Source: Methanoregulaceae archaeon (lineage in GTDB: Bacteria; Armatimonadota; Fimbriimonadia; Fimbriimonadales; Fimbriimonadaceae). From it: a DNA stretch of 64,000 bases. Made by a program: the position numbers and the translations under genes. Under the pieces are notes generated by a model. The model saw nothing but the letters and a program-made list of their open reading frames with translations, had not been told where the DNA came from and ran no database searches. Shown piece by piece: positions 1-64,000 of this stretch (the stretch's first letter is position 1; each line of letters begins with the position of its first letter). Location of the stretch: assembly GCA_020850325.1 (NCBI GenBank), contig JADZEW010000026.1, positions 248,001 to 312,000 of the forward strand, in the 5' to 3' direction.

Positions 1-49
1 ATCGAACATCGCCGCGAGTGTAACCGCTGAACCGAACGGAGTGCTCGGG

Positions 50-55
50 TAGTCT
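50..55 (+). promoter_or_regulatory. -10 box (TAGTCT) of the first gene
   Basis: TAGTCT sits 7 nt before the GTG start at 63 with no Shine-Dalgarno sequence between them. The spacing puts the transcription start at or next to the start codon, so the mRNA is probably leaderless. I see no good -35 hexamer. Confidence 0.5.
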
Positions 56-62
56 GATCTTC

Positions 63-2390
63 GTGCGTGCGCTCGCGTGTTGTTTGCTGTTCGGCGTCGC
101 GGCGATCGCCGCCTGCCAATCTGCCAGCGGGGTCTACCGTCCCGAAGGCGCGGCTCCGGCCGAGTGGCGGATCAATGATCACCATACGCTGGTGTGGAAT
201 GGGGCACCCTACGTGCCCGTCGGCGCACGGTTGCAGCCTTCGCTGGCCGACATCGAGCGCGCCAAAGGCGCCGGTGTTCTGGATGTCCTTCTTTCCGTTC
301 CGCTGGGCGTCGATCTCCAGCCGTTGATTCAGGCGATGGAAGCGGCCGGAATGCGCTACCTCATCGCGATCGACTCGCTGGCACCCGGCGCGACCGGCGT
401 GGCGGTGGAGCCGCAAACCTACCGCGTGGCCGGAATCACCGAACCGCGCAAGATCGAGTTCAGCCTTCCCGGCGCGACCGATGCGCTCGCCGTGCTGGTG
501 ACCGCACGTGACGCCACCGTGATGCGCGTCGATCGGGTTGTCGTCAAAGACGGCAAGTTTTCGATGGACGTCGCACCGCCGGGGTCGCTCGAGCACGTTT
601 TGCTCGTGTATCCCGTGCAAACCACCCAATCCCACCCCGATTACTGGGAGGGATTCGACGGCCAGCGTGATTCCGTGTTGACCACCATCCGACGGGCCAA
701 GACCGGCCCCGGACTGAGAGGCGTCGTCAACCCGATGGGCGAGTACGTCTCGCTGGCCGGGCGCTCGGCGTTCGTGCCCAACGGCGCCTACTTCCAACTC
801 GAGTTCCGGCAATATCTCGAAGGTCGCTACCGCAACCTCGAGACGGCCCTGCGTGCCTGGGCAATCGGCATCAACGACGTCGCGTCTTTCGAAGACTTGG
901 CCCGCCTCGTCCCGCTATGGTCGGGCGTTCGTGGCATCCCTCAACTGTGGGACCCCAAGACCGATCGTCTGTACCGAGCCAACCAGCGCACCAGCGCGGT
1001 ATGGGCGGATATCCAAGCCGTCATCAACGCGGCCGCCGGTCGCCGGTTCGATCGGCTCTGTGGAGCGCTTCGTCAGGTTGCCGACGTGCCGATCATCCAG
1101 GAGTGGCTCGGCTGGGTCGCCCCTTACGAGGCCGCAAGGCCCGCGCTGAACGGCGTCGGGATGCGCGCCATGGGCACGACCTACTCCGAGTTGGCCCAGA
1201 CCGCCGCCCGAGCGGCGAGTTCCGCGATGCGCTGGACCGGGCCGAGTTGGCTAGTCGCCACCGATATCGCGCCGGCAACTGCCGACCCCAGCAACGCCGG
1301 CGTGATCATCAATGACCTGACCGCCATGGGTGCGCGAGGTTTCTATTTCCGGGGCATTCCGCTCGATGCGATCGCCGCCGAAAAGCCCGACCTGTCGACC
1401 GCGGACTGGTCGCCGAACCCGCTGTACTACCCCGAGAGCGCCGCCAACCCCGCCAGCCCACAACGCTTGCCCGCCGGACGATTCTGGCTGCCTGCGCCTG
1501 GTGGCGGCAACCGTATCGACCTGGGCGTGGGATTCCATGCCTACCGCTACGTCGATAAGCGGCACACCTACACCGCCATTTGGACCTCCGGCGCAACCGC
1601 CCGCGTCAAGCTGCGGCTGGCCGATCCCAAGCTCGCCACATTTACGACCCTCGATGGCTCCGATCCTAAGGTGAAGGTCCACAAGAACGCCGTAGAACTC
1701 GACCTCGGCCCCCTTCCGATCTTGGTCGAAGGCACCGAGGAAATCCCGATTCCCGAACTCGCCCTTGCCGACGAGGTCGCTCGGTTCGAGGCGCTCAAAA
1801 AGTTGGCGGAGACGATGAAGCGCGACCTTGCCGAGGAAGACTTCATGCACCGCGATGCGGTGGCTGGTTTTGAACGCACACCCGGCGGCAGCTTCCTCAC
1901 CATGCGCCGCGCCTACTGGAGCGCGACCGCCAAGCTAGCCCCCTACGTTTGGGTCGAGGCGGAGAGCACCCGCACCACCAACTTCTCGGAGCTGATGGCC
2001 GTCTCCGGTGCCAGCAACGGCGGCGCGTTGGCTCTTCGCGCGCCGACGGCTCTCGATCCGCGTGGCTATTTCGCGGAGTACAACGTTCCCGTCCGCGCCG
2101 GTGATGTGGAGGTTTGGATCGCCGCCCGGATTCCCGCCGACGCTCGCGGAACGCTGACGATGGACATCGGCGGCCAACAGCTGAGAATCGAGGAGCCGCC
2201 GGTCATGCCCTATGGCCCTGGCTTCGCCTGGTATCGGCTCGGAAGCACCGCCCTGCAAGGGGTGTCGATGAAGATGACGCTGCTCGTGAACCCGGAAGGA
2301 AGCAGCGACCTGCAGATCGACGCGATCTACATCTGCCCGCCCGGGATGAGCCCGAAGGGCGCGTTCCCGCCCGAGATCGTCGGAAACTAG
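63..2390 (+). CDS. Lipoprotein with glycosidase-like TIM-barrel region
   Basis: 775 residues from a GTG start. The first 18 residues form a lipoprotein signal with a lipobox ending IAAC (Cys18), so the protein is probably anchored to a membrane on the outside. Residues ~40-480 resemble clan-A glycoside hydrolases such as GH42: an opening WNGAPYVPVGAR strand, and a RQYLEGRYRNLETALRAW helix like those that follow the acid/base region in beta-galactosidases. The C-terminal ~150 residues look like a carbohydrate-binding beta-sandwich (VWVEAEST opening). I cannot identify the catalytic glutamates with certainty, so enzyme activity is inferred. It stands alone, upstream of the tRNA gene. Confidence 0.6.
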   Translation: MRALACCLLFGVAAIAACQSASGVYRPEGAAPAEWRINDHHTLVWNGAPYVPVGARLQPSLADIERAKGAGVLDVLLSVPLGVDLQPLIQAMEAAGMRYLIAIDSLAPGATGVAVEPQTYRVAGITEPRKIEFSLPGATDALAVLVTARDATVMRVDRVVVKDGKFSMDVAPPGSLEHVLLVYPVQTTQSHPDYWEGFDGQRDSVLTTIRRAKTGPGLRGVVNPMGEYVSLAGRSAFVPNGAYFQLEFRQYLEGRYRNLETALRAWAIGINDVASFEDLARLVPLWSGVRGIPQLWDPKTDRLYRANQRTSAVWADIQAVINAAAGRRFDRLCGALRQVADVPIIQEWLGWVAPYEAARPALNGVGMRAMGTTYSELAQTAARAASSAMRWTGPSWLVATDIAPATADPSNAGVIINDLTAMGARGFYFRGIPLDAIAAEKPDLSTADWSPNPLYYPESAANPASPQRLPAGRFWLPAPGGGNRIDLGVGFHAYRYVDKRHTYTAIWTSGATARVKLRLADPKLATFTTLDGSDPKVKVHKNAVELDLGPLPILVEGTEEIPIPELALADEVARFEALKKLAETMKRDLAEEDFMHRDAVAGFERTPGGSFLTMRRAYWSATAKLAPYVWVEAESTRTTNFSELMAVSGASNGGALALRAPTALDPRGYFAEYNVPVRAGDVEVWIAARIPADARGTLTMDIGGQQLRIEEPPVMPYGPGFAWYRLGSTALQGVSMKMTLLVNPEGSSDLQIDAIYICPPGMSPKGAFPPEIVGN

Positions 2391-2418
2391 AAGCTCAAGG
2401 TACACTTTGCGCTCCCGC

Positions 2419-2494
2419 GCGGCTGTAGCTCAGTGGATAGAGCATCTGTCTTCGGAACAGAGGGTCGGGGGTTCGAATCCCTCCAGCCGCGCCA
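2419..2494 (+). tRNA. tRNA-Arg (anticodon TCG)
   Basis: Full cloverleaf: acceptor stem GCGGCTG pairs with CAGCCGC, D-arm GCTC/GAGC, anticodon arm TCTGT-CTTCGGA-ACAGA with anticodon TCG (reads CGA), and T-arm GGGGG-TTCGAAT-CCCTC. The discriminator is G and the CCA tail is encoded (2492-2494). A TACACT -10-like box lies 12 nt upstream. Two genes of unusual composition follow directly, which would fit integration beside a tRNA. Confidence 0.97.
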
Positions 2495-2566
2495 TTCCAG
2501 TGTTGCTTTGTGCCCGTGTGTTCCGGACACAGAGGTGACACCTGCGCATCGGGTATCAATGTTTGC

Positions 2567-2989
2567 ATGGAGCCCTCGGGGGAACTCTGGCCCCAGACCC
2601 GTCAACTATTGGAGTCCTTAGGCTTCACATACGTAGGCGAGGAACACAACTGGGGCCCTAAGCTCGCATTCCGGCGAGGCGACCTACTGGTAACGATCCA
2701 CTTCCACAATCGGGATGTTTGGTACTACATCGAGGCATCTCACGCGGGAGATCCAGTCATTGATCTCGTCACCGCGGCACGTGCCCTAGGTGCGGATGAA
2801 GACAGGTTAAGCAAGATCTTCTGGCAACGACTTGATGACGACGTAGTAACCCGCCAGTTCGCAGACTACGTCCTGGAGTTTGTGGAGTCCAGACTCGACT
2901 CCGACACGGGCAGAGCGGAGTTATCAGACCTTGTCCAGCGCTTTCGGCAGGAAATGCGGGAGAAGTTGCAGCTGAAAGCAGATGGGTAA
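2567..2989 (+). CDS. Hypothetical protein, first of a two-gene pair
   Basis: 140 residues from ATG 2567, the first ATG that gives a protein-like N-terminus (MEPSGELWPQTRQLLESLGF); a longer reading from 2510 would enter the tRNA-proximal spacer. It is soluble and acidic, with a helix-rich C-terminus and no signal peptide. I do not recognise the family. Base composition is visibly less GC-rich than in the flanking housekeeping genes. Its stop overlaps the start of the next gene by 8 nt, so the two are co-translated. It sits just downstream of tRNA-Arg, a typical place for acquired DNA. Confidence 0.6.
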   Translation: MEPSGELWPQTRQLLESLGFTYVGEEHNWGPKLAFRRGDLLVTIHFHNRDVWYYIEASHAGDPVIDLVTAARALGADEDRLSKIFWQRLDDDVVTRQFADYVLEFVESRLDSDTGRAELSDLVQRFRQEMREKLQLKADG

Positions 2990-3758
2990 TGACGCTCAAC
3001 AGCAGTTGTTTACGGCCACGAAAGCACACCTTGCCGCGCAGGGATTTCGGGTCAAGCGCAACATGTTTTGGCGTCATGCAGATTCATTGATTCAGTCGTG
3101 CTCGTATCAGGGATCACAGTTTGGCCACGCCGTGTATGTCCATCTGGCGTTTCAGCTCGAACACTTGGAAGCGGTGCTTCCCTACTCCCAAGCTGAAGTT
3201 CAGGTACGCCTTGAGAATGTGCTACCGGATATCGCAAGGGACCTGGATGAGGCCCTCGAATCCAACGACCCGGCTCTTGCGCTCGGCCTTTGTGAGTGCG
3301 CGCTCTCACCGTGGCTAACTGGGGTCATGGAACAAACGAAGACGCGGCCGGGCCTGGCCGGATGGTTAGTCACCCTTCGCAGCCCGATCATCACGCGACG
3401 CGGACATGAGATTCTCGACGGTTTCCTCCAATGGGCCGAGTTCCTATTGGACTTGAAGCAGAGTCTCAAACATCATGGCTTGAAATGCCTGATCGATGAG
3501 GACACGCTGATCGTCCAGGAAGGGTCGGTAGCGGTGGCGGTCTATGGCGACCGACGCGGTGGAGTTGAGGTCATGGGCTTCGAGCATGCTGGGACAGTGG
3601 CCGATCGGGACGTCAGCAAAAGAGTCTGCTCCGGAGACTATGTCAGCTACGCATCGCTGCCCAACCGAAGCTATCGCGCGTTGTTCCTCGAGGATCGGAT
3701 CGATTCAGTGCGCAAGACGCGAGAAGCGATCAAGGAGATGCTGACGGCTTTGGGTTAA
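2982..3758 (+). CDS. DUF4304-like hypothetical protein
   Basis: 258 residues, soluble. The N-terminal half (LFTATKAHLAAQGFRVKRNM..W, then ..SCSYQGSQFGHAVYVHLAFQ) follows the pattern of DUF4304 proteins, which are often found near toxin or secretion loci as possible immunity proteins; the family match is tentative. The start overlaps the preceding gene by 8 nt. No toxin partner is visible. The C-terminal half (about residues 150-258) I do not recognise. Function unknown. Confidence 0.6.
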   Translation: MGNDAQQQLFTATKAHLAAQGFRVKRNMFWRHADSLIQSCSYQGSQFGHAVYVHLAFQLEHLEAVLPYSQAEVQVRLENVLPDIARDLDEALESNDPALALGLCECALSPWLTGVMEQTKTRPGLAGWLVTLRSPIITRRGHEILDGFLQWAEFLLDLKQSLKHHGLKCLIDEDTLIVQEGSVAVAVYGDRRGGVEVMGFEHAGTVADRDVSKRVCSGDYVSYASLPNRSYRALFLEDRIDSVRKTREAIKEMLTALG

Positions 3759-3805
3759 ACCCGACTGTGCCTGCCTAGCCGGACGGAAAGCGCCTGGAGC
3801 GCCGC

Positions 3806-3869
3806 GATTCTATAGCCGAGGGCGATGCCCTAGGTAGGCGATCTTGGAGCCCTATAGGGTCGACAAACG
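3806..3869 (+). repeat. Dispersed palindromic repeat, copy 1
   Basis: A block containing TATAGCC, then an imperfect GAGGGC-GAT-GCCCTAGG hairpin, then AGCCCTATAGGG-TCGACAAACG. The same order of elements occurs at 22186-22256. It lies in the ~300 bp gap between the 3' ends of two convergent genes. The gap holds no other gene; it also has a REP-like copy at 3985. Confidence 0.6.
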
Positions 3870-3984
3870 CGCAGGGCCTCGTCACTCGTGGCTCGTGACT
3901 CGAAACCTGCGCCCACACCTGAGTTCTGGGTGACGTTCAGATTCCAGCCGAGCAAGATCAACCAACCAGCCTAACTCACAGCGC

Positions 3985-4010
3985 GGTACGAACCCCCGCG
4001 CGCCTCGTGG
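3985..4010 (+). repeat. REP-like repeat (GGTACGAACC...CGTGG)
   Basis: Begins GGTACGAACCCCCGCG and ends CCTCGTGG, matching the repeats that flank the transposase gene at 62945-63424. It lies between the 3' ends of the DUF4304-like gene and argH. Confidence 0.6.
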
Positions 4011-4063
4011 GCTCTCACTGTCCGAGCAACTCCCGCGCTCCCCGAACAACCCGAGACAAAGAC

Positions 4064-5254
4064 CTACCCCCGATACTTCGCGCCCACCCGCCGGTAGGCC
4101 TCGCGGAATGGGATGCCTTCGGCTTGGCATAGGCGATACGCCTCCTCGGTCGCGAATAGGCTAGGGTCCATCGCCGCCTCGGTGCGATCCGCGCGGAAGC
4201 GAACCCCCGGTAGTACGTGCGCCATGACCTCTGCACAAGCCGCCGCCCGGTCGAGTAGCCCGAACAGCGGCGGCTTGATCTGCTGCAAATCGCGGTGGTA
4301 GCCGCTTGTCATCTTGGCGGTCAGGTTCAAGATGGCGAGCAGATCGCTTGACGCTTGCGCGCTGTGCGCGCGCACCAGTTCGAACACATCCGGGTTGCGC
4401 TTCTGAGGCATGATGCTGCTGCCGGTGGTGAATCGCTCGGGCAACGCCACAAACCCAAACTCGGCGGTCGCGTACAGCACCAAGTCGCTGGCGAGCCGTC
4501 CCAAGTCTTGAATCAGCAGCGTGGTTTGGAACGCCACCTCGGCCTCCGCTTTACCGCGTGACAGCTGTGCCGCCGTCACCGGCTCCTGCACCGAGGAGAA
4601 GCCCAACTCGGAAGCGGTCTGCGATCGGTCGAGCGAAAGGCCGGGCGTGCCGTAGCCCGCCGCCGACCCTAACGGGTTCGTCAAAGCGCGGCGCGTCGCC
4701 CCGCGCAATCCAACCGCGTCATCGCGAAGTTCGGTGGCGAACCCCTCGGCCCACAGCCCGACCGTGCTTGGCATCGCCCGCTGCAGATGCGTGTAGCCAG
4801 GCAGCGCCAAATCGCCCTGCGCATCGGCGATCGCGAACAGCGATTCGACAACACTTTCAGCGGATTGGGCCAGCGATTCGCACGCCTCCCGCACGTACAG
4901 CCGCATCGCCGTGAGTACCTGGTCGTTCCGCGAACGCCCAAGATGAACCCAGCCCGCCTCGTCGCCGAGCTTCGCGGCCAGCCGGTTCTCGATCGCGGTG
5001 TGGCAGTCTTCCTCCTCAGGCGAAATCTCCCACTCGCCGCGGGCATGCGCCTCGCCGATCTCGGCGAGCGCGACGATGATCCGCTCAGCAATGCCCGACT
5101 CGACATGGCCGCACGAAGCAAGCATCCGCGCGTGGGCTTGCGACGCGCGGATGTCATGCGCTACCAACCGCGCATCCCAACGGAAATCGTCGCCAACCGT
5201 AAACGCCATCACCATCGCGTCGGCATCGCCCCCCTTATCCCAAAGTCGCTTCAT
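4064..5254 (-). CDS. argH: Argininosuccinate lyase
   Basis: 396 residues. Splits argininosuccinate to arginine and fumarate, the last step of arginine synthesis. The family signature GSSIMPQKRNPD is present, and so is the HLGRSRNDQV segment that binds substrate. It is shorter than the usual ~460 residues and lacks the long C-terminal domain; this shorter type occurs in bacteria that use acylated citrulline intermediates. The start ATG overlaps the stop of argE' (ATGA). It is the last gene of the arginine operon. Confidence 0.95.
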   Translation of the reverse strand: MKRLWDKGGDADAMVMAFTVGDDFRWDARLVAHDIRASQAHARMLASCGHVESGIAERIIVALAEIGEAHARGEWEISPEEEDCHTAIENRLAAKLGDEAGWVHLGRSRNDQVLTAMRLYVREACESLAQSAESVVESLFAIADAQGDLALPGYTHLQRAMPSTVGLWAEGFATELRDDAVGLRGATRRALTNPLGSAAGYGTPGLSLDRSQTASELGFSSVQEPVTAAQLSRGKAEAEVAFQTTLLIQDLGRLASDLVLYATAEFGFVALPERFTTGSSIMPQKRNPDVFELVRAHSAQASSDLLAILNLTAKMTSGYHRDLQQIKPPLFGLLDRAAACAEVMAHVLPGVRFRADRTEAAMDPSLFATEEAYRLCQAEGIPFREAYRRVGAKYRG

Positions 5255-6273
5255 CGCATCACCTCACCGTAACGTTCAATAATCTGGCCGTAAACTTGCA
5301 CTCCGAGAAGGATCTCTGACTCCATCACGTACTCGTCGACCGTATGCGAGCGGCCTGTCTCGCCGGGGCCAATCTTCACCGCGGGAATGCCCTGGAAGAA
5401 CACGAGGTCCGACATCGTCCGGCTGACGAAGTGCGGTTCAGGCACGCATCCGAGGAGCTTAGCGCCCTCCGGACAAGCGTAGGGGCGTAACCGATCCGAA
5501 TGCACGACAACCTCGCTCTCGACCACCTCGCGGATCCGCGCAACCGCGGCTTCGGGCGTCATCGTGGGCTCGAGCCGGATGTCGAGCGTAGCCGACGCCG
5601 TGCCCGGCACCTGGTTCTTGGCCTGCGCCCCAGTCACCACGGTCGGTTGGAGCGACGAGTCTCCCCAATCGAGCGCCTCCAGCGCCGCCAGATCGCGGGC
5701 CAGCGTCCAGATGGGGTTCTTGCGCCCCAGCGACTTCGCGTGGGCGGCGTGGCACGCCTCACCGTGCGCGATCAAGTTCGCGATCAGCAGGCCATACTGG
5801 CCGACCGCGCTGGCAAGCGAGGTGGGTTCGCCCACGATCGCGGCGTCGGGCTTCTGGCCCAAATGGGCGAGGCACTTCTGGGTGCCGACGCCCAGGGTCT
5901 CTTCCCCCTCGACGAGCATCAGCAATAGTTCGCACGGCGGACCGTCGGCAACCGCCTGCAGAAACGCGACCATCAGCGCGGCCGCGCTCGCCTTGGCGTC
6001 GTTGGCCCCGAGTCCCGTTACTCGGCCGTCGCGCACTACCGGCGTCCAGGGGTTGCTCGTCCAGCCGTCCTGTGCGGGCACGGTATCCAGGTGGCTATTC
6101 AAAGCCAGACAAGCACCTGAACCCGCACGGGCAAGGACGCTGTTCCCCACGCGCTCGACATCCGCCCCGCTGGGACGCAGCACGGACTCAACATAGTCCG
6201 CGATCGCCGCTTCCTCGCCCGAAACGGACCGGATGCTCACCAGATCGCGGTGCAGCGCGAGGACGTCGATCAA
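5251..6273 (-). CDS. M20 deacylase, probably N-acyl-citrulline/ornithine deacylase
   Basis: 340 residues. M20-family zinc amidohydrolase: NSHLDTVP (metal His and Asp), a GLGANDAKAS segment with the bridging Asp, VEGEE (catalytic Glu-Glu), and GPGETGRSHTVDEY near the C-terminus (metal His). In an operon with an N-acyl-ornithine carbamoyltransferase it most likely removes the acyl group from N-acyl-citrulline (ArgE' role); an ArgE or LysK-type activity is the alternative. The best start is TTG 6273, which overlaps the argB stop as TTGA and is preceded by purine-rich GGCGGACGAGGA. A GTG start some 12 codons later would delete the first helix. Confidence 0.85.
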   Translation of the reverse strand: MIDVLALHRDLVSIRSVSGEEAAIADYVESVLRPSGADVERVGNSVLARAGSGACLALNSHLDTVPAQDGWTSNPWTPVVRDGRVTGLGANDAKASAAALMVAFLQAVADGPPCELLLMLVEGEETLGVGTQKCLAHLGQKPDAAIVGEPTSLASAVGQYGLLIANLIAHGEACHAAHAKSLGRKNPIWTLARDLAALEALDWGDSSLQPTVVTGAQAKNQVPGTASATLDIRLEPTMTPEAAVARIREVVESEVVVHSDRLRPYACPEGAKLLGCVPEPHFVSRTMSDLVFFQGIPAVKIGPGETGRSHTVDEYVMESEILLGVQVYGQIIERYGEVMR

Positions 6274-7160
6274 TCCTCGTCCGCCTCGAGCTTGATCAGC
6301 GTGCCGGAGCCCTCGTTCGTGAACACCTCGGTGAGAAGGGCGTCGGGCAGCGAATGCGACACCACGTGGACGCGCGATACTCCGCCGCGGAGGCAACGCG
6401 CGATGGCCGAGGCCTTGGGCAGCATGCCGCCCTGGATGGCCCCATCGGTGATCATCGCATCCATCTCGTCGAGTGTCAGCTCCGAGATGAGCGAGTGATG
6501 ATCCTCGACGTCGGCCAACACGCCCGGGGCGCCCGTCATGAAGATCGCCTTGGCCGCGCCGAGGCTGACCGCGATCTCGGCGGCAACGGTGTCGGCGTTC
6601 GTGTTGAGCCACTTCCCTTCCGCATCCCCCGCGAGCGGGCTCACGATCGGCAGGTAGCCCCAGTCGAGCAGGTCGCCGAGCAACGCGGGATCGACGTCGT
6701 CAATGTCGCCGACCTCGCCAAGATCGACCGAGCCACCGCTCGCCAGGGGTGTCGGCCCTCGCCGATGGGCGTCGATGAAGCCCGCATCCATGCCGCTGAT
6801 GCCTACCGCCGGAATGCCGAGCTTGCGCGCGGCCGACAGAAGGGCTGCGCGGGCCTCGCCGTTCAAAGCGAGCACCATCGCATCCACCATCTCCGGACTC
6901 GTCCGGCGTCGGCCCTCGATCTTCTCGAACTCGACCCCCAGCTTCTCGGCGAGCACGTCAGCCTGAACTCCGCCGCCATGCACGAGCACGATGCGAACGC
7001 CCAGCGAGTGCAGGACGCCGATCTGCTCGAGCAGCGCGTCGGCCCCGCCGGGACGCACCAGCGCCTCCCCGCCGACCTTGACCACGAAGGTGCTGTCGCG
7101 GAAGAGCCGCAGGTAAGGAACGGCATGGCGCAGGGCCGAGATCGCCGCGTGGCCCATCAT
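6270..7160 (-). CDS. argB: N-acylglutamate kinase
   Basis: 296 residues from ATG 7160, chosen because GAAGGAGG lies 6 nt upstream. Amino-acid kinase fold: KVGGEAL near the N-terminus, LVHGGG glycine loop, and GxMLPKASAI near the C-terminal nucleotide-binding region. Phosphorylates N-acetyl- or N-succinyl-glutamate at the second step of arginine synthesis. The neighbouring carbamoyltransferase leaves the acyl group unsettled. Overlaps argF' upstream and argE' downstream by 4 nt each. Confidence 0.9.
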   Translation of the reverse strand: MMGHAAISALRHAVPYLRLFRDSTFVVKVGGEALVRPGGADALLEQIGVLHSLGVRIVLVHGGGVQADVLAEKLGVEFEKIEGRRRTSPEMVDAMVLALNGEARAALLSAARKLGIPAVGISGMDAGFIDAHRRGPTPLASGGSVDLGEVGDIDDVDPALLGDLLDWGYLPIVSPLAGDAEGKWLNTNADTVAAEIAVSLGAAKAIFMTGAPGVLADVEDHHSLISELTLDEMDAMITDGAIQGGMLPKASAIARCLRGGVSRVHVVSHSLPDALLTEVFTNEGSGTLIKLEADED

Positions 7161-8164
7161 CGCAAGCCTCCTTCGCTGAGCGCAGCGAGGATCGCCTTCT
7201 GGGCGTGCAGACGGTTGCCGGCTTGCGGCACGACGATGCTGCGCGGGCCGTCGAGGACGGCGTCGGTCACTTTGATGTTTCGGCGGACGGGTAAGCAGTG
7301 CATGAACTTGGCTTCGGGGCGGGCGGGGGCGAACCACGATTCGTCAACCGTCCAGTCGCGGTAGGGTTCGCGAGCGATACGGTCGGCTTCGGGGTCGCCA
7401 TAGACATCGGGTTTGGCCCAAGACTTGGCGTAGAGAACGTGCGCGCCTTCGAGCGCATCCGAGCGGTCCGCGGTTTCGTGGAAGGTGCCCCCGCCTTTGG
7501 CGGCGGCAGCCACCGCTTGGGAGATAACCCCACCCGGCAGATCGAATCCGGGGGGACGCAAAACCGTCACCTCCATCCCGCGGAGCAGCGCCATCGTCAA
7601 CGCGGACTGCGGCACCGCGAACGGCAGCGGCTTGGGGTGATACGCCCAACTGAGAACGAACTTGCCGATCGCGGGGATACCCAAGTCGTCGAGCGTCTTC
7701 CAGTCGGCAAGCGCCTGACAGGGGTGGCTCGCCGCGGATTCGAGATTCACGAATGGCCCACCGAAGTGTTCGGCCATCGCGCGGATCGGCTGATCCGCGA
7801 GGTCGTCGGCGAGATTCTTTCCTTCGGCAAAACACCGAACGCCGAGCAGGTCAACGTACTGAGCGAGAACGGGCATCGCTTCGCGGATGTGCTCCACCGC
7901 GTCGCCATCCATCACCACCCCGTCGCGCAACTCGAGCTTCCATGACCCTTGGCCGGGTTGGATGACGACGCTCGTTCCGCCGAGATGCGCCACCGCGGTT
8001 TGCATCGAGACCAGCGTCCGCAGCGACGGATTCATGAACAGCAACCCGACCACTTGGTCCTTCAGGTGGGTCAGGTCCTTGCGACCTTCCAACTCGCGCG
8101 CCAAGGAAACCAACTGACGAATCGCATCCGGCGACAGGTCGAGCAGGTCGAGTAAAGCCGTCAT
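7157..8164 (-). CDS. argF': N-acyl-L-ornithine carbamoyltransferase (SOTCase/AOTCase type)
   Basis: 335 residues. Transfers carbamoyl from carbamoyl phosphate to an N-acylated ornithine. Diagnostic features separate it from ordinary ornithine transcarbamylase: FMNPSLRT instead of STRTR, VVMDGDAVEHI, AYHPKPLPFAVPQSA, and FMHCLPVRRN. Overall it resembles the Bacteroides succinyl-ornithine enzyme more than the Xanthomonas acetyl-ornithine one. The residue that decides the acyl group (Glu92 in the acetyl enzyme, Pro90 in the succinyl enzyme, from memory) aligns with Val90 here. SLRTL also replaces the usual SxRTR. Starts at ATG 8164, overlapping the argC stop as ATGA. Confidence 0.88.
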   Translation of the reverse strand: MTALLDLLDLSPDAIRQLVSLARELEGRKDLTHLKDQVVGLLFMNPSLRTLVSMQTAVAHLGGTSVVIQPGQGSWKLELRDGVVMDGDAVEHIREAMPVLAQYVDLLGVRCFAEGKNLADDLADQPIRAMAEHFGGPFVNLESAASHPCQALADWKTLDDLGIPAIGKFVLSWAYHPKPLPFAVPQSALTMALLRGMEVTVLRPPGFDLPGGVISQAVAAAAKGGGTFHETADRSDALEGAHVLYAKSWAKPDVYGDPEADRIAREPYRDWTVDESWFAPARPEAKFMHCLPVRRNIKVTDAVLDGPRSIVVPQAGNRLHAQKAILAALSEGGLR

Positions 8165-9225
8165 GCCCACCCCAAGCCGGGAATGCGAAGGCCCTCCGCG
8201 CGGTCGAATGCGAACAAAGCATTCATCCACTGCACGCCGCCGCCGGCCGCACCCTTGGTGAGATTGTCAATCACGCTCGCAACGAACAGCTTGCTCCCTT
8301 CCTTGCGCAGGCAAAGGTGGGCCATGTTCGTGCCCGCGACATCCTTCACGGAGGGCCAACTCGACCGCACCTGCACGAACGGAGTGCCGCGGTAGTACTC
8401 CTTCACGGCGGCGACGATGGCGCCTTCGTCGCTGTCGATCTTCAGGTCGCAGATGATCGAGGAATGGATGCCCCGCGAAAACGGGCCCGAGTGGGGCACG
8501 AACGCGAGTTTCGGGCGAGTACCCGAGATCGTGGCCAGGTTCTCCATTTCCGGCTGGTGGCGGTGACGCAGGGGCTCGTAGGCCCACAACCCGCCGTGCC
8601 GCTCGGGGTGGTGCGTTCCCTCGCGGGGCTGCCGCCCCGCCCCCGTGCTGCCGGTGATCGCGGACACCACGATGTTCGGATCGACGAACCCGTGCGCCAG
8701 AAGCGGGGTGATCGCGAGGACGACCGAGGTCGTGAAGCACCCGGGGTGCGCGAGGTAGTTCGTGTCGGGCGAAGGTCCGGGAATGTCCGGGAGGGCGCAC
8801 TCAAAGCGATCGAGCAAGTGGGGCGCACCGTGAGGCTTCTTATACACCGCTTCGTAGGCGGCCGCATCCTTGTATCGGAAGTCGGAGGACAGATCGACCA
8901 CCTTCAGTTCGCAGCCCGCCGATTCCGCAGAGGCGATCCAGTCGGCAAGCATCGTGGCCGCTTCGCCATGGGGCAACGCGGAGAACAGGCCGATCGTCCG
9001 CTTCGAGTTCAGCAACTCCTTGCCTTCCTCTTGGCTCGCGAACTTCTGGTCACCGAGGGCGGGGGCCAAGTGCGGAAACGTCTTGGCGATCGGTTCCCCC
9101 GCCGCCGACGCGCTGACCACAGCCCGGATGTCGAAGTGGGGATGCTGGACCAGCAATCTGACGAGTTCGCCGGCGACGTAGCCGGAGCCGCCGAGGACGA
9201 CGATGGGGAGGTTCTTACTTGGCAT
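8161..9225 (-). CDS. argC: N-acyl-gamma-glutamyl-phosphate reductase
   Basis: 354 residues. Reduces N-acyl-glutamyl phosphate to the semialdehyde with NADPH, the third step of arginine synthesis. Shows the GGSGYVAGE nucleotide-binding loop at residues 12-20, the HPGCFTT catalytic cysteine (Cys163), and the PHSGPFSRGIH segment with the active-site His. The ATG overlaps the end of the upstream P-loop gene by 11 nt, so translation is coupled. Confidence 0.95.
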   Translation of the reverse strand: MPSKNLPIVVLGGSGYVAGELVRLLVQHPHFDIRAVVSASAAGEPIAKTFPHLAPALGDQKFASQEEGKELLNSKRTIGLFSALPHGEAATMLADWIASAESAGCELKVVDLSSDFRYKDAAAYEAVYKKPHGAPHLLDRFECALPDIPGPSPDTNYLAHPGCFTTSVVLAITPLLAHGFVDPNIVVSAITGSTGAGRQPREGTHHPERHGGLWAYEPLRHRHQPEMENLATISGTRPKLAFVPHSGPFSRGIHSSIICDLKIDSDEGAIVAAVKEYYRGTPFVQVRSSWPSVKDVAGTNMAHLCLRKEGSKLFVASVIDNLTKGAAGGGVQWMNALFAFDRAEGLRIPGLGWA

Positions 9226-10273
9226 GATGGAGTCCGAGGGTGGAGATCAGGAGCTTGGCGAAGGGCTCGGGCCGAGACCGGGCATTGATGGCGGGGACGC
9301 CGAGCTGAGTTTCGATGAGCCGTGATCCGGCTTCGTGATCGGTGGCGGGGCCAGTGACGACCGCCGGCTTGAGGTTGTATCGCTCGGCCATCATCCTTAC
9401 GCCGCCCCAGGCTCCTACCGGGTCGTTGGCGGCAAGCACGATGTGCTGCAGATGGCGTTGCAGGTCCGGATGTTCGAGAATCGCATCAACCCCGTAATCG
9501 CCCATCAGGCCGTCGCCCAACTCGACCACGATCACATCCGCGTGGGCACCGTCGAGCTCGGCAAGCATCGTGCACGTGAGTTGGGCCGAGGTCTGGGCCG
9601 ACGTCGTCACGACGCCGAAATCGGTGAAGATTAGCGCCCTCTCGGCACCGGCATCTTCCATAGCAAGGACATCCCGGCGCAAACTGACGCCGGTGGTCTT
9701 GGCGGCCACAACGCGGAGCCCCTTACGTACGAACTGCTGGATCAGGGCGAGGCACGCCTCGGTCTTGCCCGAGTTCATGCAGGTGCCGACCACGGCGATC
9801 ACCGGGGTCTTCACTTCGGGCAGCGCCTTCGCGAGCGGAGGACAATGGGCGGCGATGTTGGCGGGAGTGCCTTTGCGGCTGCCGAGTTCGCCAAAGGTCA
9901 GCACTTGGCCGAGCACTTCGGCTTGGAACGGCTCGCCGACGCTCGGCGAGTAGCTTGTGCAGTTACCGATGACTCCGCCGAGATTGAGCACCTGAACGCG
10001 ATCTCCCGGTGCAAGCTTCTGGGGGATGACTCCCGAGTAGCCCAGCAGCGCATTCCGAAATCCGAGCGCACCGACGATGATATCGCCGGGCTTGATCGCC
10101 GCAAATCGTCCGGTGGTGAGTTCCAGCGTGTTGTAGTGCGACTTCTCATTGAGGATGCGAACCGCCACGACGGCGCCCTCCTCGCAGTGGATCGTCTCCG
10201 AGACCCGGAGGTCGCGTCTCAACGGCAGCGACTTCGTCACGCTCGCGATCTTGTCGGCGAGGACGCGCTTCAC
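9215..10273 (-). CDS. BioD/CobQ-like P-loop NTPase in the arginine operon
   Basis: 352 residues from GTG 10273, which overlaps the argG stop as GTGA. Residues 163-171 read GTCMNSGKT, the GTxxxxxGKT Walker A form of dethiobiotin synthetase and CobB/CobQ (SIMIBI class). A second acidic segment, VVELGDGLMGD, could be the Walker B or substrate loop. Residues 1-155 form a separate beta-rich domain with VRILNEKSHYNTLELTTG. No named enzyme of arginine synthesis has this fold. It might be a DUF1611-like ligase or kinase acting on a pathway intermediate. Function unknown; its place between argG and argC with overlaps on both sides implies a role in the pathway. Confidence 0.75.
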   Translation of the reverse strand: MKRVLADKIASVTKSLPLRRDLRVSETIHCEEGAVVAVRILNEKSHYNTLELTTGRFAAIKPGDIIVGALGFRNALLGYSGVIPQKLAPGDRVQVLNLGGVIGNCTSYSPSVGEPFQAEVLGQVLTFGELGSRKGTPANIAAHCPPLAKALPEVKTPVIAVVGTCMNSGKTEACLALIQQFVRKGLRVVAAKTTGVSLRRDVLAMEDAGAERALIFTDFGVVTTSAQTSAQLTCTMLAELDGAHADVIVVELGDGLMGDYGVDAILEHPDLQRHLQHIVLAANDPVGAWGGVRMMAERYNLKPAVVTGPATDHEAGSRLIETQLGVPAINARSRPEPFAKLLISTLGLHHAK

Positions 10274-11463
10274 TTCCCTCTCCCCGCGCGAGCGCTGAGT
10301 TCGCTCGGCAGCGAGAAGATGCGTGAGAAGCCGATCGCATCGGCAGGAGTCCATTCCCCGATTGCCTCGCCATACTCGCCGCGGCTGGCATTCATCAGAG
10401 AGAAGGGAGAATCGCAACCCGCGACAAAGCACCGCCCTGGGGCGAGTTCGACGGTGACCGTTCCCGTCACGCGGGTCTGCACGTCGCGGAAGAATGCCTC
10501 GATGCTCCGGCAGAGAGGATCGGTCCAGAGTCCGCGGTGAACATAGTCGCCGTAGATGGCGGCGAGGGTGTCTTTGGTCGTGAGCTGGCCGCCAGTGAGG
10601 ACGAGCTTCTCCAGCTCTTGATGGGCGGAGAGAATGACGGTCGCCGCGGGAGCCTCGAATGCAACGCGGCCCTTGATGCCGAGGATCGTCTCACCCAAAT
10701 GCATCCCGCGCCCGATGCCGTAACTCGCGGCAAGCGCGTCGAGCGTCTCGATGAGCGCTACTGGGTCCATGGGTTGGCCATCGAGGGCAACCGGAATGCC
10801 CTGCTCGAACCCAAGATTCAGGGTCCGCGCCGGTTTGGGAGCGTCGAGGGCGCCCGCCGTCCGCACCCAAGCCGCCTCGGGCAGGATCCCCGCCGAGGTC
10901 TTCGTTTCGGTCCCGCCGATCGTCACGCCCCACAGACCCGCATTGACCGAATAGGCCGCGCCGAATCCGGGAATCGGAAGACCCTTTGCTTCGAGGTCGG
11001 CGACTTGCTCGGGACGCTTCGGGCCAAGATCGCGGATGGGCGAGAGTAGCTTTAGGTCGGGGGCAAGGGTGCGAAGAACGACCTCGAAGCGAATCTGATC
11101 GTTACCCGCGGCGGTGCTGCCGTGAGCGATCGCGTTGGCTCCGAGCTCCTTCGCGACTCGTGCCGACTCGCGGGCTTGAATCGCTCGTTCGGCACCGACG
11201 CACAACGGGTACACGCCCCCCTTGCGCACATTGCCCGCGATGAGATACCGTAACACCTCATCGAAGAATGCCTGCTTGGCATCGACCGTGATGTGCTCGG
11301 CGGCACCGAGGGCTCGACTCTGAGCCTCTATCTGCGCAAGTTCATCGGGGGTGAAACCCGTATCGACCGTGACTGTGACGACCTCGTAGCCTTGCTCATG
11401 AAGGTAAGGAACGCACCAGCTGGTGTCGAGACCGCCGCTGAAGGCAAGAACAACTTTGCTCAA
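10270..11463 (-). CDS. argG: Argininosuccinate synthase
   Basis: 397 residues. Joins citrulline and aspartate with ATP. The PP-loop AFSGGLDTSWC is at residues 7-17 and AHGSTAAGNDQIRFE provides the citrulline/aspartate site. The sequence follows the form used in Xanthomonas and Bacteroidetes rather than the E. coli form. Start is TTG 11463, overlapping the argR stop (TTGA), with GGAGTCGGCGGG just upstream as a ribosome-binding region. Confidence 0.93.
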   Translation of the reverse strand: MSKVVLAFSGGLDTSWCVPYLHEQGYEVVTVTVDTGFTPDELAQIEAQSRALGAAEHITVDAKQAFFDEVLRYLIAGNVRKGGVYPLCVGAERAIQARESARVAKELGANAIAHGSTAAGNDQIRFEVVLRTLAPDLKLLSPIRDLGPKRPEQVADLEAKGLPIPGFGAAYSVNAGLWGVTIGGTETKTSAGILPEAAWVRTAGALDAPKPARTLNLGFEQGIPVALDGQPMDPVALIETLDALAASYGIGRGMHLGETILGIKGRVAFEAPAATVILSAHQELEKLVLTGGQLTTKDTLAAIYGDYVHRGLWTDPLCRSIEAFFRDVQTRVTGTVTVELAPGRCFVAGCDSPFSLMNASRGEYGEAIGEWTPADAIGFSRIFSLPSELSARAGRGK

Positions 11464-11876
11464 CCCGCCGACTCCAGCGCAGTGAACACCGCCGCTTGAG
11501 CCTTCGCGCTCTCTAGGGCCAGGAAAATCGTATCGTCGCCAGCAAGCGTGCCAACCACACCCGGCACCTTCATCTCATCGATCAACACGCCCACGCGCTG
11601 CGCCGCGCCGATCTCGGTGCGGACGACCATCAGATGCTCGCCGGCTGCGACCGCGCTGATGAACCCGAGCATCTTCAGGTTGCTCTTGGGCTCGTCGGTG
11701 AACACGTAGATGCCCTTCCGCTTGCCAATCTTCAACTCGCTGAGGTCCCGGCTCAGCGTGCTTTGGGTGAGCTGAAACCCTTCGTGTCGAAGCTGGGTGA
11801 CGAGTTCTTCCTGGGTGACCTGGGGATTGGCGTAGACCAGCTCTCGAATGCGGGCTCTGCGTGCTTGCACTTGCAT
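11460..11876 (-). CDS. argR: Arginine repressor
   Basis: 138 residues from ATG 11876. Winged-helix N-terminus with QSTLSRDLSELKI recognition helix, then an oligomerisation/arginine-binding domain with GTLAGDDTIFLAL. Upstream ATGs at 11885 and 11897 are in frame but fall inside the promoter, and 11876 lies exactly where transcription should begin, so a leaderless start is the best choice. It is the first gene of the operon and should regulate itself and the seven following genes. Confidence 0.92.
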   Translation of the reverse strand: MQVQARRARIRELVYANPQVTQEELVTQLRHEGFQLTQSTLSRDLSELKIGKRKGIYVFTDEPKSNLKMLGFISAVAAGEHLMVVRTEIGAAQRVGVLIDEMKVPGVVGTLAGDDTIFLALESAKAQAAVFTALESAG

Positions 11877-11913
11877 AATATGCATTATAACGTGCATATT
11901 ATGCGATTGTCAA
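11872..11913 (-). promoter_or_regulatory. argR operon promoter with two ARG-box-like operators
   Basis: On the minus strand: TTGACA at 11913-11908, 18 bp spacer, TATAAT at 11889-11884, then 7 nt to the argR ATG at 11876. Two palindromes, each TGCATA-N-TATGC(A/G), lie at 11872-11884 and 11892-11904. They overlap the -10 box and the spacer and are themselves exact inverted repeats of 12 bp. This is where ArgR should bind to block RNA polymerase. The promoter is close to perfect consensus, so expression should be strong unless repressed. Confidence 0.85.
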
Positions 11914-11960
11914 CCCCTTAGGGATGGCGATGCTCCGTCAGCGCCTCCGAATCTGGGCGA

Positions 11961-12605
11961 CTACTGGCTTTTCTTCACAAGTTCGACGATGTCCTTCTCA
12001 GCCTTTTTCCCCGACCACTGGCCCACGATCTGGCCGTCCTTCACGAGGAAGAACGTCGGGACGACGCGCACCTGCCACGCGGACCATGTCTGCTTGTCAT
12101 CGAACAGCACCGGGTTCGCAAACTTGTTCTTGCCGAGAAACTTGTCGAAGTCGGCTCGTTTCTCGTCGATGCTGACACTCAGCACGGTCAATCGCTCCGC
12201 GAACTGCTTCTGCACTCGTTCGAGGACGGGCTTCATTTCCTTGCACGGCACGCACCAGGTCGCCCAGAAGTCGACAAGCACGAGTTGACCCTTCATTGAC
12301 TCCGCGTTCCAAGTCTTCCCTCCCGTGTCTACCAAAGCGAACGTCGGCATCGGGCGCGGCAGGACGGTCGGGAGATATGCCTCCGGATCCTTCTTGAACT
12401 TCGCCACCTCGCTCGGGTTGCAGAAGTAGTACGCCTGACCCTTGTATCGCACACCGGCCGCGGCCTTCTCGGCACCATGGCCAGATCCCCCCGCCTCGCA
12501 AACAACGCAGACCTGAGCGGCCTTGGGCAGTTCGCCCTTTGGGATATCGACCGGCTTGTCTTGACCCGGTGCGAGAAGTGAAGCGGTGAATAGAAGGGTC
12601 AGCAT
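11961..12605 (-). CDS. YHS-like plus TlpA-type thioredoxin, exported
   Basis: 214 residues. A short signal peptide (about residues 1-14) is followed by a CVVC (Cys33, Cys36) ... YYFCNPSEVAKFKKDPEAYL segment that resembles the YHS metal-binding domain. Residues ~84-214 are a TlpA/ResA-like thioredoxin with WATWCVPCK (Cys118, Cys121) and a cis-Pro segment VVPTF. It likely works outside the cytoplasm as a thiol oxidoreductase. It is 9 nt downstream of the interrupted barrel-like gene and is the last gene of the arsR-metallothionein operon, which supports a metal-linked role. Confidence 0.85.
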   Translation of the reverse strand: MLTLLFTASLLAPGQDKPVDIPKGELPKAAQVCVVCEAGGSGHGAEKAAAGVRYKGQAYYFCNPSEVAKFKKDPEAYLPTVLPRPMPTFALVDTGGKTWNAESMKGQLVLVDFWATWCVPCKEMKPVLERVQKQFAERLTVLSVSIDEKRADFDKFLGKNKFANPVLFDDKQTWSAWQVRVVPTFFLVKDGQIVGQWSGKKAEKDIVELVKKSQ

Positions 12606-12614
12606 GGTGTGTTC

Positions 12615-13265
12615 TTAGAAACGGACGCCGAAGCTCACGCCCCAGTATCGTCCTTTGACCAGCAAGAGGCTTGTCGAGGTCTCAAGAGTCTTGTACGTCA
12701 GCAACCAGTGGGTGTTACGCCCATCGTGCTGGACCATCGCGTCCCACTGCGGATGCAGCGAGAGGTTGACGCCAAACGGAAAGTTGAATCCGCGCTCCCA
12801 ACTCGAGTAGTTGATCGACACATACGGTGCGATTCTCGTATTGGGCAACGACTTGCCAAACGTGATGTAGGTCGCCCGCGTGCCTTCCGGCGAGAGAATC
12901 CGGTCGCTCGATGTTCCGAGCGAGACCATCGGTTGATGGGCGGTCTCAAAAAGCAGGGTGTAGTTGGCGGTCGGCGATAGTTCGCCGACCACGGCGTTGT
13001 ACTCGAGCCCAACGAGGAGTCGATCAGTCACTCCGTAGGCCAGATTGAATCGCCAACGGGGCCGAGCGACGGGTACGTCGGCAAATCTCCCCGTCAGTTG
13101 AAACTGTCCCTTGATGTTCCCCGACCCGAGGAACTGGCCTTCGCCGGGTCACCCAGTTCACGTGGGGACCTGGGTCGGCCGCGTCGGCGGCGCCGCCTGC
13201 TGCGCTTCTTGGGCAAGCACTTGCGCAGACGAAACCGCCATGAGAAGTACGAGGGAGTTTCGCAT
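12615..13265 (-). pseudogene. Barrel-like secreted protein interrupted by two in-frame TGA codons
   Basis: One frame runs from ATG 13265 (overlapping the metallothionein stop as TGATG) to the stop at 12615. It starts with a signal peptide (MRNSLVLLMAVSSAQVLA) and a proline-rich stretch, then meets TGA at 13160-13158 and again at 13151-13149, and continues in the same frame with alternating amphipathic strands ending ...WGVSFGVRF. A terminal Phe is typical of outer-membrane barrels. Both stops are one G-to-A change from TGG. It may be a recent pseudogene, a sequencing problem, or read-through; only a GTG at 13031 offers an internal start. Confidence 0.65.
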
Positions 13266-13405
13266 CAGCAGCAGTCGCAGTTCGGGCAGTTCTCGGTGCA
13301 CGGGCAGTTGCCGTTCGCACAGCAAGGGCATTTGCACTCGCCATCTTGGCAAGGCGGACAGGCGCAGGGGCCATTGGCACAGCAGGGACAGGTGGTTTCG
13401 CTCAT
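13265..13405 (-). CDS. Metallothionein-like Cys-rich peptide (46 aa)
   Basis: 46 residues with 16 cysteines, mostly as CxC, CC and CxxC, with repeated CPCCANGxC units; no aromatic residues. This is the composition of a metal-sequestering metallothionein, though the spacing differs from the SmtA family and I cannot assign it to a named class. The ATG overlaps the ArsR stop as ATGA and its TGA overlaps the next ATG, so it is translated as part of the operon. Co-expression with an ArsR/SmtB regulator that carries a CxC site matches the classic smtB-smtA arrangement (there divergent, here one operon). Confidence 0.85.
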   Translation of the reverse strand: MSETTCPCCANGPCACPPCQDGECKCPCCANGNCPCTENCPNCDCC

Positions 13406-13791
13406 TTCTTCGTATCCTCCGATCGGTCGAGTTGCCCCGGACCGAGTACGCAAACGTCGTTCTTCCGCAACTGAATCCGCTCTTGAACCCGGACCTGGTC
13501 GCGGGCAATCCGGCGGTCGGCTTCAAGCGCCGAGCGGTTGCTGGCAATGATCGTCTCGATCAGCGGCCGTGCTTCGGCAGTGAGCGCGTAGCTCACCATC
13601 TTATGGCGACGGCTCGTCTCCACCACACCCGCCTGTCGGATCGTCTGCAGGTGCGAGCTGAGGGTGCTCTGCCCCATCTCGAGGGCGTCGACCATCTCGC
13701 ACACGCAGAGGTCCGACTGCAGCAACGCGTAGAGAATGCGCACCCGGGTGGGATCGCTCAACGCCTTACCGAGCAGAACAACGTCGTTCAT
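13402..13791 (-). CDS. ArsR/SmtB-family metal-sensing repressor
   Basis: 129 residues. Winged helix-turn-helix with LSDPTRVRILYALL at residues 11-24, a DLCVCEM segment (Cys29, Cys31) matching the alpha-3 thiol metal site of ArsR/CadC-type sensors, and GQSTLSSHLQTIRQAG as the recognition helix. The C-terminal ~30 residues extend beyond the minimal fold. The thiol site suggests As, Cd, Pb, Hg or Cu rather than Zn. It begins the operon and abuts its own operator palindrome. Confidence 0.92.
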   Translation of the reverse strand: MNDVVLLGKALSDPTRVRILYALLQSDLCVCEMVDALEMGQSTLSSHLQTIRQAGVVETSRRHKMVSYALTAEARPLIETIIASNRSALEADRRIARDQVRVQERIQLRKNDVCVLGPGQLDRSEDTKK

Positions 13792-13829
13792 GTCACATCA
13801 TGATATCACGATATGACAGAACATGTCAA
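13791..13829 (-). promoter_or_regulatory. Promoter and operator of the ArsR-metallothionein operon
   Basis: TTGACA at 13829-13824, 18 bp spacer, TATCAT at 13805-13800, and 8 nt to the ArsR ATG at 13791. A 28-bp near-perfect palindrome (13791-13818) with outer arms TGTCA/TGACA and a perfect central TGATATCA covers the -10 region and touches the start codon; only two base pairs of the dyad mismatch. This is a good candidate ArsR operator. The layout repeats that of argR. Confidence 0.8.
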
Positions 13830-13846
13830 CGCGGCAATGGGACCGG

Positions 13847-13852
13847 TACCCT
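13847..13852 (+). promoter_or_regulatory. -10 box (TACCCT) of the phosphatase gene
   Basis: TACCCT is 6 nt before GTG 13859, with no ribosome-binding sequence. It is divergent from the ArsR promoter and only ~20 bp from its -35 box. Confidence 0.5.
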
Positions 13853-13858
13853 CTTGGG

Positions 13859-14296
13859 GTGCGCATTCTCTTCGTTTGCCTAGGCAACATCTGCCGAAGT
13901 CCCATGGCGGAGGCCATTCTCCGGCACCAACTCGATGAAGCAGGACTCGACCATATTGAGGTGGATTCGGCGGGTACCGGAGCCTGGCATGCGGGCGAAC
14001 TTGCCGACCCCCGAACCCGACGAACCCTTCGCGCACGAGGCATTCACTACGACGGCCGCGCTCGGCAACTGCGCGCGGAGGACTTCGAGGTCTTTGACCT
14101 CATCCTCACCATGGACTCCCAGAACTTGCGGGATACCCTGGGTTGGCGCGAAGCGCGCGCTGAGAAAGTGCGCCGGTTCTTGGAGCACGACGTGCCAGAC
14201 CCCTACTACGACGAGGCGCAGGGGTTCGAGCGGGTCTACGAGATGCTCGACACCGGCTGTCGGCGGCTAATAGCGGAGATCGCCGAGAAGGCTTAG
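13859..14296 (+). CDS. Low-molecular-weight protein-tyrosine phosphatase
   Basis: 145 residues from GTG 13859 (VRILFVCLGNICRSP); a longer reading from 13823 would run through the promoter. P-loop CLGNICRS at residues 7-14 with Cys7 nucleophile and Arg13, and general-acid Asp in DVPDPYYD. Members can dephosphorylate tyrosine kinases of capsule export or arginine-phosphate groups (YwlE/PtpB type). The arsenate reductase ArsC relatives share the fold, and the arsR neighbour makes that worth a thought, but the residues fit phosphatase better. Its stop overlaps that of the convergent gene by 4 nt. Confidence 0.92.
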   Translation: MRILFVCLGNICRSPMAEAILRHQLDEAGLDHIEVDSAGTGAWHAGELADPRTRRTLRARGIHYDGRARQLRAEDFEVFDLILTMDSQNLRDTLGWREARAEKVRRFLEHDVPDPYYDEAQGFERVYEMLDTGCRRLIAEIAEKA

Positions 14297-15027
14297 CGCA
14301 CCAAGTTGAACAGCTCTTGGCGCACGGCGACGTTCTTCTGGATGTTGACTTCCCAGACGGTGTCGACTTGCTGGACGATCTGCTGCCCGCCGGTGCTCAC
14401 GCCCACTTTCTCGGAGATCGTGAAGCGGCGCAGTCGCAGCTGACTGTCGATCGCCATGGTGTAAACCCCACTCGCGGGAGCCGCGCCGTACTCGCGCCAT
14501 TGCCCCCCGACGACCGTGACCGTATCCTCGCCGATCTGGGTTTCGCCCTGCAGCTTCACGTTGACCCATTGAAGGTTACGATACCGGAGGTCTGCGGTTC
14601 GACCGATGACGATGTCCAGCGGAGTCGAGCGATCATAAATGCTCTTGACGATCGCCGCGTAGATGGATCGAACATCGTGGCTGCCGCGGGCATGCTCGAC
14701 CGGTTCCACCAGCCGACGTCCCTCGACGCCCTCGGGCGGTTGGTAAGAGAAGTACTCCCCATTCGAGGTCACGAGCCACGAGTCGGAGCCGTAGTTGGCC
14801 TTGAGGTCCTGACGGAGAAACAGCTTGGCCGGCAGTTCCGCTTGCAGTTCCGTGGTGACGATCGCCTGCTTGTTGCCTGCGGTCTGGACCATCCGGATCG
14901 TGCCCGCGAACGTCTTCGCGTCGTTGTAATACGCGAGCATCTTCGAGACCAGCGCCGCGGCTTCGTTCCCCTGGGCACTCGCTGGAGCCCCGCCTTGAGC
15001 GGCCAATAACAAGCTGATCATCAACAT
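14293..15027 (-). CDS. LolA-like exported protein
   Basis: 244 residues with an N-terminal signal peptide ending near ASAQG. The body (MLAYYNDAKTFAGTIRMVQTAG..., then strands with SNGEYFSYQPPEG) resembles the LolA/DUF2092 half-barrel fold of outer-membrane lipoprotein carrier-like proteins. It is the last gene of a four-gene minus-strand set, 7 nt after the adenosyltransferase. A lipoprotein-carrier role is possible but not shown. Confidence 0.65.
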   Translation of the reverse strand: MLMISLLLAAQGGAPASAQGNEAAALVSKMLAYYNDAKTFAGTIRMVQTAGNKQAIVTTELQAELPAKLFLRQDLKANYGSDSWLVTSNGEYFSYQPPEGVEGRRLVEPVEHARGSHDVRSIYAAIVKSIYDRSTPLDIVIGRTADLRYRNLQWVNVKLQGETQIGEDTVTVVGGQWREYGAAPASGVYTMAIDSQLRLRRFTISEKVGVSTGGQQIVQQVDTVWEVNIQKNVAVRQELFNLVR

Positions 15028-15034
15028 TTCCCCA

Positions 15035-15577
15035 TCACCCCCGCATCCACTTTACATCTTCGACGCCCAAACGATGGTTGACCGTTCGCGCCGCGACAAA
15101 CAGCGTATCTGATAGACGGTTGAGAAACGCGAGCGCAACGTCTCGTTGCGGCACTTCGTGGTGAAACATCAGCACGGCCCGCTCGGCTCTTCGGCAAACG
15201 CTCCGTGCGATATGGAATCGGGCCGCGGCCTCACACCCTCCCGGCAGGATGAAGTTGGCCAACGGAGCTAGCTCGCTTTCCCAGCCATCAATGTACTGCT
15301 CGAGGGCGTCCACGTCAGAATCGCTTAGGATTGCATTATCAAACTTGGACCCCTGAGGCGTCGCTAGCTCGGCACCAAGATCGAAAAGCCGTGATTGAAC
15401 GGAAGCGAGCGCTTGGTCGATATCCTCCGGCAAGCCCGCCGCACGGACCCAACCGAGCGCCGCATTCAGCTCATCGACCTCGCCGATGGCGACCATCCGC
15501 GCATGGGTCTTTTCGACCCGAGTCCCGCCAACCAGCCCGGTCGTTCCGTCGTCGCCCGTCTTCGAATAAATCTTCAT
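15035..15577 (-). CDS. Cob(I)alamin adenosyltransferase (PduO type)
   Basis: 180 residues. Starts MKIYSKTGDDGTTGLVGGTRVEK, the ATP-binding opening of the PduO-type family, and carries IARSVCRRAERAV and LNRLSDTLFVAAR, the signature helices of the trimer. Makes adenosylcobalamin from cob(I)alamin and ATP. The start overlaps the WecG-like gene by 4 nt. No other cobalamin genes are near. Confidence 0.95.
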   Translation of the reverse strand: MKIYSKTGDDGTTGLVGGTRVEKTHARMVAIGEVDELNAALGWVRAAGLPEDIDQALASVQSRLFDLGAELATPQGSKFDNAILSDSDVDALEQYIDGWESELAPLANFILPGGCEAAARFHIARSVCRRAERAVLMFHHEVPQRDVALAFLNRLSDTLFVAARTVNHRLGVEDVKWMRG

Positions 15578-16320
15578 CGCCCTTTCATCACCATCAGCAC
15601 GAACTGCGGCAGCTTGAGCACCTTACGCCACTTTCGTGGGTTGAGGATGAGCCGCCACAACCACTCCATACGCATCCGGCGAAAGATGATCGGCGCGCGT
15701 TTCACCCTACCGCTGTAAACATCCAGCGATCCACCCACACCCATCGCCACCCGCGCACCAATGATGGACATCGTGTCGCGGATAAAGAACTCTTGCCGCG
15801 GGATCCCCATCGCGACGAACAGCACGTCCGGGTTGGCCTCGGCGACCACGGCGGCGACCGCGGCATCCTCGTCGGGCTTGAAGTAGCCGTGATGAGTACC
15901 TACGATGTTGCACCCCGGATGCCGTGCCGCAAGTTGCTTCGCTGCCTCACCGGCGACGCCGGGTTCCGCACCGAGGAAATACAGTCCGTACCCCCGCTCC
16001 GCGCTGCGGGCGCAAAGCTGGTCCACCAGATCGACCCCGCTGACTTTGCCCTCGAGCGGCTTCCCAGCGCGGTTGGCCGCCCACAGCACGCCCGCGCTAT
16101 CGGGGGTCACCAAAGCGGCCCCCCGAAGCAGATCACCAAACTCAGGAATCCCGACGCCATCGACGATCATGCTCGCGTCGGCAGTCGCCACGAAATGCGG
16201 CGTGCCCGTGGCGATCATGCCGTCGATACGCGAAAGCGCCTCGTCCATCGTGACCCGGTCCACGGGGATGCCAAGAATGCTGACCGTGTCCCGAGTCACT
16301 TGCGACGAGGCGTCTTCCAT
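15574..16320 (-). CDS. WecG/TagA/CpsF-family glycosyltransferase
   Basis: 248 residues. Signature segments: TADASMIVD, TPDSAGVLWAAN (nucleotide-sugar binding), LYFLGAEPGVAGEAA, and GIPRQEFF..DTM..IGARVAMGVGGSLDVYSGRVKRAP. The family (GT26) adds ManNAc(A) to lipid-linked sugars in making cell-envelope polymers. A membrane-proximal basic helix closes the protein. The ATG overlaps the stop of the tricorn-like gene by one base. Confidence 0.93.
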   Translation of the reverse strand: MEDASSQVTRDTVSILGIPVDRVTMDEALSRIDGMIATGTPHFVATADASMIVDGVGIPEFGDLLRGAALVTPDSAGVLWAANRAGKPLEGKVSGVDLVDQLCARSAERGYGLYFLGAEPGVAGEAAKQLAARHPGCNIVGTHHGYFKPDEDAAVAAVVAEANPDVLFVAMGIPRQEFFIRDTMSIIGARVAMGVGGSLDVYSGRVKRAPIIFRRMRMEWLWRLILNPRKWRKVLKLPQFVLMVMKGR

Positions 16321-19300
16321 TACCTTCCGGTCATGCGCATCAGGGCCTCGATCGCCTTATCCAGCTGAGGATCCTTGCCAGCGAAGTACTCCTCAGGCGT
16401 GATGTCGACCTTGATGTCCGGCTCCTGGCCGAGGTTCTCGGTTGGCGTGCCATCCAAGCGGTAAACCCCCGTGCCTGGCAGCCGAATGCTTGTACCATCC
16501 ACCAGGCGCCCTCCCGACGTGTAGATCACGTAGCCAGGCGTTGGCATTCCCACCAGGGTAGCCAGGCCCGCCGCTTTCATCGAGGCAGGAAACATCTCCG
16601 CGTTGGAGAAGCTCGTCTCGGCGTGCATGACGACGGTCGGGCGGTCCCACGATGTGCCAGGGCCGAGGATCGCATCTCCATCCCGGAGTTGGTAGCGCAT
16701 ATTCGGCTTGCGCTCCAGCATGTCAAGAAGCAGATCTGCGATGTTGCCGCCGCCGTTATTGCGCACGTCGATGATGGCACCCTGCTTGCCCTGCAGGTAC
16801 TGCCAAGCTTGGAGGTTAAACGTCTCAAGGTTGCCGCCGCCCATTCCGGCGATGTGCACGTAAGTGAGCTTGCCACCCGACTTCTCCTCCACGTAGCGCC
16901 GTCGACTCTCGATGCGGTTGCGGTACAGGATGCTCGAATACTCGCCCGAACTGAGCCCACGATAAGTCACCGTGCGAGCCTTCCCGTCCGTTCCAGTCAC
17001 GTCGAACTTCAGTTCGCGTCCGGTCTGATCGGCGACCACGCGCCACAGCTGCTCGTTCGCCGAGACCTTTTGGCCGTTGATCGCGGTCACGATCTCGCCC
17101 GGCGCCAGCTTGGTCTTTGCGTAAGAGCCCGGCGTTCGCCGCGGAACTTCCTTGATCTTGATGCCGGGACCAGCAAAGCTGTAGTCGATCGTGAAGCCGA
17201 GATGCGCGGTGTTCGAACCATTCGGATTGCCCGGGGCGGGCGAGACTTCCGCGTGAGAAGCTTCGAGTTCGCCGGTCAGCATGTTAATGACCGTCGCCAT
17301 TTCGTTGCGGTGGCCGACGCCGTCGAGTTGCTTGCGATAACGCTCGCGGATCGCGACCCAGTCGCGTCCGTGGAAGTTCGAATCGTAGAACGTGCGGTTG
17401 TAAATGCGCCAGAACTGCTGGTAAGCGGCTTTGCGCTCTTCGGCGACATCACGCAGCCAATCGGCGCGGAACGTGACCGCCACCGTCGGGAAGTTGTTGG
17501 CGCGCAGGTTCAACACGTTCAGCGTGCCGTTGCGCAAGAACGTGAGGGAGTTGCCGTCATCCGAGAGGCCGAGGCTCGAGATGCCGCCCCCAGTCGTCAT
17601 GGCGCGAGCACCCTCGCCGTCGTAACCAACGGTCCAAATGTCGCCGCTGTTCATGTAGTACAGCGCGCCCGTGTTTGGGTCCGAGATCGGTGAACCACCC
17701 TGCGTGGAAGCCGCTACCCAACGGCGCAGCCGCTGCTCGGTGTCCTCCCAGTCGAACTCGACCTTGACCGCTTCCTTCGGCTTCTCGAACTTCAGCTCGA
17801 GTTCGGTCGTTCTCGCAATCTCGGGCGTGGTCGGCAACGCGTAGAGGCCACCGCCATCGCGGCTGCTGCGCACATACAGATACTTGCCGTCGGACGACCA
17901 AGTCGGGCTGGAATGCTGAACGTTCAGCTCGGTGACCGACTGGTGCTTGTCCGAAGCGAGGTCCTTAACCCACAGGTTCGATCCGTTCTCCCATGGCTTG
18001 AAGCCAGTGTTCGGCGTGAGCCGGGTGTAGGCGAGATACCGGCCGTCTGGCGAAATCGCATAGGCGGTCAGCCACGGCCGCTCGAGGAGCCGCTCGGGAG
18101 CTCCACCGGTCAACGCAACCTTAAATAACCCGCCCTGCGGTCCCGCCAGCCAGTACGTCAAGTGCCGCTTATCCGGCGTAAGTTGAAGCTGGCTTTGGTC
18201 GTAGTCGTCGCGCACCCACGGCGTGACTTCTTTGGTCTCGACGTTCATGCGGAAGATCCGCTCAGCGCCGTTACGGTCGGATACGAAGAAGATGTTCTTG
18301 CCGTCCGGATGCCAGATCGGCTGAGCGTCGACGCCCGCGTAGTCGGTGAGCTGAGTCGCGTCGTCCGCGTTGGGCCCCTTGCCCTTCTTAACGGGTACGA
18401 GCCAAATCTCTCCCCGCACGGCAAAGGCAACCTGGTCACCCTTCGGGCTGAGCGCACCATCTTCCATTCCTGTGGTGAGCACGAGACGCTCCTCCATCGC
18501 CGTCTTGTCGTCGATGTTGGCGGTGATCGAAACGCGCGTCGGCGACTCGCCCGGCTTCATGACGAAGGCCGAGCCATCATTCTCAAACGCCAGCCGATCG
18601 CCGCCAACGCTGAGGAACCGAGCCCCGGCGAAGCCGACGTAGTTGGTGAGTCGGGTCGCTCGTCCATCGAGCCCAACCCGATACACGTTCGGCGTGCGCT
18701 CTACGGAATCCGTGATCCGGCCGATGCTCTTCCCGATGCTCGTCGTGCTGGGAGTCTTGTCGGTGACGGTCACGCAATAGATCGACTTGCCGTCGGCGGC
18801 GAAGCGCGGCCACAAGTGCTGCTGGCCGTTGTCGCGAACCTTGATCCGCTTGTTCGTCGCCAAGTCATATCGCCACAGCTGAGAAGCTCCCGAGCCTTGA
18901 TATCGCGGCCGAAGCCACGAGAAGCCGGAGTGGCGCGTGTAGAGCACTTCCTTGCCGTCGGGCGATAGTTCGGGAGAGCCGATCGGCATCATGTCGAGGA
19001 ACAGCTGCCGCGTTCGGCCGTTTTGAACGTCGATCGAGTAGATGCCGTTATGCGGATCGTCCCGCGATGTTCGCATAAGGATGCTCTTGCCATCCGGCGA
19101 CCAGCTGGAGGGGACATCGCTACCGCTGTTGAAGGTAATCCGTCGAGGTTCCCCGCCGTCGACCGGCGCGACGTAGATCTCGTTGTTCCCGTAGCGGTTG
19201 CTTGCGAACGCGAGCCACTTGCCATCGGGCGACCACACCGGAAAGTCGTCCATCTCGACGTTTGAGGTGATCGGCAAAGCCCGACCGCCGCCCGAATTCA

Positions 19301-19463
19301 CCACCCATACGTCGCCACGCCAAACGAATGCAAGCTGCTCTCCATTCGGGCTGAGAGCGAGGTTGCGCACTCCGATAAGTTCGCGCGACACGGGGGCGGG
19401 CATTTGCCCAGCCGGTGCCGTGGTCGTCATAGCGAGTCCAATCCAAGAAACGAGGGCCACCAT
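16320..19463 (-). CDS. Tricorn-like protease (TolB/WD40 propellers, PDZ, S41 core)
   Basis: About 1047 residues from ATG 19463, which gives a signal peptide (MVALVSWIGLAMTTTAPAG); an in-frame TTG 30 nt upstream is less likely. Two beta-propellers of TolB/PD40 repeats (SPDGK..., VWSPDGKWLAFAS) fill residues ~30-660. A PDZ domain follows with LAPGEIVTAINGQKV, then a C-terminal-processing-like S41 domain with IDVRNNGGG and HAETSFSNAEMFP, whose Ser is the probable nucleophile. In archaea, tricorn degrades proteasome products; this one is exported. Confidence 0.9.
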   Translation of the reverse strand: MVALVSWIGLAMTTTAPAGQMPAPVSRELIGVRNLALSPNGEQLAFVWRGDVWVVNSGGGRALPITSNVEMDDFPVWSPDGKWLAFASNRYGNNEIYVAPVDGGEPRRITFNSGSDVPSSWSPDGKSILMRTSRDDPHNGIYSIDVQNGRTRQLFLDMMPIGSPELSPDGKEVLYTRHSGFSWLRPRYQGSGASQLWRYDLATNKRIKVRDNGQQHLWPRFAADGKSIYCVTVTDKTPSTTSIGKSIGRITDSVERTPNVYRVGLDGRATRLTNYVGFAGARFLSVGGDRLAFENDGSAFVMKPGESPTRVSITANIDDKTAMEERLVLTTGMEDGALSPKGDQVAFAVRGEIWLVPVKKGKGPNADDATQLTDYAGVDAQPIWHPDGKNIFFVSDRNGAERIFRMNVETKEVTPWVRDDYDQSQLQLTPDKRHLTYWLAGPQGGLFKVALTGGAPERLLERPWLTAYAISPDGRYLAYTRLTPNTGFKPWENGSNLWVKDLASDKHQSVTELNVQHSSPTWSSDGKYLYVRSSRDGGGLYALPTTPEIARTTELELKFEKPKEAVKVEFDWEDTEQRLRRWVAASTQGGSPISDPNTGALYYMNSGDIWTVGYDGEGARAMTTGGGISSLGLSDDGNSLTFLRNGTLNVLNLRANNFPTVAVTFRADWLRDVAEERKAAYQQFWRIYNRTFYDSNFHGRDWVAIRERYRKQLDGVGHRNEMATVINMLTGELEASHAEVSPAPGNPNGSNTAHLGFTIDYSFAGPGIKIKEVPRRTPGSYAKTKLAPGEIVTAINGQKVSANEQLWRVVADQTGRELKFDVTGTDGKARTVTYRGLSSGEYSSILYRNRIESRRRYVEEKSGGKLTYVHIAGMGGGNLETFNLQAWQYLQGKQGAIIDVRNNGGGNIADLLLDMLERKPNMRYQLRDGDAILGPGTSWDRPTVVMHAETSFSNAEMFPASMKAAGLATLVGMPTPGYVIYTSGGRLVDGTSIRLPGTGVYRLDGTPTENLGQEPDIKVDITPEEYFAGKDPQLDKAIEALMRMTGR

Positions 19464-19510
19464 TCCGACGGTTTTACCTTCTGATCCAAACAAGTGAGGA
19501 GGCTACGACG

Positions 19511-19516
19511 TAGAAT
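19511..19516 (+). promoter_or_regulatory. -10 box (TAGAAT) of msrA
   Basis: TAGAAT ends 8 nt before the msrA ATG. There is no Shine-Dalgarno sequence in the gap. Confidence 0.5.
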
Positions 19517-19524
19517 CGTCATCC

Positions 19525-20169
19525 ATGATCATCGCGAAGTTGCTGTTGGCCGCCCTCGGGGTGGCGTCATTGTTCGCCACGGTCGAGGCTCAGAAGCCCG
19601 CTAAGACCGAGACCTTGGTTGTCGCCGGCGGGTGCTTCTGGTGCATCGAAGTGATCTTCGAGGAGTTCAAGGGCGTCGAGAATGTCGAAAACGGCTACGC
19701 CGGCGGCAAAGAGCCCAACCCCACGTACGACAGGGTCGTCTCGGGCATGACCGGCCACGCCGAGGTGATCAAGATCACCTACCGGCCGGACATCATCTCT
19801 GCTCGCGACTTGCTGCGCATCTTCTTTACCGTCCACGACCCGACCACGCTGAACCGCCAGGGTCCGGACGTCGGCACTCAATACCGTTCGGCGATCTTCT
19901 ACCGCGATGCCGCCGAGAAGAGCCTTGCTGAAGAGGTCATGGCCGAGATCACGAAGGAGGGCATCTGGCCCGGGAAGATCGTGACAACGATCGAACCGCT
20001 GCTCAACTACACCAAGGCTGAGGCGTACCACCAAGACTATTTCGCCCGTTTCGAGAAGGCATCCGAAGCCGAGAAGATGAAGTTCAACGCGGGCTACTGC
20101 TCGGCGGTGGTTGCACCCAAGGTGCAGAAGTTCCGCGAGAAGTTCGCCCACCTGCGAAAGGACGGCTGA
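19525..20169 (+). CDS. msrA: Exported peptide-methionine (S)-S-oxide reductase
   Basis: 214 residues. The first ~22 form a signal peptide, so it works outside the cytoplasm, unlike most MsrA. GGCFWC at 35-40 gives catalytic Cys37 and a second Cys40; GHAEVIKITYRP and GTQYRSAIFY are family signatures, and GYCSAV near the C-terminus may hold the resolving Cys. Repairs methionine sulfoxide. After the stop there is a short run of CCAACTCG-type repeats (20190-20222). Confidence 0.95.
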   Translation: MIIAKLLLAALGVASLFATVEAQKPAKTETLVVAGGCFWCIEVIFEEFKGVENVENGYAGGKEPNPTYDRVVSGMTGHAEVIKITYRPDIISARDLLRIFFTVHDPTTLNRQGPDVGTQYRSAIFYRDAAEKSLAEEVMAEITKEGIWPGKIVTTIEPLLNYTKAEAYHQDYFARFEKASEAEKMKFNAGYCSAVVAPKVQKFREKFAHLRKDG

Positions 20170-20293
20170 TCCAAAGCCTAAAGGCCAACACGCTAACAAG
20201 CCAACTCGCCAACTCGCCAACATTCCGAAAATCGCTTGAACCCTGCCGCGTCCTTAGGACACTCACTTCTCGAAACCGCAGGGTTGAGCACCT

Positions 20294-20809
20294 ATGGACG
20301 ACCGGATACGGAACGCGCAACGAGGTGACCGAGAGGCGTTTGCCGCCTTCGCCGCCGAGCACTACTCGGCGGTGTACCGCTTCTGCGCCCGCCGAATCGG
20401 CGTAACCGACGCCGAAGACGCGACGCAGGAGTCGTTCATCACCGCGCAGCGCGCCATTCGCGGCTATACCGGAGCTTCACGCATCGAAACGTGGCTCTTC
20501 GGCATCGCGAACAACGTGTGTCGTCAGCTCGCCCGGCGGCGCAAGTTGGAGATGAACACGATGCGAGCTTGGACCCCAGATCCCGCTCCCGACGGCGAAT
20601 CGACCCTCGTCAACCGAGAGGTCCTGCGCAATGCGCTCGCCAAGCTGAGTGACGACCACCGTGAGGTGGTCATGTTGCACGAGGTCGAGGGGCTGGCCTA
20701 CGGAGAGATCGCCGATGTCCTCGGCGTCCCCGTCGGCACGGTGAAGTCCCGCCTGCACCACGCGTTCCTCCAGATGCGCCGCCACCTCGGTGAAGGAGCA
20801 ACCGCATGA
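20294..20809 (+). CDS. ECF-type RNA polymerase sigma factor
   Basis: 171 residues. Region 2 (YRFCARRIGVTDAEDATQESFITAQR) and region 4 (LSDDHREVVMLHEVEGLAYGEIADVLGVPVGTVKSRLHHA) are both clear. Overlaps the downstream membrane protein by ATGA, the usual arrangement for a sigma factor and its regulator. I could not identify a convincing self-recognised promoter in the 124 bp upstream. Confidence 0.94.
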   Translation: MDDRIRNAQRGDREAFAAFAAEHYSAVYRFCARRIGVTDAEDATQESFITAQRAIRGYTGASRIETWLFGIANNVCRQLARRRKLEMNTMRAWTPDPAPDGESTLVNREVLRNALAKLSDDHREVVMLHEVEGLAYGEIADVLGVPVGTVKSRLHHAFLQMRRHLGEGATA

Positions 20810-21966
20810 ACGACATCCGCGAAGACCTGAAAGCCTATCTGGACGGCGAACTCGAGACCGCTCGGGCTCAGGAAGTCGAACAAGCCCTCGCCGCCGACCC
20901 CGCCCTGCGCCAGGAGGCAGAACTGATGAAAGCGATGAGTGAGACCCTGAAGGCCATGGTGCCCGACACCCCTCCGACCGGAGCCGCAAAGACGCTGGAC
21001 CGACTGCGATCGCGCCGCCGCTGGAGTCTGGGCCAGTGGGTGACGATGGGCGGAGCGATCGCGCTTGCCTTCGTGGCGATCAACCTGGTGCGGCCCGGCG
21101 GCGGCGCGATGGAATCGGCCGACTTGGCCGTGTATAAGGAGATGTCGCCTGGTAATGCATCGAGCGCACCTGCGTCGACGCTGCCATCAACGGGCGATGA
21201 GACCATCGATGTCCCCACGTTGCGGGGCGGTGGAGTCGGAGGAGGTGGGGGAGCAGACAAGGCTCCGGGCCGTAGCTCGTCTCCCGCACCGATCGTCGAT
21301 GTCCCCTCCCTCAACCCGTTGCTGATCCGCACGGCAAACCTCTGGCTGAAGGTCAACTCCGCCTCGGAATCGCTTGCTCAAGCCGAGCAGATTGCGAAGG
21401 GCAATGGCGGCTTCACCACCAGCACGAACCACTCGTCGACCGAGGGCGCTACCCCCAGCGCGACGGCAACCCTCCGCGTCCCGGTGAAGACCTTTGAGTC
21501 GGCGTTGGGGGCGTTGCGCAAGCTGGGCGAAGTCGTTCAAGATCAGTCGAATTCCGACGACGTCACGACCGAGGTCGCCGACAGCGAGGCGCGGATAAAG
21601 GTCATGCGCGCCGAAGAAGACTCCTACGTGACGATGCTGCGCGCGGCACGGCGCGTCGGCGAGCTGCTCGAGATCAAGGAGCGGCTGAGTTCCGTGCGCC
21701 AACAGATCGAGAGCCTCGACGCCCAGCGCAAGGCCCTCCGCGGCCAAGCCAGCTACTCAACGATCAACGTGACCTTCACCGAGCGGCCAAAGGCCGGCGA
21801 ACCAAAGAAGGAGAACTGGTCGGGCGACGCGTGGTCGAACGCCGTCAACGGTCTGATGTCGGTCTTACGCAGCCTGGGCCAAGCCGCGATCTTCGCATTC
21901 GTCTACGCGCCGATCTGGCTGCCGATCTTGTTCGTGGGATGGTTGGTCGCTCGACGGCTGAAGTAA
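20806..21966 (+). CDS. DUF4349 membrane protein, probable anti-sigma factor
   Basis: 386 residues. N-terminal ~70 residues look like a zinc-less anti-sigma domain (LKAYLDGELETARAQEVEQAL..), without the HxxxCxxC motif. A first transmembrane helix lies near residues 78-95, then a Gly-rich linker, a DUF4349 domain with a coiled coil around ...EIKERLSSVRQQIESLDAQRKALRG, and a second transmembrane helix at 360-382. Coupled to the ECF sigma gene, so it probably holds the sigma factor until a signal arrives. Confidence 0.85.
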   Translation: MNDIREDLKAYLDGELETARAQEVEQALAADPALRQEAELMKAMSETLKAMVPDTPPTGAAKTLDRLRSRRRWSLGQWVTMGGAIALAFVAINLVRPGGGAMESADLAVYKEMSPGNASSAPASTLPSTGDETIDVPTLRGGGVGGGGGADKAPGRSSSPAPIVDVPSLNPLLIRTANLWLKVNSASESLAQAEQIAKGNGGFTTSTNHSSTEGATPSATATLRVPVKTFESALGALRKLGEVVQDQSNSDDVTTEVADSEARIKVMRAEEDSYVTMLRAARRVGELLEIKERLSSVRQQIESLDAQRKALRGQASYSTINVTFTERPKAGEPKKENWSGDAWSNAVNGLMSVLRSLGQAAIFAFVYAPIWLPILFVGWLVARRLK

Positions 21967-21973
21967 GCGTTGT

Positions 21974-22040
21974 GAATGTGGGATGTCGAGTGTCGAATGT
22001 AGCCCCGGCTGCAACATCCCACATCCGACACTCCACATTC
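21974..22040 (+). repeat. Imperfect 27-bp inverted repeat
   Basis: Arms 21974-22000 (GAATGTGGGATGTCG...) and 22014-22040 are about 78% complementary around a short AGCCCCGGCT-containing loop. Made of shuffled ATGTCGA/ATGTGG units; fragments with the same words (GACATCCAACGTTCAACATCC) occur at ~27850. It sits in a 329-bp gap with no gene. Confidence 0.55.
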
Positions 22041-22185
22041 GGCTTGACCATCCGGGCAAACCGGGTAGACACGCCATTCCTGGGAGGGCACCGCTCTGTC
22101 GGCGCCGACTCCCGCAGGCCAAAAGCATCCACGCCCTTCGTGGAGTTCCTGATCTGGGGCACCTATCAAGCGCCAACGGCGCGCA

Positions 22186-22256
22186 ACATCATAGCCCAGG
22201 GCAACGCCCTGGGAGATAGCGCATCAGCGCAAGAGCCCTGTAGGGGCGATACAACG
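22186..22256 (+). repeat. Dispersed palindromic repeat, copy 2
   Basis: Contains CATAGCCCAGGGC-AA-GCCCTGGG (perfect 8-bp hairpin stem), then GAGCCCTGTAGGGGCGATACAACGG. Elements occur in the same order as in the copy at 3806-3869. It resembles short repeats of unknown function seen between genes in planctomycetes and related groups (from memory). Confidence 0.6.
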
Positions 22257-22295
22257 GAGCATTCGCGATATTCATTCCGAGCTGCTGAGCCTATG

Positions 22296-24332
22296 CTACG
22301 GCGGCACGTTACGCGATTGCTGACGGTTGCCAAGGGCTTCTTGCCGTCGAGCTTCGGCGCGCATGATTTCAAGCACGTTGTTGGGCAACTCAGAAAGTCG
22401 ACGCCAGTTGCGCTCCCCGGCCATGGTGTCTGGAGTTTCGCGAAGCACGCTCGAAATGCGCCGACCGTCAGCAAACATAATTTCTACCTGCAGGGCGCGA
22501 CCGGTGGCAGAGTCGAAGTTTGCGGCATCAGCGTTCCATTGCAGAAAGTAGTAGGCGTGCTCGGCAAAGTGCGCCGCGAAGGGAAAGCCATGATTACGTT
22601 GGAGCACGAAGTACGACGTAATCCAGCGGAATCGGACCTGAGTGTCCTGCGGAACTCCACGTGGCAAAGCCTCTGTCGGCTCCCAGTGCATGATGTGGTC
22701 AAAGGGGTGGTCGGCGTCGCTCGTCTCGCCGAGCGAACTGCCATAGGCGCTCCTCAGTAACCATCGATCTAGGGCATCACGGGCGGTCGCCGGTAACTCA
22801 CCGACGGCCGTCGCGCGGCCCTCCGGCTCGAGCATCGCCGCCGGCACGCGCCCTACAAACCTCAAGATGGCCGCGTTGGGATGCACGGTCAGCCACTCAT
22901 CCACCGAGTTGCCCGAGTAGGGATGTGCCAGTGCCGTGACAAAACACAGTTCTGCAAACGTCCCGAGCAGCTCCGACTTGGCGTTGGCGTTATAGGCGGC
23001 GGCTTCGGGAATCAGGTATCGCTTCTCCTTGAGAACGCTGGTCCAAGCCTTCACCATGAGGTCGCGGTCGAGATACTCCCGCTCGGCGGCGAGTTGCTCC
23101 TGCGGGCGCACATACCAGGTGCCACCTTCGACCTTGGAGTTTAGCGTCCACTCTTTCGCCAACCGGGACGCGAGTTGATTACTGGCCGCGGTTCGACCCG
23201 GTTCAGTTTGACTTAACCACAACCGCCGCAAGCTTCGATCGGTCAATACGGCCACCAACGGCTGCTTCGCTCGCTCTGAATGGTCAAACAAGAGACTGCC
23301 TTGATACCAACTCAAGGGCTCGTTGCGAAGCGGATTGGCAAGTATGGGAAGCAATGTGTCGCGTGTGGGTCCTAGTCCACGCAGGCTCACCTCTTCATTG
23401 AGGCGATAGCTCTCTTCGCTGACTTCGGCCACCACATCATCGAGTTCTGGGGCATCAGCTTTCGCCTCGTCCGACAGGGTCCGACTGAGTTCCGCCACGG
23501 TCCAACCTTCGGAGTTGACGAACCGAACTGTGACATAGAACCCGCGGAACTCTGGCCCGCGGTTGACGCCGGCGATGACCTTCACGGCGGGCGACGTGAG
23601 GCGGAACTGGCTGGCGCGCGAGTCGAGACTCAAGATGAACTCGCGCTCCCGAACGAGGTCTTCCCTCAGAACATCGAACATCGTGCTACGCTCGCTGTTG
23701 AACGCATCCAAGATGCCTTTGCCGTTGGGGAGCGCGACTTGCTGCGGATTGGCGGGGTAGGCGAAGGCGACGCGATCCTGCGCGGGCATCTGGAGCAAGC
23801 GGTCAACGGGCAGGCTCCGAGCAACGCGGGTGAGCCCTCGTCCGGACGGCATCGCCGCAATGAGGGCTTGTACTTCCGCTCCAACCGCGGGATCGCGCTG
23901 ATTCGTGGGTATGCGTGGCTCCAAGTTGCGCGCGCGCTGAGCAAGGGTCTCTGCATACGCCTTCGAGAACTCCTCGAGTTCAAGAGCGGCGATCGATTTC
24001 TTGAGCTCTGCGGATCGCAAGTCACGCTCGATTTTCTTGAGCTGATCCGTCTGCGCTTGCGTGCGATACAACTCGACGCGCTTGCCGTCGACCACGCGCC
24101 ACGAGCAGGTGAGCGCTTTGCCGAGTTGGTCGAGGATCTTGCGCACCGGCTGGGGATCGAGCCGAGCGACCACCGTGTTCCGCGCCAAAGACCCAGTCGC
24201 CGTCACGGGGACTCCAGCGTCGTTCGAGATCACCTTGAGGAGGGTCGGCAGACTTTGACCCCGCGAGTGCAGTTGAATCTCACGATCGAGATCGGGCCCT
24301 TGGGCCAGAAGAACGACGGCCAACCAAACCAT
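22296..24332 (-). CDS. Exported protein with STN-like N-terminal domain
   Basis: 678 residues with a signal peptide (MVWLAVVLLAQG). Residues ~20-95 (IQLHSRGQSLPTLLKVISNDAGVPVTATGSLARNTVVARLDPQPVRKILDQL) follow the STN domain found at the start of secretins and TonB receptors. A coiled-coil stretch comes next (QLKKIERDLRSAELKKSIAALELEEF). The rest I do not recognise. No secretin or barrel C-terminus is evident, so it is probably a periplasmic protein of unknown role. A -10 box TATACT (24343-24338) lies 5 nt before the ATG. Confidence 0.7.
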   Translation of the reverse strand: MVWLAVVLLAQGPDLDREIQLHSRGQSLPTLLKVISNDAGVPVTATGSLARNTVVARLDPQPVRKILDQLGKALTCSWRVVDGKRVELYRTQAQTDQLKKIERDLRSAELKKSIAALELEEFSKAYAETLAQRARNLEPRIPTNQRDPAVGAEVQALIAAMPSGRGLTRVARSLPVDRLLQMPAQDRVAFAYPANPQQVALPNGKGILDAFNSERSTMFDVLREDLVREREFILSLDSRASQFRLTSPAVKVIAGVNRGPEFRGFYVTVRFVNSEGWTVAELSRTLSDEAKADAPELDDVVAEVSEESYRLNEEVSLRGLGPTRDTLLPILANPLRNEPLSWYQGSLLFDHSERAKQPLVAVLTDRSLRRLWLSQTEPGRTAASNQLASRLAKEWTLNSKVEGGTWYVRPQEQLAAEREYLDRDLMVKAWTSVLKEKRYLIPEAAAYNANAKSELLGTFAELCFVTALAHPYSGNSVDEWLTVHPNAAILRFVGRVPAAMLEPEGRATAVGELPATARDALDRWLLRSAYGSSLGETSDADHPFDHIMHWEPTEALPRGVPQDTQVRFRWITSYFVLQRNHGFPFAAHFAEHAYYFLQWNADAANFDSATGRALQVEIMFADGRRISSVLRETPDTMAGERNWRRLSELPNNVLEIMRAEARRQEALGNRQQSRNVPP

Positions 24333-24377
24333 GACTTAGTATAGGCGCGAAATCCGAGCCGTCCCGGACGAACCCTG

Positions 24378-25283
24378 CTAAACGAGGCCCATCAGCGCGT
24401 CACGCAGATCGTCGAACTCGAACTGGAACCCCGACTCCAGCAGCACCCGCGGCTCAACGCGCTGGCTGTAGAGCAATAAGCTCGGGTCCGGGGCGCCGAA
24501 CAGGCTCGCCAGTTGCAGCGCGAACGCGGGAACGGGCGGGGCCCAGGGCCGGCCGATTACGCCGCGCAACGTCGCCATCAGAAACCGGTTCGTACACGGA
24601 TGCGGTCCGACCGCGTTCACCGGGCCGCTGATCGGATTCTCCATGCAATAGAAGATCAACCGCGCCATGTCCTTGATGTGAATCCAGCTGACGTACTGCG
24701 AGCCCGGGCCCTGGTGCCCGCCTAAGAACCAGCGCGTCAGATTGGTGAGCGGCGGCAAAGCCCCCCCGTCGTCCGACAGCACAATGCCGGTGCGCAGCTT
24801 GACCTTCCGCACGTCACCGACCTCGACCCGATCCATCGAGGCTTCCCAAGCCACGCACGTGTCCACAAGGAAGTCCCGCCGCTTGCCCGGCTCCGATGTC
24901 TCGGTAAGAAGCTCGTCGCCGCGGTCGCCGTAATAGCCGACCGCACTGCCGTTGATCCACACCGGCGGCGGGTTCTTCGCCTCGGCGATCGCCCGGCCAA
25001 GAATCTGCGTGCTTGCCACGCGTGACTGCAAAACTCGGTTGCGCGTCTCGGGGGTCCACTTTACTGAGATCGGGCTACCGGCAAGGTTGATCACCGCGGC
25101 CGCTCCGTCGACCACCAATTGCCAGGTGCCGAAGTTGGCCCCGTCCCAAAGCTCGGCGCGCGCGCCCTTTGGGGCTTCGGTCGAGCGCGTTAAACACACG
25201 ACTGAATAGCCGAGGCGAGTGAGCTGCGCGGTCAGCTCTTCCCCGATCAGCCCGGTTCCGCCGGCGATAACAACGTGACTCAT
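24378..25283 (-). CDS. TIGR01777-family NAD(P)-dependent epimerase/dehydrogenase
   Basis: 301 residues from ATG 25283. Rossmann opening VVIAGGTGLIGEELTAQLTRLGYSV, INLAGSPIS, NGSAVGYYGDRGDE (catalytic Tyr region), and C-terminal DUF1731-like segment ending ...FQFEFDDLRDALMGL. Members are linked to division-associated or envelope sugar functions (YfcH, SulA), but the substrate is unknown. The start overlaps the UbiX stop by 4 nt, so both are one transcript. Confidence 0.88.
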   Translation of the reverse strand: MSHVVIAGGTGLIGEELTAQLTRLGYSVVCLTRSTEAPKGARAELWDGANFGTWQLVVDGAAAVINLAGSPISVKWTPETRNRVLQSRVASTQILGRAIAEAKNPPPVWINGSAVGYYGDRGDELLTETSEPGKRRDFLVDTCVAWEASMDRVEVGDVRKVKLRTGIVLSDDGGALPPLTNLTRWFLGGHQGPGSQYVSWIHIKDMARLIFYCMENPISGPVNAVGPHPCTNRFLMATLRGVIGRPWAPPVPAFALQLASLFGAPDPSLLLYSQRVEPRVLLESGFQFEFDDLRDALMGLV

Positions 25284-25876
25284 TCGGCCATCCACTCCTT
25301 CATCAAGTCTTGCTCCACGCCCAGCTGCTGCAAGATGCGCGCGACGACCGTGTCGGCGAGATCTTCCAGGCTCGCTGGATTCATGTACCACGCCGGCGAC
25401 GCGGGCAGAATCGTCGCCCCGGCCTCGGCCAGAGTCGTCAGGTTTCTCAGCATGATGACGTTCCAGGGCATCTCGCGGGGCACGAGGATCAGCGGACGGC
25501 GCTCCTTCAAACACACATCAGCGGACCGGGTGACGAGATCGTTGCTGATGCCGTTCGCGATGCGACCGGCGGTGCCCATGCTGCACGGGACGATCACCAT
25601 GCCGTCGTGGCGGAACGATCCGCTGGCGGGCGGGGTGAAGTAGTCGCGCTCATCGAGGAGCTGGATGTTCGGGTAGTCGGCGCCGAGGTACCGCTCGGTG
25701 GAGAATGCCTCGCGGGTCAGCCCAATCCCCAACTCCTGACCCGCCACCTGAAACGCCTGACGGCTCATCATCAGATAGATCTCGCGGTAGTGGCCGGCAG
25801 CAAGCCGCAAGAACCGTTGCGCGTAGATCGCGCCTGAGGCCCCGGTTACCGCGACGACCAGCCGTCCCGTCTTCAT
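25280..25876 (-). CDS. ubiX: UbiX-type flavin prenyltransferase
   Basis: 198 residues. Begins [19 protein letters not shown], with [46 protein letters not shown] as the FMN/prenyl-phosphate site. Makes prenylated FMN for UbiD-type decarboxylases. No ubiD is within the window. -10 box TAGACT (25889-25884) lies 7 nt before the ATG, suggesting a leaderless mRNA. Confidence 0.95.
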
Positions 25877-25910
25877 CACGCTGAGTCTACGCACATTCGT
25901 CCCGCTGCGT

Positions 25911-25939
25911 TTGGATTCTGGGGACAGATGGCCTACAAT
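25911..25939 (+). promoter_or_regulatory. Promoter of the pilin-like gene
   Basis: TTGGAT at 25911-25916, 17-bp spacer, TACAAT at 25934-25939, then 6 nt to ATG 25946. One of the clearer two-box promoters in the window. Confidence 0.7.
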
Positions 25940-25945
25940 GGGGGC

Positions 25946-26734
25946 ATGCGACGCGCGTTCACGCTGATCGAACTGCTGGTCGTGATTGCCATCATTGCAA
26001 TCCTCGCCGCGATTCTGTTTCCGGTGTTCAGCCAGGCCAAGGAGACCGCCAAGCAGACGGTATGCGCCAGCAACATCCGGCAGATCGGGCTCGCCGCCCA
26101 GTTGTATCTGAACGACCACGACGACATGTGGGTGCCGATGGCGACGTACGATCCGTTGCCCGGCTACGCCCCCATCGAGATGTGGTTCGGCTACGACAAC
26201 AACAATGCCGGGCTCGAGGGTGGCTTCTACGGCCGGATTTACGAGCCCCCGCAGAACCCCATCCGCCCGGGCAAGCTCGACCCGTACATCAAGGGACGCG
26301 GCATCATTCGGTGTCCCAGCATGCCCGGCCAATGGCAGTCCTCGTACGCCATCAACTTCTTCTATCCCAACACGACGTCGGCGTATTACACCACGAATCC
26401 CCGCGCCGCGAACAACGAGTACGGCCCCAGCGCCCGCAGCATGCAGACGATTGGCGGTGCCTTCACCACCACCGGCGCGTCGCAAAGCGAGATCGAGGAG
26501 CCGGCGGGAACGCTCGTCGCGTGGGAGCACAAGGCCACGGTGCCCGCGTGCAACTTCCTCCAGCCGCACGACTGGTTCGATTCACCGCCCGATCTGAACA
26601 GCCTTCGCGATCACTTCCACTTCCTCCACCGCGGCGGCGCGAATACGATCTGGGCGGACACCCACGCGAAGCGGTTGGTCTACTCACAGCTGAGGCGGCC
26701 GATGTTCTCCGCGCAGAAGTGGATTTACGAGTAG
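25946..26734 (+). CDS. Type II/IV pseudopilin-like secreted protein
   Basis: 262 residues. Short basic leader MRRAF then [20 protein letters not shown], the prepilin peptidase site (cleavage expected before Phe) and hydrophobic helix, followed by [14 protein letters not shown]. The large C-terminal part has WADTHAKRL near its end, matching the DUF1559/H-X9-DG-like pilins that are abundant in planctomycetes and Armatimonadota. Exported by a type II or IV system and probably part of surface structures; the pilus machinery is not encoded here. Confidence 0.9.
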
Positions 26735-26820
26735 CGAAAAGCGGGTTAGGTTTTGCTCGGGTTAGCTCGGTTTTGCTCGGGTTGGCTCGGGAGAGCCCCG
26801 CTCCATTCCACAATCCGTGG

Positions 26821-27642
26821 CTACATTCCGTTGAGCCGGTCGAGCACGTCCTTCGGGGCCATGACCCGGCCGTCCTTTTCCATCACCACGTCTGACATCT
26901 TGGTCCACGTCGCGCCGTCCCACTTCACCCACGCCGTCCCCATCGGAACCACGGCAAAGGTTGAGCCTCGCTTGACGGTCAGTACGCCGAGGTCCTTGTT
27001 CTCCGTCACCGTCCAACCCTTGGCCGTGCACCAAGAGCGCAGATCGCCAAACTTGGCATTCGAGCGCTGGCACGTCGCGGTCGGGATGGAAGCACCGGCG
27101 AGGTTCGACGTGGTGACATTACCAAGCCTCCGCCCAGCGATCCGCGCCAGGCTGGAGCGCAGGAACCGTTCCATGAGTTGCTGGTCGGCCGTCCAGTCAT
27201 GCACGGGAGGCTTGTAGAAGCCCTTGGAATCAGATCCTTGGAGTTGAAGATGCGACTGAACTTCCTCAAACCGGGTTGCGACCAGCACCACGAAGAGGCC
27301 GGTGTCCAATGTCCAGCGCGAGTCCGCGCCAAGGGGCACGCCACTCGGAGTTCCCTTTTCCAAGTCATCTAGACGGCTCGATACCATGTCCTTCCGCAAT
27401 CGATCTTCATCTCGGCCCGGACTTATTGATGTCCCAAGAAACAACAGAGATGATCGGACGTCAGCTCGTCTCGCAAATGCCGAGAACGGCACGTACTGCC
27501 TACCGCCTACAGAATACGCGCGCTTTTCTGATACCCGTTCGAAAGCGAATCCCGCTGACTCCAAAACGTCACGTGGAAGCCAAGCACCAGACGCATCAAT
27601 CATTGGCGATAGCAAACAGAGAACAGGTGTTAGGATCAGCAT
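26821..27642 (-). CDS. Hypothetical exported protein with copper-amine-oxidase-N-like end
   Basis: 273 residues with a signal peptide (MLILTPVLCLLSPMIDA). The C-terminus (VLTVKRGSTFAVVPMGTAWVKWDG...VMEKDGRVMAPKDVLDRL) resembles the stalk-like copper amine oxidase N-terminal repeat, used by many exported proteins as a wall- or self-binding module. The middle part is unknown. The convergent gap with the pilin-like gene (26735-26820) holds only short GCTCGGGTT-type repeats. Confidence 0.65.
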   Translation of the reverse strand: MLILTPVLCLLSPMIDASGAWLPRDVLESAGFAFERVSEKRAYSVGGRQYVPFSAFARRADVRSSLLFLGTSISPGRDEDRLRKDMVSSRLDDLEKGTPSGVPLGADSRWTLDTGLFVVLVATRFEEVQSHLQLQGSDSKGFYKPPVHDWTADQQLMERFLRSSLARIAGRRLGNVTTSNLAGASIPTATCQRSNAKFGDLRSWCTAKGWTVTENKDLGVLTVKRGSTFAVVPMGTAWVKWDGATWTKMSDVVMEKDGRVMAPKDVLDRLNGM

Positions 27643-28016
27643 CTACTCAACTCAGAGCCTTCCCTGAGGGCGTCGGTGGGTTCGAGGCTGTTGAATGGTG
27701 GTTCCGACGTCGTACTTAACTTGTGGGCGAGGGATGCGTCGTGCCCTCGCTAAGCGTGTCGGAGCGGCTATGCCCACGCCGGTACGAGCCAACCGGCGAC
27801 TACGGGGCCCGCCCAAGGCACAATGCAACAGCCTCGCTCGTCACGTTCGACATCCAACGTTCAACATCCGCTCCGGCCCTAGATTTCATTCAGCCGGTCC
27901 TGCACGTCTTACGGAACAATCAGCCAGCCTCCTAATCCATAACGACGTTAGACCCCCTGGTCAGCGTTGCGCCGAATGTCTTGGCAGGCTCAGGTTGGGG
28001 TACACCACACACGCCG
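27643..28016 (+). other. 374-bp gene-free gap with degenerate repeats
   Basis: No convincing gene. A degenerate REP-like copy begins GGTACGAGCCAACC at 27781-27807. ATGTC/ACATCC words similar to the repeat at 21974 occur at 27840-27880. A weak TACACC box at ~28000 could serve the next gene. Confidence 0.5.
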
Positions 28017-28682
28017 ATGATCATTCGCCCCATGACTCCCGACGATATCCTCGGCGCTGTCGAGCTCCAGCGGGCGTGCTTCCCTCCCCCGTTCCCCGAA
28101 GTGTTGCTTTGGCGGCCGGAACACCTCGCCCGGCACTTGGAGCTGTTCCCCGAGGGGCAGTTCGTCGCCGTGGATACCGACAATGCCATTTGGGGCGGCG
28201 CCAGCTCGGTGCTCATCTCGGAGGAGAACTACAACGCCCACCGCAACTGGGACACCACCGTCGGCGGCCCGTTCCTGAACGCCCACGACCCCAACGGCAC
28301 CACGCTGTATGGAGTCGACATCTCCGTCCATCCCGAAGCCCGACGCCAGGGCATCGCCCGCCGCCTCTACCACGCCCGCTTCGCCGTGGTGCGCGAACTC
28401 GGACTCCGCCGATTCGCCACCGCCTGCCGAATTCCCGACTTCCGCACGTGGCGCACGCAACCCGGCGACCTCGCCCGGGACCTCGAGCGATACATCAACG
28501 ATGTGGTCTGGGACCGGGCCAACGACCGCACGCTCTCGCCGCTGCTCCATATCGGATTGAAGCCGGTGTGCGGCATCCTCGACTACATGGAGGACGAGGA
28601 ATCGTTCGATTGCGCGGTGCTGCTGAAGTGGAAGCCCACTCGTCCGTGGCTCGGTCCCGAGGTGATCGATGGCGACGAGTGA
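28017..28682 (+). CDS. GNAT-family N-acetyltransferase
   Basis: 221 residues from ATG 28017 (MIIRPMTPDDILGAVELQRACFP). Acetyl-CoA-binding motif VHPEARRQGIARRLYHARF is at about 106-124. It overlaps the following nitrilase gene by 14 nt. In proteins such as B. subtilis YhcX (from memory), these two domains are joined in one chain; here they are separate but coupled. Substrate unknown. Confidence 0.88.
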   Translation: MIIRPMTPDDILGAVELQRACFPPPFPEVLLWRPEHLARHLELFPEGQFVAVDTDNAIWGGASSVLISEENYNAHRNWDTTVGGPFLNAHDPNGTTLYGVDISVHPEARRQGIARRLYHARFAVVRELGLRRFATACRIPDFRTWRTQPGDLARDLERYINDVVWDRANDRTLSPLLHIGLKPVCGILDYMEDEESFDCAVLLKWKPTRPWLGPEVIDGDE

Positions 28683-29499
28683 CACTTTCACTGTCGCCGC
28701 AGTGGCGTATCGGGTTGGCCAGGCGCGCTCCTTCGAGGACTTCCTCGTGCGGATTGGGCGCGTGGTTCACCGAGCCACCGAGCAAGGAGCCGAACTGGTC
28801 GTGCTGCCCGAGCTGGCGATCCTCGACATCGTGCCCGTCGCGCTCGATAACCCGGCCGACATCCTTCAGTTGGCCGAGTTCGGCCCGGATTACGTCGCCT
28901 ACCTCGAAGAGTTGTCGCGCGCCTTGGGAATCACCATCGTCGGCGGGTCGCACCTGGAGTCCCGCACCGAAGGCGTGGTCAACACGTGCGCCATCGTTGT
29001 CGACGGCAAAACGCAGCGGGTCGACAAGCACATCCTCACCCAGTTCGAGGCGGTGGAGTGGGGACTGGTCCCGGGCTCAGCGCCCCGAAGCGTGGACGGC
29101 GTCGGCGTAGCGATCTGCTACGACTCCGAGTTTCCCGAACTCGTGCGCCCGCTCGCGCGGGCCGAGGCGTGGGTGCTCGCGGTGCCGTTCTTTACCGAAA
29201 CGCGGTACGGCTACCAGCGGGTGCGGTGGTCGGGGCTGGCGAGAGCGATCGAGAATCAGATCTTTGTGGTGCAGGCCGCGCTGGTGGGTTCGCTCGGCGG
29301 CGAGCCCGTGCCCTCGACCTACGGCCGCAGCGCCATCCTCACCCCCAGCGTGCCGCCGTTCCCCGAGTCGTGCGTGCTCGCCGAGACGCCGCTGAACCGC
29401 TCGGGCATCGCGGTCGCCACGCTCGATTTCGACGCCCTTGAAGCCAGCCGCAACTCCGGCGACGTGCGCAACTGGAACGACTACCGCTCGAGATTCTGA
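28669..29499 (+). CDS. Carbon-nitrogen hydrolase (nitrilase superfamily)
   Basis: 276 residues. Catalytic triad Glu in VVLPELAIL, Lys in RVDKHIL, Cys in AICYDSEFPE. It matches the nitrilase branch found fused to an acetyltransferase domain in YhcX-like proteins. It acts on an amide or N-carbamoyl compound; the GNAT partner immediately upstream suggests a shared small amine substrate. Its 3' end overlaps the convergent nuclease gene by 19 nt. Confidence 0.92.
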   Translation: MATSDTFTVAAVAYRVGQARSFEDFLVRIGRVVHRATEQGAELVVLPELAILDIVPVALDNPADILQLAEFGPDYVAYLEELSRALGITIVGGSHLESRTEGVVNTCAIVVDGKTQRVDKHILTQFEAVEWGLVPGSAPRSVDGVGVAICYDSEFPELVRPLARAEAWVLAVPFFTETRYGYQRVRWSGLARAIENQIFVVQAALVGSLGGEPVPSTYGRSAILTPSVPPFPESCVLAETPLNRSGIAVATLDFDALEASRNSGDVRNWNDYRSRF

Positions 29500-30269
29500 C
29501 CTGCCGCCATCTCGGCGTAGCGCGGGTCCCGAGCGCACAGCTTGATGAAGTCGCAGTGCGGGCAGATCGCCTTCGGTAAGGGCTCGACTTCCGCCCACTC
29601 GTGGTTGAGAATGCGGTCCCCGAGTTCTCGGCAGGCAAACAGGAACTCGTCCAGTTCCTCACCCGTGAATCGATGGGTGGCCGGTTCGCCGCCGCGGAGG
29701 GGAATGAGCGTCGCCTGGATCGGCCGGTCGAGGTACTGCGGGCGGAGCATCGCTGCGTAGGCGCACATCGCGATGTCGGTGCTGACCTCTTCGGGGGTGA
29801 CGTCTCGCCGCCCCGACTTGTAGTCGAACACGTCGATGGCTCCGTCCGCTCGCTCGACAATCCGGTCCGCCCGCCCGATCAAGTCCCACTCGCCCATGGG
29901 GTGCTTCAAGCGGTACTCGACGTGAAGGGTCTTCCCTTCCACCGGCCGCATCTCGATCTCCTCGAGGTACTGGGAGAGGATCGCCTTGCCCTCGCCCAGG
30001 GCTTCCTGCATCTCTTCGGCGCTACCGTAGCCGGCTTCGATCCAGTTCTCCTCAAGTGCAGCTAGCGCCTGGTGGGTGGTGGTCACCCCCTGCTCACGTT
30101 CGTCATAGAACTTCTCGAGCACGCGGTGGAGCGAGAGGCCGAAGCTGTAGGTGCTCCGCGTGCGCAGATACCACTTGCCTCGGGGATTGACGTACGTCCA
30201 GTAGTACTGCTGCGGACACGCCAGGTAGCAGGTGATCTTCGAGGGACTCAAGGTCGGACGCCGCGCCAC
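29481..30269 (-). CDS. RecB-like PD-(D/E)XK nuclease with four-Cys cluster site
   Basis: 262 residues from GTG 30269. LSPSKITCYLACPQQYYW opening, GRADRIVERADGAIDVFDYKSG (the PD-(D/E)XK core with D...D.K), and Cys18 plus Cys236, Cys239, Cys245 (CPHCDFIKLC), the layout that holds a 4Fe-4S cluster in AddB and Cas4. No CRISPR array or cas genes are nearby, so a DNA repair exonuclease role is more likely. -10 box CATAAT (30281-30276) lies 6 nt upstream. Confidence 0.88.
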   Translation of the reverse strand: MARRPTLSPSKITCYLACPQQYYWTYVNPRGKWYLRTRSTYSFGLSLHRVLEKFYDEREQGVTTTHQALAALEENWIEAGYGSAEEMQEALGEGKAILSQYLEEIEMRPVEGKTLHVEYRLKHPMGEWDLIGRADRIVERADGAIDVFDYKSGRRDVTPEEVSTDIAMCAYAAMLRPQYLDRPIQATLIPLRGGEPATHRFTGEELDEFLFACRELGDRILNHEWAEVEPLPKAICPHCDFIKLCARDPRYAEMAAGQNLER

Positions 30270-30270
30270 G

Positions 30271-30329
30271 GGAACATTATGCTCGGAACTCCCCCTCTCC
30301 TCGAATGGCTTGTTTCGAGGGGAGGGGGG
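30271..30329 (+). repeat. Promoter-hairpin direct repeat, copy 1
   Basis: Reads GGAACATTATGCTCGGAACT followed by a long hairpin, CCCCCTCTCCTCGA paired with TCGAGGGGAGGGGG. On the minus strand the first part is the promoter of the nuclease gene. A near-identical copy is at 31643-31701. Confidence 0.8.
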
Positions 30330-30462
30330 TGGGGAGTGCGACCTGCGAGGCGTCAGAGTCGTGGAATCACCCTCGCCTCGCTTGCGGGGAGAGGGTCGCT
30401 GAGCGCATGCGAAGCGGGGTGAGGGGTGAGATCTTCCTCTTTTCGCCTGCAGAAGTGAAGGT

Positions 30463-30672
30463 TCAGACGCGTTTCGCAGCGTCGGCGTACGTCACCATGC
30501 GGCCCGCGAGGTCGTAGCCATACTGCCTCGCGTTCTCATCCAGCGCGTTCACCACGAACTGTAGCCGCCCCATAGAGTCATAGACGTTCGTCACGAAGTG
30601 TCCGCTCGCGTCTTGGGTGCTTTGCAAACGCCCTTGCAGATCGTAAGCGTAGGTGGTGTGTAAGTGCATCAC
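30463..30672 (-). pseudogene. Rhs/YD-repeat fragment
   Basis: About 69 codons, YAYDLQGRLQSTQDASGHFVTNVYDSMGRLQF...YGYDLAGRMVTYADA: three consecutive YD/Rhs repeats. Full Rhs proteins are over 1000 residues, so this is a remnant without a proper start or toxin tip. It lies in an island flanked by the direct repeats at 30271 and 31643. Confidence 0.8.
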
Positions 30673-30762
30673 ATCTCTAGGGGGTCGACACAGACCTTCG
30701 CCTGTGGGGTGTCAGGGCCGTTTAGGTTGCGAAGCGGATTAGGCAGACCCCGAGCGGAACAG

Positions 30763-31338
30763 CTACGGCCACGGCAATGTAAACACTGCATACGGAAAGT
30801 AGGGTGCCCGTGATCCTTCCAAATCATTCATTTCTAAAGCAAAATGACAGGCGAACACTAAGTCGTTCAATAGTCCTTTGGAGTTTAACCGCTGCTGGGA
30901 GAGTGCCACCTGATCATGCCTGTCTTCAGGGTCGTACGGAGCACGATGGAGCGCACTCCACAGGTGGTAGCTACAAACATCGTACCCTTCGAGGCTCCAT
31001 GAAGCGCGGGCAAAGTGGGGATCAACTTCACCCAGGGCTGATTCAGTAAACACTTGCTTCGCATAAAACTGCCATTGGTCGTCTTCATAGTCTATGATAG
31101 GGTTGACTCGCGCGATTCCAACAAGTTGATGCGTAGTCAACGCATCTTGTCTAGCAACCTCTAACAGCAAGTCGGCAAGGTCGCACCAAAGATATTGAAA
31201 TCCTTCCCATGTTTGACTGATCATCTCCTCTGTGAAGGAAGTCCACACGTCACCGTCAGCAGAAAAAGGACCATGGTCCAACTCGGCATACTTGAGCCGT
31301 GCATCATAGCCTAACATTGGAATTGGCAAATCAACCAT
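30763..31338 (-). CDS. Hypothetical protein, possible Rhs-associated immunity protein
   Basis: 191 residues, acidic, rich in aromatic residues, with no signal peptide or membrane segment. I do not recognise the family. Its codon use is clearly more AT-rich than that of neighbours, and it sits 90 bp upstream of an Rhs fragment, both within the direct-repeat-bounded island. Orphan immunity genes are commonly found with Rhs debris, so that role is a reasonable guess only. Confidence 0.6.
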   Translation of the reverse strand: MVDLPIPMLGYDARLKYAELDHGPFSADGDVWTSFTEEMISQTWEGFQYLWCDLADLLLEVARQDALTTHQLVGIARVNPIIDYEDDQWQFYAKQVFTESALGEVDPHFARASWSLEGYDVCSYHLWSALHRAPYDPEDRHDQVALSQQRLNSKGLLNDLVFACHFALEMNDLEGSRAPYFPYAVFTLPWP

Positions 31339-31443
31339 AACTCTAACGAAATGGGTCTTGCAAGGGCGCGCTCAGGACTTTCCCCGGCGCTAGAGCTGCA
31401 ATCTCCACGTCACTTTAGGTTCCCGAGCGACGCGCTCGCCCTT

Positions 31444-31639
31444 CCCGCCATAGTTGCACCTGTGGCGGGGCTCCGGTTCGGGCTCGATTCGCGGCCGCTC
31501 CATGATCTCATTATACAGCACCCCGCCGCGGTTTGAGAGAAGAATCTTCGGAATCAACTGTGGGGACGAGCCAACCCATAGCATTTAGGGGGTCACAGCG
31601 GGCCGGCCCGTTGGACCGCCACAGTGCAACTGTGGCGGG
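31444..31639 (+). repeat. Two related hairpins in a gene-free stretch
   Basis: CCGCCATAG...CCTGTGGCGG at 31444-31469 and CCGCCACAGT-GCA-ACTGTGGCGG at 31616-31638 (10-bp perfect stem). The 31339-31711 gap contains no gene. Confidence 0.6.
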
Positions 31640-31642
31640 AAG

Positions 31643-31701
31643 GGAACCATTATGCTCGGAACTCCCCCTCTCCTCGAATGGTTCGTGTCGAGAGGAGGGG
31701 G
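31643..31701 (+). repeat. Promoter-hairpin direct repeat, copy 2
   Basis: GGAACCATTATGCTCGGAACT then a perfect 14-bp stem CCCCCTCTCCTCGA / TCGAGAGGAGGGGG. Duplicate of 30271-30329, but here the promoter part no longer faces a gene start. The hairpin could act as a bidirectional terminator for the gene ending at 31712. Confidence 0.8.
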
Positions 31702-31711
31702 AGTTTCGGAT

Positions 31712-34396
31712 CTACGGCAGCCAGCTCTTCTCGTAGCTCCACAACCGCTTCATGTATTGATCCCGTAGGCGCGTGAACTTCGACTCCAGCGCCACCGGGC
31801 GGCCACCGACGAACACGCCCACCACGTTGGTCGTCAGTTCGAATGGGTCACCGTCGGTGATCACCAGATTGCCGAGTTTGCCGGGCTGGATCGAGCCCAG
31901 CCGGTCGCCCACGCCCAGAATCTCCGCCGACCAGAGGGTCAGCGCCTTGATCGCATCTTCGGGGCTAAGCCCGTAGGCGCACGACTGGCCCACCCGCACG
32001 GGAAGGTTGAACGAACCCGAGTTGTCTTCCGACATGAACGCGAACTTCACGCCCGCCTTCGCCAGCAGGTGCGGCAAGGCAAAGGTCGTGTCGTACGGAT
32101 CCCAGTCGTTGGCCGGGCTATTTGACGACAGCGTGCTGCGTCCCGCGGGCTGGATGATGACCGGCATGTTCTCCTTCTTCAGCAGCTCCGCTTCCTTCCA
32201 CGCATCGGCCGCGCCGGCCAGCACAACCTTGAGGTTGTACTTCTTGGCGAACGCTACCGCGGCCCGAATCGAGGCCGCGCTTCGGACGCGCAGCAGCACC
32301 GGAGCCTTGCCCGTAACGTACGGGATCATCGCTTCCATGCCGAGGTCGATCTTGTCCTTCTTGGCCGCATAGTCGCTAGCGCGCTTGAAGAACGCTTCGA
32401 GATCGGCGGCCGAGCCGCCGCCTTGGCCACCGCCGCCGCCTTGGCCACCCTGCAGATCTTGGCTGTGGTCATGGCCGTCGTTGTCGTCGTGGTTGTGCTG
32501 TTGGCCCTGGATTGGCGGGTTGTACTCGCCTCCCAGCAACTGCTCGAAGGTGCAGCACGCGAGACTCGCGTCGAACGAGAAGCCGGTGCCCGCGCCCGGG
32601 AAGTTGACCACCAAGAACGTCTGATTCAGCGACTTGTGCTCGCCCGTCCACCCGAAGGTGTTGACCAGCGAAGCCTGCCCGGACACGGTGCCGCCCGTCG
32701 GACGCGATAGCGTCGAGAGGATGCCGCCCATTCGCGCCACCGGGAAGTGCTCGCTCTGAACCTGGATGGCCGTTTGGGCGATCAGGTCAGCCTGGAACGC
32801 ACCCAACTCGGCGTTGTCGTTCATCTGGCCGATCGGCGAGACTTCGGAGAGGCCCATCGACGTTCCCGCGTCGATGAATCCCGGATAGACGTGCATCCCG
32901 TTGGCATTGACGCGGGTTGCCCCGCTGGGAATCGCGATCCCCTTGCCGACCGCGGCGATCTTGCCGTTCTCGACAATGACCGTTCCGTCGACAATCGCCG
33001 GACCCGATACGGGGTGAACCGTCGCCCCGACGATCGCGTAGACGCGGGCTTCGGGGATGTTCAACGGAGCCGTCTTCTTGTTCGCGTCGAGCTTCGTCTT
33101 CAGCGTGCTCGATTTATCGAGACCAAACGCATCTCGCCGCTGGAAGTACACCTCGCCCTCGATCAGGGTCGTCGATGCTCGCGCATAAACGCTCAAGGGG
33201 TGGCCGTCCCAGATGACGATGTCGCCATCCTTGCCGACTTCAAGGCTGCCCACGCGATGATCGATGCCCAGCTGCTTGGCGGGGTTGATCGTCAGCGTGG
33301 CCATGGCCTGATCTTCTGATAAGCCGCCGTAGCGCATGGTCTTCGCGCCGTCGATGGCGATGCTCGGCATGCCGCTGACGCCGTCGGTGTTGATCGAGAC
33401 ATTGACGCCCGCCGCCGTGCAGATCGCGGCGTTGAACGGAATCGCGTCGTAGCCTTCGATCTTGAACGACCAATTGTCGACAAACATAGACACACCGACT
33501 CCTGCCTTCGCGAGTTCCGGAGCAATCTTGTACGCCTCGAGCGCGTGCTGCATGGCGCCGATCTTGAAGCCGAACTCCTGGCTCAGACGAACCATCATGA
33601 GCATCTCGTCGGCGCGGTAGCTGTGGCACTGCACCCAGATCTTGCCGCGGAGGATGTCGGCCAGGGTTTCCAGCCGAAGGTCCTTCCGAGGCGGATCGCC
33701 CTTCTTACCGCCCTTTTCGAAAGCATCCCACTCGGCCATGTAGGACTTGGCCTCGGTGAAGCCACGGCGGTAGACGGCCTGGACACCCATGCGGGTGCGC
33801 GGGAAGCGATTGCTGGTGGTCGAACCAGAGCGCGTGACGTTCTCGCCGAGCGCGAACTTGATCATCCGAGGAGCATCGGCAATCGGCATTTCTTCGACCG
33901 GGCGCTGATACTTGAACTTGATGACCGTGCTTTGGCCGCCGACCGCGTTGGCGCTGCCGTGCAGGGCCATGCCGGTAGTCTCGCCGCCGGCCAGCGCCTG
34001 CCACACATTCTTGGTGCTGGAATCCAGCACGTCGAAGATGCGCACATCGGCGGTGATGCTGTCGCTACCTTCGTTGGTGGCGAGAATGCCGCGGTGTACG
34101 TGGCCATCGACGATGCCCGGCGTGATCACTCTGCCCGTCGCGTCGATCACTTGGACTCCCGCCGGCGCGCCGACGTTGGCCCCAATCGCGGTGATCTTGC
34201 CCTTGCGGATCAGAATGTCGCCGCGCTCGATCGTGCCTTTGGTGACGGTGAGAATCCGTCCGCCACGAATGAGGACATCGCCGCCCGTCTTGATCGTCGG
34301 GCGGCGCATCGCCTCGGTCTCAAAGGGGAGCGTTTGGGTTACGCCGGTGGCCGCTCCGACCAGCACCAGCGCCATCAGCGTCAATCGTCGCTTCAC
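31712..34396 (-). CDS. Exported tandem amidohydrolase-like protein
   Basis: 894 residues from GTG 34396, which overlaps the preceding stop as GTGA; a signal peptide follows. The first amidohydrolase unit (about residues 40-445) keeps metal ligands: HVH at 99-101, CHSYRADE, QHALEAYK and NTDGVSG. The second unit begins VYPGFIDAGTSMGL and has lost HxH, so it is probably structural. Between its parts is a loop QHNHDDNDGHDHSQ plus a Gly/Gln-rich run, a likely metal-binding loop. Substrate unknown; related proteins are annotated as imidazolonepropionase-like. It is paired with the gene at 34393-35643. Confidence 0.85.
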   Translation of the reverse strand: MKRRLTLMALVLVGAATGVTQTLPFETEAMRRPTIKTGGDVLIRGGRILTVTKGTIERGDILIRKGKITAIGANVGAPAGVQVIDATGRVITPGIVDGHVHRGILATNEGSDSITADVRIFDVLDSSTKNVWQALAGGETTGMALHGSANAVGGQSTVIKFKYQRPVEEMPIADAPRMIKFALGENVTRSGSTTSNRFPRTRMGVQAVYRRGFTEAKSYMAEWDAFEKGGKKGDPPRKDLRLETLADILRGKIWVQCHSYRADEMLMMVRLSQEFGFKIGAMQHALEAYKIAPELAKAGVGVSMFVDNWSFKIEGYDAIPFNAAICTAAGVNVSINTDGVSGMPSIAIDGAKTMRYGGLSEDQAMATLTINPAKQLGIDHRVGSLEVGKDGDIVIWDGHPLSVYARASTTLIEGEVYFQRRDAFGLDKSSTLKTKLDANKKTAPLNIPEARVYAIVGATVHPVSGPAIVDGTVIVENGKIAAVGKGIAIPSGATRVNANGMHVYPGFIDAGTSMGLSEVSPIGQMNDNAELGAFQADLIAQTAIQVQSEHFPVARMGGILSTLSRPTGGTVSGQASLVNTFGWTGEHKSLNQTFLVVNFPGAGTGFSFDASLACCTFEQLLGGEYNPPIQGQQHNHDDNDGHDHSQDLQGGQGGGGGQGGGSAADLEAFFKRASDYAAKKDKIDLGMEAMIPYVTGKAPVLLRVRSAASIRAAVAFAKKYNLKVVLAGAADAWKEAELLKKENMPVIIQPAGRSTLSSNSPANDWDPYDTTFALPHLLAKAGVKFAFMSEDNSGSFNLPVRVGQSCAYGLSPEDAIKALTLWSAEILGVGDRLGSIQPGKLGNLVITDGDPFELTTNVVGVFVGGRPVALESKFTRLRDQYMKRLWSYEKSWLP

Positions 34397-35643
34397 TTCG
34401 TCACCTCGGTCTTCGTTCCGTTCACCACAATCCACTTCACCTTCGAATCCGCCTTCGCGAAGTCACCGGTCAACACCACTAAGTTGGCGACCTTCCCAGC
34501 CGCGAGGGCTCCGGCATCCGTCAGGCCGAAGATCTCCGCCGGCGTTACCGTCATCGCGCGAAGAGCATCCTCGCGCTTGACGCCCAGCGTGATCAGCGCC
34601 CGCACGTTGTCCAGGTACTTCGCCATGCCGTCGCTCTCCGAGCTGAACGCCACCGGGACGCCCGCCTCGATCATCTTTACGATGTTCTGAGAGCGAACTC
34701 GCCAGTTCTCGCGGCGCTCTTCAAGCACTTCCTTGGGCGGACCGTCATTCGCGGGGGTAACGCCAGGCTCGACGCCCGTCGAAATGCCCGCAAGCACGGG
34801 GATCTTCGCTTTGGCCAGTTGATCGGCGCGCTTCTGCCCCTCTCGTCCGCTGGCGATAATCACCTTGAATCCAAACTCCTCACCCAGGCGGAGGGCTCGC
34901 AGAATCTCGACGTCGGTGTCGGCAAACACGACCGCCGGCTGCTGACCCTTAAGCAGCGGCACCAGCGCATCGAGGTCCGCGTCTTTGGTTGGGCTCGCCA
35001 ACTGGGACTGGCGCTGGGCATCGTAGAGGGTCTGCCGCAGAAGCGAAATCACACCCATTAGGCTGCCCGGGAATCCTTGGCCAGAGCCTGATCGGAAGGA
35101 AATCTCCATGCCAAACTCCTTGCCGGTGAGCTTGTCGCCTTCGACGATCGGCGCGATGGCTCCACTACCGCGCACGGTAGCTCCACCCGGGAAAAACACG
35201 GCCATCGTGACGCCGTTCACCCGCGCATCGCCGACGTATGCGGAGAAGTTCAGCGAGTCGACCGCCTTAACCTGGGCGCGGATGCCCTTGCGGTTGCCCG
35301 CCCACATCGTCGCCGGAGCGGTCAGCGTCGCCGGAGGCGGAGTCGCCGCCGCTGGCGCATCGGGGAGCTTCAGCCCCCTCGTCGTATAGGCATCGATGAA
35401 ACCCGGATAGACCGTCATGCCCGTGGCATCGACCGACTCCGTTCCCGCCGGCGCGTTGACGGATTCGCCAAGCGCCTCGATCCGATCACCCTTGACATAG
35501 ACCGACCCCTTCTCGATCACCTTGCCATCGCCCAGTTCAATCCGGGCATTGATGATAACAAAGTCAGCGTGGGCGAGCGATGCCACCGCAAAGGCCATCA
35601 TCAGGCCTGCGGTGCGCACCCACCGTGTGCGTAAACCCTTCAT
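34393..35643 (-). CDS. Exported amidohydrolase-like protein lacking HxH
   Basis: 416 residues from ATG 35643, with TTGAGGGG 10 nt upstream as a ribosome-binding site. Signal peptide up to ASLAHA. Composite-domain amidohydrolase fold (VIINARIELGDGKVIEKGSVYVKGDRIEALGESV ... VYPGFIDAYTTRG), but the position of the HxH metal ligands reads DAYTT. It resembles the second half of its neighbour, so the two genes together look like a heteromeric or scaffold arrangement. Catalytic activity is doubtful. Confidence 0.82.
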   Translation of the reverse strand: MKGLRTRWVRTAGLMMAFAVASLAHADFVIINARIELGDGKVIEKGSVYVKGDRIEALGESVNAPAGTESVDATGMTVYPGFIDAYTTRGLKLPDAPAAATPPPATLTAPATMWAGNRKGIRAQVKAVDSLNFSAYVGDARVNGVTMAVFFPGGATVRGSGAIAPIVEGDKLTGKEFGMEISFRSGSGQGFPGSLMGVISLLRQTLYDAQRQSQLASPTKDADLDALVPLLKGQQPAVVFADTDVEILRALRLGEEFGFKVIIASGREGQKRADQLAKAKIPVLAGISTGVEPGVTPANDGPPKEVLEERRENWRVRSQNIVKMIEAGVPVAFSSESDGMAKYLDNVRALITLGVKREDALRAMTVTPAEIFGLTDAGALAAGKVANLVVLTGDFAKADSKVKWIVVNGTKTEVTK

Positions 35644-35692
35644 TCGTGAGAACCCCTCAAGCGCAGATGCGCCTAACCGCGTTTCTACCGGA

Positions 35693-36580
35693 TTATCTGC
35701 GTTCCGTGTTCCACTCTTGGTCCTGAGCGGTGTAGTCGTCGTAACCGACGGTCGCGTAGAGTTCCTGACGCGTGCGCATCCGATCCATCCACCCGGCTTG
35801 GGTACCCGTGGCGAGCAAGTCGGCATAGAACTCCTCGATCGCCTTGAGCATGACCCTCAACGCGGTCACCGGGAAAATCACCATCTGGTAGCCGAGTTCT
35901 TCGAATCGCCCCGCAGAGATGAGTGGCGTCTTGCCGAACTCGGTCATGTTGGCGAGCAACGGCACGCTGACGCCCTTGCGGAACGCGGCAAACTCCTCTT
36001 CCGAGACCAGACCCTCAGGGAAGATCGCGTCGGCCCCCGCATCGACGTACCGCTTGGCGCGCTCGATTGCGGCGTCGAGTCCCTCGACACCACGCGCGTC
36101 CGTGCGAGCGATGATCACAAACTCCGAGTTGCGCTTGGCGTCCGACGCGGCACGGAGCTTGCCCGCCATTTGCTCGGCGGGGATCACGTCTTTGCCGTCG
36201 AGGTGCCCGCATCGTTTGGGGCTCACCTGATCCTCGAGGTGTATTCCAGCCAGCCCAGCCCGCTCCATTTCGATCACCGTGCGCACCACGTTCCACGCTT
36301 CGCCGAAACCGGTGTCGGCGTCGCAGATGATGGGCACGGGTGCGGCTTGGCATGCCTGAGCAGCGACGCCGGACATCTCGTTCAGCGTGGTCAGCGCGAT
36401 ATCGGGCACGCCGAGGAGGTTGTTAGTGATCGCCCCGCCACTGAGATAGACCGCCTTGGCCCCTTGTCGATAAGCTGCCCTTGCCGAGAGCGCGCTGAAG
36501 GCCCCCGGCATCACGACGATGCCTTCGGCCATGAGGCGACGAAGCTCGGCACCAGGGTTTGCGGAAGGGGCTTGGATCAT
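35693..36580 (-). CDS. prpB: Isocitrate lyase/PEP mutase family, probably methylisocitrate lyase
   Basis: 295 residues from ATG 36580. ADTGFGEAWNVVRTV metal-binding segment, HLEDQVSPKRCGHLDGKDV with the KRCGH catalytic loop. This matches PrpB (2-methylisocitrate to pyruvate and succinate); oxaloacetate decarboxylase or PEP hydrolase are relatives. No prpC or prpD is nearby. -10 box TATCCT (36592-36587) is 6 nt before the start. Divergent from proline dehydrogenase. Confidence 0.88.
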   Translation of the reverse strand: MIQAPSANPGAELRRLMAEGIVVMPGAFSALSARAAYRQGAKAVYLSGGAITNNLLGVPDIALTTLNEMSGVAAQACQAAPVPIICDADTGFGEAWNVVRTVIEMERAGLAGIHLEDQVSPKRCGHLDGKDVIPAEQMAGKLRAASDAKRNSEFVIIARTDARGVEGLDAAIERAKRYVDAGADAIFPEGLVSEEEFAAFRKGVSVPLLANMTEFGKTPLISAGRFEELGYQMVIFPVTALRVMLKAIEEFYADLLATGTQAGWMDRMRTRQELYATVGYDDYTAQDQEWNTERR

Positions 36581-36609
36581 GGGTTTAGGATAGCCCAGCG
36601 GCGGTTCGG

Positions 36610-36615
36610 TACACT
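36610..36615 (+). promoter_or_regulatory. -10 box (TACACT) of proline dehydrogenase gene
   Basis: 7 nt before ATG 36623, no Shine-Dalgarno sequence; the divergent prpB -10 lies only 18 bp away. Confidence 0.5.
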
Positions 36616-36622
36616 CGCACCG

Positions 36623-37543
36623 ATGCTGGCGCGCTCGCTCATCCTTCGCACTTCGGCAATGAAGCCGGTCGAGAAGTTGGTCCGTAACTCCTTCATGTTC
36701 CGCGGGTTGGTGAAGCGATTCATCGCCGGGGACAACCTCGATCAGGCGCTTGTGGTCGCCGAGGACTTGGTCGCTCGCGGCTTTCACACATCGCTGGACT
36801 ATTTGGGCGAGAACACCAAGACCGAAGCCGAGGCCCTCGCCGCCAAGGCCACCTATATTCAGATGCTGCAGCGCATCGCCGCCAGCCCCTGCGCGCCGCG
36901 GACGAACATCTCGATCAAGCTCACCCAATGCGGCCTCGATCTAGGCGACGATTACGCGGTCGAGAACTACCGGGAAGTGCTGCGCGAGGCAGAGAAGCTC
37001 GGCAACTTCGTCCGGGTGGATATGGAGGCTTCGGATTACACCGAGCGGACCATTCAGATCATGGGCCGCGTGTGGGAAGACCATAAGAATACAGGAACGG
37101 TGCTCCAAACCTATCTTTATCGCACACCCGATGATGTGGAGTTGATGATCCGTCTGGGCATGCGAACCCGCCTGGTGAAGGGCGCGTATCTGGAGCCGGC
37201 GACCGTGGCCCATCCCGAGAAGTCGAAGGTGGACGATGCTTACATCACGCTGGGCAAGCGGATGCTCGAAGCCGCCAACTACCCCGCCTTCGCCACCCAG
37301 GACGAGAAGATCATCTCCGCGCTGACCGTGCACGCTCAGGAGCAAGGCATCTCGCAGGACAAGTTCGAGTTCCAGATGCTGTACGGTATCCGCCGCGATC
37401 TGCAAGATCGGCTGAAAGATCAAGGCTACAACGTGAGGGTGTACATCCCGTTTGGGGACATGTGGTACCCCTACTTCACTCGTCGCCTCGCCGAGCGCCC
37501 GGCGAATGCGCTGTTCATCGCGAAGTCGCTATTCAAGGGCTGA
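36623..37543 (+). CDS. Proline dehydrogenase
   Basis: 306 residues from ATG 36623. Monofunctional FAD enzyme of the PutA catalytic domain type: ISIKLTQCGLDLG, VRVDMEASDYTERTI, LVKGAYLEP, FATQDEKI, FEFQMLYGIRRDLQDRL, and VYIPFGDMWYPYFTRRLAERPAN (the YxxRRxxER substrate helix). Oxidises proline to pyrroline-5-carboxylate. A long frame extends upstream to 35522 but overlaps prpB and is not coding. Confidence 0.95.
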   Translation: MLARSLILRTSAMKPVEKLVRNSFMFRGLVKRFIAGDNLDQALVVAEDLVARGFHTSLDYLGENTKTEAEALAAKATYIQMLQRIAASPCAPRTNISIKLTQCGLDLGDDYAVENYREVLREAEKLGNFVRVDMEASDYTERTIQIMGRVWEDHKNTGTVLQTYLYRTPDDVELMIRLGMRTRLVKGAYLEPATVAHPEKSKVDDAYITLGKRMLEAANYPAFATQDEKIISALTVHAQEQGISQDKFEFQMLYGIRRDLQDRLKDQGYNVRVYIPFGDMWYPYFTRRLAERPANALFIAKSLFKG

Positions 37544-37612
37544 AGGACCAGCCGAGTGCGTCACAAACCGGCATCCGACCTACACGGTGCCCGCCGACAT
37601 TCATAATGAGTC

Positions 37613-38476
37613 GTGTTCTTCTCGGGTCGGTCCAAACAGCTGCCCTTTCTGAGCGACTACCTGCAAGAGGTGGCGAAGCGCGAGAATGTCGATCAACGTC
37701 GCCTAGGTTTTGCAGGGGCGATCATCGGTGTGACCGCGGGGTTGATGGGTGCCGCTTTCGGTGCCTTAGCGGGTACGGGTGTTATCCAGTTCGGCGTGAC
37801 GAACATTGCAGTTTGGATGGGGTTGAACCTGCTGACCCTCGCCGGGTTCGGCGCCTTCTATCTCAGCGAGCGGAAGCGCCGTGTCGACGCGCTCCCCAAC
37901 AAGGACGTATTCCGAGATGCCAAGCCCTTTATCAACGAGTTGAACGGATCGCTCCAGCGACGCCGCCTTCACCGTGAGCTCTCGCCCACCGCCGGAGCCC
38001 TCCTTGAAGAAGCCGCACGGAACTGGCGGCGCGTCATCAGTGCGCTGGCGACCCCCTTCTGGACCGATCCCGAGCTCCCCGAGCACTGGAAGAGCATTCG
38101 CGACCATGCGTTCCAGAGCGCCGATCGCGCCATGCTCGAACTGTTGCTCCTCCTGAAGTCCTGCTATCAGCCAAACGCCGGCCCGCAGGGCTGGCAGTCG
38201 GTGGTGATCGATGTGGTGGAGCAGTTCGGAGGCACCGTGAACATCACTCGCGGCGAGGATCTCTTGCCGGTCACATTCGATGAGGCGACGGAGACGGTGA
38301 CGATGTTGTCCCACCTCGCCGACGAGGTCGAGTCGGCATCGAAGGAGTTGATCGCATCGGGCGTTGGGCAGGAAGATCACCTGCGATCGCGGCTGGCGAT
38401 GACCCAGACCCTCAATGAACTCCGCATGGTCCGCGAGGCCGAGCAGGAGCTCGAGCAGAACACCCTCGGCGAATGA
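37613..38476 (+). CDS. Hypothetical membrane protein
   Basis: 287 residues from GTG 37613, with CATAAT 5 nt upstream. Two transmembrane helices near residues 33-55 and 62-83 form a hairpin with a soluble helical C-terminal domain of ~200 residues. I do not recognise a domain. Its stop overlaps prmC by 4 nt, so the two are one transcript; that association may be only of convenience. Confidence 0.75.
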   Translation: MFFSGRSKQLPFLSDYLQEVAKRENVDQRRLGFAGAIIGVTAGLMGAAFGALAGTGVIQFGVTNIAVWMGLNLLTLAGFGAFYLSERKRRVDALPNKDVFRDAKPFINELNGSLQRRRLHRELSPTAGALLEEAARNWRRVISALATPFWTDPELPEHWKSIRDHAFQSADRAMLELLLLLKSCYQPNAGPQGWQSVVIDVVEQFGGTVNITRGEDLLPVTFDEATETVTMLSHLADEVESASKELIASGVGQEDHLRSRLAMTQTLNELRMVREAEQELEQNTLGE

Positions 38477-39294
38477 CCCTTTCAAAGTGGTTGCGACAGG
38501 CGACGGCGGCGCTGGCCGAGGCGGGCATCGAATCGCCAGCCCTGGAGTCGCAGGTTTTAGCGGCTCACGCCTTTCAAGTAGATCGAACCCAGGTGCTCGT
38601 CCACGGCGAGTGGCCGGTTCCCGAAGCCCTCGAAACGCTCCTGCAGCGCCGTCTGGCCCGGGAGCCCCTAGCCTATCTAACGGGTCAACGTGAGTTCTTC
38701 GGACATCGCTTCGCGGTCGGGCCGGGAGTGTTGATCCCTCGCCAAGAGACCGAGACGCTGGTGGAGGCCGCGCTGGCTCTGGAGCTGCCGGCGCACGCTC
38801 GGGTCCTTGATGTCGGTACCGGGTCGGGTTGCATCGCAATTTCGCTGGCGCACGCTCGTCCTTCGTGGGCCGTGAGTGCCTTGGACATCTCTCTTGTTGC
38901 CGTCGCGTACGCTCGACGGAACGCGACGAACTTGGGCGTGTCGATCGATGTTCTGGAGGGGGATGCACTGGATGGTGCCTTGGCGAGTGTCCGATTTGAT
39001 CTCATCGTTTCGAACCCTCCCTACGTTGGGGACGACGATTATCTGCCGCCCGAGGTGCGTCACCACGAGCCTCCGCAAGCGCTGTTTGCCGGTGAGGATG
39101 GCCTAGATTTCTATCGGCGGTTGGCGACTCATGGCCTTGCTTGGCTTGAGCCTCGTGGCTGGATGCTGCTTGAGGTGGGTGATACCCAAGCGAATGCCGT
39201 CGAGCGACTGTTGGCCGAGGCGGGTTGGCAGGTCCATCCTGCGACGTGCGACTTGAGCGGCATCGCGCGGGTTGTGCGGGCTCAGGGTCCGTAG
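38473..39294 (+). CDS. prmC: Release factor glutamine methyltransferase
   Basis: 273 residues. N-terminal helical domain, PRQETETLVEAAL, DVGTGSGCIAISLA (SAM loop), LDISLVAVAYARRN, and IVSNPPYV, the NPPY motif that binds the target glutamine. Methylates the GGQ glutamine of RF1 and RF2. Its end overlaps the convergent DUF2752 gene by 13 nt. Confidence 0.96.
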   Translation: MTLSKWLRQATAALAEAGIESPALESQVLAAHAFQVDRTQVLVHGEWPVPEALETLLQRRLAREPLAYLTGQREFFGHRFAVGPGVLIPRQETETLVEAALALELPAHARVLDVGTGSGCIAISLAHARPSWAVSALDISLVAVAYARRNATNLGVSIDVLEGDALDGALASVRFDLIVSNPPYVGDDDYLPPEVRHHEPPQALFAGEDGLDFYRRLATHGLAWLEPRGWMLLEVGDTQANAVERLLAEAGWQVHPATCDLSGIARVVRAQGP

Positions 39295-39722
39295 TTGGTA
39301 ACGAGCAGGAAGCGAAGGCCGCCGTACAGCAGGAAGCTAGCGACCAAGATGCCGAGCGCCCAATTGAATCCCCGCGTGTCCGTGACGAACCTGATCTTGC
39401 GCGCATAGGTCACACCGCACACCAAGGCCGAGACCGTGAACAACGAGTAGAGGAACGGGCCAAATGCGTTGGCGCGAAAGGCGGTGAGGAACTGTCCGTG
39501 GACGGTTGCGGTGAAGCTGGTGGTGAGCCCGCAACCTGGACAGGGCCGGCCCAGCATGGACGCCGAAGCGCACGGGGCGAGACCCAGTTGCGTATGGGTG
39601 CCGTGCCCAGCGGGGCTGGGCGTTAAGTAGAATCCCACGACCGTGACCCCTAGCCAGAAGAGGAACCAGACGAGTTGGCCGGAGAGCGGTTTGCGGCTGG
39701 AAACGGGCTCGAAGCGGAACAT
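39282..39722 (-). CDS. DUF2752 membrane protein
   Basis: 146 residues from ATG 39722. Transmembrane helices near 17-33, ~85-105 and 115-135; CPGCGLTTSF between the first two is the DUF2752 signature. Function unknown. It follows truB after 2 nt. Confidence 0.88.
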   Translation of the reverse strand: MFRFEPVSSRKPLSGQLVWFLFWLGVTVVGFYLTPSPAGHGTHTQLGLAPCASASMLGRPCPGCGLTTSFTATVHGQFLTAFRANAFGPFLYSLFTVSALVCGVTYARKIRFVTDTRGFNWALGILVASFLLYGGLRFLLVTNYGP

Positions 39723-39724
39723 CG

Positions 39725-40591
39725 TCAGTCTCCGCCGCCTAGGACGGGGATCACGCACTCCGGCTGCAGTTCCTGTCCTTGGATACGAGCCATGCCGATC
39801 ACATCGCCGTCGGGACCCACCAACCCGCACACCAACCCGGCCGGCGGTCGAGAGAAACCTATCGCTTGGCCGTGGCGGATCGCGTCGGCCTGTCGGTGGG
39901 TGATTTCGACCAACGGAACTGGGGGCAGGGCTTCGACCAGAGGTCGAAGATCTCCGGGTTCAACTTCCTCGAGCGTGACCGCGTCCTCGACTGCAAACTT
40001 GCCCACCCGCGTTCGGCGTAGAGCACTCAAGTGTGCTCCGCACCCAAGTCGCTGGCCAAGATCGTGTGCCCATGTCCTCATGTAGGTCCCACCTGAACAC
40101 ACGACGCGGACGTCTACTTCGTTGCCGGTCTGGGCCAAGAGTTCCGCTTCGCTGATGAAGACCGTACGATGTTCTCGCTCGACCTCCTCGCCGCGGCGGG
40201 CATAAACATAAAGTGGCTTACCTTCTTTCTTTACCGCGCTGTAGAGCGGCGGCAACTGCTGAATCGAGCCCTTGAACTCTGCGAGTACCTCGGCGATCTC
40301 GGACATCAGGTCGCTGGGAACCGGCTTTTCGGCGACGACATCACCCTCGGCGTCTTGCGTGGTGGTTTCGACGCCGAAGCGGATCGTCCCCACGTACTCT
40401 TTGGGTTCGAGGGGCAGATATTGGAGGAACCGGGTTGCCGGCCCGACCGCGACCACGAGCAGACCGGTCGCCAGTGGATCGAGGGTGCCCGCATGGCCAA
40501 TCCGCCGGGTCTGGAACTTACGGCGAAGCCGGGCGATCACATCGTGAGACGTGATCCCCAACGGCTTGTCGATTAAGACGACGCCAAGCAT
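39725..40591 (-). CDS. truB: tRNA pseudouridine-55 synthase
   Basis: 288 residues. GVVLIDKPLGITSHDVIARLRRKF and GHAGTLDPLATGLLVVAVG with the catalytic Asp; EYVGTIRFGVETTTQDAEGD; C-terminal PUA-like tail. Makes pseudouridine in the T loop. Overlaps nrnA by 19 nt, part of the common nrnA-truB pairing near translation genes. Confidence 0.97.
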   Translation of the reverse strand: MLGVVLIDKPLGITSHDVIARLRRKFQTRRIGHAGTLDPLATGLLVVAVGPATRFLQYLPLEPKEYVGTIRFGVETTTQDAEGDVVAEKPVPSDLMSEIAEVLAEFKGSIQQLPPLYSAVKKEGKPLYVYARRGEEVEREHRTVFISEAELLAQTGNEVDVRVVCSGGTYMRTWAHDLGQRLGCGAHLSALRRTRVGKFAVEDAVTLEEVEPGDLRPLVEALPPVPLVEITHRQADAIRHGQAIGFSRPPAGLVCGLVGPDGDVIGMARIQGQELQPECVIPVLGGGD

Positions 40592-41544
40592 GCGCGCAAT
40601 CGGGGGAGCACCAGCTCCAACGCCTCCTCGATTTCGGCTTCAAACGAACACCCAGCGGCGTTCTTGTGTCCACCGCCGCCGATTTCTCGGGCGACCGCGG
40701 CCACGTCGTGGTCGCCGCGTGAGCGTAGCGAAACGCGCACCCGGCCTGGCTTGGGCTCCCGGAAGATCGCCGCAATCTCGACCGTGCGGATGGAGAGTAG
40801 CTCGTTGACGAATCCCTCGGTGTCGACGTCCTCGGCCCCGGTGTGCAGGAAGTCTTGGAAGTCGAGCACGCCATAGCAGAGGCGGTCGTCAATCTCGAGG
40901 GTCATCCGCTCCAAGAGGTAGCCGAGCAGGCGCGCACTTGAGAGCGGTTTACGCTGGAACACCTCTTCGCTAATGCGGTTGATGTTGCCGCCGGCTTCAA
41001 CGAGGCGAGCGGCCACGCTCAGGGCCTCGGCGGTGGTGTTTCGAAAGCGGAAACTGCCGGTGTCGGTGACCACGCCAGTGAGCAAGCAAGTCGCCATCTC
41101 CGGCGTCATCTCGACGTCCATCGCCTCGAATAGCCGAGCGATGATCACGGCCGTCGCCGGGGCGTGGGTATCCACGATGCGCACATCGCCGGGAGCCTCG
41201 TGGGGCACATGGTGGTCGATCACGACCAGTCTCGGCAGTTCCGCGAAGTTCGGAGCGAGCGAGCCCAGCCTTTCGAGGCTGTCCAGGTCCACGATGATGC
41301 CGAGATCGTGCTTTCGACTCGGAGTCTGGCGAATCTTGCCGACCCCCGGCAGGAACTGCAGATTGAAGGGCGGAGCGTGGTGGCAAACCACCTCGTGAGC
41401 GATGCCCTCCTGACCCAAGAAGTAGGCCATACCCAGCGCGCATCCGAGGGCGTCGCCGTCCGGATTGAGGTGGGTGCCGATGAGCACCGAGGTGGCCCCG
41501 CTGATCTCCCGTCGGAACGCCTCGACAAGCTCTGGGGCAAGCAC
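40573..41544 (-). CDS. nrnA: DHH-family oligoribonuclease / pAp phosphatase
   Basis: 323 residues from GTG 41544, preceded by GGAGG at good spacing. HLNPDGDALGC (first metal site), VIDHHVPHEA (DHH), and DHHA1 C-terminus with GGGGHKNAAGC. Degrades nano-RNA and dephosphorylates pAp. Confidence 0.94.
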   Translation of the reverse strand: MLAPELVEAFRREISGATSVLIGTHLNPDGDALGCALGMAYFLGQEGIAHEVVCHHAPPFNLQFLPGVGKIRQTPSRKHDLGIIVDLDSLERLGSLAPNFAELPRLVVIDHHVPHEAPGDVRIVDTHAPATAVIIARLFEAMDVEMTPEMATCLLTGVVTDTGSFRFRNTTAEALSVAARLVEAGGNINRISEEVFQRKPLSSARLLGYLLERMTLEIDDRLCYGVLDFQDFLHTGAEDVDTEGFVNELLSIRTVEIAAIFREPKPGRVRVSLRSRGDHDVAAVAREIGGGGHKNAAGCSFEAEIEEALELVLPRLRACLASS

Positions 41545-41606
41545 TAAGCTCGCCCTCCGCTGTGTTTCGTGGGCCTCAAAGCGCTAAGAGGATACCCGCG
41601 CCGAGT

Positions 41607-42329
41607 CTATGCGTCGAGCAGCCTGAGCGGTTCGTCCGTCGCATCGGCGGGATTAGGAACGTATCCGGCTGGTTCGGTGGGCCCAAAGATCGCTGCCTCG
41701 TGCCCACCGCGATAGGCCCATCCCTGATCGCCAAAACTCCAGTGCCAGTACTCGCTCGGGTAGTTCGTGAGCACGGTCTCGGCGAACGCTTCGCATAGGA
41801 TGTCGCGGGTTCGGCGGGCTTCGGCGGAGAGCCCCGGAGCATCCATCGAGTAGCAGGCTGGGTCGAATCGGTCGTACGGCGCAGTGTGGTCATAGGGCGA
41901 ACCGTCCTCGCGCACGAGGATCATGTCGATCGCCCCGCCGGTCGAGTGGGGCGGCGGGACCTTGGGGGAGTCAAAGGGTGCCGTGTATCGGTTCACCACA
42001 CGCTTGAGCTTGGTGTCCGACCAGTCGGGATGTCGCTCCTTGAAACGCTGCCAGATTCCGAGATACATGCGCCGCTGGATGTGCATCGGACGCCACCCTT
42101 CCACGATCGCGAGGTGGTAGTCCTTGGGCAGCCGGGATACGGCCTGGTTGATCGCTTCGGCCACGCGCTCCCGCACCAGCGTCTCGCGTCGGTAGTTGAA
42201 TCGGGGCCGATCGAGCCGCGCTCCTGGGCAGGCTTTCAAGAAGTCGACCATTGGTTCACCGCATTCGCGAATGGGAATCCGGCGAAGATCGGTGATGGGT
42301 TCGGCAGGGGAAATGCGCTTGCGCTCCAT
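41607..42329 (-). CDS. VanX/DdpX-type D-Ala-D-Ala dipeptidase
   Basis: 240 residues. M15D zinc peptidase: PHSTGGAIDMIL (SxHxxGxAxD) and EYWHWSFGDQ (ExWH) give the zinc ligands and catalytic Glu; GWRPMHIQRRMY is the upstream arginine segment. No signal peptide, so probably cytoplasmic. Recycles or turns over D-Ala-D-Ala; no vanA or vanH is present, so not a resistance cluster. Confidence 0.92.
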   Translation of the reverse strand: MERKRISPAEPITDLRRIPIRECGEPMVDFLKACPGARLDRPRFNYRRETLVRERVAEAINQAVSRLPKDYHLAIVEGWRPMHIQRRMYLGIWQRFKERHPDWSDTKLKRVVNRYTAPFDSPKVPPPHSTGGAIDMILVREDGSPYDHTAPYDRFDPACYSMDAPGLSAEARRTRDILCEAFAETVLTNYPSEYWHWSFGDQGWAYRGGHEAAIFGPTEPAGYVPNPADATDEPLRLLDA

Positions 42330-42398
42330 GAACCCCGCGAGGGTACCCGCGGCAACCGATGGCTCCCCCTCCCTCGTGGCCCCAGATGAAGCGATTGT

Positions 42399-43085
42399 CT
42401 ACGGCCGGTTCATTGCCAAGGCTTCCGCTTGGGTCACGATGTCCCGCAGATTCCACGCCCGCGAGCGGAGTTCGCGCAGAGCGGAGAGGTCGCCATCGCT
42501 CAGCCGAGTGATCGGGCGGCGGAGGTCGAGCGGGCCCATTGCCTCGCCGCGAGCAGAGCTGTCGTCGAGACCGAGGATGTGGCCGATCTCGTGCAGCGCG
42601 CACTGCATCAGCTGATCGCTATTCAGCCGGCGGCCCGACGGCACACGCAACCGAAGCTCGATCGTCGCCGAAACCTCGCCTCTCAGTCCGTCGCCGTCGC
42701 GGCGGACGGCTCGCTGCCAGCGGGCAACCCCACCCGCCTCGAGGCTTCGGAACCGCAGTTCGTTCGCCCAGCCGATGGTGATTTGGGCTTCGTTGGCGGG
42801 AACTTCGACAAAGCGAACCTCTCCGTCCGTCGCGACTTCCCACTCGCGCATCGCGGCCTTGAGTACTTCGCGCGCCTCGGACGGACCCTCGGCGAGCGCA
42901 TAACGGACTTCACCGAGGAGAATCACGTCGGTGGCGGCCCGGGCGGCTTCCATATGGCCGGCGTCGAGCGCACGCTGTCCATACGACAGAAACCGATCCA
43001 TCTCGGGCAGATATGCCCCCGCATGCGCCGTCGCGACGAGCACGTAGCCGAAGACCCAACCGGTAAGTATGCGCAAGAACCCCAT
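42399..43085 (-). CDS. Matrixin-like secreted metalloprotease
   Basis: 228 residues with signal peptide (to ATAHA). ALHEIGHILGLDDSS is the HExxHxxGxxD zinc site, followed by a Met-turn candidate (GEAMGPLDL). Usual matrixins carry a propeptide; the helical stretch at about 25-85 could fill that role. Likely degrades extracytoplasmic protein. Confidence 0.87.
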   Translation of the reverse strand: MGFLRILTGWVFGYVLVATAHAGAYLPEMDRFLSYGQRALDAGHMEAARAATDVILLGEVRYALAEGPSEAREVLKAAMREWEVATDGEVRFVEVPANEAQITIGWANELRFRSLEAGGVARWQRAVRRDGDGLRGEVSATIELRLRVPSGRRLNSDQLMQCALHEIGHILGLDDSSARGEAMGPLDLRRPITRLSDGDLSALRELRSRAWNLRDIVTQAEALAMNRP

Positions 43086-43146
43086 CCCACGGAGGAGTTC
43101 CTCAACAGGCGCAACTAATACCTAGCTGGATTACCGGGACGGGTCA

Positions 43147-43152
43147 TAATCT
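43147..43152 (+). promoter_or_regulatory. -10 box (TAATCT) of metG
   Basis: 7 nt before ATG 43160; an overlapping CATAAT lies 2 nt further upstream. No Shine-Dalgarno sequence. Confidence 0.5.
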
Positions 43153-43159
43153 AACGTTC

Positions 43160-45100
43160 ATGGCCAAGCGGTTTTATGTCACCACGCCCATCTACTATGT
43201 GAACGGCGCTCCCCACATCGGGACGGCGCTGACCACGGCGGTCTGCGACTTCGAGCGGCGCTATCGGGCGATGCGAGGTGAACCCGCGTGGTTTTTGACC
43301 GGCACCGACGAAAACGCCACCAAAGTGACGGAGGCCGCTGAGGCTGCTGGCCAAGCTCCGATGCCGTTCGTCGATGCCATGAGCGACCGTTTCCGCCAGG
43401 AGTGGAAGACGCTTCGCATCGAGTACGACGACTTCATCCGTACGACCGAACCGCGACACGCGAAGGTCGTTCAGGCCATCTTTGAGCGGCTGCGCGAGCG
43501 GGGTTACGTGTATCAGGACAAGTACGAGGGCTGGTACGACGTGGGTTCGGAGGCATTCGTCAAGGAATCGGATGTGGTCGACGGCAAGAGCCCGGACGGC
43601 AACCCCGTCCGTTGGGTGAGCGAGGATAACTGGTTCTTCCGACTTTCGGCGTTCGGCGAGCCGTTGCTCAAGCACATCGAGGACAACCCCGGCTTCCTTC
43701 GCCCAGATACCCGCCGTAACGAGGTGATTTCGTTCATCAAACAGGGGCTGCGGGACATGTGCATCACGCGGCACAACACCGGATGGGGCATCCCCGTGCC
43801 CGGCGACGACACGAAGGTCATCTACGTTTGGTTCGACGCGCTGATCAACTACTTGTCGGCGACGGGTTGGCCAGATGGCGACTGGGAGTCGCTGTGGCCC
43901 GCCGATGTGCATTGGATGGCGAAGGAGATCTTCACGCGTTTCCATGCGACGCTGTGGCCGGCGGTGCTGATGGCCGCCGATCTGCCGCTGCCCAAGACCG
44001 TTATCGCCCACGGTTGGTTCACGTTCTCTGGCGAAAAGATATCTAAATCGAAGGGTGGCTTAATCACGCCGCAGGGGCTCGCCGACGAGATCGTGGCCGC
44101 CTCGCAGTGCGATCCCGAGATCGCGATCGACGTGGTTAGGTACGCACTTGCCGCCTTCTTGCCTTATGAGGGCGATAAGGACTTCAGCGTCGAGGAAGTC
44201 GAGCGGCGCTACAACAGCGACCTCGCAAACGATCTCGGCAATGCGCTGAACCGCTCGTTGGCGATGTCGCATAAGTTTGCTGGCGGCGTGGTGCCAGATG
44301 CGCCGATCGAAGCCGATGTCGAGTCGGCGATCGCCAACTCTAAGCGCGCCTACGAGGCCGCCCTCGAGAACTTTCGCTGGGATCAGGCGGTGGACATCGC
44401 GATCGACCTCATCCGCTTCCTGAACAAGTACATCGACACCCGTGCGCCGTGGGCGCTGGCCAAGTCCGGCGATCCCAGCTTGCCGAATGTGCTGCGCTCG
44501 ATGCTATTGACGCTGCGCACCGCCGAGGGTCTCCTGCGTCCGATCATGCCCTACGCTTGCGACGAGATTGCCCGCCAGCTTGGCGTCGATCCGCTTCGCG
44601 ACTTCTCCGCGATCGGTGAAATCGCGACGCTTCCCGCCGGAACAACCTTGGCCACGCCCAAGCCGATCTTCCCCCGAATCGAGATGAAACAAGAACCCAA
44701 GCCCGAACCCGTGGTCAAGCCCGAATCGAAACCCGAGCCCAAGCCGGAACCGCCCGCGACGCCTGAAGTCGCCGAGTTGATCGGCATCGAAGAGTTCGCT
44801 CGCATGCAGCTGCGCATCGGTCGCGTGCTGGAAGCGGAGCCGCTTGAAGGATCGGATCGCTTGCTCAAACTGCAAGTCATCATTGGCGAAGAACGGCGAC
44901 AGATTGTCGCGGGAATCCGCGCCAGCTACGCGCCCCTCGACTTGGTTGGGCGGCAGGTGGTCGTGGTGGTGAATCTCAAGCCGGCGAAACTGCGCGGAGT
45001 TGAGAGCCAAGGCATGCTCCTCGCCGCGACCGACGATGAAGGCAAGGCGATCCTGCTTCAGCCCGATCGTGAGACTTCGGAAGGGGCCAAGGTTAAGTGA
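43160..45100 (+). CDS. metG: Methionyl-tRNA synthetase
   Basis: 646 residues. Class I HIGH motif PHIGTAL, KISKS for KMSKS, WFDALINYLSA. The insertion that usually holds a zinc knuckle (GWYDVGSEAFVKESDVV) has no cysteines, so this enzyme is zinc-free in that region. A Lys/Glu/Pro-rich linker leads to a C-terminal EMAP-like tRNA-binding domain (EFARMQLRIGRVLEAEPLEGSDRL). The stop overlaps the next gene's GTG by 4 nt. Confidence 0.96.
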   Translation: MAKRFYVTTPIYYVNGAPHIGTALTTAVCDFERRYRAMRGEPAWFLTGTDENATKVTEAAEAAGQAPMPFVDAMSDRFRQEWKTLRIEYDDFIRTTEPRHAKVVQAIFERLRERGYVYQDKYEGWYDVGSEAFVKESDVVDGKSPDGNPVRWVSEDNWFFRLSAFGEPLLKHIEDNPGFLRPDTRRNEVISFIKQGLRDMCITRHNTGWGIPVPGDDTKVIYVWFDALINYLSATGWPDGDWESLWPADVHWMAKEIFTRFHATLWPAVLMAADLPLPKTVIAHGWFTFSGEKISKSKGGLITPQGLADEIVAASQCDPEIAIDVVRYALAAFLPYEGDKDFSVEEVERRYNSDLANDLGNALNRSLAMSHKFAGGVVPDAPIEADVESAIANSKRAYEAALENFRWDQAVDIAIDLIRFLNKYIDTRAPWALAKSGDPSLPNVLRSMLLTLRTAEGLLRPIMPYACDEIARQLGVDPLRDFSAIGEIATLPAGTTLATPKPIFPRIEMKQEPKPEPVVKPESKPEPKPEPPATPEVAELIGIEEFARMQLRIGRVLEAEPLEGSDRLLKLQVIIGEERRQIVAGIRASYAPLDLVGRQVVVVVNLKPAKLRGVESQGMLLAATDDEGKAILLQPDRETSEGAKVK

Positions 45101-46923
45101 ACGACAGAGCGTGGGTTCAAGGCGCGGTCCGCTTGATGCTGATCAGCTGCTTGGTGACCGCGCTCCTCGCCGCGTTCAGCTTGTCGTATCGCTATCGTGC
45201 CGAGTCGCGGAACCGCGCGGTCGGCGTTACGCTCGAACTCGACACCATCCTTAACTACGCGGCGAGCTCAAACTTATCGCTCGAAGAAGCCCTCATCAAG
45301 CTCAAAGGCGCCGGCCTGACCGGCGTCGTCATGGCCGAAGAGACAGTTGGTGACCTCATCTCCGACGGTCGCGCAAGCATCGTTCCGCAGGCGATTTTGC
45401 TGACCAACGAAGACGCTGCGCTCCGGGCGCGCATCGCCCAAGGCCTGGAACGGCGGTTCAACATGTTTGTGCCAAATGGTGGCAGCACCATTGCGATTGG
45501 CGGACTGAACGGTGCCTTGGCGCGCACAGTCTCGCTTGGCATCGACGACATTCTCGCCGCGGAGGTGATCAACCAGGGCATCTTTATCATTGGGCGAATG
45601 TCCAACCCCTCTGGCGTGAACTCGGATTATGTCAAGAACACGATCGCACAAGCGGCGCAGGCGGGCGTCGCGGTCTTCCTCCCGCAGGGCGACCAAGTTC
45701 TCGGTCGACGGGACGCGATTCCGACCCTGATCACTGCGTTGACGGGGAACAAGATGCTCTACGCGACGCCAGAGTTCGCCAGGATCGGTGGCGATGCGAA
45801 CGTGGTTGCCCAGGCACCCGAGCTGGTCGTTCGGCTTCATGCCGCGCAGACCGCCGAGATCGACAAGCTGACCTTGGGCGGAGTCCTCGAGCGCTACGGC
45901 AAAGCCGCCGCTGAGCGCAACCAGCGTGTTCTTTTGCTCCGGCCGCTCTCGTTCACCTCAGACCCTCCGCTTGACGGGCTCACCGACTTGGTGTCCAAGG
46001 TCGATCGCCAGCTTCGCAAAGAGGGACTGGTGCCGGGGGTGCCCCACGCGTTCGACGACCCCGCGGTGCCGAGTTGGCTCTTGGCTCTGCTGGCGATCTC
46101 CATGTTGCCAGCTCTGTTCCTGTTCCACCTTGTGAACTTGCCCCTGGCTCACGTGCAAGGAAGGATTTCTTTTGTCGTCCTCGGTCTCGCCGTACTCAGC
46201 GGCGTCATCGAGCCGGGTAGGAACTATGCGGCGCTCGTCGCCGCGATGCTCTATCCCGTGCTGGCGTTCATGCTGCTGGTTCATGCTCCGCCCAAGAACA
46301 TCCTCGCGGGCTACCTGCGAACCTCCCTCGTCAGCCTCGTCGGCGGCCTCGTCGTGGCCGGTTTGCTCAACGGATTGCCGTTCCTCGTCAAAGCCGACAG
46401 TTTCAGCGGAGTCAAACTCGCGCACTTCGCCCCGATCGCCTTCATCGGCCTTTGGTTTTGGGTGCGCAATGGGCAGTGGCGGACCGCGATGGGCGATCCG
46501 GTCCGGTGGGGGCAAGCATTGCTGGGCTTCGGGCTCATGGCGGCGCTCTTGTTCATGGCCACGCGCACTGGGAACGATAGCCCCGCAGGGGTGAGCGGAG
46601 TGGAAATGCAGTTCCGAGCGCTGCTCGACCAGTGGCTCTACGTACGCCCCCGCACCAAGGAGTTCCTCATCGGACATCCGGCGCTGGTTGTGCTGCTGGG
46701 AGCGCTCATCGCGCGGCGGACGGAGACGTTAGCATCAGGGTGGCTGGCGATTGGAGCTATGGTTGCAGCCATCGGCCAAACCAGCTTGGTGAACACGCTT
46801 TGTCACCTCCATACTCCGTTGGCCGTTGGACTCACGAGGATTCTGGTGGGTCTGGTTCTCGGCGGTATAATCGGCGCACTTGGGTGGGGTGCTTGGTCGC
46901 GGTTCGCGGCAGCACACAGATAA
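45097..46923 (+). CDS. DUF5693 multi-pass membrane protein
   Basis: 608 residues from GTG 45097 (GTGA overlap with metG). One N-terminal membrane helix, an outside domain of about 280 residues (LELDTILNYAASSNLSLEEALIKLKGAGLTGVVM...), then about eight transmembrane helices from residue ~325. Matches DUF5693 proteins, which commonly precede csaB in Firmicutes and related phyla. Probably an envelope-polymer factor, not defined further. Confidence 0.8.
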   Translation: MNDRAWVQGAVRLMLISCLVTALLAAFSLSYRYRAESRNRAVGVTLELDTILNYAASSNLSLEEALIKLKGAGLTGVVMAEETVGDLISDGRASIVPQAILLTNEDAALRARIAQGLERRFNMFVPNGGSTIAIGGLNGALARTVSLGIDDILAAEVINQGIFIIGRMSNPSGVNSDYVKNTIAQAAQAGVAVFLPQGDQVLGRRDAIPTLITALTGNKMLYATPEFARIGGDANVVAQAPELVVRLHAAQTAEIDKLTLGGVLERYGKAAAERNQRVLLLRPLSFTSDPPLDGLTDLVSKVDRQLRKEGLVPGVPHAFDDPAVPSWLLALLAISMLPALFLFHLVNLPLAHVQGRISFVVLGLAVLSGVIEPGRNYAALVAAMLYPVLAFMLLVHAPPKNILAGYLRTSLVSLVGGLVVAGLLNGLPFLVKADSFSGVKLAHFAPIAFIGLWFWVRNGQWRTAMGDPVRWGQALLGFGLMAALLFMATRTGNDSPAGVSGVEMQFRALLDQWLYVRPRTKEFLIGHPALVVLLGALIARRTETLASGWLAIGAMVAAIGQTSLVNTLCHLHTPLAVGLTRILVGLVLGGIIGALGWGAWSRFAAAHR

Positions 46924-46926
46924 CCT

Positions 46927-47997
46927 ATGCCGAACCTCCTTCTGGCCGGTCACTTTGGATGCGGAAATCTTGGCGATGACGCTATCCTGCTTGGCTTTGT
47001 GCAGGGTATCGGCCGCGAGTACGACCTGACCGTCATGAGCGGCGCCCCCGAGGACACTTATCGCTTGTACGGGTTAAGGTCCATCCCTCGAAAGGACATG
47101 GCGTCGTTCAACGACGAGGTCGAAAAGTGCGATGCGCTCGTTTTTCCGGGCGGCAGCATCTTTCAAGATGCCACCAGTGCGCGCAGCGTCGCCTACTATT
47201 CGAGTCTCGTCAAGCGGGCCAAAAAGTCAGGCAAGAAGGTGTTTCTCGTCGGGCAAGGCGTCGGTCCACTTGACGGGTTCTTTGCCAAGCGGATGGCGGC
47301 GGCGGCGTTCAACTCAGCCGACGGCATCGTGTGTCGCGACCCGATGTCTCCCGGTGCGCTGAAGGAGATCGGTGTTAACAAGGGCATCAAGGTCGGTGCC
47401 GATTTGGCGTTCCTGTTGCCTGAGCAGCCGCCCAGCGAGGATGCAAGTTTTGCCGTCGGCAACATGAAGACCGTAGGTATCGCGCCGCGCCCCTTCGGCA
47501 AGAACGCTAAGGAGGCCGTTCAGCTGTTCGGCGACCTCGCCCGGCTGCTCTTTCAGGCGAACATGATGCCCGTGCTTATCGAGATGGACTCCAAGCACGA
47601 TGGGCCGTTGATCATGGAGATCAGCAAGACCCAAGGCGGAAAGGTCCCCGACATCCGAAAGTTAAGCACGCCAATGCAAGTCCAAGGCCGCATGGCCCGG
47701 ATGGACTCGGTGATCGCGATGCGCCTTCATGCCGGCATTCTCGCCACCACGGTCGGCATTCCGCCCTTCATGATCAGCTACGACCCCAAGGTCGCGGCTT
47801 ACGCCAAGATGCTCGATCTTGGCGGTTCCATCGCCATCGAGGGGATCACCGCGCAACGGATCTTCGAGAACTTCACTGCTTTCCAGCGCGATCGTGAGCG
47901 TCACCTGAAGATCATGGCGAAGAAGCGAGAGGAGTTCCGGACGGCGGCAATGGTGTCCGTCGAGGCTGTTCGCGAAGGTCTTCGCGGAAGGGTTTAG
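46927..47997 (+). CDS. csaB: CsaB-type polysaccharide pyruvyl transferase
   Basis: 356 residues. GHFGCGNLGDDAILLGFV, LVFPGGSIFQDATS, KVFLVGQGVGPL and MRLHAGILATTVGIPPFMISYDPKVAAYA are all family segments. Adds ketal-pyruvate to a cell-wall polysaccharide, which in other bacteria creates the docking site for SLH-domain S-layer proteins. Only 3 nt after the DUF5693 gene, so they work together. Confidence 0.94.
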   Translation: MPNLLLAGHFGCGNLGDDAILLGFVQGIGREYDLTVMSGAPEDTYRLYGLRSIPRKDMASFNDEVEKCDALVFPGGSIFQDATSARSVAYYSSLVKRAKKSGKKVFLVGQGVGPLDGFFAKRMAAAAFNSADGIVCRDPMSPGALKEIGVNKGIKVGADLAFLLPEQPPSEDASFAVGNMKTVGIAPRPFGKNAKEAVQLFGDLARLLFQANMMPVLIEMDSKHDGPLIMEISKTQGGKVPDIRKLSTPMQVQGRMARMDSVIAMRLHAGILATTVGIPPFMISYDPKVAAYAKMLDLGGSIAIEGITAQRIFENFTAFQRDRERHLKIMAKKREEFRTAAMVSVEAVREGLRGRV

Positions 47998-48007
47998 CCC
48001 CTACGGG

Positions 48008-48013
48008 TACCCT
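48008..48013 (+). promoter_or_regulatory. -10 box (TACCCT) of the NYN-domain gene
   Basis: In the 23-bp gap after csaB; 7 nt before ATG 48021. Confidence 0.5.
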
Positions 48014-48020
48014 AGTCGCT

Positions 48021-48923
48021 ATGGCACCAACCGTAACTGGCTATGCCGCATTATTTGTCGATTTTGAAAACGTCTACTACTATTTCAAGAATCGGTTACC
48101 GGATGAAATGGACCCGGTCGATGCGTCAATCTCCATTCTCCGCAGTCTCCAACAAAAAGTTAAAGTTGATCGAAGCGAACGCAGCATCATCCAACACTCC
48201 TACGCAGACTTTGAACGAATCCCTTCGGCCCAGAATCCACTTGCTTTGATGGGGATCGAGCCTCACCACGTGGTGGGGACCGATCAGAAGAATGCGGCTG
48301 ATATGAAGCTGTGCATCGACGCGATGTCCACGCTTTACACTCGACACGATGTCCGAACGTTCTATTTGATGGCCGGCGATCGTGACTATATTCCGCTCAT
48401 CCGTCACTTGGTCGAGCATGGGCGTGAGGTTATCGTCGTGGCATTCCGCAAACAGACTTCCGGTGACCTATTGAAGGTGGTCGGCGACGACTGTTACTGG
48501 GATGCCGAGAAGCTCATCGAGTCGACGATCCGCGTGCAGATGGTCGAGCCGGTTACCGCTGCTCCGAAGCCCAAGGCGATCATGGCGACAGCGAAGGCGG
48601 TAGTCGCCCCCCCAGCGCCGGAGCCCGAGTACCCGCCGGCCGAGTTTGCCACCGCTAAGGCAATCGACGACCAGTACGTCTACAACGCGCTTGTGATCCT
48701 CATGGAGAACTTCCAGGACAAGCCTGAGGTTTGGATCAGCCCGTACCTGCATCGTTTGCGCGACGGGTTGACTGAACTCGAAGACTGGGAGCGGAAACAC
48801 CTTCTCCAGGATCTCGTGGATGTCGGCGCGGTCAAGGTCGAGAAGCGGCGCGGTGAGCCGAACGACTACTCGGTGTTAGTGGTGAACTGGGATCATCCGG
48901 ACGTACGCGGCCTCGTGAAGTAG
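48021..48923 (+). CDS. NYN-domain (LabA/PIN-like) ribonuclease candidate
   Basis: 300 residues. NYN core: AALFVDFENVYYYF (first Asp), KNAADMKLCIDAM (Asp), and YLMAGDRDYIPLIRHLVEHGREVIVV (Asp pair) make up the PIN-like acidic site. An Ala/Pro/Lys linker at ~185-210 leads to a winged-helix C-terminal domain that resembles OST-HTH/LOTUS. Such proteins bind and cut RNA. Not co-translated with its neighbours and has its own promoter. Confidence 0.88.
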   Translation: MAPTVTGYAALFVDFENVYYYFKNRLPDEMDPVDASISILRSLQQKVKVDRSERSIIQHSYADFERIPSAQNPLALMGIEPHHVVGTDQKNAADMKLCIDAMSTLYTRHDVRTFYLMAGDRDYIPLIRHLVEHGREVIVVAFRKQTSGDLLKVVGDDCYWDAEKLIESTIRVQMVEPVTAAPKPKAIMATAKAVVAPPAPEPEYPPAEFATAKAIDDQYVYNALVILMENFQDKPEVWISPYLHRLRDGLTELEDWERKHLLQDLVDVGAVKVEKRRGEPNDYSVLVVNWDHPDVRGLVK

Positions 48924-48957
48924 CCGGACAGCCTCGGCTCCCGGATATGCTTGTCGC

Positions 48958-49287
48958 GTGACTGCGCTCGACCGGATCCGAGAAATGTGCCTCGCTTTGC
49001 CTGGAGCCTACGAAAAGCTCAGCCACGGCACGCCATGCTTCTTCATCGAGAAGAAGCGGCAGTTCTGCTCGTATCTCGATAACCACCACGGAGATGGCCG
49101 GGTAGCGGTTTGGCTCGTCGCCCGCCCGGGCATTCAAGAGATGCTGATTGCCGAAGACGCTGAGGTGTACTTCCGCCCGCCCTACGTGGGGCCAAGCGGT
49201 TGGATCGGCGTGCGGCTGGATCGGGGGTTGGATTGGGAGGTGGTCGAAGACCACATCGTCGCCGCTCACGAGTTTGCGGGACGCTAG
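48958..49287 (+). CDS. MmcQ/YjbR-family DNA-binding-like protein
   Basis: 109 residues from GTG 48958, with TATGCT 6 nt upstream. Whole length fits the CyaY-like MmcQ/YjbR fold (LALPGAYEKLSHGTPCFFI...KRQFCSYLDNHHGDGRVAVWL...YFRPPYVGPSGWIGVRLD). Role unknown. Confidence 0.9.
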   Translation: MTALDRIREMCLALPGAYEKLSHGTPCFFIEKKRQFCSYLDNHHGDGRVAVWLVARPGIQEMLIAEDAEVYFRPPYVGPSGWIGVRLDRGLDWEVVEDHIVAAHEFAGR

Positions 49288-49303
49288 TCGGGTAGAGTCC
49301 CCT

Positions 49304-50185
49304 ATGGTTTACATCGCGGCATTCGTAGGTTCCCTCCTGCTTCAAAGTCCCTTGCCGGCCATCGACCCCAGTTCGGTCTATGGGATGAAGACTTACACCA
49401 CGAACCCCTCGTTTGGTTTCTTGCCGGACAAGTTCGCCGTCGGCTTTGCTCCCGCCGACATCGATCGGCTGACGATGCACGTGCTTAAAGGAAGCGAGCC
49501 CAAGGCGGAAGGCGGATTCTATGCGACGGACACGCCGTACCCGGCCTTCAAGATGTTGCGCTTCCAGCCGATGCCGACGATCGAGCTTGCGGAGCCGGGC
49601 GAGTATGTGATCGAGTTTCGCTATGGTGGAGCGGCGGTAACACGCCTGCCGTTCCGCATTGAGAAGAAGCAAACGGGAGATGAGTTCAATCCCGTCGTCT
49701 CTTGGGAGTTCCACACCCCGGTGGACAAGGCGGGAAACCTGACGTTCAGCAATGCCGACGATGGCCAGGTCTGGCTCAATGCCTGGCTAGCCCCGGCTCG
49801 TGAGGGAATCGCGATGCGTTCGAGTGCCACGATCCGGCTAAGCCACGGTGGGAAAGTGGTGGCCGAGGCGCTGCCATTCATGTTCCAAGAACCACAGAAT
49901 GCGCGTCGCGGGTTCAAGCTGTTCAAGCCCGGTGGCCGGACACCGTTTAAAAAGAGCGATCTGGCGGGTCTGAGCGGTGCCGTAACCGGCACGATCTCCC
50001 TGCCGGCAAAGACCCTGCGGACCTTTGCTTGGACCGTGAACGGCGGCAAAGTTCAGCCGCATCCGCGGAGCGCCTCAGACCATTCCCCGCGCACGGACTA
50101 CTGGATTCCTCGACGCCTTGCGGGCAGTGCCGAGGGCTACCAGTTCTTCCACCTTGAAGAGCAGTATTGGGCCATCAGCAACTAA
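49304..50185 (+). CDS. Hypothetical exported protein
   Basis: 293 residues from ATG 49304 (TAGAGT lies 5 nt upstream). Signal peptide of ~18 residues, then beta-rich sequence with no recognised domain. It precedes the macrodomain gene by one base, so both are expressed together. Confidence 0.7.
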   Translation: MVYIAAFVGSLLLQSPLPAIDPSSVYGMKTYTTNPSFGFLPDKFAVGFAPADIDRLTMHVLKGSEPKAEGGFYATDTPYPAFKMLRFQPMPTIELAEPGEYVIEFRYGGAAVTRLPFRIEKKQTGDEFNPVVSWEFHTPVDKAGNLTFSNADDGQVWLNAWLAPAREGIAMRSSATIRLSHGGKVVAEALPFMFQEPQNARRGFKLFKPGGRTPFKKSDLAGLSGAVTGTISLPAKTLRTFAWTVNGGKVQPHPRSASDHSPRTDYWIPRRLAGSAEGYQFFHLEEQYWAISN

Positions 50186-50186
50186 C

Positions 50187-50660
50187 ATGCACGTGGAGGT
50201 GGTTCAAGGTGACCTGCTTGACCAAGAGGTCGACGTCATCGTCAATGCATGGAACCGCAATGTGATTCCGTGGTGGCTGCTCTTGCCGCAGGGGGTCTCG
50301 GGAGCGATCAAACGCCGGGGAGGCTTGGCGCCGTTTCACGAACTCGCCCAGCACGGTCCGATCCCGCTGGGCGGCGCGGTGGTGACCCGACCAGGCGAAC
50401 TGCCGTTCCGGGCCATCATTCACGTGGCCGCGATCAACTTGGCTTGGCGGGCGTCGGAGACCTCCATCAGAGAGAGCGTGCGGTCAGCGATGAGGATTGT
50501 CGAGGAACGGGGATTCAAGAGCGTCGGCTTTCCGGTGCTGGGGTCGGGATCCGGAGGGTTCCCTCAAGATCGCGCAATCGAAGTGATGAGGTCAGAACTT
50601 GAGTCTCTATCGGTCGATGCCAACGTTGTGATCGTCGTCTACGACCAGCCGTCGCACTAG
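50187..50660 (+). CDS. Macrodomain (ADP-ribose-binding) protein
   Basis: 157 residues from ATG 50187. VVQGDLLDQEVDVIVNAWN, GGLAPFHELAQHGPIPLGGAVVTRPGEL, and VGFPVLGSGSGGFPQDRA are the nucleotide-diphosphate loops. It could remove ADP-ribose or O-acetyl-ADP-ribose. The typical NAAN becomes NAWN, so catalytic power may differ. Confidence 0.93.
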   Translation: MHVEVVQGDLLDQEVDVIVNAWNRNVIPWWLLLPQGVSGAIKRRGGLAPFHELAQHGPIPLGGAVVTRPGELPFRAIIHVAAINLAWRASETSIRESVRSAMRIVEERGFKSVGFPVLGSGSGGFPQDRAIEVMRSELESLSVDANVVIVVYDQPSH

Positions 50661-50739
50661 TGCGTAGCCGTCGCGGGACGAGCCTTCTGCGACGCTCCGT
50701 GGGGTGTCGGACGGCGTATCTGCCACAATCGAAGCTCGC

Positions 50740-52233
50740 ATGAGCAAGCAAGGCATCACTTCTCGAGACGAGAGCTTCAGCGATTGGTACAACGACTTGG
50801 TCAAGAGGGCCGAGTTGGCGGAGAACTCGCCGGTCCGTGGAAGCATGGTCATCCGCCCCAATGGCTACGCCATTTGGGAGCTGATGCAGCGCGCGCTCGA
50901 CGACATGTTCAAGGCAACCGGACATGTGAACGCCTACTTCCCGTTGCTCATTCCGATGTCGTTTTTCGCTCGGGAGGCCGAGCACGTGGAGGGGTTTGCC
51001 AAAGAGAGCGCGATCGTCACCCATCATCGGCTCGCCCAAACCAAGGATGGCCTCGGGGTCGATCCCGATGCGAAGCTCGAAGAGCCTTATGTCATCCGCC
51101 CTTCGAGCGAGACCATCATCTGGCACACCTATAAGAACTGGATTCAATCGTATCGTGACCTGCCGATCCTCATCAACCAGTGGGCCAACGTCATGCGCTG
51201 GGAACTTCGCCCCCGGCTGTTCTTGCGCACGACCGAGTTCCTATGGCAAGAGGGACACACCGCTCATGCGACCTTTGAGGATGCCGAACACGAGGCGCTG
51301 ACGATCCTCAATGAGTGCTATGCCCGGTTCGCCGAGGAATGGATGGCAGTCCCAGTGCTGAAGGGCGTGAAGTCGAAGAATGAGACCTTTGCCGGAGCCG
51401 ATCACACCTATACCATCGAAGCGCTGGTGCAAGATAAGCGGGCAATCCAGGCGGGCACGAGCCACCACCTCGGCCAGAACTTCGCCAAGGCGTTTGATGT
51501 GACCTTCACCAACAAGGAAGGCAAGCTGGAGCACGTCTTTGCGACGTCCTGGGGGGTCTCGACGCGGCTCATCGGCACGCTGATCATGATGCACTCCGAC
51601 GACAAAGGTCTCGTGGTGCCGCCGAGGCTCGCCCCGATCCAAGTGGTCTTCTTGCCGATGGGCCGAGATGAGGACATCCGGAAGCTAACCTACGCGAAAT
51701 CCGACGAACTGGCAACCTTGATGCGTGGGCACGGCGTTCGCGTCAAGGTGGACAAGCGCGACCAGCTATCGCCGGGATTCAAGTTCAACGACTGGGAGCT
51801 CAAGGGCGCGTGCATCCGGGTCGAAATCGGCCCACGCGACCTCGAGGGCGGCACTTGTGTCGTCGCCCGACGTGACGTCGGCGAGAAGGTTACGGTCGCA
51901 TTCGATCAGCTTGCCGACTACATCCACGCGCAACTCGATGCCATGCAGCACGATCTCTACGCGCGGGCCTTAGCCTTCCGCGAAGCGAATACGTTTCGTG
52001 TCGACACGTGGGAGGAGTTCGAGGCGTGCTTCGCTGGCGAAGGTGGTGGCGGCTTCGTGGTCGCCCACTGGGATGGCACCGACGAGACGGAAGCGATCAT
52101 CGCGGAGAAGACCAAAGCCACGATCCGCGCCATTCCGATGACGCCGCTCCATCCGGACGACGTCAAGCCGGGCAAGTGCGTGCTGACCGGACGGCCCAGC
52201 ACCCAGCGCGTCGTGTTCGCCAAGGCGTACTAG
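50740..52233 (+). CDS. proS: Prolyl-tRNA synthetase, archaeal/eukaryote-like type
   Basis: 497 residues from ATG 50740. Class II motifs: [51 protein letters not shown], and [16 protein letters not shown]. No editing insertion between motifs 2 and 3, and it has the zinc-type C-terminal domain ending FAKAY, all typical of ProS type 3. The chosen start gives the normal [21 protein letters not shown] opening. Confidence 0.96.
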
Positions 52234-52235
52234 GC

Positions 52236-56221
<3,986 letters not shown>

Positions 56222-56297
56222 CTAAACTCGGGCACAGGAAAGCTCGCAAAACTACGGGAACGTGCCTATCTTGGCCTCTGAGGAACACAAACTGTTG

Positions 56298-56303
56298 GAT
56301 AAT
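56298..56303 (+). promoter_or_regulatory. -10 box (GATAAT) of the PEP-CTERM gene
   Basis: 6 nt before ATG 56310, which decides that start over an in-frame ATG-like start at 56262. Confidence 0.5.
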
Positions 56304-56309
56304 GTAAGC

Positions 56310-56990
56310 ATGAAGGCTCGGGTGTTTGGTTTGGTTTCTCTGCTCGGGGTGGCTGCGGTTTCACCTGCGCTGGTGATCGATGACTTCATCGACGGCAATG
56401 TGAACCTGGTCGTCACGGGCGGCGCAGGGCTCGCAAGCCTAGATCCGGCAACCGCGCTCGGCAGCAGCCGCGCCACATGGATCGGTCAGAGCACCTTTAC
56501 CGGAGTCCGCTCTTCAACGCTGAATATTAGCGGCGGGTCATTCTCAGTCGACAACTCGATCGGCACGTCTAGCAACTCATCGTTGGGCTACGGAATGAAC
56601 AGCGTCTCTAATGGAGGCACATTTAGCTCCTCAAATCCGAGTCTGAATCTGTTCGGTTTGGACACCTTCCGGTTCCATTTCGAGGGCAATGATCAGCCCC
56701 TCACGGTGAGCATCATCGTGATCACCAACCAGGGCGTTGGGATTCAGACCTTCTCAAAGGCGGTTGCCGGGGGGCAGTTGTCGCCGTTTACGCTCGACAT
56801 CGGACCTGCCGACATTACGAATACCTTTGGAACATTGGATTATGGAGACGTTGATCACCTCAGATTTGACTTCGCGTCAGCAAATGCTGGCGACTTCGCG
56901 TTGAGCCACATCGAAGCGGTCCCTGAGCCCGCAACGATGGCCATTCTTGGCCTTGGCTTTGCCGCGCTTGCCCGTCGCCGACGCAAGTAA
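56310..56990 (+). CDS. PEP-CTERM sorting-domain protein
   Basis: 226 residues from ATG 56310. Signal peptide (MKARVFGLVSLLGVAAVSPALV), Ser/Gly/Asn-rich beta structure, and the C-terminal sorting tail VPEPATMAILGLGFAALARRRRK: PEP motif, hydrophobic helix, basic end. Sorted by an exosortase (not in the window). A factor-independent terminator follows at 57013. Confidence 0.93.
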   Translation: MKARVFGLVSLLGVAAVSPALVIDDFIDGNVNLVVTGGAGLASLDPATALGSSRATWIGQSTFTGVRSSTLNISGGSFSVDNSIGTSSNSSLGYGMNSVSNGGTFSSSNPSLNLFGLDTFRFHFEGNDQPLTVSIIVITNQGVGIQTFSKAVAGGQLSPFTLDIGPADITNTFGTLDYGDVDHLRFDFASANAGDFALSHIEAVPEPATMAILGLGFAALARRRRK

Positions 56991-57012
56991 CCGCAGCGCA
57001 ATGAGCGCTTAG

Positions 57013-57056
57013 CCACTCGCCCGTTCTTCGAACATCGGATGGGCGGGTGGTTTTTT
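57013..57056 (+). terminator. Rho-independent terminator
   Basis: CCACTCGCCC pairs with GGGCGGGTGG (one wobble) around a short inner hairpin, followed by six T. Located 22 bp after the PEP-CTERM stop. Confidence 0.9.
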
Positions 57057-57070
57057 GTTGGATGACGTGC

Positions 57071-57076
57071 TATAAA
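57071..57076 (+). promoter_or_regulatory. -10 box (TATAAA) of the S9 peptidase gene
   Basis: 5 nt before the GTG start at 57082, just after the terminator. Confidence 0.5.
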
Positions 57077-57081
57077 GAAGC

Positions 57082-59586
57082 GTGCGACGTCCACTACTAC
57101 TCGTATCGTTACTGGTCCTTCCGATCGCCGCCGTTGGTCAGGAAACCGCGCCGAATCCGCTAGAGGTCGAGGGCTATCTTCCGGCTCCTAAGCTGATCCA
57201 GTCCTTCCTCGATGCCCCTCGGCACATGAATCGTTCGCTTGGGAATCTGAGCCCCAATGGGCGGTGGTTCTTGCAGACCGAGAGCGCGGGGATGCCGGTG
57301 CTCGCCGATCTGTCGAAGCCGTACCTGAATCTCGCGGGCGTGCAGATCGATGTAGCCGCGCACCGCAGCCGGGCGATGACCACCCGTGGTGACGTGGCGC
57401 TCATCCTCGTCGACGCCCAGGATTGGACACGCCGCCGAGTCGACGCCCCGAAGGGAACGCGCATCACCGGCGCGACCTGGACTCCCGATGGACGAACGGT
57501 CCTATTCATGGCTCATGGCGCCGATGCCACCCACATTTATACGGTCGACGCGGCAGGAGGTGCGCCGAAGCGGCTCACCAAGCGTCCGTTGCTCGCCACT
57601 CAGGTGGGCTTTGAGGTCGTCGATGGCGCGGTTTTCTGCGTGATGCGCAACGGCCAGGCCATGCCCAAGATTTCTGGGGTGCCTTCGCAGCCGCGCGTTC
57701 AAGTTGCAGACTCCAGCCGCAATCGACTTCGCACCTATCGGTCGCTTCTCGCCAACAAGGAAGAAGCCGCACAGCTCGAGTACTTCCTCACCGGCCAGCT
57801 GGTGAAGATCGATCTTCGGACAGGCGCGGAGCAATCGATCGGCGCGCCAGCCATGATCCGCAGTATCAACGCCGCCCCCAAGGGCGATGTGCTGCGGGTA
57901 GTCACGATTCAGAAGCCGTTCAGCTATATCGTTCCCGCTAGCAGCTTCGGCGAGCGAGAGCAGATTTGGGACCTGACCGGAAAGTCGCTGTTCCAGTTGC
58001 GAGAGCGACGCCTGACCGCGGGCGATGCTCCGGCGGGAGCCGGTGGCGGCGCGGCAGGGGCGGCGGCCGATGCGCGTCGCGGCCTAACTTGGCATCCTGA
58101 CGGCAATGGCCTCGTGTACGTGGCCCGGGTGCAGGAAGCGCGGCCAGCAACGACTCCGCCTTCGGAAGATGATGAGCAAGGCCGCGGTGGCCAGCGCCCC
58201 GGCGGTGCAGCTCCCGCCGACACCACCCCGAGACGCGAGCGACTCGTTCGCTGGACGGCCCCGTTTACGGACAAGGATGTGGCGACGATCTATGAGTCGG
58301 CGACCGGCATTGGCTCGTTCTCGTTTGGCTCCGGTGGCACCAACCTCTACATCACGGAGACGATCAGCGGTACGACAACCACCTACGCGGTCGATCCAGC
58401 GAAGCCCGACAGCCGGTGGAAAGTCTCCAGCTTCCGCACCGCCGACACGGAGAACAACCCTGGCAGCTTGGTGACGACGTCCAACCCGCTGGGAGTATCG
58501 GTCGTGCACGAGCATGAGGGCTTTGTGTTCCTACGTGGCACCAAACCAACGACTGACCCGGCGAAGACGGCTCCGCGACCCTTCCTCAACAAGGTCGAAG
58601 TTGCCAGCGGAAAACTCGAGTCATTGTGGCAATCAGCTGAGAACGCCCATGAGGTCGCGGGTGACTTCCTTGCGCCGGATGGTTCTCGCTTTGTTGCCGA
58701 GCGCCAGAGCCCGACCGAAGTCAGTAACACCTGGCTCGTCGAGAACGGCAAGCTCGTTCGTGCCCTCACGGACAACAAGGACTACGCCCCTGATTTGACT
58801 GAGGCCAAGCGGTATCGGATTCAAGTGACCCGCGCCGACGGCTTCAAGTTCTGGGTGCGCGTCACGGCTCCGAAGTGGAGCTGGCCCGGTTCAAAGTTGC
58901 CCGCGATGTTCTGGTTCTATCCGAGCGAATTCACCGACCAAGCCGCCTACGATCGCGGCCAGCGGAGCTACAACAAGAACCTCTTCCCGAATGTCGGCCA
59001 AACGAACATGGCCTTGCTGACGCGGTTGGGTTACGCATTCGTCGAGCCCGACTGTCCGATCGTGGGACCTCAGGGCCGGATCAACGATTTCTACGTCAAC
59101 GACCTGCGCAACAATATGTCGGCAATCATCGACGAGTTGGACCGGCAGGGCATCATCGACCGCACCAAACTCGCGCTGGGTGGACACAGCTACGGCGGCT
59201 TCAGCACCGCGAATGCGATGGTGCACACGCCCTTCTTCAAGGCGGGCATCGCTGGCGCAGGGAACTACAACCGCACGCTGACGCCGATGTCGTTCCAGAG
59301 CGAGACTCGGGTGCTGTTCGAAGCGCGAGAAACCTACCTGAACATGTCGCCGCTGCTCTACGCTGAGCACATGACGGGTGCCCTGTTGATGTACGCGGGT
59401 ATGGAGGACCAGAACGTGGGCACCGACCCGGTGAACTCGATCCGAATGTTCCACGTGCTGGAGAGCATCGGCAAGCCGGCGTCGCTGTACATGTATCCGC
59501 ACGAAGACCATGGCCAGATCGCTCGGGAAACGATTCAGGACATGTGGGCCCGTTGGGTGGCGTGGCTTGAGAAGTACGTGAAGTAG
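57082..59586 (+). CDS. Exported S9-family prolyl oligopeptidase-like peptidase
   Basis: 834 residues from GTG 57082 with a signal peptide (LLLVSLLVLPIAAVG). An N-terminal beta-propeller with TolB-like turns (TWTPDGRTVLFMAHG, TWHPDGNGLVYVA) precedes an alpha/beta-hydrolase domain with GGHSYGGFST (nucleophile Ser), GMEDQNVG (Asp) and PHEDHGQ (His). Close to the acylaminoacyl-peptidase/dipeptidyl branch. Cuts oligopeptides outside the cytoplasm. Confidence 0.93.
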   Translation: MRRPLLLVSLLVLPIAAVGQETAPNPLEVEGYLPAPKLIQSFLDAPRHMNRSLGNLSPNGRWFLQTESAGMPVLADLSKPYLNLAGVQIDVAAHRSRAMTTRGDVALILVDAQDWTRRRVDAPKGTRITGATWTPDGRTVLFMAHGADATHIYTVDAAGGAPKRLTKRPLLATQVGFEVVDGAVFCVMRNGQAMPKISGVPSQPRVQVADSSRNRLRTYRSLLANKEEAAQLEYFLTGQLVKIDLRTGAEQSIGAPAMIRSINAAPKGDVLRVVTIQKPFSYIVPASSFGEREQIWDLTGKSLFQLRERRLTAGDAPAGAGGGAAGAAADARRGLTWHPDGNGLVYVARVQEARPATTPPSEDDEQGRGGQRPGGAAPADTTPRRERLVRWTAPFTDKDVATIYESATGIGSFSFGSGGTNLYITETISGTTTTYAVDPAKPDSRWKVSSFRTADTENNPGSLVTTSNPLGVSVVHEHEGFVFLRGTKPTTDPAKTAPRPFLNKVEVASGKLESLWQSAENAHEVAGDFLAPDGSRFVAERQSPTEVSNTWLVENGKLVRALTDNKDYAPDLTEAKRYRIQVTRADGFKFWVRVTAPKWSWPGSKLPAMFWFYPSEFTDQAAYDRGQRSYNKNLFPNVGQTNMALLTRLGYAFVEPDCPIVGPQGRINDFYVNDLRNNMSAIIDELDRQGIIDRTKLALGGHSYGGFSTANAMVHTPFFKAGIAGAGNYNRTLTPMSFQSETRVLFEARETYLNMSPLLYAEHMTGALLMYAGMEDQNVGTDPVNSIRMFHVLESIGKPASLYMYPHEDHGQIARETIQDMWARWVAWLEKYVK

Positions 59587-59670
59587 CACGGACTAGAAAA
59601 GGGGAGTGCTCCGCTCCGTCGGAGCCTTGATATTCGGCGCTGACGGAGGGAGCGCCGTCTCATCGGCAGC

Positions 59671-59739
59671 CCACGAGGTACGAGGGTGGTTCGTGCCTCG
59701 TCTCTTGTCGGGGGACGAACCCACCCCGACGCTCCGTGG
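59671..59739 (+). repeat. Inverted pair of REP-like repeats
   Basis: A minus-oriented copy (59671-59697) and a plus-oriented copy (59712-59739) of the GGnACGAACC...CGTGG repeat form a large hairpin. This fills much of the 210-bp gap before the next gene. Confidence 0.6.
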
Positions 59740-59784
59740 AGCAAGAACAACGAATGCCACCCGCACGACCGGCCCCGCATCCCG

Positions 59785-59790
59785 TAAACT
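59785..59790 (+). promoter_or_regulatory. -10 box (TAAACT) of the lyase gene
   Basis: 6 nt before ATG 59797. Confidence 0.5.
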
Positions 59791-59796
59791 CACACC

Positions 59797-61194
59797 ATGA
59801 GTTTTCGGATCGAAAAGGACAGTCTGGGTGAAGTTCAGGTTCCCGCCGGAGCCTATTGGGGCTCGCAGGCCGAGCGGAGTCGGCAGCTGTTCAGGATCAG
59901 CGGGCTGACCGAGCACCCGAAGATGATCGACGCCTACGTGTTGCTCAAGAAGGCGTGTACGGCGGCGAACACGGAGCTCGGGCTGCTCGACAAGGAGGTT
60001 GGCAACGCCATCATCCAAGCCGCCGACGAGATTCTCGGCGGCAAGCTCCGCGACCAGTTCCCGGTGGACGTGTTCCACATGGGCGCGGGCACCAGCTTCA
60101 ACATGAACACCAACGAGGTGCTCGCCAACCGCGCCGAGGAGATCCTCGGCGGGCAGCTCGGCGCCTACACCCGGGTCAATCCGAACGACCACCCGAACTA
60201 CGGCCAAAGCACAAACGACACCTTCCCAAGCGCGATGCGCATCATGGCGCGGCTCATGCTCGAGGATCTGTTCCCGGCCATCGACCGGCTCGCGGATGCG
60301 TTTGCCGCGAAGGGCGTAGAGTTCGACAGCATTCTCAAGTCGGCGCGCACCCACCTCCAAGATGCAGTGCCGATCCGGTTGGGCCAAGAGTTCACGGCCT
60401 ATGCCGTCGCGCTTCGAAAGTCGAAGCGTTGGTTGGAGCAGGCCGCTTACGAGCTTGAGGAACTGGGCATCGGAGGTTCGGCCGCGGGCACGGGACTCAA
60501 CACCCACCCCGACTACCGTGCGCTCGCCGTTCGCAACTTAAATCAGTACACGGGGCTGAAGTTCCGCAACTCGCCCGACCTGCGCGAGGCGATGCAGAGC
60601 AACCTCGCGATGGCGTCGCTGGCGGCGGGGCTTCGCATCTTCTGCCAAGAGCTGACGCGCATCAGCAACGACCTGCGGCTCATGTGCTCGGGACCGCTCA
60701 CCGGCATCGCAGAAATCGTGCTTCCGGCCGTGCAGCCGGGCTCGTCGATCATGCCGGGCAAGGTCAATCCGTCGATGGCGGAGAACCTGAACATCGTGCT
60801 GTATCAGGTCATCGGCCAGTGCAATACGATCGACAACTGCGTGATGGCGGGCCAACTTGAGCTGAACGTGATGATGCCGGGTATGGCGTTCTCTGCGCAG
60901 TTCTCGCTTCAGATTCTCACCAACACGCTGGACACGTTTACCGAGAACTGCGTGAAGGGCATCCAAGCCGACGCCGAGCGTTGCCGCCACTACGCGGAGA
61001 CGTCGCCCTCGCTCGCGACCGCGCTGAACGTCTACCTCGGCTACAAGCAAGCCGCCGACGTCGTGAAGACCGCGCTGAAAGAGAAGAAGCCGATCCCGCA
61101 GGTCGTCCGCGAAGCGGGCCTCATGGACGAGGAGACGCTGGCGAAGGTGCTGGACCCCGCGCTGCTGACGGAGCCTGGCATCCCCGGAAAGTAA
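59797..61194 (+). CDS. Aspartate ammonia-lyase or class II fumarase
   Basis: 465 residues. Fumarase/aspartase superfamily signature GSSIMPGKVNPSMAEN, GAGTSFNMNTNEVLANRA, QSTNDTFPSAMRI, and ARTHLQDAVPIRLGQEF. The GAGTSFNMN and THLQDAVP segments favour aspartase, while GTGLNTHP leans to fumarase, so I leave the substrate open. Makes fumarate from aspartate, or malate from fumarate. Confidence 0.9.
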   Translation: MSFRIEKDSLGEVQVPAGAYWGSQAERSRQLFRISGLTEHPKMIDAYVLLKKACTAANTELGLLDKEVGNAIIQAADEILGGKLRDQFPVDVFHMGAGTSFNMNTNEVLANRAEEILGGQLGAYTRVNPNDHPNYGQSTNDTFPSAMRIMARLMLEDLFPAIDRLADAFAAKGVEFDSILKSARTHLQDAVPIRLGQEFTAYAVALRKSKRWLEQAAYELEELGIGGSAAGTGLNTHPDYRALAVRNLNQYTGLKFRNSPDLREAMQSNLAMASLAAGLRIFCQELTRISNDLRLMCSGPLTGIAEIVLPAVQPGSSIMPGKVNPSMAENLNIVLYQVIGQCNTIDNCVMAGQLELNVMMPGMAFSAQFSLQILTNTLDTFTENCVKGIQADAERCRHYAETSPSLATALNVYLGYKQAADVVKTALKEKKPIPQVVREAGLMDEETLAKVLDPALLTEPGIPGK

Positions 61195-61683
61195 GTGATC
61201 GAGACGCCCCTGCTCTGCCTTCGACCCCTCGAAGAACGGGACGCGGAGTTCATCCTCGAACTCCTGAACGATCCTGCGTTCATCGCGAACATCGGTGATA
61301 AGGAAGTAAGGACCAGGGAGGGGGCGTTGGGCTACATCGAAACGACCGCCGCCAAGTTCGCCGAGAATGGCTTCGGCTTGCTTGCCGTGGAGAACAGAGA
61401 GGGTCAGGTGATGGGCATCTGCGGGTTGGTGCGCCGAGAAGGGCTCGAGGAGCCCGACCTCGGCTACGCGTTCTTGCCCCGCTTTTGGGGTCAGGGCTTT
61501 GCCGAAGAGTCGGCTCGGGCGATTTTGGATTCCTGCGATCTCGACCGGGTGCTGGCGGTGACCGATCCCGCGAACTCGCCCTCGATCCGGCTTCTTGAGA
61601 AGCTTGGTTTTTTCCCCGACGGTCAGGTGTCGCTGGACGGCGTTGGCGTGTCGAATCGCTATGTGTGGATTCGCGGCGCTTAG
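61195..61683 (+). CDS. RimJ/RimL-like GNAT acetyltransferase
   Basis: 162 residues from GTG 61195, directly after the lyase stop. LCLRPLEERDAEFILELLNDPAF opening and LGYAFLPRFWGQGFAEESARAIL acetyl-CoA motif; ends NRYVWIRGA. The substrate is unknown. Confidence 0.92.
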   Translation: MIETPLLCLRPLEERDAEFILELLNDPAFIANIGDKEVRTREGALGYIETTAAKFAENGFGLLAVENREGQVMGICGLVRREGLEEPDLGYAFLPRFWGQGFAEESARAILDSCDLDRVLAVTDPANSPSIRLLEKLGFFPDGQVSLDGVGVSNRYVWIRGA

Positions 61684-61712
61684 CTAGGTTGGAACTCTGG
61701 GGGCTTCCATCT

Positions 61713-61718
61713 TATAAT
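61713..61718 (+). promoter_or_regulatory. -10 box (TATAAT) of a small membrane protein gene
   Basis: Consensus TATAAT lies 5 nt before ATG 61724. Confidence 0.55.
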
Positions 61719-61723
61719 GAAGC

Positions 61724-62110
61724 ATGGAGGTCAGCGACCGAGTGCGGCAGGAGATGAAATCGACCCAATACTGCTTGGGTGTTGGGTTCTTGGTGGGAGC
61801 TCTTCTCATAGCCATCCTCAGCAGGCTTGTCGAGATCAACCTGGGGCTGGTTACCGAAGCGTTCTTACTTGGGACTGGACACTTTTTGGGATGTTACGTG
61901 CTGCGATCCCAGCCGCTCATTTTGGACGCCGCTGTGCCGATGTGGATAAGCCTCTTGGCTGTGGTGGCCACTGTTCACTATCTTGATCTGTTCAGTTCAG
62001 CTGGGCAAGTAGCGACCTTGGCGGCGCTAGCCTTATGGCTGGGGTTTCAGGTCTGGTTTGTGATTCCTCGGCTCCGCCGGTGCCTTGAGAGTTACGGATC
62101 TACGCTGTAG
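61724..62110 (+). CDS. Hypothetical four-helix membrane protein
   Basis: 128 residues. Transmembrane helices near 18-36, 42-60, 70-87 and 93-112. No domain recognised. The 124-bp gap after it has a TAGAAT box at 62168-62173 that may serve the next gene. Confidence 0.65.
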   Translation: MEVSDRVRQEMKSTQYCLGVGFLVGALLIAILSRLVEINLGLVTEAFLLGTGHFLGCYVLRSQPLILDAAVPMWISLLAVVATVHYLDLFSSAGQVATLAALALWLGFQVWFVIPRLRRCLESYGSTL

Positions 62111-62234
62111 ACATGGCCTCACCCGAGAAGCCGTCGAAGCTTCGATCACGACACAGGGGGATCCGCGTAGAATTTGGATTTGCGTACTGACGAGGCCCCG
62201 CGCGAGTCAGCTTGCATCAACAACGAGGTGGTAA

Positions 62235-62825
62235 GTGATTCCGATCGAGGAGCAGGTCAAGGTGTTCTCACAGCGGCTCGCGCCGATCCTGCGCAGTCAC
62301 GAGATGGAGCATGTGCCACATGAAACTCGGGTCGAGTTCGTGGGACCTCATCATCAGATTACGATCTCGTTTGATTGGCGCGACCAACTGTTCGAATGTT
62401 ACTTGCAGGTGACCAAGAGCTACCGGCTCGACGCGGTCCTCACCTCCAGCGAGCGCATCGACATGGAGGAGGAAATGCGGACGCTGGGCACCAACTTCTT
62501 CCGCCGCGCCGACGTGCTTTCGAAGTACGTCCGAGTCGCTTGGGACCGCATGGGTGGACCCGGGTGGAAGTCGATGAGCCTTCTACGTTCTGCTGTGCAT
62601 GAACTTGAGCCGACCATCGGCCCTCTGCCACGAACTCGGCACGTGATCGATGCCCTTATAGCCGGTGCCACCCCGAGCCGGGAACTCTTGGATGAAGCAC
62701 ACGACGAAGCACTCAGCCACTTCTTGCGAAACCTCGATGCGGAAAGCGAACCGACCGAACTGGGCAAAGAGATCGACTCGCGCCTGATGGCACCACTGGA
62801 GCAACTGATGCTTCTCGAGGAATGA
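62235..62825 (+). CDS. Hypothetical soluble protein
   Basis: 196 residues from GTG 62235, preceded by GAGGTGGTAA as ribosome-binding region. Mixed alpha/beta with an acidic helical C-terminus (LLDEAHDEALSHFLRNLDAESEP). Not recognised. Confidence 0.65.
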   Translation: MIPIEEQVKVFSQRLAPILRSHEMEHVPHETRVEFVGPHHQITISFDWRDQLFECYLQVTKSYRLDAVLTSSERIDMEEEMRTLGTNFFRRADVLSKYVRVAWDRMGGPGWKSMSLLRSAVHELEPTIGPLPRTRHVIDALIAGATPSRELLDEAHDEALSHFLRNLDAESEPTELGKEIDSRLMAPLEQLMLLEE

Positions 62826-62839
62826 ACTTCTGACGCAGG

Positions 62840-62867
62840 GGTACGAACCAACCCCCGCGCTTCGTGG
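62840..62867 (+). repeat. REP-like repeat before the transposase gene
   Basis: GGTACGAACCAACC then CGCGCTTCGTGG. Faces the inverted copy at 62891-62917, forming a BIME-like pair just upstream of the transposase start. Confidence 0.75.
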
Positions 62868-62890
62868 CGTCATCGCATTCAGGGCAAGTT

Positions 62891-62917
62891 CACGGAGGGC
62901 GCAGGTTGGCTCGTACC
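62891..62917 (-). repeat. REP-like repeat, inverted copy
   Basis: Reverse strand reads GGTACGAGCCAACC then TGCGCCCTCCGTG, nearly identical to the copy at 63431 on the far side of the transposase gene, with opposite orientation. Confidence 0.8.
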
Positions 62918-62931
62918 AGCGCCTCCGTCTG

Positions 62932-62937
62932 TAGAAT
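62932..62937 (+). promoter_or_regulatory. -10 box (TAGAAT) of the transposase gene
   Basis: 7 nt before ATG 62945. Confidence 0.5.
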
Positions 62938-62944
62938 AGGATCC

Positions 62945-63424
62945 ATGCAACGCAAACGGCCGACCCGTTTGCCACGTGATCGATACGTGGGCGAGCGCAC
63001 CGCATGTTTTGACATGTGTATCGAGAGCCGCCAGCATGTGTTCCAATCGCCTGAAGTGGTCGGTGCCATGGTCGAGCGGCTGGAGCGCGCGGTCAGCGGA
63101 CAGCAATGCGTTGTTCCGGTGTACGTGTTCATGCCCGACCATTGCCACATCATGGTCATGGGACTCGAGGAGCAGTCGGACTCGCTCGCCGCGATGTACC
63201 GGTTTCGCATGCTGACCGGGAAGTGGCTACACTCGCGCGGCCTGCCAGGTTGGCAGCAGAGCTTCTGGGATGATGTCATGCGGGTGGGCGACGATTGGCG
63301 GAATCACGCGACGTACCTAGCGATGAACCCGGTGCGCGCGGGTTTGGTCGAGAACTACTTCGACTACCCTTACCTTGGCTCGATCGGATGCGATCTGCAG
63401 GATGTGGTTCTTCGCGTCGATTGA
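62945..63424 (+). mobile_element. REP-associated tyrosine transposase (RAYT)
   Basis: 159 residues from ATG 62945. Y1 (IS200-like) HUH endonuclease: FMPDHCHIMVMG gives the His-x-His metal site, and NHATYLAMNPVRAGLVE contains the catalytic Tyr in the usual Y-x-x-x-N-P context. WQQSFWDDVMR is also a RAYT hallmark. Flanking REP-like repeats in opposite orientation identify it as a RAYT rather than a self-transmissible insertion sequence. It probably nicks REP hairpins and spreads them. Confidence 0.92.
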
Positions 63425-63430
63425 GGCGCT

Positions 63431-63489
63431 GGTACGAACCAACCTGCGCCCTCCGTGGGAGACCTGAGACCGACCTGCGCCCTCCTTGG
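63431..63489 (+). repeat. REP-like repeat after the transposase gene, plus partial copy
   Basis: 63431-63458 reads GGTACGAACCAACC then CTCCGTGG. A partial second copy (ACCTGCGCCCTCCTTGG) follows at 63473-63489. Confidence 0.8.
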
Positions 63490-63502
63490 TTGAACGTAAA
63501 GC

Positions 63503-64000
63503 CTACGCCAACTTCATCGCGGCGCGGACTTCGTCCATCGTCATCCCCGCGCGCACGCGGGCCTTCTCAGCACCCACGCGAAGAATCTCGCGGATGTCGG
63601 CGTCGTCCAATGCCGCACGCCGCTCGCGCATTGGGCGGAGATACTCGTTCACCACTTCGATGCACTCGGTCTTGTTTTGCATGCAGCCGCGGATGCCGGC
63701 ACGGTCTTCGTCCCAGGCGGTTTGCCAATCGGGCGAGTACACCTTCAGGTACTGACACACCGCGCAGCCCTCGGGGATGCCGGGGTCCGTCTTCTTCAGC
63801 TTGGACGGCGTGGTGAACGCGGACTTGATCTTCTTGGCCGTCTCGTCCGGCGTCTCGCTGAGATAGATGCAGTTGTCGTACGACTTGCTCATCTTGCGGA
63901 GCACTCCGTTCTCGTCAGCATCGAGGCCCGGCAGCTTTGAGCGAAGCTCGTCCTCGTCGATGATGTTCACGAACTCCGGAAACACCTCGACGCCGAACAT
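63503..64000 (-). CDS. trpS: Tryptophanyl-tRNA synthetase, 3' part (window edge)
   Basis: The C-terminal 165 residues only; the N-terminal HIGH half is beyond position 64000. KMSKSYDNCIYL is the class I KMSKS loop, and the helical C-terminus (AWDEDRAGIRGCMQNKTECIEVVNEYLRPMRERRAA) fits TrpRS. Charges tRNA-Trp. Confidence 0.93.
   Translation of the reverse strand: MFGVEVFPEFVNIIDEDELRSKLPGLDADENGVLRKMSKSYDNCIYLSETPDETAKKIKSAFTTPSKLKKTDPGIPEGCAVCQYLKVYSPDWQTAWDEDRAGIRGCMQNKTECIEVVNEYLRPMRERRAALDDADIREILRVGAEKARVRAGMTMDEVRAAMKLA

Follow-up and report, generated by a model that had tools for sequence, protein, structure and literature searches.

Organization of the locus

The window analysed here, a stretch of 64,000 nucleotides, carries on its minus strand four tightly packed genes, which encode an ArsR-type regulator, a 46-aa Cys-rich peptide, a protein whose frame contains two in-frame UGA codons, and an exported thioredoxin with a YHS domain (YHS-TlpA). 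An ArgR-like gene lies downstream of the last one. The first three genes overlap, with the ArsR stop and the peptide start sharing ATGA and the peptide stop and the third-gene start sharing TGATG, while a gap of 9 nt separates the third gene from the YHS-TlpA gene; the four-gene operon proposed in a preliminary description of this locus is real.

The regulator (129 aa; 13402..13791, minus strand) had been described as an ArsR-type protein with a CxC site, and our analysis agrees: it matches NF033788 with 75.8 bits, above the cut-off of 55, and PF01022 at 5.6e-17, and its DNA-binding region contains a CVC within a ...DLCVCEM... segment, so that the ArsR/SmtB family profile and the metal-site Cys residues are both present. 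Such a CVC site recalls those of As and Cd sensors. TsoR (NF045707), an ArsR that belongs with a different group of selenoproteins, was rejected as an assignment, with a match of 38.8 bits that is far below the cut-off of 115. Directly upstream of the ArsR start lies an operator-like near-palindrome of 24 bp (TCATATCGTGATATCATGATGTGA; 13793..13816, minus strand), in which 20 of the 24 positions are self-complementary. The same element is found in the congener (L080), and related sites (14-18 of 24) precede ArsR in four other genera (L083, L155, L137 and L100). Self-regulation of ArsR through this element is plausible.

A gene for an LMW phosphatase (13823-14296, plus strand) diverges from ArsR. 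Its listed start is about 30 bases from that of ArsR and abuts the operator-like palindrome, and because of this closeness the gene may really begin further downstream, at 13856. We did not adopt an arsenate-reductase role for this gene, whose loop is a plain CLGNICRS.

The second gene (13265..13405, minus strand) encodes the peptide of 46 residues and 16 Cys that had been noted earlier. It is metallothionein-like by composition and matched no family in Pfam or NCBIfam, including the known metallothionein families. The fourth gene (11961..12605, minus strand; 214 aa) encodes the YHS-TlpA protein, again as previously described, with a signal-peptide-like start and a TlpA/ResA-type thioredoxin domain with the motif WCVPC. 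PF00085 (1.3e-19) and PF00578 are above their cut-offs and ResA structures match at 1e-16, while the YHS domain (2.4e-6) reaches 27.9 bits, slightly below the Pfam cut-off of 30.3. This gene contains no in-frame UGA.

The double-UGA gene and its conservation

The third gene (12615..13265, minus strand) had been taken for an ordinary open reading frame encoding a signal peptide and barrel-like strands. A signal-like N-terminus and barrel-like strands are indeed there, but the frame is not ordinary, since it contains two in-frame TGA codons that had been overlooked. The first (position 36 of the product; 13158..13160, minus strand) and the second (position 39; 13149..13151, minus strand) are nine bases apart, in the arrangement UGA-N6-UGA, and both are in-frame TGA codons in nearly all homologues. 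Read through, the gene yields 216 aa, MRNSLVLLMAVSSAQVLAQ...TQVPT-U-TG-U-PGEGQFLGSGN..., in which a signal peptide and the PT-U-TG-U-PGEG segment are followed by about 170 beta-rich residues of a barrel-like domain ending in VRF. The longest conventional open reading frame (13031..12615) starts too late to include either the signal peptide or the best-conserved stretch of the protein.

Homologues were found in 24 genomes of a set comprising the source genome and 60 relatives, mostly with two TGA codons. Searches by phylum gave matches in 66 of 291 Armatimonadota genomes, 15 of 294 Planctomycetota genomes (the phylum of a Phycisphaerales record) and 20 of 297 Acidobacteriota genomes (the phylum of an Acidobacteria record), with 56, 16 and 21 matches, respectively, having exactly two in-frame TGA codons, 93 in total. 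Among the matches listed for the three phyla, none has an in-frame TAA or TAG. The motif itself varies, as UTGU, UVGU, UAGU, USGU, UPGU, UPSU, UPLU and UPVU. The family is not universal, since the phylum to which a Dehalococcoidia genome belongs gave no match in 301 genomes, and a search of plasmids and viral contigs found nothing. Beyond the second UGA, the comparison of two congeners indicates purifying selection (dN/dS 0.147/0.935), and this value, together with the recurrence of the two TGA codons in dozens of genera, argues that the gene is not decaying.

Two further groups of sequences appeared in these searches. In three different genera (G008, G014 and G158), the copies L100, L101 and L164 are identical in sequence and are accompanied by ArsR, a Cys-rich frame and TlpA, with a copper P-ATPase adjoining in L100 and L101; they look like a recently transferred metal island. 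In addition, distant relatives (L105:4590-5204, L106:5161-5676, L108:4121-4780, L162 and L163) have other Sec motifs at the same place, among them SGUPIUPASGF, GGUPLUGGGAFGAG and CPLUVGGGYGAG, and seem to represent another group of barrel-type selenoproteins, whose members have either two Sec or one Cys and one Sec.

A SECIS-like hairpin downstream of the UGA codons

A SECIS-like hairpin (GUUCCUCG-GGU-CGGGGAAC; 13116..13134, minus strand), recognized by compensatory changes and a covariance model, has a stem of 7-8 bp and begins 14 nt past the second UGA and 23 nt past the first. In 44 aligned rows from Armatimonadota, 95.3% of the cells are paired, compared with 82.8% after shuffling, and 35 double-sided changes were counted against 7.8 in the shuffled alignments, none of 500 shuffles being as high; versions of the hairpin slid along the alignment pair at 47-61%. 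When the alignment is extended to 64 rows of the three phyla, the stem sequences differ and the position stays the same, with 91% pairing against 68% shuffled; 100 double-sided changes were counted, where shuffling gave 31 and, in 1000 shuffles, never more than 53. All 64 rows have the G at offset 34, in the loop. For the Gly codon that the loop contains, 30 of 33 cases use GGT, against 71 of 543 in the remainder of these genes (p=1e-23).

The window, itself a training sequence, reaches 71 bits with the covariance model, and two copies outside the training set that have Cys at the second site (L107 and L161) reach about 31 bits. On three copies with Cys at both sites the model gives 14 bits, 10 bits and no site, so the hairpin is weak or absent where Cys has replaced both codons. 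A search of Rfam returned nothing relevant. As there is a single hairpin only, the alignments suggest that one SECIS-like element serves both UGA codons.

Decoding of the two UGA codons

Cys codons (TGC/TGT) replace the first UGA in L090, L154, L103, L104 and L157, and Cys replaces the second in L159, L161, L103, L104 and L157, which gives the variants CAGU and CPGU at the first site, UAGC at the second, and CAGC at both. The source genome (G000) contains SelA, SelB, SelD and tRNA-Sec, and its SelD (L166, G000:C10:34730-35632) has one in-frame TGA of its own, at VSCAGUASK; about 200 bases from this SelD gene there is a TlpA-like match. A strong tRNA-Sec match was found in 21 of 22 carriers of the family and in 14 of 39 non-carriers (Fisher p=3e-6, a value that overstates the evidence somewhat because related genomes are not independent). 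The sole carrier without such a match is a genome that is 73% complete.

The 93 two-TGA matches, the exchanges with Cys, the covariation of the SECIS-like hairpin, the Sec machinery and the tracking of tRNA-Sec lead us to propose a double-Sec family, in which both UGA codons of the third gene almost certainly encode selenocysteine (Sec36 and Sec39). We considered it hardly credible that the TGA codons are true stops and the gene a pseudogene, a sequencing error or two short open reading frames. Standard gene calling would indeed split the frame in this way, but the two codons are conserved in dozens of genera and three phyla with purifying selection beyond them, Cys takes their place in relatives, and the hairpin covaries. 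Conservation, dN/dS and the Cys replacements rule out a pseudogene, and the presence of the two TGA codons in a contig of the congener (L051) and in many genomes rules out a sequencing error. We give just as little weight to a read-through that inserts Trp or another standard amino acid: the frame does stay coding, but relatives have Cys and not Trp at both sites, the presence of the family tracks tRNA-Sec, the hairpin is lost or weak in copies with Cys at both sites, and TGA terminates ordinary genes here, including those of ArsR and the Cys-rich peptide. A code in which TGA means Trp is ruled out by the same two facts, the Cys replacements in relatives and the use of TGA to end other genes at this locus.

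The barrel-like domain and the genomic neighborhood

The N-terminus of the double-Sec protein is signal-like, and its UxxU motif, which lies outside any thioredoxin or peroxiredoxin fold, directly precedes the beta-barrel-like domain. PF13505 (OMP_b-brl) matches 5 of 25 family members weakly (best 2.2e-5; 0.091 for the protein of the window), and 33 of 40 members end in a C-terminal Phe. A PDB profile search with the barrel family found nothing. The protein is, with good probability, an outer-membrane barrel. AF2 on two sequences gave no confident structure (pLDDT 31), and the location is therefore based on the low-scoring PF13505 matches and on the aromatic residue at the C-terminus.

At the 46 Armatimonadota loci with Sec-containing copies that were read, a TlpA gene adjoins in 24 and ArsR in 11, and many copies have none of ArsR, a Cys-rich peptide and TlpA as a neighbor. 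In Acidobacteriota, a TlpA-type thioredoxin is part of the same polypeptide in 9 of 12 copies, placed before the UPxU motif and the barrel, with a His-rich linker in three of these fusions. This adjacency in one phylum and fusion in another make it very likely that a TlpA-type thioredoxin is the partner of the double-Sec protein. Six of the Acidobacteriota fusions (L183, L185, L186, L187, L189 and L190) also have an unassigned Cys-containing domain (for example GQIVCCLDCWNRADRKTVAYG) or Cys pairs (CCEQ...CCAK) before the thioredoxin; no Pfam domain was found in the N-terminal parts of L183, L185, L186 and L189.

Cys-rich peptides occupy the position before the double-Sec gene in several genera (G001, G003, G030, G147, G156, G008/G014/G158 and G126), and also in a second family (G068). 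Upstream of a UAGC copy (L159, in G164), the Cys-rich peptide has a signal peptide (CCCGTKCKDCCGTTCGCKTGDC...), as a secreted counterpart of the cytoplasmic one. YHS domains are fused to the Cys copies L103 and L104, and in L181 YHS, UPGU and barrel are joined in one fusion, directly downstream of a YHS-TlpA gene. A CusA/CzcA pump is encoded upstream in two Planctomycetota loci (L193 and L195), and a copper-type P-ATPase adjoins L100. Neighbors of these two kinds recall Cu and Ag, and the neighboring genes taken together point to no single metal. The ArsR genes, Cys-rich peptides, YHS fusions, His-rich linkers and CusA/CzcA and copper P-ATPase neighbors make it fairly likely that the double-Sec protein handles a soft metal.

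The preliminary description had read the operon as a metal-handling pathway that links its parts and had looked to the conservation of gene order as one of its tests. Support has grown for the metal interpretation and for the connection between the parts: the order, or fusions of the same domains, recur in three phyla, and the operator-like palindrome precedes the operon. The double-Sec nature of the third gene had been missed.

Candidate function

The operon may encode an ArsR-controlled device of the cell envelope, in which a diselenol on an outer-membrane barrel, reduced by thioredoxin, binds or reduces a soft metal; we hold this with moderate confidence. The barrel would be in the outer membrane with its UxxU tail in the periplasm, where the TlpA domain would keep the Sec pair reduced, as a diselenol and not a diselenide. 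The pair would bind or reduce an ion of a soft metal or metalloid, probably handed over by the YHS site, and the captured ion would be exported or safely held, while the Cys-rich peptide would buffer the same ion in the cytoplasm. When the ion appears, ArsR would leave the near-palindrome at 13816..13793 and release the operon.

A different role for the same selenoprotein would be an envelope peroxide- or disulfide-reducing system formed by UxxU and thioredoxin, without metal binding by Sec; in that case the metal genes would be present because soft metals cause thiol stress. The thioredoxin fusion and adjacency fit this role, as do the absence of metal-gene neighbors at many copies and the fact that most selenoproteins are redox enzymes (PMC13188914). 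We regard it as unlikely, since Cys-rich peptides, ArsR, YHS fusions, His-rich linkers, CusA/CzcA and a copper ATPase occur at several independent loci and the UxxU tail is not within a thioredoxin or peroxiredoxin fold. The presence of two Sec in one short tail and the tracking of the Sec trait could also indicate a Se-rich envelope protein for selenium storage or supply, but Cys-only homologues (L103, L104 and L157) keep the architecture, there are merely two Sec per about 216 residues, and the neighbors are metal and thiol genes, which leaves this role very improbable.

Metal handling by the Sec pair remains the reading we prefer. In its fullest form, one SECIS would serve two Sec at UGA-N6-UGA, and the thioredoxin-reduced diselenol on the barrel would make the envelope protein a twin-Sec metal trap or metal reductase. 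Present in at least three phyla, it would be either ancient or much transferred between them, and it would have escaped notice because annotation breaks the gene at the UGA codons. For this combined statement we consider the chances even.

Comparison with known selenoproteins and metal-response systems

A 2026 review (PMC13188914) lists 119 selenoprotein families, among which UxxU is confined to Prx-like, NF041115 and FmdB, and notes that Sec may be a metal ligand in several metal-linked selenoproteins. When 25 double-Sec family members were compared with NCBIfam, there were zero matches at E<=0.1, and Pfam gave only the weak OMP_b-brl matches plus YHS in fused copies. Among open PMC papers that connect selenoproteins with Armatimonadota or Fimbriimonadia, with YHS, with TlpA/copper/outer membrane or with metallothionein/ArsR, we found no description of this family. 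Because its architecture is not in the review, NCBIfam has no match and the Pfam matches are weak, the double-Sec (UxxU) protein is, as judged by these comparisons, a new selenoprotein family, absent from NCBIfam, Pfam and the 119 families.

This adds a family with two Sec and a new architecture, an exported UxxU tail on a barrel with a thioredoxin either fused to it or encoded alongside. The phyla concerned are not discussed in the review (PMC13188914), and standard gene calling truncates the double-UGA genes. Two questions can now be put to a direct test. One is how both UGA codons, nine bases apart, could depend on a single hairpin; the other is whether paired Sec residues bind or reduce metal in the envelope.

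Of the closest known families, NF041115, NF041027 and NF049945 are in Table 1 of the same review. NF041115, a metal-binding, putative mercuric reductase selenoprotein, also has UxxU, two Sec and a metal context; the double-Sec family differs in its signal peptide and barrel-like domain, and its 25 members gave no match to this or any other NCBIfam model at the threshold above. NF041027 (MtrB/PioB-type barrel) and NF049945 (TonB-dependent receptor, FCYXU) are alike in having Sec in a predicted outer-membrane barrel, but they have one Sec, other motifs and unrelated barrels, and the double-Sec family matches neither. NF041384 (YHS domain (seleno)protein) and NF041054 (ResA-like WAxxUGC) share domain types with the YHS-TlpA partner, which lacks an in-frame UGA and is far below their cut-offs (16.7 vs 70 bits and 32.7 vs 300 bits, respectively). 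Units of the SmtB-SmtA type combine an ArsR/SmtB regulator with a metallothionein. The operon described here resembles them in pairing an ArsR-family regulator with a Cys-rich peptide; unlike them, its peptide matches no family, and it adds a predicted exported selenoprotein and a thioredoxin.
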